From a virus: a stretch of DNA of 37,180 bases. This document shows positions 1 to 37,180 of the stretch, piece by piece. The notes under the pieces are model-generated. The model was not told the origin of the DNA. It saw only the letters and a program-made list of their open reading frames with translations, and searched no databases. Made by a program: the position numbers and the translations under genes. The stretch covers positions 1 to 37,180 of the IMG/VR virus record IMGVR_UViG_3300009151_000177; one strand, given 5' to 3'. Position 1 is the stretch's first letter. Each line of letters begins with the position of its first letter.

Positions 1-2656
1 CAAATGACTGACTAGGCATCACATTCCAATCAAAATTAGAAGATGTCAGCATTGTGGTGGGCACTTTGGTTATCAATGATTGCAGAGTAGACAATGCTAA
101 TGTAGAAGAACTTGCAAACGCTGATGACAGGACAGGTGAAGCACTACATGGGATTGTTGTAATATAAAAGTTATTCCAATATAATAATGGTACTCCTGGT
201 GAATAAACATAGCCGAGTACATTATAATTTGCATCCATTACTGGGGAATCTGCCTCTAAATAAGTAAGTGCCGACGTTTGTATATATACTTTACCAATAG
301 TTGATCCGATGAAATCTGCGCATATTGCTCTTAAATTTGATGAGCCAATTATTGATGCTCCAACATTGAGTGCGAACGTAGTACCTGTTCCACCTGATTG
401 GATAGTTCCGATAAGATTACCAACGGTATCTTTTATTTGTTGCCCGGTGGTTAACGTAGCACCAGCTCCAGATACACTAAGTGCAGAGCCAACTGACACA
501 GCTGCTAATGGCAGAGTTTGTATAATTAGTGCTGCGGATATGCTCGTTACATTATTCACGCCGCCACTTATTGCTATTGTTTGGTTGATATAAGCGCTGC
601 CACTATTGATAATAGTACCAACTAATGTGCCAGATGTTGTGTTATATACATACTGTCCAGATTTGAAATTCACAGTACCGTTTGGTGATGTTAATACAGT
701 CAAATACGTTGCATTAGATGTGGCAGTAATTGGAAAAGCCTCATACATTGTTTGTGTTGCTGACGCGATGGCTGATGATATACTAACTAAAACTGAGCTA
801 CTGACTAGTCCACCAGCAGTAATAGTGCCTACGGGGGTGTGAGTAGATGATAATAGTAAATTGTTTGCGGCTACAATATAGCCAGGACTTGTTATGGTCA
901 AATTAGTCCCATCGGACGACCCTGTTAGTGGCATCACTGCCGCCATTGTTTGTTGTGCTCTTGACATTCCCCCGACATATTCATAATCAAACCGATATGA
1001 TGGGTAATACCAGTTAAAGCCATTCATGATACTTGTTATATATCCTATATCGGAGTTAGTGGCATCGATAATTCTAGCGTTTGGTGGGATTATTGTGGAA
1101 ATACCATTAAGGATAGTTAGTGTATCTACTAAACTGGTCCCTAATAAACTTTGTGTTAGTTGTTGGGTTCCTGGTGTAATAGTGGTTGCTGCTGCACCAC
1201 CGGTAGCGACATTTATAATGGAAGACTTGGTGACTGCGTAATTGGTTTGAGTTGCTGGAACAATATTTGCATTAAGTCCTGCTCCTGTGAGTGTTAATCC
1301 CGAAGCCATAAAATCGATCCATCTATAATTGGAATTAGATGTTACTATAAAAGTACCAAATTGGCAATATTCGCCATAATTGGTTGATATTTGTCCTTGC
1401 GTTAATGTTAGTAGTCCTGTTGACCTTACGTTGAGTGCGATAATTTGCACGTTATTCACAAACGATGGTAAATTAACTATGATTGAGTTTGGTATAATGC
1501 ACCAAAAGTCACCCTGTGTTGTCCCACTATTAAATGGGGTCGCATCAGTTAGCGTATTTAAATAAGTAAGGACACCACTATGTGTCCAGTTCATCGGTCT
1601 TGTTGCTACAACGTTGCCTGGTGCATTAGTGCTATCCAGAGTGAATGCACATGTCCCTGTAACTGTAATCATACCACATCCACTAAAATCAAAACCCCCG
1701 GACTTCATAGCTACAGTTCCGCTAAATGCAATAGTATCTGCTGCCCCGCCAGGGTTTGCTGGCGTTCCAAAAAAATGATTTGTCCATACCGCATTTGTGG
1801 CCGTTGAAACTATAGTCCTTGTTCCAACATTTCCGGCATATGTGTAATAAAAACTCACCAGCATTGGCGTCCCCCCAACCAACACAAAACCACCTGGTAT
1901 AGCCGCCCCCATGTTCGTGTTCCATGTGGTTGAGCTAATGGTGACTACGGATATACCAGATCCTGTTATTATGGTTTGTGATGATAAAAGAGTTCCACTC
2001 CCGCTGGCTGCTATATAACTACCACACGTTAAATAGCAGTAAATGACACCCCCTGTGTGTGTACATGCACCAGACACTGTCGTTACTCCAGAGTTATTGA
2101 ACCCACCTGAATGTATATAAATACCGCATATCATATAGTTGCAGTTGTTTGTGCTGCCCGAACTAGATTGTGTTAAAGTTCCTGTGGTTGTTATACCTAC
2201 CCCACCAATAACCGAGAGGTTTCCTGAAAATGTGACAGAGCAGCTTGGTATATTGGATGTTGTTATTGACAACGTCCCTCCCCCATATACATTTGTGCCG
2301 AGTCCTAATACTGCAATAGTACCGGTATTTGTATAAGCGGGAAGAATGTGTCCAGCTTGGGTAGCTTGTCCGACACGAATACCATCTGCCCCTGATGCGA
2401 ACGAGAATCCTGAAGTTCCGGCAAATGTGATATTTTCATCCATATCAACAGATACTGGTGTTATTGTTGCTGTTCTGGTTACAGTATATGCTGTGGCGCC
2501 ACCACCCATCCCGTTAGAATTTATATCAAAATTTATAAAATCTGTTGTCGTTGGTGCTGCCACCCCACCAGCACCACCGGAACTTAGTGACCAATGTGTC
2601 GTGGTGAGGTCCCAAGACCCGGTACCACCAACCCAATATAATGTTCTTGCTGCCAT
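1..2656 (-). CDS. Large solenoid-like tail fibre/adhesin protein, C-terminus beyond window
   Basis: An open minus-strand frame runs from ATG at 2656-2654 to the left edge with no stop, giving at least 885 codons; the C-terminus lies outside the window. The start has a GAGGT ribosome site about 5 nt upstream. The product begins MAARTLYWVGGTGSWD and is almost entirely Gly/Thr/Ser/Ala/Asn/Ile with short repeating hydrophobic strands, as in beta-solenoid adhesins. The WVGG-TG-W opening also begins the 1251-aa protein at 6262-10017, so the two are paralogs, and their first 42 bp region is identical in DNA. Isolated Cys and Tyr residues are scattered through the first third. It is the last visible gene of the fibre cluster. 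A virion-surface adhesin or fibre is inferred from composition and position; no enzymatic motif was seen. Confidence 0.85.
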   Translation of the reverse strand, partial: MAARTLYWVGGTGSWDLTTTHWSLSSGGAGGVAAPTTTDFINFDINSNGMGGGATAYTVTRTATITPVSVDMDENITFAGTSGFSFASGADGIRVGQATQAGHILPAYTNTGTIAVLGLGTNVYGGGTLSITTSNIPSCSVTFSGNLSVIGGVGITTTGTLTQSSSGSTNNCNYMICGIYIHSGGFNNSGVTTVSGACTHTGGVIYCYLTCGSYIAASGSGTLLSSQTIITGSGISVVTISSTTWNTNMGAAIPGGFVLVGGTPMLVSFYYTYAGNVGTRTIVSTATNAVWTNHFFGTPANPGGAADTIAFSGTVAMKSGGFDFSGCGMITVTGTCAFTLDSTNAPGNVVATRPMNWTHSGVLTYLNTLTDATPFNSGTTQGDFWCIIPNSIIVNLPSFVNNVQIIALNVRSTGLLTLTQGQISTNYGEYCQFGTFIVTSNSNYRWIDFMASGLTLTGAGLNANIVPATQTNYAVTKSSIINVATGGAAATTITPGTQQLTQSLLGTSLVDTLTILNGISTIIPPNARIIDATNSDIGYITSIMNGFNWYYPSYRFDYEYVGGMSRAQQTMAAVMPLTGSSDGTNLTITSPGYIVAANNLLLSSTHTPVGTITAGGLVSSSVLVSISSAIASATQTMYEAFPITATSNATYLTVLTSPNGTVNFKSGQYVYNTTSGTLVGTIINSGSAYINQTIAISGGVNNVTSISAALIIQTLPLAAVSVGSALSVSGAGATLTTGQQIKDTVGNLIGTIQSGGTGTTFALNVGASIIGSSNLRAICADFIGSTIGKVYIQTSALTYLEADSPVMDANYNVLGYVYSPGVPLLYWNNFYITTIPCSASPVLSSAFASSSTLALSTLQSLITKVPTTMLTSSNFDWNVMPSQSF

Positions 2657-2659
2657 ATT
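2618..2659. repeat. 42-bp direct repeat, copy A (start of left solenoid gene)
   Basis: These 42 bp are identical to 9979-10020. They cover the start codon, the first 13 codons and 3 bp upstream of the solenoid-protein gene. With one mismatch the match extends to about 50 bp. Both copies lie in the same orientation, 7361 bp apart, so recombination between them would be in frame. Confidence 0.9.
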
Positions 2660-2665
2660 ACCTCA

Positions 2666-3385
2666 CTAAAATCCAATAGTTACAGATACAACATCCCAAC
2701 TTGTTGTTCCTGAATTATACATACATCCTATATACATTGTTTTACTTGGTACAGTAATTCCCGGTAAGTAGCATCCAATTGCTGTATAGCTCGCCGACCA
2801 GATAATACCCCACCCTACCGCTGGTGCACTATCTTTAATTCTAATTACAAGTTTCTGTCCTTCTTGTGGGGTTCCTGTTGGTGTCAGTATGTTAATAAGT
2901 TGATTTTGTGTGGTTACTCCTGTTAATATCTGAGCACCTGTCGTCCCTACTGCTGGGGTTAGCGTTGAAGTTGCTGCAACAAAAGCTGGGCTGATTGTTA
3001 CGGTTGAAGATCCGCCTCCACCACTAACGGCTGATGATTGCCATGTACTCCCTGTTGATGTCAGTACGTTACCAGATGCTCCTGGTGCTGGTAGCCCAAT
3101 AGTAATAGATTTTGCGGTACCATCTCCCAATACCCTAATGCCATTAGACCCAGATATCAGTAGTGTGTTTGTTGGTGTTGTCGCTACTATTAAGTTCGTG
3201 CCATCACTAATAGTAGAGAAGGAGCTTGATGATGAACCTCCGCCGGATATTGATAATACATTAGTGCCATTACTATAAAACAATTTACCATCGGTATAGT
3301 TTATCGCCAGTTCCCCTAAAACCAAAGACGATGGTGTTCTTCCAGTGACTGACGATCTTTTTATTAATACTGAGGTATTTGCCAT
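2666..3385 (-). CDS. Short tail fibre-type protein, 239 aa
   Basis: The N-terminus (about residues 1-45) has the pattern IKRS, then GELAINYTDGKLFY. This opening is common in phage fibre and tropism-determinant proteins and is shared with the 564-aa protein at 3859-5553. A Ser/Gly-rich middle follows (SISGGGSSSSS near residues 46-55). The last about 75 residues (EGQKLVIRIKD ... YNSGTTSWDVVSV) form a module that recurs at the C-terminus of the 766-aa fibre at 10030-12330. The protein therefore looks like an attachment module plus a short shaft plus a distal knob. It lies 9 bp after the start of the solenoid paralog and 3 bp before the 145-aa coiled-coil gene, in one operon. A fibre or receptor-contact role is inferred from modular similarity. 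Confidence 0.8.
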   Translation of the reverse strand: MANTSVLIKRSSVTGRTPSSLVLGELAINYTDGKLFYSNGTNVLSISGGGSSSSSFSTISDGTNLIVATTPTNTLLISGSNGIRVLGDGTAKSITIGLPAPGASGNVLTSTGSTWQSSAVSGGGGSSTVTISPAFVAATSTLTPAVGTTGAQILTGVTTQNQLINILTPTGTPQEGQKLVIRIKDSAPAVGWGIIWSASYTAIGCYLPGITVPSKTMYIGCMYNSGTTSWDVVSVTIGF

Positions 3386-3388
3386 ATA

Positions 3389-3826
3389 TTAGAACGCCCC
3401 GCCATCTTTTACGATTGGTGATAACTCGTGCGTATTTATTTTGTTTATCTTCTTTCGTTGTGCAGGTGTTAATTCCAAGTATGTTATTTGACTATTAAGC
3501 TCAGTAACTAGTCTGTCATAGTAGTCATGTAGATCATCATTTTCTTTTCTAGCTTTAATCAATTCACTTCTGAATGTGTCTATATGTGCTAGCTGATGTT
3601 TGGACTCTTCGACCGCTGTTATGCTTTGTTGCATTGTGGATATTTGACTATTGAGATCATTGATGGTGTTTTGTTGTTCTATTGCATTTTGTACATGTTG
3701 TTGTTGTTCAGCAATAACGTCATCACTAATCTTTGCATTTGCTTGGAGCGAGATGTTTCTAAGAACGATATCATTTACGGTAGCACTCAACAATTCAACA
3801 TAATAATTCATGTACTTTTCGGGCAT
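3389..3826 (-). CDS. Coiled-coil structural accessory protein ending DGGAF, 145 aa
   Basis: The protein begins MPEKYMNYYVELLSATV and continues with a conserved-looking QANAKISDDVI segment. Residues about 35-120 form a long Gln/Glu/Lys-rich coiled coil with hydrophobics at heptad spacing. It ends KDGGAF. Small proteins with this kind of opening are familiar to me from fibre clusters of T4-type marine phages, where they lack a defined function; this is recollection, not a search result. AGGAA about 7 nt upstream supports the start. The last five residues match the C-termini of two neighbours (5566-5871 and, less closely, 3859-5553). A role as a trimerising connector or fibre chaperone is a guess from the coiled coil and location. 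Confidence 0.8.
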   Translation of the reverse strand: MPEKYMNYYVELLSATVNDIVLRNISLQANAKISDDVIAEQQQHVQNAIEQQNTINDLNSQISTMQQSITAVEESKHQLAHIDTFRSELIKARKENDDLHDYYDRLVTELNSQITYLELTPAQRKKINKINTHELSPIVKDGGAF

Positions 3827-3858
3827 TTGATATTCCTATAAATCAAATATATATGTTC

Positions 3859-5553
3859 CTAGAATTGGCCGCCATCGAGAGCCGATGCCCAAATAGGAAC
3901 ACCTGCATTAGTTGCTGTTAGTATTTGAGTAGAAAACGTCTGGTCAGCAGTACCTGCGGCGGCAGTAACACCAATAGCACTGGCACCATTACCAAATGTA
4001 ATTCCATTGGTAGTTGCAGTAGTAAGTCCGGTACCACCTTGAGTAACAGTTAACCCAGAAATCGCTGAATATGTTGCTGCGGTTAGTCGTCCATACGCAT
4101 CAACTGTTAGTGATGTTATTGTGTTGTTATATGCGGCAGATCCTGTTGCGGTATATGTTGTATTTGCTAATACAGATAATGCGCCGGTGCCATTGCCTAC
4201 TAAAATAGACCCTGCCGTAAATGCTGTATTGCCTGTGCCACCTTGGGATACAGTTAATCCGCCAATTGCTTGCGTTGTGAATGTTAATACCCGACCATAC
4301 GTATCGGTTGTTAATGCTGAGAGCGTTTGGTTGTTAGTTATTGATGTTGCTGATATCGCCGTTACGTTAGCTAGAGCCTGAATTGCATTAGTACCAGAAC
4401 CTAGCAATATCTGATTTGCTGGTAATGTGTTAATACCTATACCACCAGAAGCTACCGGCAGTGCTGTTGTTAATGCTAACGATACCGCTGTAATTGAGTT
4501 GGCTGAAGTGATGTTGCCACCTGATGCGTCAAGTCCACCAGTTTTTATGACATCATATAATGTGGTCGCATCAAACACGACGGTTGTTGTTGGTTCTGAT
4601 GATACGTTACTGAACAATTTCCACTTGTTATCATTAAAATCACGAACAAATCCTGTATGTTGGTAGTGTGAATATGTGGAAGTACCTTGCCCAACAAAGT
4701 GACCAACCATGCCTATATCAACAGCATTCCCTGAATTATTAGCGGCAAGATACATTATCGGGTCGTTAACGTTCATCGTTGATGTTGCGTTAGTTTGAAT
4801 AATAGCACCTGAAACATTCAGGTTGGATACCGTTAATGTGCCTCCAATAGATACATTGTTAGATGGTATGGATAATTCTGAGTTTATTATTTGTGTACCA
4901 ACTGAAGTATTAGCGCGTAATACTGTGTTATCTGTATTGATCGTTACTATTGGGGCACCGACCGCACCCGATACTATTGTGGTTATACCAGTACCACCGC
5001 CCTGAAATGTTAATGTACTTCCGAATGTATCTGTTCCGGTATTTCCTGATACTGTTACTGTTGCTGTTCCAATAGAAGCAGATGATACGGAAAGAATTCT
5101 ACCATTAGCACCATATGCTATTACTGGTATTGATGACGATGAACCGACAGATCCAGCAGTGAGTCCAGGCACAGCATTTAAACTTGCATTAAGTGCAACT
5201 GCATTGTTTCCGGAGAATGCTACTGTTGCTGCTGCTATGTCGCCACCAGAGATAGAGAAGTTTTGTGGGGCATTCAGTGAAGATGAACTAGTGGCGTTAC
5301 CAATTAGGTTTCCTGAAAATGAACCATTAACGTCTCGTTTTACTATTGTTGATGCTGTATTAGACGTTGTTGCTGCATCTATAGCTGCTGTGTATGATGC
5401 TCCGCCAATCTTGAGTACGCCAATGCCATCAGAGTTGCCAATGAATGCTGTATTAGATAGATATGAATATGCGAGTTCACCCGCCTGTAATGAACTAGTG
5501 GCTGGTGTGGTTGTGGTTGTCGATCTTTTTATTAGTATTTTAGTGTTAGCCAT
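3859..5553 (-). CDS. Tail fibre protein, 564 aa
   Basis: The N-terminus (MANTKILIKRS ... LQAGELAYSYLSNTAFIG, residues 1-50) is a fibre attachment-type domain shared with the 239-aa protein. The centre is beta-rich and repetitive. It includes a segment about residues 250-340 (MNVNDPIMYLAANNSG, later GFVRDFNDNKWKLF) typical of phage fibre shafts that display a small folded domain. The second half holds repeated LTVSQGGTG / LPVASGGIG / LTVTQGGTG blocks, a well-known fibre shaft repeat. It ends ASALDGGQF. AAGGAA upstream of ATG supports the start. Adjacent genes encode small accessory proteins. A distal or side fibre is the likely role; the receptor is unknown. Confidence 0.85.
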   Translation of the reverse strand: MANTKILIKRSTTTTTPATSSLQAGELAYSYLSNTAFIGNSDGIGVLKIGGASYTAAIDAATTSNTASTIVKRDVNGSFSGNLIGNATSSSSLNAPQNFSISGGDIAAATVAFSGNNAVALNASLNAVPGLTAGSVGSSSSIPVIAYGANGRILSVSSASIGTATVTVSGNTGTDTFGSTLTFQGGGTGITTIVSGAVGAPIVTINTDNTVLRANTSVGTQIINSELSIPSNNVSIGGTLTVSNLNVSGAIIQTNATSTMNVNDPIMYLAANNSGNAVDIGMVGHFVGQGTSTYSHYQHTGFVRDFNDNKWKLFSNVSSEPTTTVVFDATTLYDVIKTGGLDASGGNITSANSITAVSLALTTALPVASGGIGINTLPANQILLGSGTNAIQALANVTAISATSITNNQTLSALTTDTYGRVLTFTTQAIGGLTVSQGGTGNTAFTAGSILVGNGTGALSVLANTTYTATGSAAYNNTITSLTVDAYGRLTAATYSAISGLTVTQGGTGLTTATTNGITFGNGASAIGVTAAAGTADQTFSTQILTATNAGVPIWASALDGGQF

Positions 5554-5565
5554 AGTTTTTCCTTA

Positions 5566-5871
5566 TTAGAATGCTCCACCATCCACGATGGTATTTAAAA
5601 CTGATGTTAGTGTTTCTACTACAAAATTATTTGTGTTTGCTTGATAAACAACAACAGACCCATCTATGGCCCCAATCATATTAACATCACTTAGGTGGCT
5701 TAATGAATTTATAGACGAATTAACAGAAGATACTCTTTGTTGTGCGCCATTATCAACTTTGACTATTGGTGGTGACGTTGATACGGTGGTTATTTCAGTA
5801 ACTCTAGGTATTATTCCACCACCAACCCTAACTGTTATTATGGCTGGTTGGGTTATCGTTACAGTCGGCAT
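5566..5871 (-). CDS. Small fibre-associated structural protein ending DGGAF, 101 aa
   Basis: The start MPTVTITQPAIITVRV is a beta-strand-rich N-terminus. A short segment near residues 55-75 reads LSHLSDVNMIGAIDGSVVVY. That LSDVN...DGSVVVY pattern is common in phage fibre-linked proteins where a small domain joins a shaft. The protein ends IVDGGAF, as does the 145-aa neighbour. It starts 2 nt before the end of the 112-aa gene upstream and stops 12 bp before the 564-aa fibre, so it is co-transcribed with both. No catalytic residues are seen. It is probably a small virion component or adaptor for the fibre. Confidence 0.75.
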   Translation of the reverse strand: MPTVTITQPAIITVRVGGGIIPRVTEITTVSTSPPIVKVDNGAQQRVSSVNSSINSLSHLSDVNMIGAIDGSVVVYQANTNNFVVETLTSVLNTIVDGGAF

Positions 5872-5873
5872 AG

Positions 5874-6212
5874 TTATCTGGTGACCGAAGGTGAAACTTG
5901 TATTATACCTTCTAATATTCTGGTGGATACCTGAGTTAGGTTATTAGTTAACATAGCATCATACACATATCTACCACTAGCAATGTTGGCCGTGGTGTTG
6001 GCACCAAGATCTAATGTTACAGTGCCACTACCTGTATTTAATGTAGTCTGGAATACAGCAGTGGCATTTGCTGAAGTATATGATTTTCTAATTGTACTAT
6101 GTACAACCACATTAGTCAAATTATACGCATTACCCGACGCATCATTTAATACTATTGATGTTTGGAATGTTGATCCCTGGTCCATAAAAAGATTCGAGTA
6201 TGCTGCTGACAT
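5874..6212 (-). CDS. Small beta-sandwich tail protein, 112 aa
   Basis: The protein begins MSAAYSNLFMDQGSTFQTSI and continues with NAYNLTNVVVHSTIRKSY, SGRYVYDAML and a C-terminal LEGIIQVSPSVTR. The pattern (DQG-TF, then -N-T--, IRKSY, GRY-YD, V-EG---V-P-VTR) matches a small immunoglobulin-like protein that I recognise from fibre/baseplate clusters of T4-type phages. There it is structural and otherwise uncharacterised. It is the first gene after an exact late promoter at 6242-6249. AAGGAA lies 8 nt before ATG. It therefore leads a separate transcription unit covering the left fibre genes. Confidence 0.8.
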   Translation of the reverse strand: MSAAYSNLFMDQGSTFQTSIVLNDASGNAYNLTNVVVHSTIRKSYTSANATAVFQTTLNTGSGTVTLDLGANTTANIASGRYVYDAMLTNNLTQVSTRILEGIIQVSPSVTR

Positions 6213-6241
6213 GTAATATTCCTTATGGCATTTATATTATA

Positions 6242-6249
6242 TATTTATA
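6242..6249 (-). promoter_or_regulatory. T4-type late promoter (TATAAATA)
   Basis: An exact TATAAATA octamer reads leftward (TATTTATA on the plus strand) in the 49-bp gap between the 1251-aa gene and the 112-aa gene. Start of transcription would fall about 6 nt downstream, near 6236, leaving a leader of about 25 nt before the start codon at 6212. In T4 this octamer is recognised by the phage sigma factor gp55. The surrounding gap is very AT-rich. Confidence 0.75.
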
Positions 6250-6261
6250 TAATAGTAATAT

Positions 6262-9200
6262 TCAAAATACATCAAAAAATGAACCGGTTGATGGGTATCC
6301 ATGTATCCACCCGCTTACTGATGTTCCAAATGTTGAAGTCGCCCCCGCGAAGCACTTTACTGTGTTGGGGTTAGATGATGCTGCGCTATATGAAAGGGTT
6401 ATTGGTTCACATAGCCAATCATTTTTGTAATTGAGTGAAATAGGTGGCACATATAATGCACTATTGTTTACTAAATAATGAACTGCTGTGGTATCTGATG
6501 TAATAGTAGCACCTTGTAGCTGGAAAAGAGCAGTATTCGTGGTTGATCCTGCCGTAAATTTAATAGTTCCTGAAGCCTTATTATTGATCAAACTATAGAA
6601 ACTATTGTTTCCTGTGAATGTTGTGATTGATGCTGTTGCATCACCTGGAGTGGTTCCTATCTGTACTGTGCCGTACTGCAGGCTATTTCCGGCAAAAGTT
6701 CTACCTGCAGTAGAGGAATCAGTCAACACAATATTAGTATATTCATGACCAGTAGACATTCCGTTCGAGCCAGCATATACGAAGCTAGTAGTTATTCCTG
6801 TTCCTGATATGTTCCAGCAAGCGCCTGTCCCCGCAATGGACCAAGTCCCACCAAACCCTATTGATCTTGTCGCAGTTCCTGTCGACGAGAAACTCCCTAC
6901 ATTTATAGACCATCCACTATCATAAAAACTCCCTGATGTTAGTGAGAGATTTCTCGTACTCCCTATAATCAAATCCGACCCTAATGAGATAGTAGACATT
7001 GTATTAGCTTTAATGTTTATTGGACAGTCTATTGTTAGTCCGTTAGGTGTTATCATGCTCATCTGTCCATTAAAACTATCAGAAAATGTTAATGTATTTG
7101 CACCTGCTTGCGCACCGGACATAAACACCATCGATGGACTTAGCAATAAATCCCCACATATGGTAGATGTAATATTTGGGACATGTCCGCTGAAATTGTA
7201 AAAGTACAATCCTCCATAATAATGCCCAGACACTAGATTTACGGTATTTGTTGCAGTTGGGGTATATGAAAGCACTTGTGCTGATCGTGTTATTCCATTT
7301 GCTACCGGCACAAGAGTTGCTGCTACGTATGTTCCTGCTGTGGTTATATTACCAACCAGTGTGCCCAATGTGTCATATATCGCTGAATTTACTGGTACAG
7401 TTATGCTGGATGTGCTTACGAATGATGTGACAACGTTACCCGAAAAATATGTCGGCGACACGATGTCTACAAGAACTGAAGAAAGTGCATAAAATATGTT
7501 AGTTACGTTAATTGGTATAGATAATGTGTATGTTCCGCCCGCAGTGACATTCCCAATTAAATGTCCTGAGTAGTATACATTATCGCCTGTATTGATGGTG
7601 ATGCTGTTTGTTTCTAACTTGCGCATATTCGTAGCACCAAGAGCACCTGGCACCTGTACTAATGCTCGTGTCCCTGTTGTCATAAGCTGGGTTGGTGTTG
7701 TTACTCCTGGTAATCCTGTTATATTGCCTGCGCTTGGGGTTATATTAAAAGATGTTGATGTGCTTGTGGTATATATTTGACCAACTGCTATATTCGAGCT
7801 ATTTAATATTATGGTATTTGCTGTAAGTGTCCTTGATGTGCAGTTGAATATCGCTTGTATTCTCGAATTGGCGAATGTCTGTGGATTTATGCTACATGAA
7901 ATATTGCTGCAAACATTATTGGCTATGTTATATGTTGGTGCTTGAGTTCCTGTAGATAGCGTTAATGTGGCTGAGCTATTAGCAATATTAATTATCGACC
8001 CTGAAGCAACACTGCAATTTACAAGATTTGCGCTAGTCGTGGGTACTGATATTGACGTGCCGCCACCAGTTACAGTAATACCACCAGAGCTAAAATCTAC
8101 ATACCTAGTTAGTGCATTAGGGGTAATGGTGAATGATGAACAGACTAAATTATTATTGCTTATCACTGTCCCTGATATTAATGTAAAACTCCCAGTAGTT
8201 ATGATGCACGGTGACAAGGGAGAAAACCCAAGAGAACCACTTCCTGTACATTGTGCTACAATTGGGTTAGTTATTATCCCTGTTGTTGTCATGGTACTAC
8301 CAACACCTATTCCGCGTAAGGTGTCTTGGAAGGTGGATCCTGTCCCTATATATGTGATTGTTCCTGTGTTCGTCCATCCTATTGGTGAAATTGTGGGCGG
8401 CGTTATTGTCCCTGCCCACCCTGCCGTAATACTATTGTAGCTGTTATCTAATGAAAAATCTCCGCCGGCAACTGTTCCTGTGAAATTAGTCAGATCAAGA
8501 ATGGAAAGTACTGATCCTGTGGTTATACTGACAATGTCAGTAGCTGACCCGAATGAATGAGTTACTGCAGCACCACCAGGACTTTGTACTGTGATAATTC
8601 TAGTGCCTACTGCGCCGATGTATGTATAGTTAAAAATAGATGCTGATAGTGCTGAATTGGTTGTCCATAGTGGGTTTGTTGCAGCCACCACTGTTGAGTT
8701 ATTTCCATTAATATTGATGTTTGTACCATTCAGACTCGCTGCTGTTGTGCCTGTGGCTATGTAATTACTACAATCCATTAGTCCTACATCAATTAACCCG
8801 GCAAAGTGGGTAATCGCACCTGATGCGAAAATGCCGCCAGTCATATCAAAATAATTACTAGTTCCTGCATTTTGGACATACGTTGAGCAATCAGTATAAC
8901 CAGAATTAATACTGGTTGCTCCTGACATAACAAATGCTCCGCAATATATGAATGATGAATTTAATGTTCCGCCATTTAACGTGACATTTCCTCCGAGAGA
9001 GGAACATCGAATTTCTAATCCATTATTAGTTCCTGTTGTCTGTGTATAATTGGTACATGTGATGTAAACACTTATGTCAATGGTTCCGCTAGTTAATGTG
9101 ACTGAGCTGGCTGACGCATTTGCGGTTCCGTAAGAGCCAAGTAGTTGTCCAGTATACCCACCAGACCAACCACCAGAACATGACCAACCAGATCCACCTA

Positions 9201-10017
9201 GAACGGTGGTAGCACCGGATATAATAATTGGTGATAGAAATGTGTTAATAATAGCATCATATGTTACATTAGTGCCGCTGAATGTGACCGCTCCTGTCTT
9301 GTTCCAGATTGGGAGGGTCGATCCCTGTCGGAACTGGCCTATACTTAACCCAGCACCGAGTGTACTTGCAATATTTAATGTGCCAGTTCCTGCGAAAGTT
9401 ATTGGACCATCCATAATAATGGAGGCAACTGCCGATGCTATGCTATGTGTTACTGTATATGGCATTGCCGCATCCAACGATGTCAGCGTTGATCTTATCG
9501 TGGAAGAAGACCCACCGGTAAGTGCAAAAACGGTTCCTGTTCCTGTGGTTGTGATAGTACCCAGCACTGCACCATCGCCATCGTATATTGCAACCCCAGC
9601 AGGTAAGTGCGTATCGGCTGTTAGTGTTAATGTGGTTGCGGTGGTTGTTCCCGCTATGTTAAGGAAGGAAGATTGCAAAAACCCAAACGAATTACCATCA
9701 AAGATTACGGTATCTATTGACGTTGGTACAGCTGCACCAGTGACTGCTGCGGTCATCAGCTGCGATCCCGCTATGGCTCCTCCTGATATCACGTAAGTCA
9801 ATCCACTCCCGGAAACAATAGTTCCGAGCAGTCCATTTATTTGGTTGTAAACCTTAGTGCCGGCTACTAGGTTGACAGTTGGTGCTACACTAGTTATAAC
9901 CAATGATGTTGGTGTTGGGCATGATGCAACAAACCCCTGTGACAACAGACTCCAATGTGTTGTAGTTGTATCCCAAGTCCCGGTACCACCAACCCAATAT
10001 AATGTTCTTGCTGCCAT
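6262..10017 (-). CDS. Giant solenoid-like fibre/adhesin protein, 1251 aa
   Basis: The protein begins MAARTLYWVGGTGTWD, preceded by a strong AGGAG site 7 nt before ATG. WVGGTGTWD---T-WS is a hairpin typical of autotransporter-like beta-solenoid passenger domains. The rest is a long Gly/Thr/Ser/Asn/Ile-rich succession of short strands. Many loops carry single Cys residues, particularly between residues about 270 and 430. This suggests stacked rungs, although fold prediction was not run. It ends GSFFDVF. It is a paralog of the protein starting at 2656. It sits 12 bp downstream of the 766-aa fibre gene. A surface adhesin or depolymerase-like fibre is inferred; no catalytic motif was recognised. 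Confidence 0.8.
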   Translation of the reverse strand: MAARTLYWVGGTGTWDTTTTHWSLLSQGFVASCPTPTSLVITSVAPTVNLVAGTKVYNQINGLLGTIVSGSGLTYVISGGAIAGSQLMTAAVTGAAVPTSIDTVIFDGNSFGFLQSSFLNIAGTTTATTLTLTADTHLPAGVAIYDGDGAVLGTITTTGTGTVFALTGGSSSTIRSTLTSLDAAMPYTVTHSIASAVASIIMDGPITFAGTGTLNIASTLGAGLSIGQFRQGSTLPIWNKTGAVTFSGTNVTYDAIINTFLSPIIISGATTVLGGSGWSCSGGWSGGYTGQLLGSYGTANASASSVTLTSGTIDISVYITCTNYTQTTGTNNGLEIRCSSLGGNVTLNGGTLNSSFIYCGAFVMSGATSINSGYTDCSTYVQNAGTSNYFDMTGGIFASGAITHFAGLIDVGLMDCSNYIATGTTAASLNGTNININGNNSTVVAATNPLWTTNSALSASIFNYTYIGAVGTRIITVQSPGGAAVTHSFGSATDIVSITTGSVLSILDLTNFTGTVAGGDFSLDNSYNSITAGWAGTITPPTISPIGWTNTGTITYIGTGSTFQDTLRGIGVGSTMTTTGIITNPIVAQCTGSGSLGFSPLSPCIITTGSFTLISGTVISNNNLVCSSFTITPNALTRYVDFSSGGITVTGGGTSISVPTTSANLVNCSVASGSIINIANSSATLTLSTGTQAPTYNIANNVCSNISCSINPQTFANSRIQAIFNCTSRTLTANTIILNSSNIAVGQIYTTSTSTSFNITPSAGNITGLPGVTTPTQLMTTGTRALVQVPGALGATNMRKLETNSITINTGDNVYYSGHLIGNVTAGGTYTLSIPINVTNIFYALSSVLVDIVSPTYFSGNVVTSFVSTSSITVPVNSAIYDTLGTLVGNITTAGTYVAATLVPVANGITRSAQVLSYTPTATNTVNLVSGHYYGGLYFYNFSGHVPNITSTICGDLLLSPSMVFMSGAQAGANTLTFSDSFNGQMSMITPNGLTIDCPINIKANTMSTISLGSDLIIGSTRNLSLTSGSFYDSGWSINVGSFSSTGTATRSIGFGGTWSIAGTGACWNISGTGITTSFVYAGSNGMSTGHEYTNIVLTDSSTAGRTFAGNSLQYGTVQIGTTPGDATASITTFTGNNSFYSLINNKASGTIKFTAGSTTNTALFQLQGATITSDTTAVHYLVNNSALYVPPISLNYKNDWLCEPITLSYSAASSNPNTVKCFAGATSTFGTSVSGWIHGYPSTGSFFDVF

Positions 10018-10020
10018 ATT
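9979..10020. repeat. 42-bp direct repeat, copy B (start of 1251-aa gene)
   Basis: Identical to 2618-2659 in sequence and orientation, encoding the same first 13 residues of the paralogous solenoid protein. The mismatch that ends perfect identity is at 9978 (T here, A at 2617); identity resumes for seven more bases. Confidence 0.9.
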
Positions 10021-10029
10021 GTTCTCCTA

Positions 10030-12330
10030 TTAGAACTGGGTAGTTGCGGAAACTACATCCCACACTGAATCTGCACCATTGTATACACAAGCAACATAAG
10101 TAGTTTTAGATGCTACTACAGTTGATGCTGGGAGATAACTACCCATAGCTCTATATGATGATTGCCATGTGACAGTTTGAACCACGCCATTATCCTTAAG
10201 TCTTATAATTAATTTCTGTCCATCGACTGCGGTGCCTGTTGGGTTGTTAATTGTTATTGCGACTGCTTGTGCTGTTACGCTAGATTGGTAATGCATACAT
10301 CCAGCACTAACTGTTATTGGTAGATTTGACGTATTTGCGATACTTGTTGTTGTCAATTGAGACTGCCATGATGGGATGCCACCAGCAGCAACTGTTGTTA
10401 ATACTTGACCGGCTGATGTTGAATTTGCTGTATATGCATGTGCAATTCCCGTCCCATAACCAATCCCATTTGCAGTTGCTGTTGCTGTTGAGTTTGTGCC
10501 GCCATATGCAATACCGATGACACCTGCGTTCCATGTTCCTGTACTTATAATACCTGTAGTTACTAACGATGACGACCCTGCTAACGGGGATGCTCCGATG
10601 CTATTATATGATATTGTTACTGCGGCTCCACCATTAAAGGTACTGCCTGGTGCTGTACCCGCGCCACCGGTAGTTATTGTTAGTGATGCTGATGTATTTC
10701 CTGCGGTGCCATCAATATTAACGCCGGTTAATGTCTGAGCACCTGTCGCTCGACTTAATGTAATTGCGGTAGTTCCAATGTAGTGTGTTGAATTTGTTAA
10801 TACTGCACTAGGGATAGTTCCTAATAAATTACCGGCAGTTAATGATGTTAAGGCAGCCCCCGATACTGTGCCAAATGAACCGGACCATGTGCCTGATGAT
10901 ATGGTACCGACGCTAGTTAAACTAGATGCGGTAATACCTGAACCTAATGTAGATCCTGATAATACAGTCGTTCCCGCAATTTTATAAACTTTTCCTGTAT
11001 ACAGATTAACGTTTTCAGAACTTGTCCATGCGGTGTTTGCGTTGTCATAATTAAGTGTTTTGTTCGTTGCGCCTATCAAAGTAACACCACCACCATCGGC
11101 AGTAACATTTGTTGGTGTTGCTACGTTGCCTAATGTGATATTATTATCTACTGCAATTATATTTTGTACGTTAAATGATGCAGATGCTCCATTCACTATT
11201 AAATTTCCGGCAACTGTAACGTCACTAGAAAATGTCATACTATTGGTAAATCCTGATTTACTGTCAGTGTATGATTTTGCTTGTGACAATGCTGATCCAA
11301 CATTGGCTTGTGTCCATGTATTAGCTGCGTTGAGTCCAGCTCCTGTATTAGCAAATGCTTGTGACAATGCTGACCCAACATTGCCTTGTGCCCATGTGTT
11401 TGCTGAATTTATGTAGTTGTTTAATGTGTTTGCCGCTGCTGATGATGCTATTGTTGTTGTACTTGTTGATATGATAGAGCTGCTTATCATATTAGCGGTC
11501 ATTATTCTCGAATATGTGCCACTAGCATTCACGTCTAATATGTCCCAATACAAACTAGACTCGTTCCATCGTATTTCTGAGTTTGCTCCGGCAGCTGATC
11601 TGTTGACGGTGTATGATGCATTCTGTGCAGCTGCGCCTGAGTTTAGTGTGAATGTTGGTGATGTGTATGTTGTCGGACCTGATTGAATATAATTCCCTGT
11701 TATTGTTAATGCTCCGGTAACTACCAAAGTACCCACATTCGCACTAGTCACATTTGCTGTACTAGTAACAATCAAATTCGATGTTGTTGTGTTTGTTGCT
11801 ATTGTGAGTGTATTTGCGTTGAGTATGTTGTTGTTACTACGACTAGTAACTGTGAGGTTGTTTGTTGTTGTGTTTGCTCCGATTACAACATTATTTGCTA
11901 CGGTTAGTGCATTACCACTGCCTAGTATATTCCCGATGCCATAAATGGTTGTGTTTCCATACATTAATGTGTTATTGGCTACTATAAGACCATTCGCAGT
12001 CCCGTTAGCTGTTAGTGTGCTTCCAATGTTTGCGGTGCCATATGTGGAGATACTCAATCCGGAATTGGCTAGTGTTAATTGACCGCCGACCCATAGGTTG
12101 TTGCTAATGTTTGCCGACGATCCTATCCCTGTCACTGATAATTTACCACCAACTGTGGTGTCATTTTTAACAAGAAGTCCCAATGGTATTCCATTTAGTG
12201 TTAGTAGTCCGGAATCTTTTGTCCATGCTTGGGATCCAATATAATTGATTTCATTAGCCATTGCGTTTGTGTTAACAATCCAATCGCCAAAAGTGTTTGT
12301 ATATTGTAGGATGTTTATTGTATTTGCCAT
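10030..12330 (-). CDS. Long tail fibre protein, 766 aa
   Basis: The protein begins MANTINILQYTNTFGDW and has an N-terminal domain (to about residue 110) of a type common in fibre proteins of T4-like marine phages (GDW, N-MANEINYIG, KLSVTGIGSSA). A shaft of Asn/Thr/Ala repeats follows, with repeated ANTLTIATN-like strands near residues 140-230. Near residues 310-350 there are two copies of an NVGSALSQA alpha-helical repeat. Residues about 510-560 include the fibre motif ATGAQTLTGV. The last about 70 residues (DGQKLIIRLKD ... WDVVSATTQF) repeat the C-terminal module of the 239-aa protein. AAGGTC lies before ATG. It starts 3 bp after the 72-aa coiled-coil gene, so it is co-transcribed with it. 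It is likely a main host-recognition fibre. Confidence 0.85.
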   Translation of the reverse strand: MANTINILQYTNTFGDWIVNTNAMANEINYIGSQAWTKDSGLLTLNGIPLGLLVKNDTTVGGKLSVTGIGSSANISNNLWVGGQLTLANSGLSISTYGTANIGSTLTANGTANGLIVANNTLMYGNTTIYGIGNILGSGNALTVANNVVIGANTTTNNLTVTSRSNNNILNANTLTIATNTTTSNLIVTSTANVTSANVGTLVVTGALTITGNYIQSGPTTYTSPTFTLNSGAAAQNASYTVNRSAAGANSEIRWNESSLYWDILDVNASGTYSRIMTANMISSSIISTSTTTIASSAAANTLNNYINSANTWAQGNVGSALSQAFANTGAGLNAANTWTQANVGSALSQAKSYTDSKSGFTNSMTFSSDVTVAGNLIVNGASASFNVQNIIAVDNNITLGNVATPTNVTADGGGVTLIGATNKTLNYDNANTAWTSSENVNLYTGKVYKIAGTTVLSGSTLGSGITASSLTSVGTISSGTWSGSFGTVSGAALTSLTAGNLLGTIPSAVLTNSTHYIGTTAITLSRATGAQTLTGVNIDGTAGNTSASLTITTGGAGTAPGSTFNGGAAVTISYNSIGASPLAGSSSLVTTGIISTGTWNAGVIGIAYGGTNSTATATANGIGYGTGIAHAYTANSTSAGQVLTTVAAGGIPSWQSQLTTTSIANTSNLPITVSAGCMHYQSSVTAQAVAITINNPTGTAVDGQKLIIRLKDNGVVQTVTWQSSYRAMGSYLPASTVVASKTTYVACVYNGADSVWDVVSATTQF
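11279..11319. repeat. Near-identical 41-bp repeat in the fibre gene, copy 1
   Basis: Pairs with 11357-11397, 78 bp (26 codons) away, with four mismatches by eye. Both encode NTW-Q-NVGSALSQA, apparently an alpha-helical rung of the 766-aa fibre shaft duplicated in tandem. Confidence 0.8.
11357..11397. repeat. Near-identical 41-bp repeat in the fibre gene, copy 2
   Basis: Second copy of the unit at 11279-11319. The spacing is a whole number of codons, so unequal exchange would change shaft length without breaking the frame. Confidence 0.8.
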
Positions 12331-12333
12331 TTA

Positions 12334-12552
12334 CTAGACCTTATTGATTAGTTCGACCATTAGATTCTTTATCTCGGACATATCGGATTTGATGATGTCG
12401 ATCTCTTCTTTTAGTGTATTTATCTCTTGTTTTTGGAGACTTAGTAGTTTAACTTTGTTGTAATACTCGTTCTTATCATTAACATCCGTGTTAATGATTG
12501 CCATTGAATTTGTATCTCTAATAAAGTTAGTTCCTGTAATTTGAACGTACAT
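12334..12552 (-). CDS. Small coiled-coil protein, 72 aa
   Basis: The first half reads MYVQITGTNFIRDTNSMAI, then INTDVNDKNEYY; the second half is a Lys/Glu-rich coiled coil (QKQEINTLKEEIDIIKSDM). I recognise this layout (a TNFIRDTNSMAI-type opening followed by a coiled coil) as a small uncharacterised protein beside structural genes in many T4-type phages. Its ATG overlaps the DUF4815 stop codon by one base (TAATG), which suggests translational coupling. It stops 3 bp before the 766-aa fibre start. It may assist fibre or DUF4815 assembly, but no function is established. Confidence 0.8.
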   Translation of the reverse strand: MYVQITGTNFIRDTNSMAIINTDVNDKNEYYNKVKLLSLQKQEINTLKEEIDIIKSDMSEIKNLMVELINKV

Positions 12553-15500
12553 TATGTGTATGTTCCGCTTGGTAGTGCTAATGCTCTAATATCACTTAAG
12601 AACGGTACATTAGTATTGTCATTAGTTAACATTACCGCTTTTATGGCAAACTGTACAAATTTATTATAGGTTTGTCCATTGGTGCTGACATATGATATAT
12701 TGTTATTGGCTGCGTTGAGTATTCCCGGTGCCCATTGGTATTCAATAAGATTTGATCTGTCTGTTGAATATACATTTCTATTTGAGATTTGGGTCATGAT
12801 TTGCCAATGTTGGTCTGTAAATTTTGACGAGTCTGCGGAGTTAAGTATCTTATAGTATATTACAATATCAGCCCCTGCTGGTTTATATGCAGTATAGTAT
12901 ACTCTAAGGTCGCCAGATTCATTGTCTGGTGTTAGCGTCACCGGTTTAGTTATATATTTTGCATAACTATTTCCGCCCTTTGCTGAGGTTTCTCCATATA
13001 CAGTAACAACAGCATTAACATTTCCTGATCTAGTACTTGGGTCATTGATTGTTATTGTAGGTGTAGTTAGGTATCCCGAACCTGGGTTTGTGACATATAC
13101 TGATGTGAGGTTGCCTGATGTTGTTTTATATGCTACCACTGCTTGATTGTTACCAACATCTGGTGCTGATATTGTGACATTCATTGTGGCTACATTATAC
13201 CCAGTACCAGTATTTGTGATCTGTATCTTGCTAGTATCCATACCCATATTATTGATATAATATAATACAGTATATGCGGTTATCCCATCGTCAGCAAGAA
13301 CTGGACTGACGTTTTTATCATTAGATGTCAGTTTTGCTAGAAATTGGATAGAGTTATTTGATGTATTTAGTAATATCCGCTCACCGAGTCCATCGTTCAA
13401 ATGCAAATTATCTTGAGTTGGTGCGGCAAACCCACCCGGGGACACACTTGAAAATGCTGTTGGTTGTAGTGTGTTAGTTAATGTTGTGCTATATTGGTAA
13501 TCTATTTTAGTTGCTGTTGGTGTGAACTCTGTGGTAGTAAAGTTTAATGCGTGTACTGGTGTGTTTGCAGTATATTTAGAATATAAGTTGGAGACTATAT
13601 TTGGATTAATACCATACAACACATCACTAGTTCCTAATTTTCGTTTTGGTAAGTTTATTGGTAACACAAAGTCCAAGCTTGGTGTTATACTTGTATTGAA
13701 CACGCATTGTTTTATAGTAAACATTAAATCTTTAGTTTGGTCTGGTGTCCATGTGATTGAGTTTTGTGACTCGAACAACGAACCAATGTATGGGGCACCG
13801 CCAATCTTTGGTACTCCCGTTACGACACCACCTGGTTGTGCTGGTGCTGTGGACTTATACAGACCATCTATGGTCTTGTTTTGTTCACCAAAATATAGAG
13901 TATAGTTTTTTGATGATGACTGTATCATTATCGCATACAATATACCAGGCTGTATGTAAACTGGTGCTTGGAATTTGAATGTTGTTGCTGTTGTTGAACT
14001 TAGGTAATGTGGTGCATTTGATGTAACTACCTCTGAAGGCTTCAGTATTGTGGTCGAATAGTGTAATGATTTTCCATTAGGGACTCCGTTTATTGTATCA
14101 ACTATAGAAACTTTTATGTCAGCGACTTTATCTTTTGACTGGAAGAATAGATCAACCGAGCTAACGAATACCCCATTTGGGTATGTGTTTTTATCTATTA
14201 TAAATGACTGGGCCAGCGCATCTAAAGTTGAAACATTTGGGTTTGCTGTTGGTGACAATGACTGTTGTGCGACTGGGATTATTGGTATTGCTGATGCGTC
14301 GATTGACGCGGATAGGCTCTCTACTCCAGAAATATTTCCTGATGTGAATATAGCCTCGGCATATGTTGTTGCCGTATCTGGTGACATTGGATCAGTCCTG
14401 TTATCTAATCGGAATGTTCGCTGTCCGTTGTAGAAATTTGATCCGGGCACGTTGAATATGCCCACAAACTGGCCGTGGTCGTCTGTGGATTTTTGCGGAA
14501 TTGCGTTGCCCTTAGCTATAGCATTTGCTGTACTAAACTCAACTCCATCTATAGTATATGTTGACGTTATATCACCACCAAATATTGTATTAATGCCTAT
14601 ACTAATATCAACAGGGGTTTGTACTGTTATTGTGTTTGTTGCTTTATCATATCCGGTAATTAAAGTAGGAAACCATTCAGTAGACGTGATGTATTTTGGT
14701 GGTTGTGTTCCGACGCCGTATGCGGCGTTCCACTTTTTGACATCACTAGCATAATTTGCGCTATATACAGGATCACCATCGCCAGCGTATTTTGGTAATG
14801 GTGGTATGTACATTGCACCATATGTGTATCCAGTTATGCTAAACGCTTTAACCGTTATTGTGCTTCCAACATATATTGTATTTGCTGCGGTTAGTGCATC
14901 AAAATCCAATATTAATTTTGTTACTTTTTCATAATACGAACCGCCACCGATCATTGCTGTTTCAGTGCCCGCTGCTGGTGTGTATGATAAATTTGGTGGA
15001 GTGACGGTATTGAATAATAAATACACCTCACCTTCGCTCGCCTCATTAGGGTCAGTAAATTCATCACCGTCCGCTCCTTGGCTAGTTACTGGGCCTAATG
15101 TGAGAGCAAATGAAGAGTATCCTCTAGTCGCACTTGATGTTGAGTAGTTTAGGGTTTGTGTGTTTACTGCGGACCAACTTATTGTATTAATACCTGCGGC
15201 TAATGTTACTGCGTATGTATATACTGTCCCCGTATATTTCATGGGTAGTGTCAGTACAGTGGTTCCGTTCACCTGTATAGTTGCCGAACCATAGCAATCC
15301 GCTGTTATTAAATACGATCCTGCTTTAGTTATATTAATTTTGTGTGATGCGGCAAAAGTCCCACCATTTGAATTTGGCGGGAGAATGGCGTCCCATACAC
15401 CATACTGGTTTAGGAAATCCGAGAAGCCATATTTACCCCAAGTTGTCGCATTTGCTGTACGTGTACCTGTAGGTACTAATGGTGATTTGTATATTGTAGC

Positions 15501-18500
15501 AGCGGCGGTTAAAGGGTTTAATACCTGAGTATAACCGCCGCCAACGTGTGTTACTTTCCCATTGTGGTGGATTGCGTGTAATCCACCACCAGACCCGGCA
15601 GGTAAAACCACATTACCTGAACCTGTTGTCCCATTTGGTAAAAAGTTACCATGTGAATCGAAATATGCATTTATTAATAATGTTGATGTTGATTCTGGTG
15701 GTGGGTTTATTGTAGTTGCCACATATAACGTAACGGTGTTGCTGCTAGTTACTGTAGTAGAAACTACTCTACCAATAGGAAAGAATGTACTAATGTTTGA
15801 TTCGTAGAATCCTATGATGTTGTCATCGTAGAATGTTCCGGTGACATCTTTAAGTAGGATAACATTTGGTGATGTTACCCACTTGTCAACGTTAGTGCCA
15901 TCGAACCAACATGACACTGGAGAGTTGTGCGTTAGTCCTTTAGCTCTTATGATAAGTTCTTGCGCTCTTATAAATGGAGCTACTGCAGAGTTGGTGACAT
16001 ATCCTTTATTAGTAACAAGTCCTTGGGAAACCGCCTTTGATACTTCGGCGGTGGTTAATCCGACAGTTTGACTGATGTATGATTGAGTCACCGCCCCCTG
16101 TGATGGGTTGGTTGCTGTTGTGGTTCCAACAAGTGACGCAAAGTCTCCTGCATTAGTTAAGTTCATAGCACCTGGATATTGTGCCATCTGTAGGTGCGGT
16201 GTGCTGATAGTTATTGATGGTGGTTCTATGCTATTAACCCAGTTGTCTATGGGTGGGTTAATAGTCATGACACCTGTAGACGTTATCACATCAAATGGAT
16301 TGGCGGATATTACTGACGTAGCGAACGGCTGATTAATAAGTATATTTGTGCTATATGGTAGTGTGAAAATGTTGGTGGTGCCATGTCCCAGACTATCTAC
16401 TGCATAATTATCGGTGCCCTTGTGGGTGCTGAATGAGTTAAGAACATCTACGTGGTGTAATTGATAATTGTCTATTTCTGTTATTGGGTATAGTTGACCT
16501 TTTCTAATGTTTATGTTTGCAGAATAATCTGGGTTTGAGGTATCGGCTGCGCTAAAGTCGGCAAAGGTGTCTACCAATATTCCATTTTTAAATCTATTGA
16601 GTCCCTTCGAATCTGGGACTTGCAGTGCATTTGTGTGTTGTTCCATCAAACTTAGTGATGTGTAATATTCTAGATTATTTACTTGTGACTGTAATGCTGT
16701 GATGTCCGATTTAGCCCATCGCTTGTGTGGTATTTTATCTATACTCAGGTTTGATGGTATTGTTGGTATTCTCACGCCAAGTGCACTTTCTCCAGATAAA
16801 GAAGAAGGTCCTTCGCCTTGTACGTATGACGTATATGGGTCTAATGCGATATTAGCTAGAACCAACGATCCCGCAGGTGCTGTTGGGAATATTGGATTTA
16901 GTGATGGTGCTCCTTTAATTATTGAGAAAACTTTGTCTTTAGATAATATTAACTTATCTTTTCTCCCTAAGTAATATGAGTAATTGCACATGTGCACCGA
17001 TTCGTTTTTTGGTAATAATACCCCGTGTGTATCTTTGCCGTCAATATTTGTTGTTGCCGTATATTCCCAGCCAGGGTTAGCTATCATATTCTTTCGACTT
17101 GGTCGGAAATCTATACAATCTCCTAAATTATACGTTATGCCATTTGACGCCACGTATACTGGTATATTTGCTATAGACGTTTCTGGTGGTGTTGCGTTCA
17201 TGTATGAGTTTATGTTAAAATATCCATCACCACCAGAATGTAGATAATAGTTAAATACCACGATAATATCACCTATTGGGAAAGTGCATCCTTCCCGTAA
17301 TTTGATGTATGAATGTTGGTATTGTGAATCTAACTGTCCATCATTAAATGTAAATGATGTGGTAATGTCGGTGTATTGTGACAATAGTCCTGTTGGGGTT
17401 ACTCCGCTGGTTCTCATGTCGTATACTTTTACTACTGTTTTCACATCAGCTACGTACAGAGGGATCTTAATTGTATTAACCGCTGCTCGTAATATAAGAA
17501 CCTGCCCTGATGGGTTTCCTGCCGCCACAGTAAATTGTACGTTTGCTACACTATTTGGGTTGGTGAATGTTCCTGAATATGTAGTATTACCTTTAATGAT
17601 AGTTTTATATTTAAATATATTAGTGTTGTCCGCACTGGGTGTAAACATACTAGCAATAACAGCAATTCCGCTAGATTTGCCTGCATATGCTGGGGCTACG
17701 AACTTTATGGATGTGTTTGAAAGTACTATCGCAGAATTACCAGAATCATTGAATGGTAGTGTGTTACCAGTAGTTGTGTCTATTACTGTAAATAACTGAT
17801 TGAATGGTTCTCCATAGAATGATTGGTTCACTGAACCAATAAACAAAGAACTGTTGTTTGATTTTATTGTTAGGTTGCCACTGCCATCAAACCCAAGACC
17901 TCTGAATGTTTGGGTTGTGTAATAACTTGAACTAGTAGCACTGCCAACATATGACATACCAAGCTGAGCTATTAATTCTGGTTTTTGTGCACTTTGTAAA
18001 ATAGTGGTGTACCCTTGTTTACCATTAACATTTATGTTAGCGTTGGCCGTTAGTGCATATGTGGCATTTGCCTGAACTATAGAATTAGTGTTTGTTTTAT
18101 TGAATGCGATAGTAAATGTACTGGTCGTGTCTGGGGCAACGAATAGTGTTGGGGTTACTTTTGCTGTTTTAGTTGATCCATTATATTCAGATAACACGAC
18201 TACCTGACTAGCCCCGGTGCCGCTGTTAATCGTTAATGTTGATCCATTGTATGCATTATTGGCATTCGAAAACTTACCAGTAATATCATAGAATGTAATG
18301 GAAGTTGTGCTGCTACCCGAGGTTGAGTTTCCAGTTAGTGAGTATGTGTTAATGTCTGAAACGTGAGCATTGTAAACAAACGTGTTTGCTAATGCTAAAT
18401 TTGTAGCATATTGGTAATCTAGCTGTCGTATTAATGCACTACCAACTAAAGTGGAACTATATGTAGTTGAGTTAGTTGATACTATGTTTGCTGCAGTTAC

Positions 18501-19691
18501 GCAATGTAAATCTATTGATGGTATTGTGGCAAAATCGAAGAATCCCTTAGTAGTGTCGACAACGAAATAATTACCATAGGTGACATAGGTAGTGTCCGAT
18601 ACTACATTTGCGCGTTCCCTTGCTCTGTCACTGGTTAGTATAATATTAGATTGGTTTTCTATCCTATATCCCCTGACATATGCTACGCCTTTTCCTATAT
18701 TAAGGTCGTATTGATTGGTTGTCCCATTGATACTAGGGGATGTTGTTAATTTGAAATCTTCGACAATATAATCTCCATTTGTTTCAAAATCTCGCTTTGC
18801 GAAATAGTCATCAATAGTTGAATATACGGTTTGGTCCGTTTGGTTGACTATAATACCATTAGCAGTTCGTACTAACTCTATGAATCCTGAATCATCTCCT
18901 GCGGTAGTTTGTCTAGTTTCTAGTGCTACTGTTATTTGATATCGGGAGGCACCTGGTGCTTGGAAATTAGATGCACCTATGGCGGGGTCGAGCAATGTTG
19001 GATCTGATGAGCTATCTACAACATTTTCATTTATATTTAAACCTATTCGGAGTGATGGCGTATTATCATATGCATCTAATACTGTTGTTTGTTCTTGGAC
19101 ATTAACAAAATTACCTACGTTATATGATGTCTGCACACTATTTTTTATGATATTACTATAACCATTGATGACATAAAACACGCCTGCAGATATTGACGCC
19201 ACCGATGATTTCCCGGTAGATGTGTTCCCGCCAGCAATACCTATCGCCGTACCTATTGCTGCTCCATTTGTCCACAATAGCGATGAATCTGTGAAGTGTT
19301 GTCCAGAGATATATGACAAGATTAGTGTTGGGAATAATCCAGTATTCCCTGGATTTTGTTGTGCTACTAATACCGTAGCCTTTATGATTCCATGTTCATC
19401 AGTAACTAAGCTCCCCGCGAGTGAGCTTATAGATATTGTAGTAGTTGCGTATGTTGGGTTTAGTTTAACGTAATGACATTTAAGATTGGTGGTTACTTTG
19501 CCGCCAGATATTGGTGTATTTTGTGTGTATATCGATGACGCAAACTGTGTAATTTGGTTTTGTATAATTGTTTGCGATTGTGTTAATTCTCGAGCTTGTA
19601 CCGAATATCCTGGTCGGAACAGGATTCTGTGGTAATTGTCGGATGGGTCGAAGTCATCAAAAAATGGGGCGATATTGAAGTTTAATGCCAT
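12552..19691 (-). CDS. DUF4815-type giant baseplate/tail structural protein, 2379 aa
   Basis: The N-terminus (residues 1-70: APFFDDFDPSDNYHRILFRP, then GYSVQARELTQSQTIIQNQI) is the DUF4815 signature of T4-type phages. Further on are YSTIDDYFAKRDFETNGDYI (near 285) and a repetitive beta-rich body. At about residues 1440-1535 there is a jelly-roll-like segment (AGSYLITADCYGSATIQVNG) resembling PA14/carbohydrate-binding folds. At about residues 1820-1990 is a conserved block (LDALAQSFIIDKNTYPNGVF, later GSLFESQNSITWTPDQT) also typical of this family. A GSGY-type repeat lies near residue 2195. It lies right after gp8, where T4 has gp9/gp10, so it may act as a wedge-peripheral or fibre-anchoring protein. 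It is unusually long. Its 3' end overlaps the 72-aa gene. Confidence 0.85.
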   Translation of the reverse strand: MALNFNIAPFFDDFDPSDNYHRILFRPGYSVQARELTQSQTIIQNQITQFASSIYTQNTPISGGKVTTNLKCHYVKLNPTYATTTISISSLAGSLVTDEHGIIKATVLVAQQNPGNTGLFPTLILSYISGQHFTDSSLLWTNGAAIGTAIGIAGGNTSTGKSSVASISAGVFYVINGYSNIIKNSVQTSYNVGNFVNVQEQTTVLDAYDNTPSLRIGLNINENVVDSSSDPTLLDPAIGASNFQAPGASRYQITVALETRQTTAGDDSGFIELVRTANGIIVNQTDQTVYSTIDDYFAKRDFETNGDYIVEDFKLTTSPSINGTTNQYDLNIGKGVAYVRGYRIENQSNIILTSDRARERANVVSDTTYVTYGNYFVVDTTKGFFDFATIPSIDLHCVTAANIVSTNSTTYSSTLVGSALIRQLDYQYATNLALANTFVYNAHVSDINTYSLTGNSTSGSSTTSITFYDITGKFSNANNAYNGSTLTINSGTGASQVVVLSEYNGSTKTAKVTPTLFVAPDTTSTFTIAFNKTNTNSIVQANATYALTANANINVNGKQGYTTILQSAQKPELIAQLGMSYVGSATSSSYYTTQTFRGLGFDGSGNLTIKSNNSSLFIGSVNQSFYGEPFNQLFTVIDTTTGNTLPFNDSGNSAIVLSNTSIKFVAPAYAGKSSGIAVIASMFTPSADNTNIFKYKTIIKGNTTYSGTFTNPNSVANVQFTVAAGNPSGQVLILRAAVNTIKIPLYVADVKTVVKVYDMRTSGVTPTGLLSQYTDITTSFTFNDGQLDSQYQHSYIKLREGCTFPIGDIIVVFNYYLHSGGDGYFNINSYMNATPPETSIANIPVYVASNGITYNLGDCIDFRPSRKNMIANPGWEYTATTNIDGKDTHGVLLPKNESVHMCNYSYYLGRKDKLILSKDKVFSIIKGAPSLNPIFPTAPAGSLVLANIALDPYTSYVQGEGPSSLSGESALGVRIPTIPSNLSIDKIPHKRWAKSDITALQSQVNNLEYYTSLSLMEQHTNALQVPDSKGLNRFKNGILVDTFADFSAADTSNPDYSANINIRKGQLYPITEIDNYQLHHVDVLNSFSTHKGTDNYAVDSLGHGTTNIFTLPYSTNILINQPFATSVISANPFDVITSTGVMTINPPIDNWVNSIEPPSITISTPHLQMAQYPGAMNLTNAGDFASLVGTTTATNPSQGAVTQSYISQTVGLTTAEVSKAVSQGLVTNKGYVTNSAVAPFIRAQELIIRAKGLTHNSPVSCWFDGTNVDKWVTSPNVILLKDVTGTFYDDNIIGFYESNISTFFPIGRVVSTTVTSSNTVTLYVATTINPPPESTSTLLINAYFDSHGNFLPNGTTGSGNVVLPAGSGGGLHAIHHNGKVTHVGGGYTQVLNPLTAAATIYKSPLVPTGTRTANATTWGKYGFSDFLNQYGVWDAILPPNSNGGTFAASHKINITKAGSYLITADCYGSATIQVNGTTVLTLPMKYTGTVYTYAVTLAAGINTISWSAVNTQTLNYSTSSATRGYSSFALTLGPVTSQGADGDEFTDPNEASEGEVYLLFNTVTPPNLSYTPAAGTETAMIGGGSYYEKVTKLILDFDALTAANTIYVGSTITVKAFSITGYTYGAMYIPPLPKYAGDGDPVYSANYASDVKKWNAAYGVGTQPPKYITSTEWFPTLITGYDKATNTITVQTPVDISIGINTIFGGDITSTYTIDGVEFSTANAIAKGNAIPQKSTDDHGQFVGIFNVPGSNFYNGQRTFRLDNRTDPMSPDTATTYAEAIFTSGNISGVESLSASIDASAIPIIPVAQQSLSPTANPNVSTLDALAQSFIIDKNTYPNGVFVSSVDLFFQSKDKVADIKVSIVDTINGVPNGKSLHYSTTILKPSEVVTSNAPHYLSSTTATTFKFQAPVYIQPGILYAIMIQSSSKNYTLYFGEQNKTIDGLYKSTAPAQPGGVVTGVPKIGGAPYIGSLFESQNSITWTPDQTKDLMFTIKQCVFNTSITPSLDFVLPINLPKRKLGTSDVLYGINPNIVSNLYSKYTANTPVHALNFTTTEFTPTATKIDYQYSTTLTNTLQPTAFSSVSPGGFAAPTQDNLHLNDGLGERILLNTSNNSIQFLAKLTSNDKNVSPVLADDGITAYTVLYYINNMGMDTSKIQITNTGTGYNVATMNVTISAPDVGNNQAVVAYKTTSGNLTSVYVTNPGSGYLTTPTITINDPSTRSGNVNAVVTVYGETSAKGGNSYAKYITKPVTLTPDNESGDLRVYYTAYKPAGADIVIYYKILNSADSSKFTDQHWQIMTQISNRNVYSTDRSNLIEYQWAPGILNAANNNISYVSTNGQTYNKFVQFAIKAVMLTNDNTNVPFLSDIRALALPSGTYT

Positions 19692-19721
19692 TAGAGTTCT
19701 CTTATTAGTTAATATTAGTAA

Positions 19722-21104
19722 TTAAAATGAAAGCACAAACTTAATTTGCTCGATTCCATCCACACTTCTTTGTATTCCTGATCTGTTCTCTATATATGTG
19801 ATGTATCCAGACTGGGGTACTAATATAGAAGGATCTATCCCTACTAAATTTCTAGCACACCCGGAAAGTGCACCAATTACAGGTCTATTTATCACAGGAA
19901 TTCCAGTGACATTTATAAATGATAGTATATTTGCTGCGGTGTCAAAGCATAATGATGTGGCTGAAAATGATATATTACCGGTCGAGTCGGTTTGGGATAT
20001 GTTTTCATCGGACAAAAACTCCCCATTACCTGATGATAATATAAAATCTGTTGACACTTTATATATAGAATCAGTACCAGTTTCTGGTGTTGTATTCGTG
20101 TCAATTGGGTTTATCATCAGACCAACTTGTCTATAATCAATAGTAGTTGGTACTTTTCCACCTTCACTTCCGTTGAAGGTGCATGTGTACATTATATTAC
20201 AGCACCCCAATTCGGCAATGGGGTCGGCTCCGTGTCCCCCTACTGGTGATATTGGTGCTATTATTACAGCACCACTACCACCACCCCCTGCATTTATTGA
20301 TATTGTCGGTACTGCCGTTGTATAATTATATCCGGCAGATTTTACTGTAATATCGGATATTGCTCCATTATGTAAAACAACATTAGCCGTAGCATTAAAC
20401 CCATCCCCAATAATGCGGACAGTAGGTGTCTGTGATGGTGTATACCCGGTGCCGCCATTAGTAACATTGATGACTTCGATGTCACCATACCCAGCAGTAT
20501 GTGTTAATGGGTTTGCTGCGTCCGAGGTGTACTTATCAACAGGGATTGGTATCCACTTACTATCCATGAACTTTATTTGTGAACCAACATCTATGGTGTA
20601 CATGTATTTCCATTTGTAGTTGTCTGTTGAGGTGTATATGTTGTTTGTGCCGTAAGTGCCTGGCTGGAAAATAGGTTCATGTGTTGATAGATTCCCGTTA
20701 CCATTCCATAGGCACTTGAATACTTGGTTGTAACTATTATTAATGTAGTAGTTTTTTGTATTTACCCCGGTAATGGGGTCTTTATCTGTCATGTTTACTG
20801 TGTCTGAATAGTAGTCATATATAGTGTTTGCCGTCCAATTATTGCGTTGGATAACTGGACTAATGTCAGATGATTCGATCTTTTTTGCTACAAAGATATT
20901 CTTGTATACCTGTTTTACATATGCCTGACTATCTGTCGGAATATCTGGATTATTGTCGTTACTCCATGGGTCTATTCTAGAAAGAAAGCAGTAAGTAGAT
21001 GAGATGGTATTATTAGATCCATAAACAACCGAAGTTGGTGAATAATATGTCTGGTCTACTTGAGCAACTCTAAATGAATTTGTTAGTAAATTTGTATTTG
21101 CCAT
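19722..21104 (-). CDS. 8: Baseplate wedge subunit, gp8-like, 460 aa
   Basis: The protein matches the T4 gp8-type wedge protein in its marine-phage form. It has FLSRIDPWSNDNNPDIPTDS near residue 40, then YVKQVYKNIFVAKKI, a TDNYKWKYMYTID segment near residue 160, and a C-terminus SGIQRSVDGIEQIKFVLSF. T4 gp8 is 334 aa. The extra length is largely an insertion near residues 205-285 made of GTGY-type beta repeats (NGGTGYTPSQTPTVRI, SAGYNYTTAVPTISI). AGGGACA lies before ATG. In the baseplate gp8 joins gp7, gp6, gp53 and gp10 in each wedge. The gene sits after the gp6/gp7 genes, as in T4. Confidence 0.85.
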   Translation of the reverse strand: MANTNLLTNSFRVAQVDQTYYSPTSVVYGSNNTISSTYCFLSRIDPWSNDNNPDIPTDSQAYVKQVYKNIFVAKKIESSDISPVIQRNNWTANTIYDYYSDTVNMTDKDPITGVNTKNYYINNSYNQVFKCLWNGNGNLSTHEPIFQPGTYGTNNIYTSTDNYKWKYMYTIDVGSQIKFMDSKWIPIPVDKYTSDAANPLTHTAGYGDIEVINVTNGGTGYTPSQTPTVRIIGDGFNATANVVLHNGAISDITVKSAGYNYTTAVPTISINAGGGGSGAVIIAPISPVGGHGADPIAELGCCNIMYTCTFNGSEGGKVPTTIDYRQVGLMINPIDTNTTPETGTDSIYKVSTDFILSSGNGEFLSDENISQTDSTGNISFSATSLCFDTAANILSFINVTGIPVINRPVIGALSGCARNLVGIDPSILVPQSGYITYIENRSGIQRSVDGIEQIKFVLSF

Positions 21105-21116
21105 ATGGTGTCCCTA

Positions 21117-22028
21117 TTATGCCGCAGCAATCCATGATGTTAATCCGCTATTATAGCAGTATCTAAATGATTTGCCTATAGCTGTTGCGCCAGCAAATGT
21201 TGGTATCAATGTTGGGTTGGCTGCTGCGCTTGCATATGTTGTTGCATTAGAACTTGCATTCACGAATCCGCATAATTGTCCATTTACTGGATTCTGTGGC
21301 ATTGTGATCGTTACTGTTGCTGTGCTGGGTGCGGTCAACAGCGTATTCATTGATGATATATTGCTTAACTGAACGGCCAACGCTGAAGTAGTTACCGTAA
21401 TGTAATTTGGTGATAGTACTTGCTTCCCATATGTTACTGTACCGCAAGTTGCTGTATTGGAAATTATGACATTACCAGTTACTCGAAGGTCCCTAAGAAC
21501 GTCAATGTAAGACTTATTTAACCTACATATAATATTAGCAGAAGTTGTACCCCCGGCAATGATTATTACATTGCCCCCAGAGGATGCTGTACCTATTATT
21601 AGATTACCATCCGTCGATGTACTAGATGACCCATTCACGTATAGGTATCCATCGAGTGCACCCATGGACGAATATGATGAATCAGTATATGTTGAATTAT
21701 TAATACCCAAATCAATATAGTTATTAGAATTCGTGCCTACGTCTGCGGTGCCGATGTAGTCGACTGACCCAGTGCTCGCCATATTTTGGTTATTCAATTG
21801 TAATGCGGCATTATATGCAGTACCATAAATCTGTACCATTACATTAGGTAATGTTACTGGGGTTATGCCAACATTCAATACATTAGTGGAGTACAAACTG
21901 CTGGCCAGTTGTGTTTCTGTTATCCTAGAGGTTATTGCCGTTTGTATGTCCGTACAAACAAATATTGTATTGGACGTGTTTGCATTTAACGAATTGGATG
22001 GTAGTTGTGATATTTTAATTGTAGCCAT
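21117..22028 (-). CDS. Structural protein between gp7 and gp8, 303 aa
   Basis: The start MATIKISQLPSNSLNANT is the (A)TIKISQLP opening of many phage fibre and tail appendage proteins. The middle is beta-rich and glycine-poor (SLYSTNVLNVGITP, YIDLGINNSTY). The last about 60 residues (NPVNGQLCGFVNAS ... YCYNSGLTSWIAAA) are a distant version of the C-terminal module in the 239-aa and 766-aa proteins. It lies between gp7-like and gp8-like genes, where T4 has no gene. The start is preceded by AGGTT. It is probably a small wedge-attached spike or short fibre, inferred from module and position only. Confidence 0.8.
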   Translation of the reverse strand: MATIKISQLPSNSLNANTSNTIFVCTDIQTAITSRITETQLASSLYSTNVLNVGITPVTLPNVMVQIYGTAYNAALQLNNQNMASTGSVDYIGTADVGTNSNNYIDLGINNSTYTDSSYSSMGALDGYLYVNGSSSTSTDGNLIIGTASSGGNVIIIAGGTTSANIICRLNKSYIDVLRDLRVTGNVIISNTATCGTVTYGKQVLSPNYITVTTSALAVQLSNISSMNTLLTAPSTATVTITMPQNPVNGQLCGFVNASSNATTYASAAANPTLIPTFAGATAIGKSFRYCYNSGLTSWIAAA

Positions 22029-22035
22029 TTTTGTT

Positions 22036-25000
22036 TTAACCTATTAATATAATTGAACCAAGTTCTGTTGCTAATGAATTACCTAGCTCGTCTGTAATGT
22101 AAGTCAGTACTATATCGCCAAGTGGTCCATATAGTACAACACTATCGCTATGTGCTACCAATGTTTTGTTTACTGATAACAACGAAGTTACTGTATTACT
22201 TATATATGTAGAGGTGGTGATTGTAGTATTAGATACTCCAGATACGGTTAGCGGATCATTGTTGGCAATTAATATCACATCACCGACACTGACTATGTCC
22301 CTAATAGGGCCGTCTGTGTACTGGTAGTTACCATTATTTATAATGTTGTATGAGTTGGTAATTGAGTTAATTGCGATGGTATTACTTCCAGCAATTGCCG
22401 TGGTGTGTGCAACATTGGCTATATTTACCCAAGTATTTTCTTGTAGTCGCACATATGTTCCGCCATATGACTGTATGTCTTCCACTCCGGTTTCTGTGTT
22501 CAAATCTTCAGAATTGTTTTCGGACATTTCATCTTCGAATACACCATTATCCATGCCAACAACTAATGAAGATATTACTTGGCCATTATAGCACGTTAAG
22601 TTTATTCTAGTTTTGTTTGGTACTATGAATGATGTGATGTCTGGCATAGTGATGAACACAACATTACTACTTATTGATTTATTAGATACATTGGCGACCA
22701 TTGATGTTATTGTTGACTTTTCGCCATTGTTATAATATTGTAACGTGTGTCCGGTTGTTGTATTACTTGATGCTCCAAAATCAATAGATGAATTTGATGA
22801 TAGTGTACATCTGCCCACAAGTTTAGTGCCTATTGGGTGTATTAAGTTCAATAGCGTTGATCGATATTTGGCGATCTCCTTATCTAATGTTATTTGGTAT
22901 GTGAACGCATTATAGTTTTCGCTCTGTAATACGTTAAATGAGCTAGGTTGTCCTGAGCTATCTATGTATTGACCATTCCCTATAGTTAGTCCATTTAAGA
23001 ATGTTGCGGATGCTTTTGCTGTCCCATCGCCATATATCAGCGATCCTGGGTTCAGTGTGTTGTTGAATCGGTTAAAATCCAGCCCAGGGAACTCATTAGA
23101 TAGCTTTATTGCTGATAATTGTTCATTGGTTATTCCCGACACCATATTCATATTTAATGTGTTAGTACTTAATGCTTGACCAACAACTGGGGATGAATTG
23201 TAATTATAAACCCTAATAATAAATATATTATCGGTGGCGTTATTATAATTAGATAATACTGGATATACAGAATCAACATAAGCAACAAACAGCGCAGATG
23301 ATTGAGATGTGCCTTGATATATTACATCACCTCGAGCTGGTAGTTGTGAGGTTGCAAATCCTAATAATCCATTAACTAGTATATCTTGGACGTTCAATGA
23401 TACCAATGGTCGTGATGTATAATCTTCACCATAATCACTTACAATAATTTCCGTTATTTTACCAACTCCATTGTAGTTTGGGTTGAGATTAACTCCAGTA
23501 CCAACAATACCCGGGACCATTAGTACAGCACCGGCTGCTGTGTTGTTTATTGACGTCACTGTAATCCGTGGCAACCCTGTACCAATTGAGTATCCACCTG
23601 CCGCGATAATCGAAGATATTACCGTAGGGTCTGCCACATTTTGTGTTGGTTTTATTGCGCCAATAGTATACCCATTTCCACCAAGAGATATGGTTCCGTT
23701 TGGAATATATGATACTCCTGTTATGCTGCCATTAGTATCAGTTGTGGTTACTTTTGCATTGGCTCCATATCCAGTACCGCCCAATATGTTGATTTTGTCA
23801 TTAACTGCATACCCAGTTCCTCCGGTTATTATTACTATGTGGGCCAATATTCCCATAGTGCTGATGTCTGCAAATACTACAGGCACCCCATGTAAATCGG
23901 TTGCCGTAGTTCCATACACGCAACTAGCTGTATATGTTGGTAGAGACCCAGCATCAATTCCGTTGCCTCCATTATCCACAGTGGCTGATGTAACTTGCCC
24001 TGTGTCAAATGATGTAAACGATAACGCAGATGATATAGTGGTATTGTAATTTGCTGACAGATTATTTGGGAATATTCCACCATATGACCAAGGATGTGAT
24101 GATGCATCGCCGATTTTGGTGAGTGCGAGAGTTGCCAAATCAGTAGCTGCGCCTGCGGGTGATCCCAGCATTGGTAATGCATTCGTTGGTATGTTGGTCA
24201 CCGTTGACGGATCATTGGTGTTGTTCAATACGCTAACTACATGGGCGAGTGCACCACCAGCAGAACTAGATGCGGTTATCTTTGATGTTGCTTGTCCTGG
24301 TGCTGTTATTGTTGCATTATGTGCGAAACCATATCCGCCATTGATTACTGACAATGTTTGCAAAGATCCTTTAGTGGTTGTGCCTACAGTGGCTGATGCG
24401 CCATGCCCTGTTGGGGTGGTTAATCCACCATATATAATAACAGGATCTCCCGGGTATCCGGTGATTGTGTTTGCACTACCATATGCGGAACCTTGGTTCG
24501 AGGTGTCTATATTAATTTGACCTATTTGTCCTAATATTTTTCCTCGTAATGGTTGACCATCATACAGCACGTCTTGATTGTATGTATCAACTATTCGAAC
24601 ATACTCGCCAGACATGAACAGTCTTTCTATATTAGACAAGAACACTTCTACATTGTTGCCACTTATTAATGCGTTTTCTATTGATGCTATTGTTTTGGAA
24701 GTCTCTCCAAATATTCTAAGATTTATTGTGTCTAAGAAGTGCATGTTTGCGTATCCATTTGGTATGTAAATGGACGCATTTGTAAAATCTTGTATTCCTG
24801 TTGGTGCTTCGGTAGTGTTGAATGAGTATGTCGTTGGTGTTGTTATTGAGTTTGTGTTGACGATCCATGTTCCATTTGGTGATGTGTTTCCGGATACCCC
24901 AGACAAAACAGCGATATCGCCACTACTTAAATAATGCGGTACTGTAGTTGTTACTGTTACCGTGGTCCCTGAGTATGTTATGTTCGACACATATATGACA

Positions 25001-25449
25001 TCGGTTGATATCTTTATGCTTTTAGTAATATACCACGAACCGGAGGATGCTTTAAACGTAACATCATTAGTGTTCAAGAAATCTACATCAGTATTGAATA
25101 GTATTCTGAATAGCAACTTGTATGATGCTGGTGTTCCTTTTGATTGATACAGTTTTTTTGCCAACTTTATTAATTCAGCTTGGTTTGTTAATGTATCTGT
25201 TGGGAAATATGATAAGAAGTCATTATAGAAATACTTTATGAACTCATTTGTTGTCTGGTCTATGTCTTTATATTTTAGCAGGTTTTTTGTCTGCTCAATA
25301 ACATTACCATTAAGTTCCATCCATTCGTAATATGCCTGCAAGAATACCACGAAATTTGAATAATTTGGTTCATCCCTAATGAATTCGGGTAATTGTGACG
25401 GTACTAGTAAACTAGTTAGATTAACATTTGTTATAGTGTTTGCTATCAT
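22036..25449 (-). CDS. 7: Baseplate wedge protein, gp7-like, 1137 aa
   Basis: The N-terminal domain (residues about 15-130) holds LPEFIRDEPNYSNFVVFLQA, a YYEWMELNG segment, NLLKYKDIDQTTNEFI, FLSYFP and KLYQSKGTPASYKLLFRILF. This is the helical opening of a large structural protein of T4-type phages. Its length is close to T4 gp7 (1032 aa), and it lies between gp6 and gp8, the T4 gene order. The middle (about 310-720) contains several GxGY beta repeats, for example VINGGYGFAHNATITAP and ITGGTGYAVNDKINILGG. The start ATG overlaps the gp6 stop by four bases (ATGA). In T4, gp7 links gp10 to the gp6/gp53/gp25 core. The gp7 name rests on synteny and size more than on sequence. Confidence 0.75.
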   Translation of the reverse strand: MIANTITNVNLTSLLVPSQLPEFIRDEPNYSNFVVFLQAYYEWMELNGNVIEQTKNLLKYKDIDQTTNEFIKYFYNDFLSYFPTDTLTNQAELIKLAKKLYQSKGTPASYKLLFRILFNTDVDFLNTNDVTFKASSGSWYITKSIKISTDVIYVSNITYSGTTVTVTTTVPHYLSSGDIAVLSGVSGNTSPNGTWIVNTNSITTPTTYSFNTTEAPTGIQDFTNASIYIPNGYANMHFLDTINLRIFGETSKTIASIENALISGNNVEVFLSNIERLFMSGEYVRIVDTYNQDVLYDGQPLRGKILGQIGQINIDTSNQGSAYGSANTITGYPGDPVIIYGGLTTPTGHGASATVGTTTKGSLQTLSVINGGYGFAHNATITAPGQATSKITASSSAGGALAHVVSVLNNTNDPSTVTNIPTNALPMLGSPAGAATDLATLALTKIGDASSHPWSYGGIFPNNLSANYNTTISSALSFTSFDTGQVTSATVDNGGNGIDAGSLPTYTASCVYGTTATDLHGVPVVFADISTMGILAHIVIITGGTGYAVNDKINILGGTGYGANAKVTTTDTNGSITGVSYIPNGTISLGGNGYTIGAIKPTQNVADPTVISSIIAAGGYSIGTGLPRITVTSINNTAAGAVLMVPGIVGTGVNLNPNYNGVGKITEIIVSDYGEDYTSRPLVSLNVQDILVNGLLGFATSQLPARGDVIYQGTSQSSALFVAYVDSVYPVLSNYNNATDNIFIIRVYNYNSSPVVGQALSTNTLNMNMVSGITNEQLSAIKLSNEFPGLDFNRFNNTLNPGSLIYGDGTAKASATFLNGLTIGNGQYIDSSGQPSSFNVLQSENYNAFTYQITLDKEIAKYRSTLLNLIHPIGTKLVGRCTLSSNSSIDFGASSNTTTGHTLQYYNNGEKSTITSMVANVSNKSISSNVVFITMPDITSFIVPNKTRINLTCYNGQVISSLVVGMDNGVFEDEMSENNSEDLNTETGVEDIQSYGGTYVRLQENTWVNIANVAHTTAIAGSNTIAINSITNSYNIINNGNYQYTDGPIRDIVSVGDVILIANNDPLTVSGVSNTTITTSTYISNTVTSLLSVNKTLVAHSDSVVLYGPLGDIVLTYITDELGNSLATELGSIILIG

Positions 25450-27536
25450 GTTGATGCTATTATATTAACGGTTACCGAGTCTGGGTCGAATGGGTCTAGT
25501 GTGATGATCCTATTGTATGTTGATGCTACGATGTTCGTTGTTGGACTAACCGTTATTGAAAACTGCCCAAACACATTATTAACGCCAACTGGATTAAAAG
25601 CAATAAGATTGATTATGCCCTTAGCGTAATCTACTGTGCCCGCGTTTTGGTTCAGTATGGTTTTGACTAGATTTGGGTTTATGTAATATGAAACTAGTTT
25701 GCCTAAATGGCCCTGTAGGGTTACTGTGCCACTCGCTAATTTCCCGGTAGTGTCGTTTGAGTTGTTATTGAATGTTACTATAGCGAAAGTGTATCCAGAT
25801 CCCGGAGCATCTATGATTATTCTTTGGATGCTACCATTAGTAGATAGTACAGCGTGTGCTATGGCACCGGCGCCATCTCCGGTTATTATCACGTCCGGTG
25901 CCGACGTGTACTGTGTGCCTGGATTCAGTAAAGGAATAGATGACACCCCATTAGTCTGTGCAGGTACCTCTTCAAGGAATACATTATCGATGATATTGGC
26001 TTGATTTGCTGGGTCAATGAAAGACAGCCCGGGTGAACTAATAACTCCAGTGTTAAGAATCCCCTTAGTTAGTGATGAATCAAAATTTAGTGTATAGTTT
26101 TGTGCAAACGTTAAATCTGGATAGAATTTCTTCTGTAGTTTTAATTTGATATCTGTCGACATTATAGATTGTTCTGCATTAGTTATTGCTTGCAGGAATC
26201 CATAGTTATTGAAAGATGAGTTAAACGTGTTCAATGAACTTATTGCGTATTGCTTTATTGTATTTGCGCAGCGTTGTTGTAATTGTGCCGATGATAGTAT
26301 AGTTTTGTTTGTTTTATACAATACATCAACACTGAGTATAACATATGTGTAATCCGGGTCAACAATTGTTGGTTTCACTGTAATGACACTAATTGGATTA
26401 ATGATCTTAGTCAGTATTTCGTTTTTCTGTGTGTTAGTGATGTTATATGCACCCGTTGGTTTTAGTGCTATGAAAACTTGGCCATAAACTGGCACATCAT
26501 TTTCTTCTCCGCCCCAAACACTAACTGCATCAAAGGTTATTCCTAGTTTATTCTGCTGGATTGCCGTTATATAATCATCTTTAGTGACTGCCCTACCTTG
26601 TGCTGCGAAAGATTTTGGTGCGTGGAACTTTATTTTATCTATGGACTCTTGTAGTTGCCCATTAGATGCTGCTGCTATGCCATATATTGTAGTGTTAGGG
26701 TATATGTTACCACTATTACCACTTATTGGTTGCATTATCGTAAAGTTATTTGCTCCACTTGCTGCTAGTCCATCAGTAACAATGTAAGAAATGTTTATTA
26801 CATTACCATCAGTTAATAATTTACCGAGTTTGCCGTCACCAAAATATATCTGATATTTCCCGGAGAATCCCTCTTGTAAGAAATACACATTATCATTACC
26901 AGATAGTGTTAGGTAGTTGTCTGATTGAGTGAATACGGACTGTGCTCCATTTGAAGATGATTGCTGCACAGTAACAGTTAGTGTTGATGTGTCTATTAAA
27001 CTGTCGGGTATTTCAAATACATAGCCAGGGTTTGATGATGACTGGACTGTATATTGTTGTGTAGCTGTAGTTCCTTGTTTTATAAGAACGTTATTGAAAG
27101 TGACTACACCAGCCACAGTGTTGTTTGCTACTGCGTCCGCTGTTATGAAATTATAACTAACACCATTTATTTGGTTTGATAAGAACTGTGTGTGTGCTGG
27201 TAGTGTTAGCGATGAATCTGTTACGTTGTTTACTGTTAAATTTATTAATGCTGTTGGTGCTACTGCTGATTGTGGGACATATCCCAACAACTTAGCTTGA
27301 GACACCACAGAATTCCTCTGAATCGCAGAATCGAGGAACATCTCATTAGCTACCATATTCAAGTAATATGCATTATATTGTGTATTATATGCAAGCACAT
27401 CAAGTAAAATCGAAAGTGCCGATCCATCATATGAGTAGTCTTTTAGTATGTCTTGAGATTCCAGAAATTTTCTGAGGTTGCCTCTGATCAGATCAAAATC
27501 TAAATCGGCTACTTGTATATTATTATTACCTGCCAT
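25446..27536 (-). CDS. 6: Baseplate wedge subunit gp6, 696 aa
   Basis: The protein begins MAGNNNIQVADLDFDLIRGN and continues with the gp6/gpJ-type N-terminal helices: LKDYSYDGSALSILLDVLAY, NTQYNAYYLNMVANEMFLDS, AIQRNSVVSQAKLLGYVPQS. T4 gp6 is 660 aa. Central segments include FSGKYQIYFGDGKLGK (about 220) and AQGRAVTKDDYITAI (about 310), typical of the baseplate_J family. Residues about 530-590 hold GTQYTSAPDVIITG and GSGYTFAIV repeats that T4 gp6 lacks as far as I know. gp6 forms the inner ring of the baseplate with gp25 and gp53. It starts 1 bp after the gp25 gene and overlaps gp7 by four bases. Confidence 0.92.
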   Translation of the reverse strand: MAGNNNIQVADLDFDLIRGNLRKFLESQDILKDYSYDGSALSILLDVLAYNTQYNAYYLNMVANEMFLDSAIQRNSVVSQAKLLGYVPQSAVAPTALINLTVNNVTDSSLTLPAHTQFLSNQINGVSYNFITADAVANNTVAGVVTFNNVLIKQGTTATQQYTVQSSSNPGYVFEIPDSLIDTSTLTVTVQQSSSNGAQSVFTQSDNYLTLSGNDNVYFLQEGFSGKYQIYFGDGKLGKLLTDGNVINISYIVTDGLAASGANNFTIMQPISGNSGNIYPNTTIYGIAAASNGQLQESIDKIKFHAPKSFAAQGRAVTKDDYITAIQQNKLGITFDAVSVWGGEENDVPVYGQVFIALKPTGAYNITNTQKNEILTKIINPISVITVKPTIVDPDYTYVILSVDVLYKTNKTILSSAQLQQRCANTIKQYAISSLNTFNSSFNNYGFLQAITNAEQSIMSTDIKLKLQKKFYPDLTFAQNYTLNFDSSLTKGILNTGVISSPGLSFIDPANQANIIDNVFLEEVPAQTNGVSSIPLLNPGTQYTSAPDVIITGDGAGAIAHAVLSTNGSIQRIIIDAPGSGYTFAIVTFNNNSNDTTGKLASGTVTLQGHLGKLVSYYINPNLVKTILNQNAGTVDYAKGIINLIAFNPVGVNNVFGQFSITVSPTTNIVASTYNRIITLDPFDPDSVTVNIIAST

Positions 27537-27537
27537 A

Positions 27538-27930
27538 TTATCGGTTCCGTTCTAGAAGTACTGTTATTGTTGTTGGTGTTGCCTGATTTTTTAAATAGAA
27601 TTGTATGGTAGCATTGTACGAATTCAGATCAGGATTAACACTTACCGCGACACTATCTAATGTCGCTCTTGGTTCATATTTTGTTATAACACTCGATATT
27701 TCGTTTTGTATTGATACTGAAAGTGTGGGCGATGCGTTCTCGAATAACAACGCGGTTAGGTTAGCACCCATTCCGGGATTGAATAATCGTTCGAAGTGGT
27801 TAGTGAGTAATAGATTCCTGATTGACCTAATTACCGCGTGTTGATCATAACTCACAGCGATGTCCCCCACTCCGGGAACTTTTGTAAACGTGAAATCTAT
27901 ATCTGAAAAAACGTGCTGTAGAGTTGCCAT
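27538..27930 (-). CDS. 25: Baseplate wedge subunit gp25 (GPW/gp25 family), 130 aa
   Basis: The length matches T4 gp25 (132 aa). The conserved central segment reads VIRSIRNLLLTNHFERLFNP, then GMGANLTALLFEN, and the EPR signature of this family is present as YEPRATL near residue 90. The gp25 core contacts the sheath and initiates contraction together with gp6 and gp53. It is the first gene after the late promoter at 27956-27963 and is immediately followed by gp6, the pairing seen in many contractile injection systems. Confidence 0.92.
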   Translation of the reverse strand: MATLQHVFSDIDFTFTKVPGVGDIAVSYDQHAVIRSIRNLLLTNHFERLFNPGMGANLTALLFENASPTLSVSIQNEISSVITKYEPRATLDSVAVSVNPDLNSYNATIQFYLKNQATPTTITVLLERNR

Positions 27931-27955
27931 ATGTATTTTATTTAGTGTTTGTTTG

Positions 27956-27963
27956 TATTTATA
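27956..27963 (-). promoter_or_regulatory. T4-type late promoter (TATAAATA)
   Basis: An exact leftward TATAAATA octamer directly abuts the stop codon of the PAAR gene (27964) and lies 25 bp upstream of the gp25 start at 27930. Transcription would start near 27950. It defines an internal unit beginning with gp25 and gp6. Confidence 0.75.
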
Positions 27964-28335
27964 TCAACCAGCAAATACATTTGAGGACCCCGAAATGATG
28001 GTGTGGTCATAGTGATTGTCCGAATTATATTTGTCACCCACTCGACCCATTGGCTTCCCGTTAGCAAACACTGTGCTGCTACCTTTGCTTAATGATGGTG
28101 CGTGTGGTATTGGTACTGGAGTGCAGGGGTCTCCGTCTGGGTGTGGTGTCATGCCATCACCAAATCTGACAACACCTACTCCATTAACAAATACATCAGA
28201 ACTGCCCGCCAATGTTGAAAAGGTGGTTGGGGTATTCCAATGCCACATAGTTGGTTTAATATTACAAATCGGGCCAATAGTACCATCTGTACATGCTATC
28301 TGGTCTTTACCTCCCATCCTTGCTACAGCTGGCAT
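27964..28335 (-). CDS. PAAR-domain spike tip protein, 123 aa
   Basis: The protein shows PAAR repeats: GSSDVFVNGVGVVRFGD (about residues 44-60) and GSSTVFANGKPMGRVGD (about 84-100), ending in ISGSSNVFAG. His residues in the loops between repeats (PHPDGDP, DNHYDH) fit metal binding at the tip. T4 gp5.4 (97 aa) is the equivalent and caps the gp5 beta-helix spike. A strong AGGAGA site precedes ATG. It lies between gp5 and gp25, as expected for the hub cluster. Confidence 0.92.
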   Translation of the reverse strand: MPAVARMGGKDQIACTDGTIGPICNIKPTMWHWNTPTTFSTLAGSSDVFVNGVGVVRFGDGMTPHPDGDPCTPVPIPHAPSLSKGSSTVFANGKPMGRVGDKYNSDNHYDHTIISGSSNVFAG

Positions 28336-28344
28336 AATTATCTC

Positions 28345-29247
28345 CTAGTTTAGATTTATTTTTGCTGCTTTTACTGTAAAATTGCCAGCGGCGTTTACTG
28401 TATAATTACCGCTAACCTTTTCAGTAATATTACCACCAACGGTTAGTGACAAGTCTCCCTTAACATGGGCGTCCACATTTCCATTAACTAGTCCATTCAA
28501 ATTGCCACCAACTTGTATATTTGCGTCACCATCGACCGTGATATTACATATTCCGGTTATGTGTACATTATTGTCCTTTAGGTATATTGCATAATTAGTA
28601 CCTTGTACCTTGGTAACCTTGCTGCCATCTGGAGCAATCTCGAAAAACGTCAATCCGTCTTTCTTGTGTGATAAATGTATCCTTTCAGCACCGGGGGTGT
28701 CGTCAAATTCTAATACATGACCGGCGACAGTTTCTGTTACTGTATTGAATGGTGGTTTTGTTGCATATTTTGATTTTGGTTCGTCCCAAGAAACACCAAC
28801 TGCTTTAACCCCTTTGTCTATATGTTTATCGTGGAAGCCTATTGCGGTATTTGCAATACTTTCCTTACCATCATTTCTATACAATCTACTGGTGGTAGGT
28901 TCTCCTATCGGGTAATGTGTGCCTTCCGAGAATCCCTTTTCTGGGTTTGCTTCATTAACGGGAATTCCGGGAAAGATGCCAATAATGATAGGTACTTGTG
29001 CATTTTGTCCATCACTAAAGAACCCAAACACATAATCACCAACAATAGGTGCCCCTGCAGTCATGGTTGTATTGGGTGAGTTAATAGGTAATGCCCATGG
29101 TATATCTGCGGTGGTTAGTGTTTGTTTATTGTCGGGATGCCATCCAAATATTCTTACCTGACATCTACCTAGATTTAATGGGTCTTGGTTTGATTCAACC
29201 ACCCCTTTCCACCAAGTAAATCCATCTTTTCCTATGAAATTTTCCAT
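28345..29247 (-). CDS. 5: Baseplate hub/spike protein gp5, lacking lysozyme domain, 300 aa
   Basis: The chosen start is ATG at 29247, giving MENFIGKDGFTWWKGVVESN. It overlaps the preceding stop by one base (TAATG). A longer frame from TTG at 29271 is open but less likely. Residues about 10-110 form the OB-fold (LGRCQVRIFGWHPDN, ADIPWALP). The tail from about residue 200 is a triple-stranded beta-helix with V-G--N--V-G--- repeats (DANIQVGGNLNGLVNGN, KGDLSLTVGGNITEKVSGN), ending KAAKINLN. T4 gp5 (575 aa) carries a lysozyme between these parts. Here that domain is absent, and a lysozyme is encoded at 34965-36401 instead. The protein forms the membrane-piercing spike tipped by PAAR. Confidence 0.9.
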   Translation of the reverse strand: MENFIGKDGFTWWKGVVESNQDPLNLGRCQVRIFGWHPDNKQTLTTADIPWALPINSPNTTMTAGAPIVGDYVFGFFSDGQNAQVPIIIGIFPGIPVNEANPEKGFSEGTHYPIGEPTTSRLYRNDGKESIANTAIGFHDKHIDKGVKAVGVSWDEPKSKYATKPPFNTVTETVAGHVLEFDDTPGAERIHLSHKKDGLTFFEIAPDGSKVTKVQGTNYAIYLKDNNVHITGICNITVDGDANIQVGGNLNGLVNGNVDAHVKGDLSLTVGGNITEKVSGNYTVNAAGNFTVKAAKINLN

Positions 29248-30590
29248 TATGTATTTTTCGCCTCTTGCCAATCTTGAGATTCTTGTGGTGTTTGGTATGC
29301 GCTCGGAGAACTATCTTTGCATATTTCTAATATGGTTTGGAATTGTGTCTGGGTGAACATGTGCCTAACCGCAGTTACTACATATTTACCTGCATAGTTT
29401 TTGTCTACTTCTTTATTTGGTGTTGATGCATCTAACGAGTTTAAGTTGAATATTATTATCTTACCCACGGTTATTCCGGTGTCCCCGGGTATTGTCATCT
29501 TTATTTTCGTGTAGTTCATTAGTGCCAATTGTGCTGTTCGCATTGGTATCGTTTTCTCGGAAAACATATCATTAGATACCGACCCTGCTTTTGTCTTAAT
29601 GTATTTGACATTTGCTTGGTTTTGGTTTGAGTGAGTTACCTTTAATGTACTTTCGAATGAATTGCTCTGAGTATTCCCCAATCTATTTTTGTACGTCTCT
29701 GCGGCAGGTTCCTTATTTAACGAGGTTGAGGATTTTTGGTAAGATGAGTAATCGAAGTCTGTGGTATAATGAGATCGGGTTAATGGGTCGATCGATAATA
29801 ATCTATTAGCAAATGTGCCGGCATCAGCCTCGTGCAACGCATCGTGTGGTTTTTGTATTTCATATTTCTGGACAGAATTCTGTTTAGCGTTAACCCCTTG
29901 GTCAGCTTCATCAATATTCTTGGCTGAGTATTGGTATGTTGCATATACTTCATCGGAATATATTGATTGCAATGATCTGAAGTTGAACCCTTCTCTGGTC
30001 TGATAGAATAGCATATCAGCACCTTTGTACTTAGTTTGCATAGCATAGTTAGATAACCAGCTGATTGCCTCGAATGGTTTCATAGTAGGCACAACAAAAT
30101 CATAGACACCTGTAGTTTCTTCGATGATACCTACTTTATTAGAATGTACTTGTAGCTTTTTTGCTAATATGTCAGTAATTATGAATGTTATAGTTTGTCC
30201 CTTATAACTTTGACTAACTTTGGTTTGTTCAGATAACAGCAACTCTTCCGAACAGAAGAATAGTTCATATGTAACACTGTTCATGTTGCCCGTTGGTTTT
30301 GCTTTGTCAATTTTATAACACCTGAAGTTTTCCACAATGTTAGCTGGGTCATCTTTAACTTTCCCGATATTGATCTGTAAAAACTCGTTGCCGGTAAGCT
30401 GCATCTTTTCTATAAATCCCTGCGCATCTATTAGCACGATAGAACCGGACGAACAAAATCCAAAAATATCTTCATAATAGTTAAACACACCCATTAGTCT
30501 TCGAATGTTAAATTTCTGACCACCTGACGTGAACAGATCAATATCTTGTATTGAATAATCTAAGGGATATATTACACCATCATTGCTCAT
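29247..30590 (-). CDS. 27: Baseplate hub protein, gp27-like, 447 aa
   Basis: The gene directly precedes gp5, overlapping it by one base, and encodes a protein somewhat longer than T4 gp27 (391 aa). The N-terminal third has the hub/gpD-like features FNIRRLMGVFNYYEDIFGF and SGSIVLIDAQGFIEKM. A middle segment reads VPTMKPFEAISWLSNYAMQ (about 168-186), typical of the gp27/gpD fold, which mimics a tail-tube hexamer. The C-terminus reads GKYVVTAVRHMFTQTQFQ (about 405-422), with TGITVGKIIIFNL upstream (about 375), common in this hub family. The order gp27-like, gp5, PAAR is consistent with a hub trimer with spike. Confidence 0.85.
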   Translation of the reverse strand: MSNDGVIYPLDYSIQDIDLFTSGGQKFNIRRLMGVFNYYEDIFGFCSSGSIVLIDAQGFIEKMQLTGNEFLQINIGKVKDDPANIVENFRCYKIDKAKPTGNMNSVTYELFFCSEELLLSEQTKVSQSYKGQTITFIITDILAKKLQVHSNKVGIIEETTGVYDFVVPTMKPFEAISWLSNYAMQTKYKGADMLFYQTREGFNFRSLQSIYSDEVYATYQYSAKNIDEADQGVNAKQNSVQKYEIQKPHDALHEADAGTFANRLLSIDPLTRSHYTTDFDYSSYQKSSTSLNKEPAAETYKNRLGNTQSNSFESTLKVTHSNQNQANVKYIKTKAGSVSNDMFSEKTIPMRTAQLALMNYTKIKMTIPGDTGITVGKIIIFNLNSLDASTPNKEVDKNYAGKYVVTAVRHMFTQTQFQTILEICKDSSPSAYQTPQESQDWQEAKNT

Positions 30591-30591
30591 A

Positions 30592-31218
30592 TTATGCCAT
30601 TAGTTTTTTAAATTGGGATTCAAATAAATCAACATAGTCCTTGTTCACGACATTTATCGTGCGCTTTGACTCATTCAGTTCGTACTCATAATCATATATA
30701 GATATCGCGGATTTCGTTGTTATTATTGAGATTGGCCCAAGCGGTAAAACATACGAGTTATTGGATGTTACAAAATTAGCCCAAGTATTAGCATCGACTA
30801 CGTTAGTTTTTGTTGTTCTTGTTGCCGTGTTAGTGTCAAATTGAGTTGTTGTTACTCTATATTCTTGGATATTTGATATGTCGGTATATATGTTTGGGTT
30901 TGTTGGGTCGTTATTTTGGTTATACTTATTGGTAATGTATGATTGGAAATTTATGTCGGATAACGGGAAGCACCATAAAGGATCGAAGTGTTGGTTTGCG
31001 AACAACACTATCCAAAATCTAGAAACGTCGCCATAATATTTAAATGCGAGTGATTCTGGCGTGTCTCCGTGCTGAACTTCGTACTTATAATATATCAGTG
31101 GATTGTTAAGTGTGGTTGGTACGACACTAGTTCTTGCCAATAAATTGGTTAATATTATGGGATGTCCCGTTATTGGGTTGTTGTATATTATTTTGGATAA
31201 TGTACTAAAGTATTGCAT
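30592..31218 (-). CDS. 53: Baseplate wedge subunit gp53, 208 aa
   Basis: Length is close to T4 gp53 (196 aa). Residues about 40-90 hold the LysM-like domain typical of gp53: YYKYEVQHGDTPESLAFKYY, GDVSRFWIVLFANQHFDPLW. The following PLSDINFQSYI is also characteristic. In the baseplate, gp53 clamps the gp6 ring and joins neighbouring wedges. It starts 1 bp after the gp48 gene and ends 1 bp before the hub gene, so it is tightly co-translated with them. Confidence 0.9.
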   Translation of the reverse strand: MQYFSTLSKIIYNNPITGHPIILTNLLARTSVVPTTLNNPLIYYKYEVQHGDTPESLAFKYYGDVSRFWIVLFANQHFDPLWCFPLSDINFQSYITNKYNQNNDPTNPNIYTDISNIQEYRVTTTQFDTNTATRTTKTNVVDANTWANFVTSNNSYVLPLGPISIITTKSAISIYDYEYELNESKRTINVVNKDYVDLFESQFKKLMA

Positions 31219-31219
31219 A

Positions 31220-32107
31220 TTAGAATCCGTGCTCTATAGCTGTCTGGTCGATGAGTGCTATTTCTTTAAATTGTAGTGTTAGGTTGATTTGTGTTGGTGA
31301 TCCATCTGCGTGAGCTGACCAAATTCCATTGGGTGAATAATTCACATCCACGCTCGTTAATACACTCTCTTTAACCTTAGTTATGTATTGATTTTCTCCA
31401 TTGTCTTTCTGTATAAATTGCAGGATAAATGTGTTTGGTACAATAAACGCCATACCACCATTACCCGCTTGGATTTTTGGTGCTGCATTCTTCCTAAATG
31501 CCATAATGATTTTTTTAATTGTGTCCGATTCCGCTCTATTTTTTGGTGTCATCTGAAATGCTAATTGGTATGATCTGAATTCTATACCATCGAACAATAG
31601 TTGTTGTTGTGGGTTTATTGCATATCCAGCAGTGTTCATTCCCAATGCTGCAGCATTAGTATCCACCGCAGAAACCGCACCACTGGCAGCAGTATCATTG
31701 AGTGCATCTTTAAGGCTGACATCTGAATATGACGATTCGTATGTGAAATTGATAGTGTCTGGCATATATAGAGAGATGACATCACCCGGAGTTGATCTCT
31801 TTGGCTGGAATTGTAGTTGTACTTTTTGCATAATGTCAGTTACCCCACTAACCGACCCCGAGGCAAATCCACCAAGCGCACTAATCGAGGCACCTAGAGC
31901 ATTAAAAGCACTTGATAATAGACTAGTTGGTTCTGTTTTATATGCGGTGAATACTACTATGTGTCCTTTATTGGTATGTCCCAAATCAGCAGGATATGAT
32001 AGTGTGGATGTAGCGTATGGATTAGTATACAGCAAACTCAGTGGGTTTGATGATGCATTTGGTGCATAATTACTCTGGGTTTGCTGTGAATGGAACGTTA
32101 TGGCCAT
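31220..32107 (-). CDS. 48: Tail tube cap protein gp48-like, 295 aa
   Basis: First gene of the leftward unit. A helical N-terminus (to about 95) includes a Gly/Ala/Ser-rich hydrophobic stretch (ALGASISALGGFASGSVSG). The C-terminal two-thirds is tube-like: FRSYQLAFQMTPKNRAESDT (about 178), IKKIIMAFRK, PNTFILQF, VLTSVDVNYSPNGIWSAHAD and LTLQFKEIALI. These strands match gp48-type tube initiators/caps of T4-type phages. T4 gp48 is longer (364 aa). AGGA lies 6 nt before the ATG. It caps the baseplate and, with gp54, seeds tube polymerisation. A late promoter lies at 32143-32150. Confidence 0.85.
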   Translation of the reverse strand: MAITFHSQQTQSNYAPNASSNPLSLLYTNPYATSTLSYPADLGHTNKGHIVVFTAYKTEPTSLLSSAFNALGASISALGGFASGSVSGVTDIMQKVQLQFQPKRSTPGDVISLYMPDTINFTYESSYSDVSLKDALNDTAASGAVSAVDTNAAALGMNTAGYAINPQQQLLFDGIEFRSYQLAFQMTPKNRAESDTIKKIIMAFRKNAAPKIQAGNGGMAFIVPNTFILQFIQKDNGENQYITKVKESVLTSVDVNYSPNGIWSAHADGSPTQINLTLQFKEIALIDQTAIEHGF

Positions 32108-32128
32108 TGGATATCCTAATGAGTTTCA

Positions 32129-32136
32129 TATAAATA
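32129..32136 (+). promoter_or_regulatory. T4-type late promoter (TATAAATA), rightward
   Basis: An exact TATAAATA in the divergent intergenic region, reading right. Transcription would start near 32142, giving about 20 nt before the leader ORF at 32162 and about 67 nt before gp4. It faces the leftward promoter at 32143-32150; the octamers are 6 bp apart. Confidence 0.8.
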
Positions 32137-32142
32137 TATAAG

Positions 32143-32150
32143 TATTTATA
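32143..32150 (-). promoter_or_regulatory. T4-type late promoter (TATAAATA), leftward
   Basis: An exact TATAAATA reading left (TATTTATA on the plus strand). Transcription would start near 32137 and reach the gp48 start at 32107 after about 30 nt. Each of the two facing promoters occupies the other's start region. Confidence 0.8.
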
Positions 32151-32161
32151 ATGGGGGAACA

Positions 32162-32212
32162 ATGAGAAAGTATATTAGCAACACAGAGAGTACATTATAT
32201 GTTTCATTATGA
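32162..32212 (+). CDS. Putative 16-codon leader ORF ending on the gp4 start codon
   Basis: ATG at 32162 is preceded by a strong purine-rich site (GGGGGA at 32153-32158, 3 nt before ATG) and encodes MRKYISNTESTLYVSL. Its TGA (32210-32212) overlaps the gp4 ATG (32209-32211) as ATGA. The gp4 start itself has no good ribosome site within 15 nt. Ribosomes that load at the leader could therefore re-initiate at gp4. The peptide is hydrophobic at its end but has no recognised function. It may be only a translational loader. Confidence 0.5.
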   Translation: MRKYISNTESTLYVSL

Positions 32213-32658
32213 GTAGACCAAAACCACATATGTGGTATCCAAGAAATCCTAAAAAATACCTGGGAAACCCTAATAATATTTGCGTTAGATCTTCGTGGGA
32301 AACCAAGGTGTGTGTATGGTTAGATACATCAACAAACATATTAGAATGGTCATCTGAAGAAATAGTGATACCTTATATATCACCGGTAGATGGTAAATAT
32401 CACAGATACTTTCCAGACTTCTTTGTACGAGTACAGCAACAAGATGGTACAGTAAAATCGATGATCCTTGAGGTCAAGCCTCACTCACAAATCATAGAAC
32501 CAAAAATTAAAAAGAGAATAACCAAGGCATATATAAATGAGGTAGCTACCTATGGAGTTAATCAAGCAAAGTGGAGAGCTGCAATAGACTACTGTCTAGA
32601 TAGGGGGTGGGAGTTTAGAACTCTCGATGAATATGATTTAGGAATTAAACAGAGATAA
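32209..32658 (+). CDS. 4: Head completion protein gp4 (nuclease-fold), 149 aa
   Basis: Length matches T4 gp4 (150 aa). The opening PKPHMWYPRNPKKYLGNP and VRSSWETKVCVWLDT are typical of gp4. The PD-(D/E)xK-like core is visible: E31 in the ETK helix, D70 in RYFPDFF and E88-x-K90 in LEVKP. gp4 acts on the head after packaging and before tail joining, and its nuclease role is a prediction from the fold. No stop-free upstream extension exists (TAG at 32176), so the start is 32209. In T4, gene 4 also lies next to baseplate gene 53. Confidence 0.9.
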   Translation: MSRPKPHMWYPRNPKKYLGNPNNICVRSSWETKVCVWLDTSTNILEWSSEEIVIPYISPVDGKYHRYFPDFFVRVQQQDGTVKSMILEVKPHSQIIEPKIKKRITKAYINEVATYGVNQAKWRAAIDYCLDRGWEFRTLDEYDLGIKQR

Positions 32659-32666
32659 ATACACGT

Positions 32667-33335
32667 ATGAAACAATCAAAACTTACAGACCTCGCCAACC
32701 ATTACACAGCACTTGATCTCGTTAGATTTTCTAGCGAGTCTATTAGGTGGCTGAATGCCAATGTGCAGAAATTGAGAACTGCTCGAAGTATTTCTAATGG
32801 TGTTATACAGGAACCAGGCAGACCTGTAACTAAAGTCGCAAAGGGTAAGCTGTTCTTTTTTAAGTATGACCCGAAGTATGCTGACACATTGCCATATTAT
32901 GATACGTTCCCATTGGTGTTAATATTAGATGAATATACGGAAGATGGGCATAAGGGGTTTCTTGGATTAAATCTACATTACTTACCGGTAAAAGCTAGAG
33001 CTGTATTCCTAGATCAGTTATTACAAAAGGGTGTGTTTGGTGCGGAAAAACATGGCGGTCGATATGACATGGCCGGAGATATTCGCAAGATACAAATATC
33101 GTATGAAATATTGAAATCTGTAAAACGACTTAAGATGTTCGAACCGTGCTTAAAAAGATACCTAACTGCCCGTTTGCGATCACCTTTACTACACATAGAG
33201 CCACATGAATGGGAAACTGCATTATTTCTTCCGGTGGAGCAATTCAAGAAAGCTAGAAAGAACATTGTTCACTCGGCATCGATGCAGTCAATAAAAGACA
33301 AGATCGATAGTGACGCATCAAAAAACACAGGATGA
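32667..33335 (+). CDS. Conserved T4-type phage protein, possibly gp2-like DNA end protector, 222 aa
   Basis: A conserved core near residues 70-110 reads FKYDPKYADTLPYYDTFPLV, then GFLGLNLHYLPVKARAVFLD. A second block near residues 145-195 contains ISYEILKSV, FEPCLKRYLTARLRS and WETALFLPVEQFKKA. I have seen this layout beside gp4 in T4-type marine phages. Assignment to gp2 (protector of packaged DNA ends, 274 aa in T4) is suggested by T4 order, where gene 2 adjoins gene 4, but I do not recognise clear gp2 residues. It could equally be another baseplate or head factor. It begins 8 bp after gp4. Confidence 0.6.
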   Translation: MKQSKLTDLANHYTALDLVRFSSESIRWLNANVQKLRTARSISNGVIQEPGRPVTKVAKGKLFFFKYDPKYADTLPYYDTFPLVLILDEYTEDGHKGFLGLNLHYLPVKARAVFLDQLLQKGVFGAEKHGGRYDMAGDIRKIQISYEILKSVKRLKMFEPCLKRYLTARLRSPLLHIEPHEWETALFLPVEQFKKARKNIVHSASMQSIKDKIDSDASKNTG

Positions 33336-33342
33336 TACAAAA

Positions 33343-34044
33343 ATGAGTAAGTTATCGGAGTTTAGATCAAGTTTTACTACTGAACTTGCTAGGGCTAGTA
33401 GATTTGAAGTGCAAATACCAACAGCATCAATTTCTGATTTTGATAATAAGAAGTTGACGCTTAGGTGTGAATCTGCACAATTGCCAGGAAGACATCTAGA
33501 GACAATTCAACAAAAAACATATGGGCCATATGAGCAGCTCCCATATCACACCACATATAACGACATAGATTTGACTTTTATAGTGAGTGGTGATATGTCA
33601 GAAAAGTCATTCTTTGATGGCTGGATGGAGTTTATAAACCCAACGTCAACTTTTGATATGGAGTATAAAGATAATTATACCACAAATATTATAATAACTC
33701 AATATGATTTAGCTGAAAATCCAATGTATGTAGTTACATTATTTGAGGCGTATCCTATAAATGTGAATCAATTGGATCTAAATTGGTCATCGGAAGACAC
33801 ACATAAACTAAACGTAACGTTTGCATATACATATTGGTCAGGTGGCACAACCTCATCTAGTAGTATGCAACCTAAAGCTATAGGTGCCAATGCTGGTGGT
33901 ATCCCAGTTAACAAGTCGTTGCTTAATGGGCAACAAAATGAAACTAATCCATGGACATATCAAGTAAATGGAGTAAATCATGTATCAACATCAACACCAC
34001 CAACCTCAATAAATGTACCAGTAACATACCCAACTACACCATGA
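33343..34044 (+). CDS. 54: Tail-tube-fold protein, gp54/gp19-like, 233 aa
   Basis: The start is taken as ATG at 33343 (MSKLSEFRSSFTTELARASR), 7 bp after the upstream stop. The frame extends back to GTG at 33310, but that would overlap the previous gene. Tube-fold strands include RFEVQIPTASI, LRCESAQLPGR, IDLTFIVSGDM and LNVTFAYTYWSGG at about residues 150-165; the last is a typical end of this fold. A low-complexity Ser/Thr/Pro tail follows. T4 gp54 (320 aa) seeds the tube and gp19 (163 aa) builds it. I prefer the gp54 role because a hub operon follows, but gp19 cannot be excluded. Confidence 0.75.
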   Translation: MSKLSEFRSSFTTELARASRFEVQIPTASISDFDNKKLTLRCESAQLPGRHLETIQQKTYGPYEQLPYHTTYNDIDLTFIVSGDMSEKSFFDGWMEFINPTSTFDMEYKDNYTTNIIITQYDLAENPMYVVTLFEAYPINVNQLDLNWSSEDTHKLNVTFAYTYWSGGTTSSSSMQPKAIGANAGGIPVNKSLLNGQQNETNPWTYQVNGVNHVSTSTPPTSINVPVTYPTTP

Positions 34045-34057
34045 TTAGGAGATTATA

Positions 34058-34783
34058 ATGGCATTACCAAAAATTGATAGTCCAACATTTGAATTGATTT
34101 TACCAGTATCAAAGAAGAAAATAAAGTATAGGTCATTTAACGTTAAAGAACAGCGTAATCTTTTGATTGCAATGGAAGCTAACGATAATGAAACCATACA
34201 ACAAAGTATCGGTGATATTTTACATAACTGCACACTTACCGAGGGTATTGATATTGATACGTTGCCAGTGATTGACGTGGAATACTTCTTTATAAATTTA
34301 AGAGCACGTTCGGTAGGTGATGTTGTTGATGCTAGATATAAGTGCAACAATACTGTAGATGGTGTTGAGTGTCAGAACATAATGGAATACCCACTTGATC
34401 TCAATAACATTAAAGTTGATTGTGCAGAAGAGGTTAGTCCAGAAATACAACTAACCAACAAGTTTGTCCTTAAGCTAAAACACCCAGACTATGCTTCTAT
34501 CAAAAATGTAGAACAATATGATGACGTAAACCAATTAACGTTTAGTGTTATCGCTAATAGTGTTGAATATTTATATGATGGTGAACAATTCTATTATTCG
34601 CATGAAGTTGATCATAAAGATATGGTTGAATTCATCGAAAGCTTAAGCAGCGATCAATTCAAGAAAATCGAACACTTCTTCGACAACCTACCACGAATAC
34701 ATCAAGATATCGTTATAACATGTAAAAAGTGTGGGTTTGTTCACACTATTAGTGTGGAGGGACTCGAGAATTTTTTCGATTAG
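34058..34783 (+). CDS. 26: Baseplate hub assembly chaperone, gp26-type, 241 aa
   Basis: The protein belongs to the T4 baseplate hub assembly (gp26) type: ALPKIDSPTFELILPVSKKK, YRSFNVKEQRNLLIAME, FFINLRARSVGD. Four Cys residues (C96, C105, C222, C225, the last pair as CKKC) could form a metal site; the end reads ISVEGLENFFD. T4 gp26 is 208 aa. TAGGAG lies 7 nt before ATG. The last codons contain a T TTT TTC slippery heptamer (34771-34777) that would divert some ribosomes into the -1 frame ORF ending at 34968, making a 303-aa fusion (240 residues plus 63). The gene sits between the tube-fold protein and the hub lysozyme, the usual place for chaperones before a tape measure. Confidence 0.88.
   Translation: MALPKIDSPTFELILPVSKKKIKYRSFNVKEQRNLLIAMEANDNETIQQSIGDILHNCTLTEGIDIDTLPVIDVEYFFINLRARSVGDVVDARYKCNNTVDGVECQNIMEYPLDLNNIKVDCAEEVSPEIQLTNKFVLKLKHPDYASIKNVEQYDDVNQLTFSVIANSVEYLYDGEQFYYSHEVDHKDMVEFIESLSSDQFKKIEHFFDNLPRIHQDIVITCKKCGFVHTISVEGLENFFD
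34756..34777 (+). promoter_or_regulatory. Putative -1 frameshift signal: internal SD (GGAGGG) plus T TTT TTC
   Basis: GGAGGG (34756-34761) is followed by a 9-nt spacer and the heptamer T TTT TTC (34771-34777), read in the gp26 frame as TTT TTC. Both tRNAs could re-pair one base back. The gp26 stop follows at 34781-34783. The -1 frame is open from CGA (34777) into the 61-aa ORF. The SD position resembles the stimulator in E. coli dnaX. A stem of 6 bp (GAAATT 34805-34810 with AATTTC 34822-34827) lies downstream, rather far for a stimulator. Confidence 0.6.
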
Positions 34784-34968
34784 TGTTGCGTCACGATAAT
34801 CTACGAAATTATTATAAAACCAATTTCTCGATGATGCAACACCACAAGTACAGTTTAACAGAATTAGAGTCTATGTTGCCATGGGAGCGTGAAATATATG
34901 TGGCAATGTTGATTAAGTTTGTTGAAGACGAAAACAATAAAATTAAAGAGAAACAACGATCTCGATGA
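34783..34968 (+). CDS. Hub chaperone extension ORF (-1 frame of gp26; gp51-like position), 61 aa
   Basis: The ORF can start at GTG (34783), which overlaps the gp26 stop by one base, or be entered by frameshift from 34777. It encodes a basic, helix-rich peptide with YKTNFSMMQHHKYSLTELES and MLPWEREIYVAML, then a Glu/Lys/Asn-rich tail. The motif L-x-(D/E)-(S/N)-M-P-x-E-R-x-Y resembles the C-terminal part of frameshifted tail chaperones (T part of gpGT). In T4, gene 51 follows gene 26, but T4 gp51 is 249 aa, so this is a positional comparison. No well-placed ribosome site exists for independent initiation, which favours fusion or coupling. Its stop overlaps the next ATG (ATGA). Confidence 0.75.
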   Translation: MLRHDNLRNYYKTNFSMMQHHKYSLTELESMLPWEREIYVAMLIKFVEDENNKIKEKQRSR

Positions 34969-36401
34969 AACTACCATCCTTACCATCTATACCAAAAAGT
35001 GTAAAGAACCTTGCTTCCGATATTGGTGGTAAGGTGGCTAGTGCTGTCGGAAATGCTAGTGTGTCTAAAAATACACGAGACAAGATTTCTGGTGTGGTTA
35101 ACAAATTTAGTCCTAAATCTATAACTAACGCTATATCAGAAAAACCACCAGCACTACAATCTACAGCTAGTAGATCTTCCGGTGATAACATCCCCGCAGC
35201 CGAAAAGATATTGGGGTCGATTTATAAGTTATTGCAGATCAATGAAAAGGAGCTAGTTAAGGAACGAGAACTTAATATTAGCAAATTAACAGATGATCGT
35301 AGCAAAGAAGAACTATGGCATAAACAACTAATCGATGCACTACGATACAGAAAGACCGGCGGTGAAGAAGGTGCCCCACCAGAAAAACCAACAGCGACCA
35401 AACAAGGAGCCAAACCTAGCGGAAAAGGTTCTAGGGGTCGTAAAGGTGCTGGTAAAGGTGCTGGTAAAGGTGCTGGTAAAGGTGCTGGTAAAGGTGGTAA
35501 AGGTGCTGGCGAAGGAAAAGCAACTAAAGTCGGTAAGGGTGCTGGTAAAGGTGCTGGTAAAGGTGCTGGTAAAGGTGCTGGTAAAGGTGCTGGTAAAGGT
35601 GCTGGCGAAGGTGGTGCTGGTAAAGGTGGTAAAGGTGCTGGCGAAGGAAAAGCAACTAAAGTCGGTAAGGGTGCACCAGAAGGACCCCCAATAACATTAG
35701 GACCAGGTGATGGACCTATCATGAAAATGATAGCAAAACACGAGGGTGATGGTCGTGATAAGAAGACGGGAAAATATACACCATATCAAGATTCTTTAGG
35801 GTTGTGGACGGTTGGTGTTGGTCATTTAATAGGTAATGGTAAAAGTCTCCCTCCAGATATCCCGAAAGACAGAGAATTTTCTCAGGAAGAAGTTGATGCT
35901 ATGTTCGCTCAAGATTATGCTGTACACAAGAAAGCTGCGATGAAAATTCCTGGGTATGATAAGTTAAACAATACCGGTCAAGCTGCTGTTGTTGATTTGA
36001 CATTTAATATGGGTCCCGCTTGGTACAAGAAATTCCCTAATGCATCCGCAGCACTTGCCGAGGGTGATACCGAAACTTTTGCTAAAGAGATGGAAGGTAG
36101 TGCGTGGTACAAGCAAGTTGGTGGTAGAGCAAAAGAAATTGTTTCCATGATCAGAAATGGCAAGAAAACTGGCGACGAAGCGTCTGCAGTAGCAACTTCA
36201 GCCCCCGCTGCACCTGCATCAGCACAAGTAGCGTCTGCATCTAGCACAAACAAAGACCTAAAGGATGATCTTTCTGCCAGCAACAAGGCAACTAATACAA
36301 CGATTAATAACGTATCCTCCAATAAATCATCGACAACCCAGCAAGCATCTAACGAACCTGTAGATGATAGATCAGCATACCAGAGAAAATTACATGGCTA
36401 A
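34965..36401 (+). CDS. Hub/tail protein with T4-type lysozyme domain and (GAGK)n linker, 478 aa
   Basis: Residues 1-130 are a basic, helical region (IPAAEKILGSIYKLLQINEK). Residues 161-238 are a low-complexity GAGK linker. Residues about 250-390 form a T4-type lysozyme (GH24): E260 in HEG, D276 in YQDS and T282 in LWTVGVGH align with the E11/D20/T26 triad, followed by AAVVDLTFNMGP and GSAWYKQVGGRAKEIV. A Ser/Ala-rich tail ends HKL-like (YQRKLHG). It would cleave peptidoglycan, presumably on injection rather than lysis, because it lies in the hub operon directly after the chaperone ORF and has large non-enzymatic ends. Its ATG overlaps the previous stop. It could alternatively be a tape-measure-like or free endolysin; no signal peptide is visible. 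Confidence 0.85.
   Translation: MKLPSLPSIPKSVKNLASDIGGKVASAVGNASVSKNTRDKISGVVNKFSPKSITNAISEKPPALQSTASRSSGDNIPAAEKILGSIYKLLQINEKELVKERELNISKLTDDRSKEELWHKQLIDALRYRKTGGEEGAPPEKPTATKQGAKPSGKGSRGRKGAGKGAGKGAGKGAGKGGKGAGEGKATKVGKGAGKGAGKGAGKGAGKGAGKGAGEGGAGKGGKGAGEGKATKVGKGAPEGPPITLGPGDGPIMKMIAKHEGDGRDKKTGKYTPYQDSLGLWTVGVGHLIGNGKSLPPDIPKDREFSQEEVDAMFAQDYAVHKKAAMKIPGYDKLNNTGQAAVVDLTFNMGPAWYKKFPNASAALAEGDTETFAKEMEGSAWYKQVGGRAKEIVSMIRNGKKTGDEASAVATSAPAAPASAQVASASSTNKDLKDDLSASNKATNTTINNVSSNKSSTTQQASNEPVDDRSAYQRKLHG
35445..35678 (+). repeat. Tandem 12-bp (GAGK) repeats and duplicated larger unit
   Basis: Four copies of the 12-bp unit GGTGCTGGTAAA span 35445-35492, five span 35538-35597, and one lies at 35613-35624. 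A 62-bp sequence at 35481-35542 recurs exactly at 35613-35674, 132 bp (44 codons) away. The region encodes residues 161-238 of the hub lysozyme. All periods are multiples of three, so length changes would stay in frame. Confidence 0.9.
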
Positions 36402-37180
36402 TAAAAAATCAAGTACTAGTACAGAAAAAGAAGAGTTGGTGGCTCCGGTAAAGCACATTCGGTCTAGAACATATACAAAACCAAAAATTCAAGACGAAGA
36501 TGACATATTAACTGCTATTGCTAAATTAGGTGGATTAAATCGAGGTATTAGTAAATCCGAAGGTATTGACCAGAAAGAGAGTCAAATTAAAAGAGCGGGG
36601 ATACTTCCGGTGTTTACCAAAGGTAAAGGTGATTCTTTTGACGGAATGGCAGAGATATTAAGAGGATATGGTTTTGATACTCCAGATGCAGAAAGTTTAT
36701 TGGTGCAAGTAACCGCAGCAGTTAATCAGGGAGATATGATATATAACCCTAGAGGGTATGAAATTGCCGCAGAAAAATTACATCAAGAGGAATATGATAG
36801 TCAACAAGAAAGGTTGGAATTCGAGAATACTACTGCTGACCCATTACAGCCATCCAAGGAATTATCGGAAGCGCGATCAACATTAGTAGGCACATTAAAA
36901 AATCAAGTAAACCAGTTACAAAATGACGAGGCTGCTAATATTCATGAAACTGAAAATTTACTAGAAGAAAGGGTAGAGGTATTAGAAGAAAAGGTTGATG
37001 TACTAGAAAATGCTGCACCAGAGCAAGTTGGGAGTGCGGCTGCAAGTCTACCAACACCAGAGGAACTGGTAGCCAAGAAAGCCACGGCAGAAAAGCTTGT
37101 CAAAGACAAAGAGTTTATATCTGCAATAACTGTTACAAATGAAGCACTACTAAAAAAGAATAAAGCTGCTAATAAAGTAA
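36394..37180 (+). CDS. Unfinished ORF with possible polyvalent-protein-associated domain, coiled coil
   Basis: The ORF starts at ATG 36394, overlapping the lysozyme-gene stop by eight bases, and is open to the right edge (at least 262 codons). It begins MANKKSSTSTEKEELVAPVK. Residues about 38-130 (ILTAIAKLGGLNRGISKSEG, GKGDSFDGMAEILRGYGFDT, ESLLVQVTAAVNQG) resemble the helical associated domains found in large polyvalent phage/mobile-element proteins. A long Glu-rich helix (NLLEERVEVLEEKVDVLENA, about 188-207) follows. Position after the hub lysozyme suggests a tape measure, hub component or ejected protein. The rest lies outside the window, so this is unsettled. Confidence 0.75.
   Translation, partial: MANKKSSTSTEKEELVAPVKHIRSRTYTKPKIQDEDDILTAIAKLGGLNRGISKSEGIDQKESQIKRAGILPVFTKGKGDSFDGMAEILRGYGFDTPDAESLLVQVTAAVNQGDMIYNPRGYEIAAEKLHQEEYDSQQERLEFENTTADPLQPSKELSEARSTLVGTLKNQVNQLQNDEAANIHETENLLEERVEVLEEKVDVLENAAPEQVGSAAASLPTPEELVAKKATAEKLVKDKEFISAITVTNEALLKKNKAANKV

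Follow-up and report, generated by a model that had tools for sequence, protein, structure and literature searches.

A T4-type gene 26 and its overlapping -1 reading frame as a probable frameshifted tail assembly chaperone gene

Gene 26 and the small ORF that overlaps its 3' end in the window (the whole virus record analysed here, 37,180 bases) very probably form one tail assembly chaperone (TAC) gene that gives products of two lengths through a -1 frameshift. Comparison with related loci indicates that the slippage signal is almost certainly real. The original prediction had put forward the -1 frameshift, the analogy with the G/GT chaperones and the production of a fusion from a single gene, and each of these was supported by the comparative evidence. 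The features that define the two products were as follows.

34058-34783 (+), gene 26-type short chaperone (TAC-N): zero frame, 241 aa; PF12322, phrog_150 and AlphaFold2 model
34771-34777 (+), slippery heptamer T TTT TTC: TTT and TTC are zero-frame codons; X XXY YYZ form
34781-34783 (+), zero-frame stop TAG: one codon 3' of the heptamer
34777-34968 (+), -1 frame extension (TAC-C): 63 sense codons from CGA at 34777, then TGA at 34966-34968

The short and long products

The 3' end of gene 26 reads GTG GAG GGA CTC GAG AAT TTT TTC GAT TAG, and inspection of the sequence bore out the claim that the heptamer stands in the correct frame for -1 slippage. The -1 frame has a stop at 34750-34752 and is open from 34753 to 34965. 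The predicted long form therefore comprises 240 + 63 = 303 aa, and the 303-aa fusion proposed beside the 241-aa protein, with its frame running to 34968, was likewise found in the sequence.

The 241-aa product matched PF12322 with an E-value of 6e-55, which places it in the T4-like TAC family, and phrog_150 with an E-value of 6.5e-59. No relative turned up when PDB sequences were searched with profiles. In the AlphaFold2 model of the 241-aa product (pLDDT 86), residues 1-88 resembled three known structures: 2ob9, the tail assembly chaperone of HK97 (Z 7.2, 84 residues aligned), YqbN 3klu (Z 7.3) and the phage-inducible-island protein 5ir0 (Z 5.7); the Z score fell to 2.7 at the first row below these three, where the rows were unrelated. 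A Foldseek comparison with the HK97 TAC gave an E-value of 1.4 and a probability of 0.51. The model thus suggests a TAC-N fold for the N-terminal domain of gp26, a Z of about 7 alone being moderate support.

For the profile searches, closer subsets of the divergent alignments A1 and A2 were used. The -1 product matched phrog_634 ('baseplate hub assembly catalyst') with an E-value of 4e-30 and also matched the C-terminal end of phrog_150. A tail profile of 16 rows, T4 gp51 among them, scored T4 gp51 at 1.8e-17 and the gp51 of Aeromonas phage 31, which is independent of the profile, at 1.3e-14. These matches identify the extension as a homologue of the C-terminal part of T4 gp51. A small ORF of the KVP40 record had been noted earlier as similar to the same C-terminus. 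The tail was modelled as two long helices linked by a short one (pLDDT 75, pTM 0.47); with this weak model the top Foldseek match was ZZ1 gp51, at an insignificant E-value of 0.2.

Conservation of the slippery site and origin of the extension

Megablast with positions 32000-37180 as the query returned nothing from phage records. Relatives were collected as fetched loci scanned with profiles of the gp26 and tail parts, giving 253 loci, of which 171 representatives remained after dereplication at 90% nucleotide identity. As the relatives were mostly metagenomic and phylogenetically non-independent, the locus counts below are not numbers of independent events, and significance is given as null expectations rather than p-values.

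The tail lay in the -1 frame and overlapped gene 26 in 252 of the 253 loci. In the sole exception (L045), the tail ORF was in another frame and the gp26 match ended at profile position 176. A heptamer of the form T TTT TT(C/T/A), in frame within the overlap, was present at 169 of the 171 non-redundant loci: 142 had T TTT TTC, 17 T TTT TTT and 10 T TTT TTA, leaving two with none. With the amino acids held fixed, synonymous codon choice would be expected to produce such heptamers in approximately 76 of the 169. Of the 173 Phe-Phe pairs elsewhere in these gene 26 homologues, only 16 were encoded by T TTT TTY. The heptamer-bearing loci included Kyanoviridae-like, Pelagibacter, Caulobacter, Vibrio and Aeromonas phages, and the heptamer was present also in Desulfovibrio and Sinorhizobium phages. 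Outside the 171-locus set, a like pattern was seen in the named phages P-HM2, phiM12, phiAS5, Desulfovibrio phage 7757 and KVP40. The frameshift layout, derived independently here, is therefore the general state among the T4-like relatives sampled.

The zero-frame stop followed the heptamer after one codon in 157 of the 169 representatives. In Pelagibacter phage Mosig EXVC030M (L015:1483-1519), the zero frame runs 8 codons beyond the heptamer, as it does in 3/169 representatives, which gives the short form another C-terminus there.

Both representatives lacking an X XXY YYZ heptamer, one from the Ackermannviridae (L021) and one from a Vibrio phage (L023), kept the -1 layout. The Ackermannviridae loci (L021:2240-2271, L260, L261 and L262) share a conserved ATT TTC ATT TAA, mostly as G ATT TTC A, and Vibrio phage K369 (L023) has CTT TTC AAG TAA. 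The -1 overlap of gp26 and tail, and a homologous tail, are retained in the Ackermannviridae and in K369 alike.

The T run itself offers another route to a fusion. Transcriptional slippage on it would give an mRNA one base longer, from which the fused protein could be read by ribosomes that do not slip, and the run of six Ts, lengthened to seven in the 17 T TTT TTT representatives, is the kind of substrate this would use. A six-T run is, however, short for polymerase slippage, and the dominant form (142/171) has only six Ts and then C. The conserved reading phase, the upstream SD-like element and the downstream hairpin (below) are, moreover, what ribosomal frameshifting needs. Slippage by the polymerase is accordingly considered very unlikely, and slippage by the ribosome remains by far the more probable.

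The start codons available to the extension bear on its origin. In the window, the candidate starts GTG 34783 and TTG 34786 lack a normally spaced SD. The tail could in principle be a separate protein made from one of these by coupled re-initiation, and the first of them does overlap the zero-frame stop (TAGTG); GenBank records annotate short separate 'gp51' proteins, and some ATG, GTG or TTG precedes codon 20 in 98/169 relatives. Against this, 71 of the 169 loci lack any ATG, GTG or TTG in the -1 frame ahead of codon 20, with numbering that starts at the heptamer. Over codons 6-19 of these 71 loci, past the zero-frame stop, differences by codon position were 0.296, 0.204 and 0.503. The segment without a start thus varies mostly at third positions, which argues that it is translated in the -1 frame and from upstream. 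Since the tail is conserved as protein in 71/169 loci where no start exists, independent initiation is no explanation for them, and separate synthesis is refuted as a general account. The position of the first start varies among relatives, and a start codon with a suitable SD for the tail ORF was found in 4/169 only. Separate synthesis would also leave the conservation of the heptamer without a reason, and T4 carries both parts fused in frame. For the window, the probability assigned to two independently started proteins is very small.

The same codon pattern bears on whether the tail is expressed at all. An in-frame fused version exists in T4, and the tail might on that account be the decaying, unexpressed remnant of an ancestral gp26-gp51 fusion. 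The third-position excess in the -1 frame points instead to purifying selection, which refutes decay; the frame is open in 252/253 loci, and the motif [IML]PWER[DE][ILV]Y is conserved in the tail. Decay is considered least probable of all, and a translated extension reached by frameshifting remains the preferred reading. Relatives of the kinds that the original prediction had set against it were few, namely those with no slippery site (2/171), with the tail ORF in another frame (1/253) or with a robust start and SD of its own (4/169).

In public records the extension ORF is unannotated, or shortened with a dubious start, at L016:1462-1689, L267:1177-1383, L261:2220-2405 and L262:2226-2402. Many T4-like records list the extension as a shortened separate 'gp51' or omit it, and re-annotation as one frameshifted gene is due.

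Candidate stimulators and proposed mechanism

Two candidate stimulators flank the heptamer at dnaX-like distances.

34756-34761 (+), SD-like GGAGGG within gene 26 (candidate 5' stimulator): 9 nt upstream of the heptamer; GGAGG core 10 nt away
34783-34842 (+), 3' hairpin, candidate stimulator: 11-bp stem (34783-34793 paired to 34832-34842) that starts 5 nt downstream of the heptamer

The first had been proposed as a dnaX-type stimulator, and its position 9 nt upstream was verified. A GGAGG core 10 nt 5' of the heptamer was present in 50 of the 169 representatives. An SD match of at least 5 nt was found in 88/169; synonymous recoding predicts 51, and none of 200 draws exceeded 66. This excess is modest because the E-G-L peptide by itself gives a purine run.

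The hairpin was found in the present analysis and had no part in the original prediction. In the window it has a predicted energy of -19.1 kcal/mol (z -2.65). Hairpins of -9 kcal/mol or lower, starting 4-9 nt after the heptamer, occurred in 30% of representatives, compared with 5% under the synonymous-codon null. The stem register of the window, with at least 10 of its 11 pairs, was seen in 8/169 loci (0.6 expected), and that of P-SSM2 in 17 loci (0.5 expected); an 8-bp short-hairpin register showed no overall enrichment across the 169 representatives. The stem arms show compensatory changes, such as GTGTTGC/GCAACAC versus GTGCTGC/GCAGCAC. Among relatives with at least 70% tail identity, at least 9 of the 11 window-register pairs were kept in 9/54, with 2.5 expected, so the hairpin is not common to the whole clade. 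RNAalifold on alignment A5 gave a weak consensus of -5.1 kcal/mol; as the rows of A5 were partly picked for the stem, the unbiased tests are the -9 kcal/mol null and the register counts. The 3' hairpins are lineage-specific and not universal.

The picture that we favour slightly for these hairpins is one of repeated gain and loss, in which different lineages carry different 3' structures beside a near-invariant heptamer: a long stem in the window's lineage, a short 11-bp one in the P-SSM2 lineage and an 8-bp one in a few others. Such structures would tune the ratio of short to long form, perhaps to tail length or host ribosomes, and in the Ackermannviridae the -1 shift would persist at G ATT TTC, a non-canonical site.

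With an SD, a heptamer and a stem-loop, the site is dnaX-like. In E. coli dnaX, as in the window, an internal SD lies approximately 10 nt upstream of a two-tRNA heptamer and a stem-loop 5 nt downstream; the dnaX heptamer is A AAA AAG, that of the window T TTT TTC. The dnaX frameshift yields a shorter product, whereas the shift predicted here yields a longer one.

From the gene architecture, its conservation, the homologies and the fold similarity, we infer the slippage itself, its rate and a division of labour between the products. Most ribosomes would end at the TAG at 34781, and their product would be the short form of 241 aa. A minority would pause at T TTT TTC, probably aided by pairing between GGAGGG and 16S rRNA and by the hairpin that begins 5 nt downstream. 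Both Phe tRNAs, one in the P site and one in the A site, would re-pair one base back on TTT TTT, and translation would go on in the -1 frame to yield the long form of 303 aa. On the model of lambda gpG/gpGT, coating of the tape measure or hub components would fall to the short form and recruitment of tube subunits to the helical C-terminal extension of the long form, and neither form would be expected in the virion.

Known systems and gene neighbourhood

By its -1 overlap, its conserved slippery site and the fold resemblance of its N-terminal domain, the pair can be assigned to the G/GT-type tail assembly chaperones. Lambda gpG/gpGT, which would work in a similar way, likewise joins a short protein to an extension reached by -1 frameshifting and is encoded among the tail genes. 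The slippery site of lambda is G GGA AAG rather than T TTT TTC, and the chaperone of the window, unlike that of lambda, adjoins a lysozyme-bearing ORF. To our knowledge, no sequence similarity is to be expected between the window pair and lambda gpG/gpT.

T4 gp26 and gp51 both matched PF12322 (E-values of 9e-64 and 4e-52, respectively); of the two, only gp51 also spans phrog_634 and the tail part of phrog_150. T4 gp51 is best read as a gp26 paralogue fused in frame to a phrog_634-type tail domain. In T4, ZZ1 and Aeromonas phage 31, genes 26 and 51 are separate and on opposite strands, and T4 gp26 is without a slippery site. The T4 proteins are homologous to the short and long forms of the window, but T4 has them from two separate genes, where the window has one frameshifted gene. 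The two equivalent products of T4 appear to come from the paralogous gp26 (short) and gp51 (short domain plus in-frame extension). This match of the paralogues to the short and long products gives gp51, which is essential and poorly understood, a testable role.

Vladimirov, Gautam and Davidson (2022; Virology 566:9-15) are said to have found frameshifting conserved in several T4-like groups, with T4 using separate genes 26 and 51; the gp26 family reportedly represents the short form and the gp51 C-terminal domain the extension. A passage of PMC10274946, citing Vladimirov, Gautam & Davidson 2022 (PMID 34826709), describes some T4-like phages with a short gene and a separate long fused gene, and one in PMC12846349, citing the same work, places T4-like TAC-N genes among those with poly-T -1 frameshift signals. 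In a 2016 review (PMC5009743), T4 was still set apart as the exception among long-tailed phages, for which G/GT frameshifting is the rule. Given these earlier descriptions in T4-like phages, as far as those passages go, the finding is correct but of a known kind, and the implied novelty is the weak point of the original prediction. The locus of the window adds an uncultured member, and the 3' hairpin, the synonymous-codon tests and the group of loci without a start come from the present analysis. Novelty may lie in the member itself, in how widely the signal is conserved, in the 3' hairpin confined to certain lineages and in the odd Ackermannviridae site.

A gp19-like tail tube gene lies directly 5' of the chaperone gene. 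On the other side, the stop of the extension is overlapped (ATGA) by the next gene.

34965-36401 (+), lysozyme-domain ORF after the extension: 478 aa; PF00959 (phage lysozyme), E 2e-12

No tape measure was identified within the window, which ends inside the ORF after the lysozyme ORF; in Cr30 and phiM12, an annotated tape measure or tape-measure-like gene stands two ORFs 3' of the tail ORF. The coding strand switches at approximately 32107-32209: upstream of about 32.1 kb the larger genes are on the minus strand, and the plus strand after it carries head closure, end protector, tail tube and chaperone genes. Within the lysozyme-domain ORF, a 12-base unit giving repeats of the G-K-G-A type recurs approximately 17 times over positions 35440-35674. 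The last, truncated ORF, for which there was no convincing family match, contains a 21-base tandem repeat of 2.4 copies at 36959-37008.
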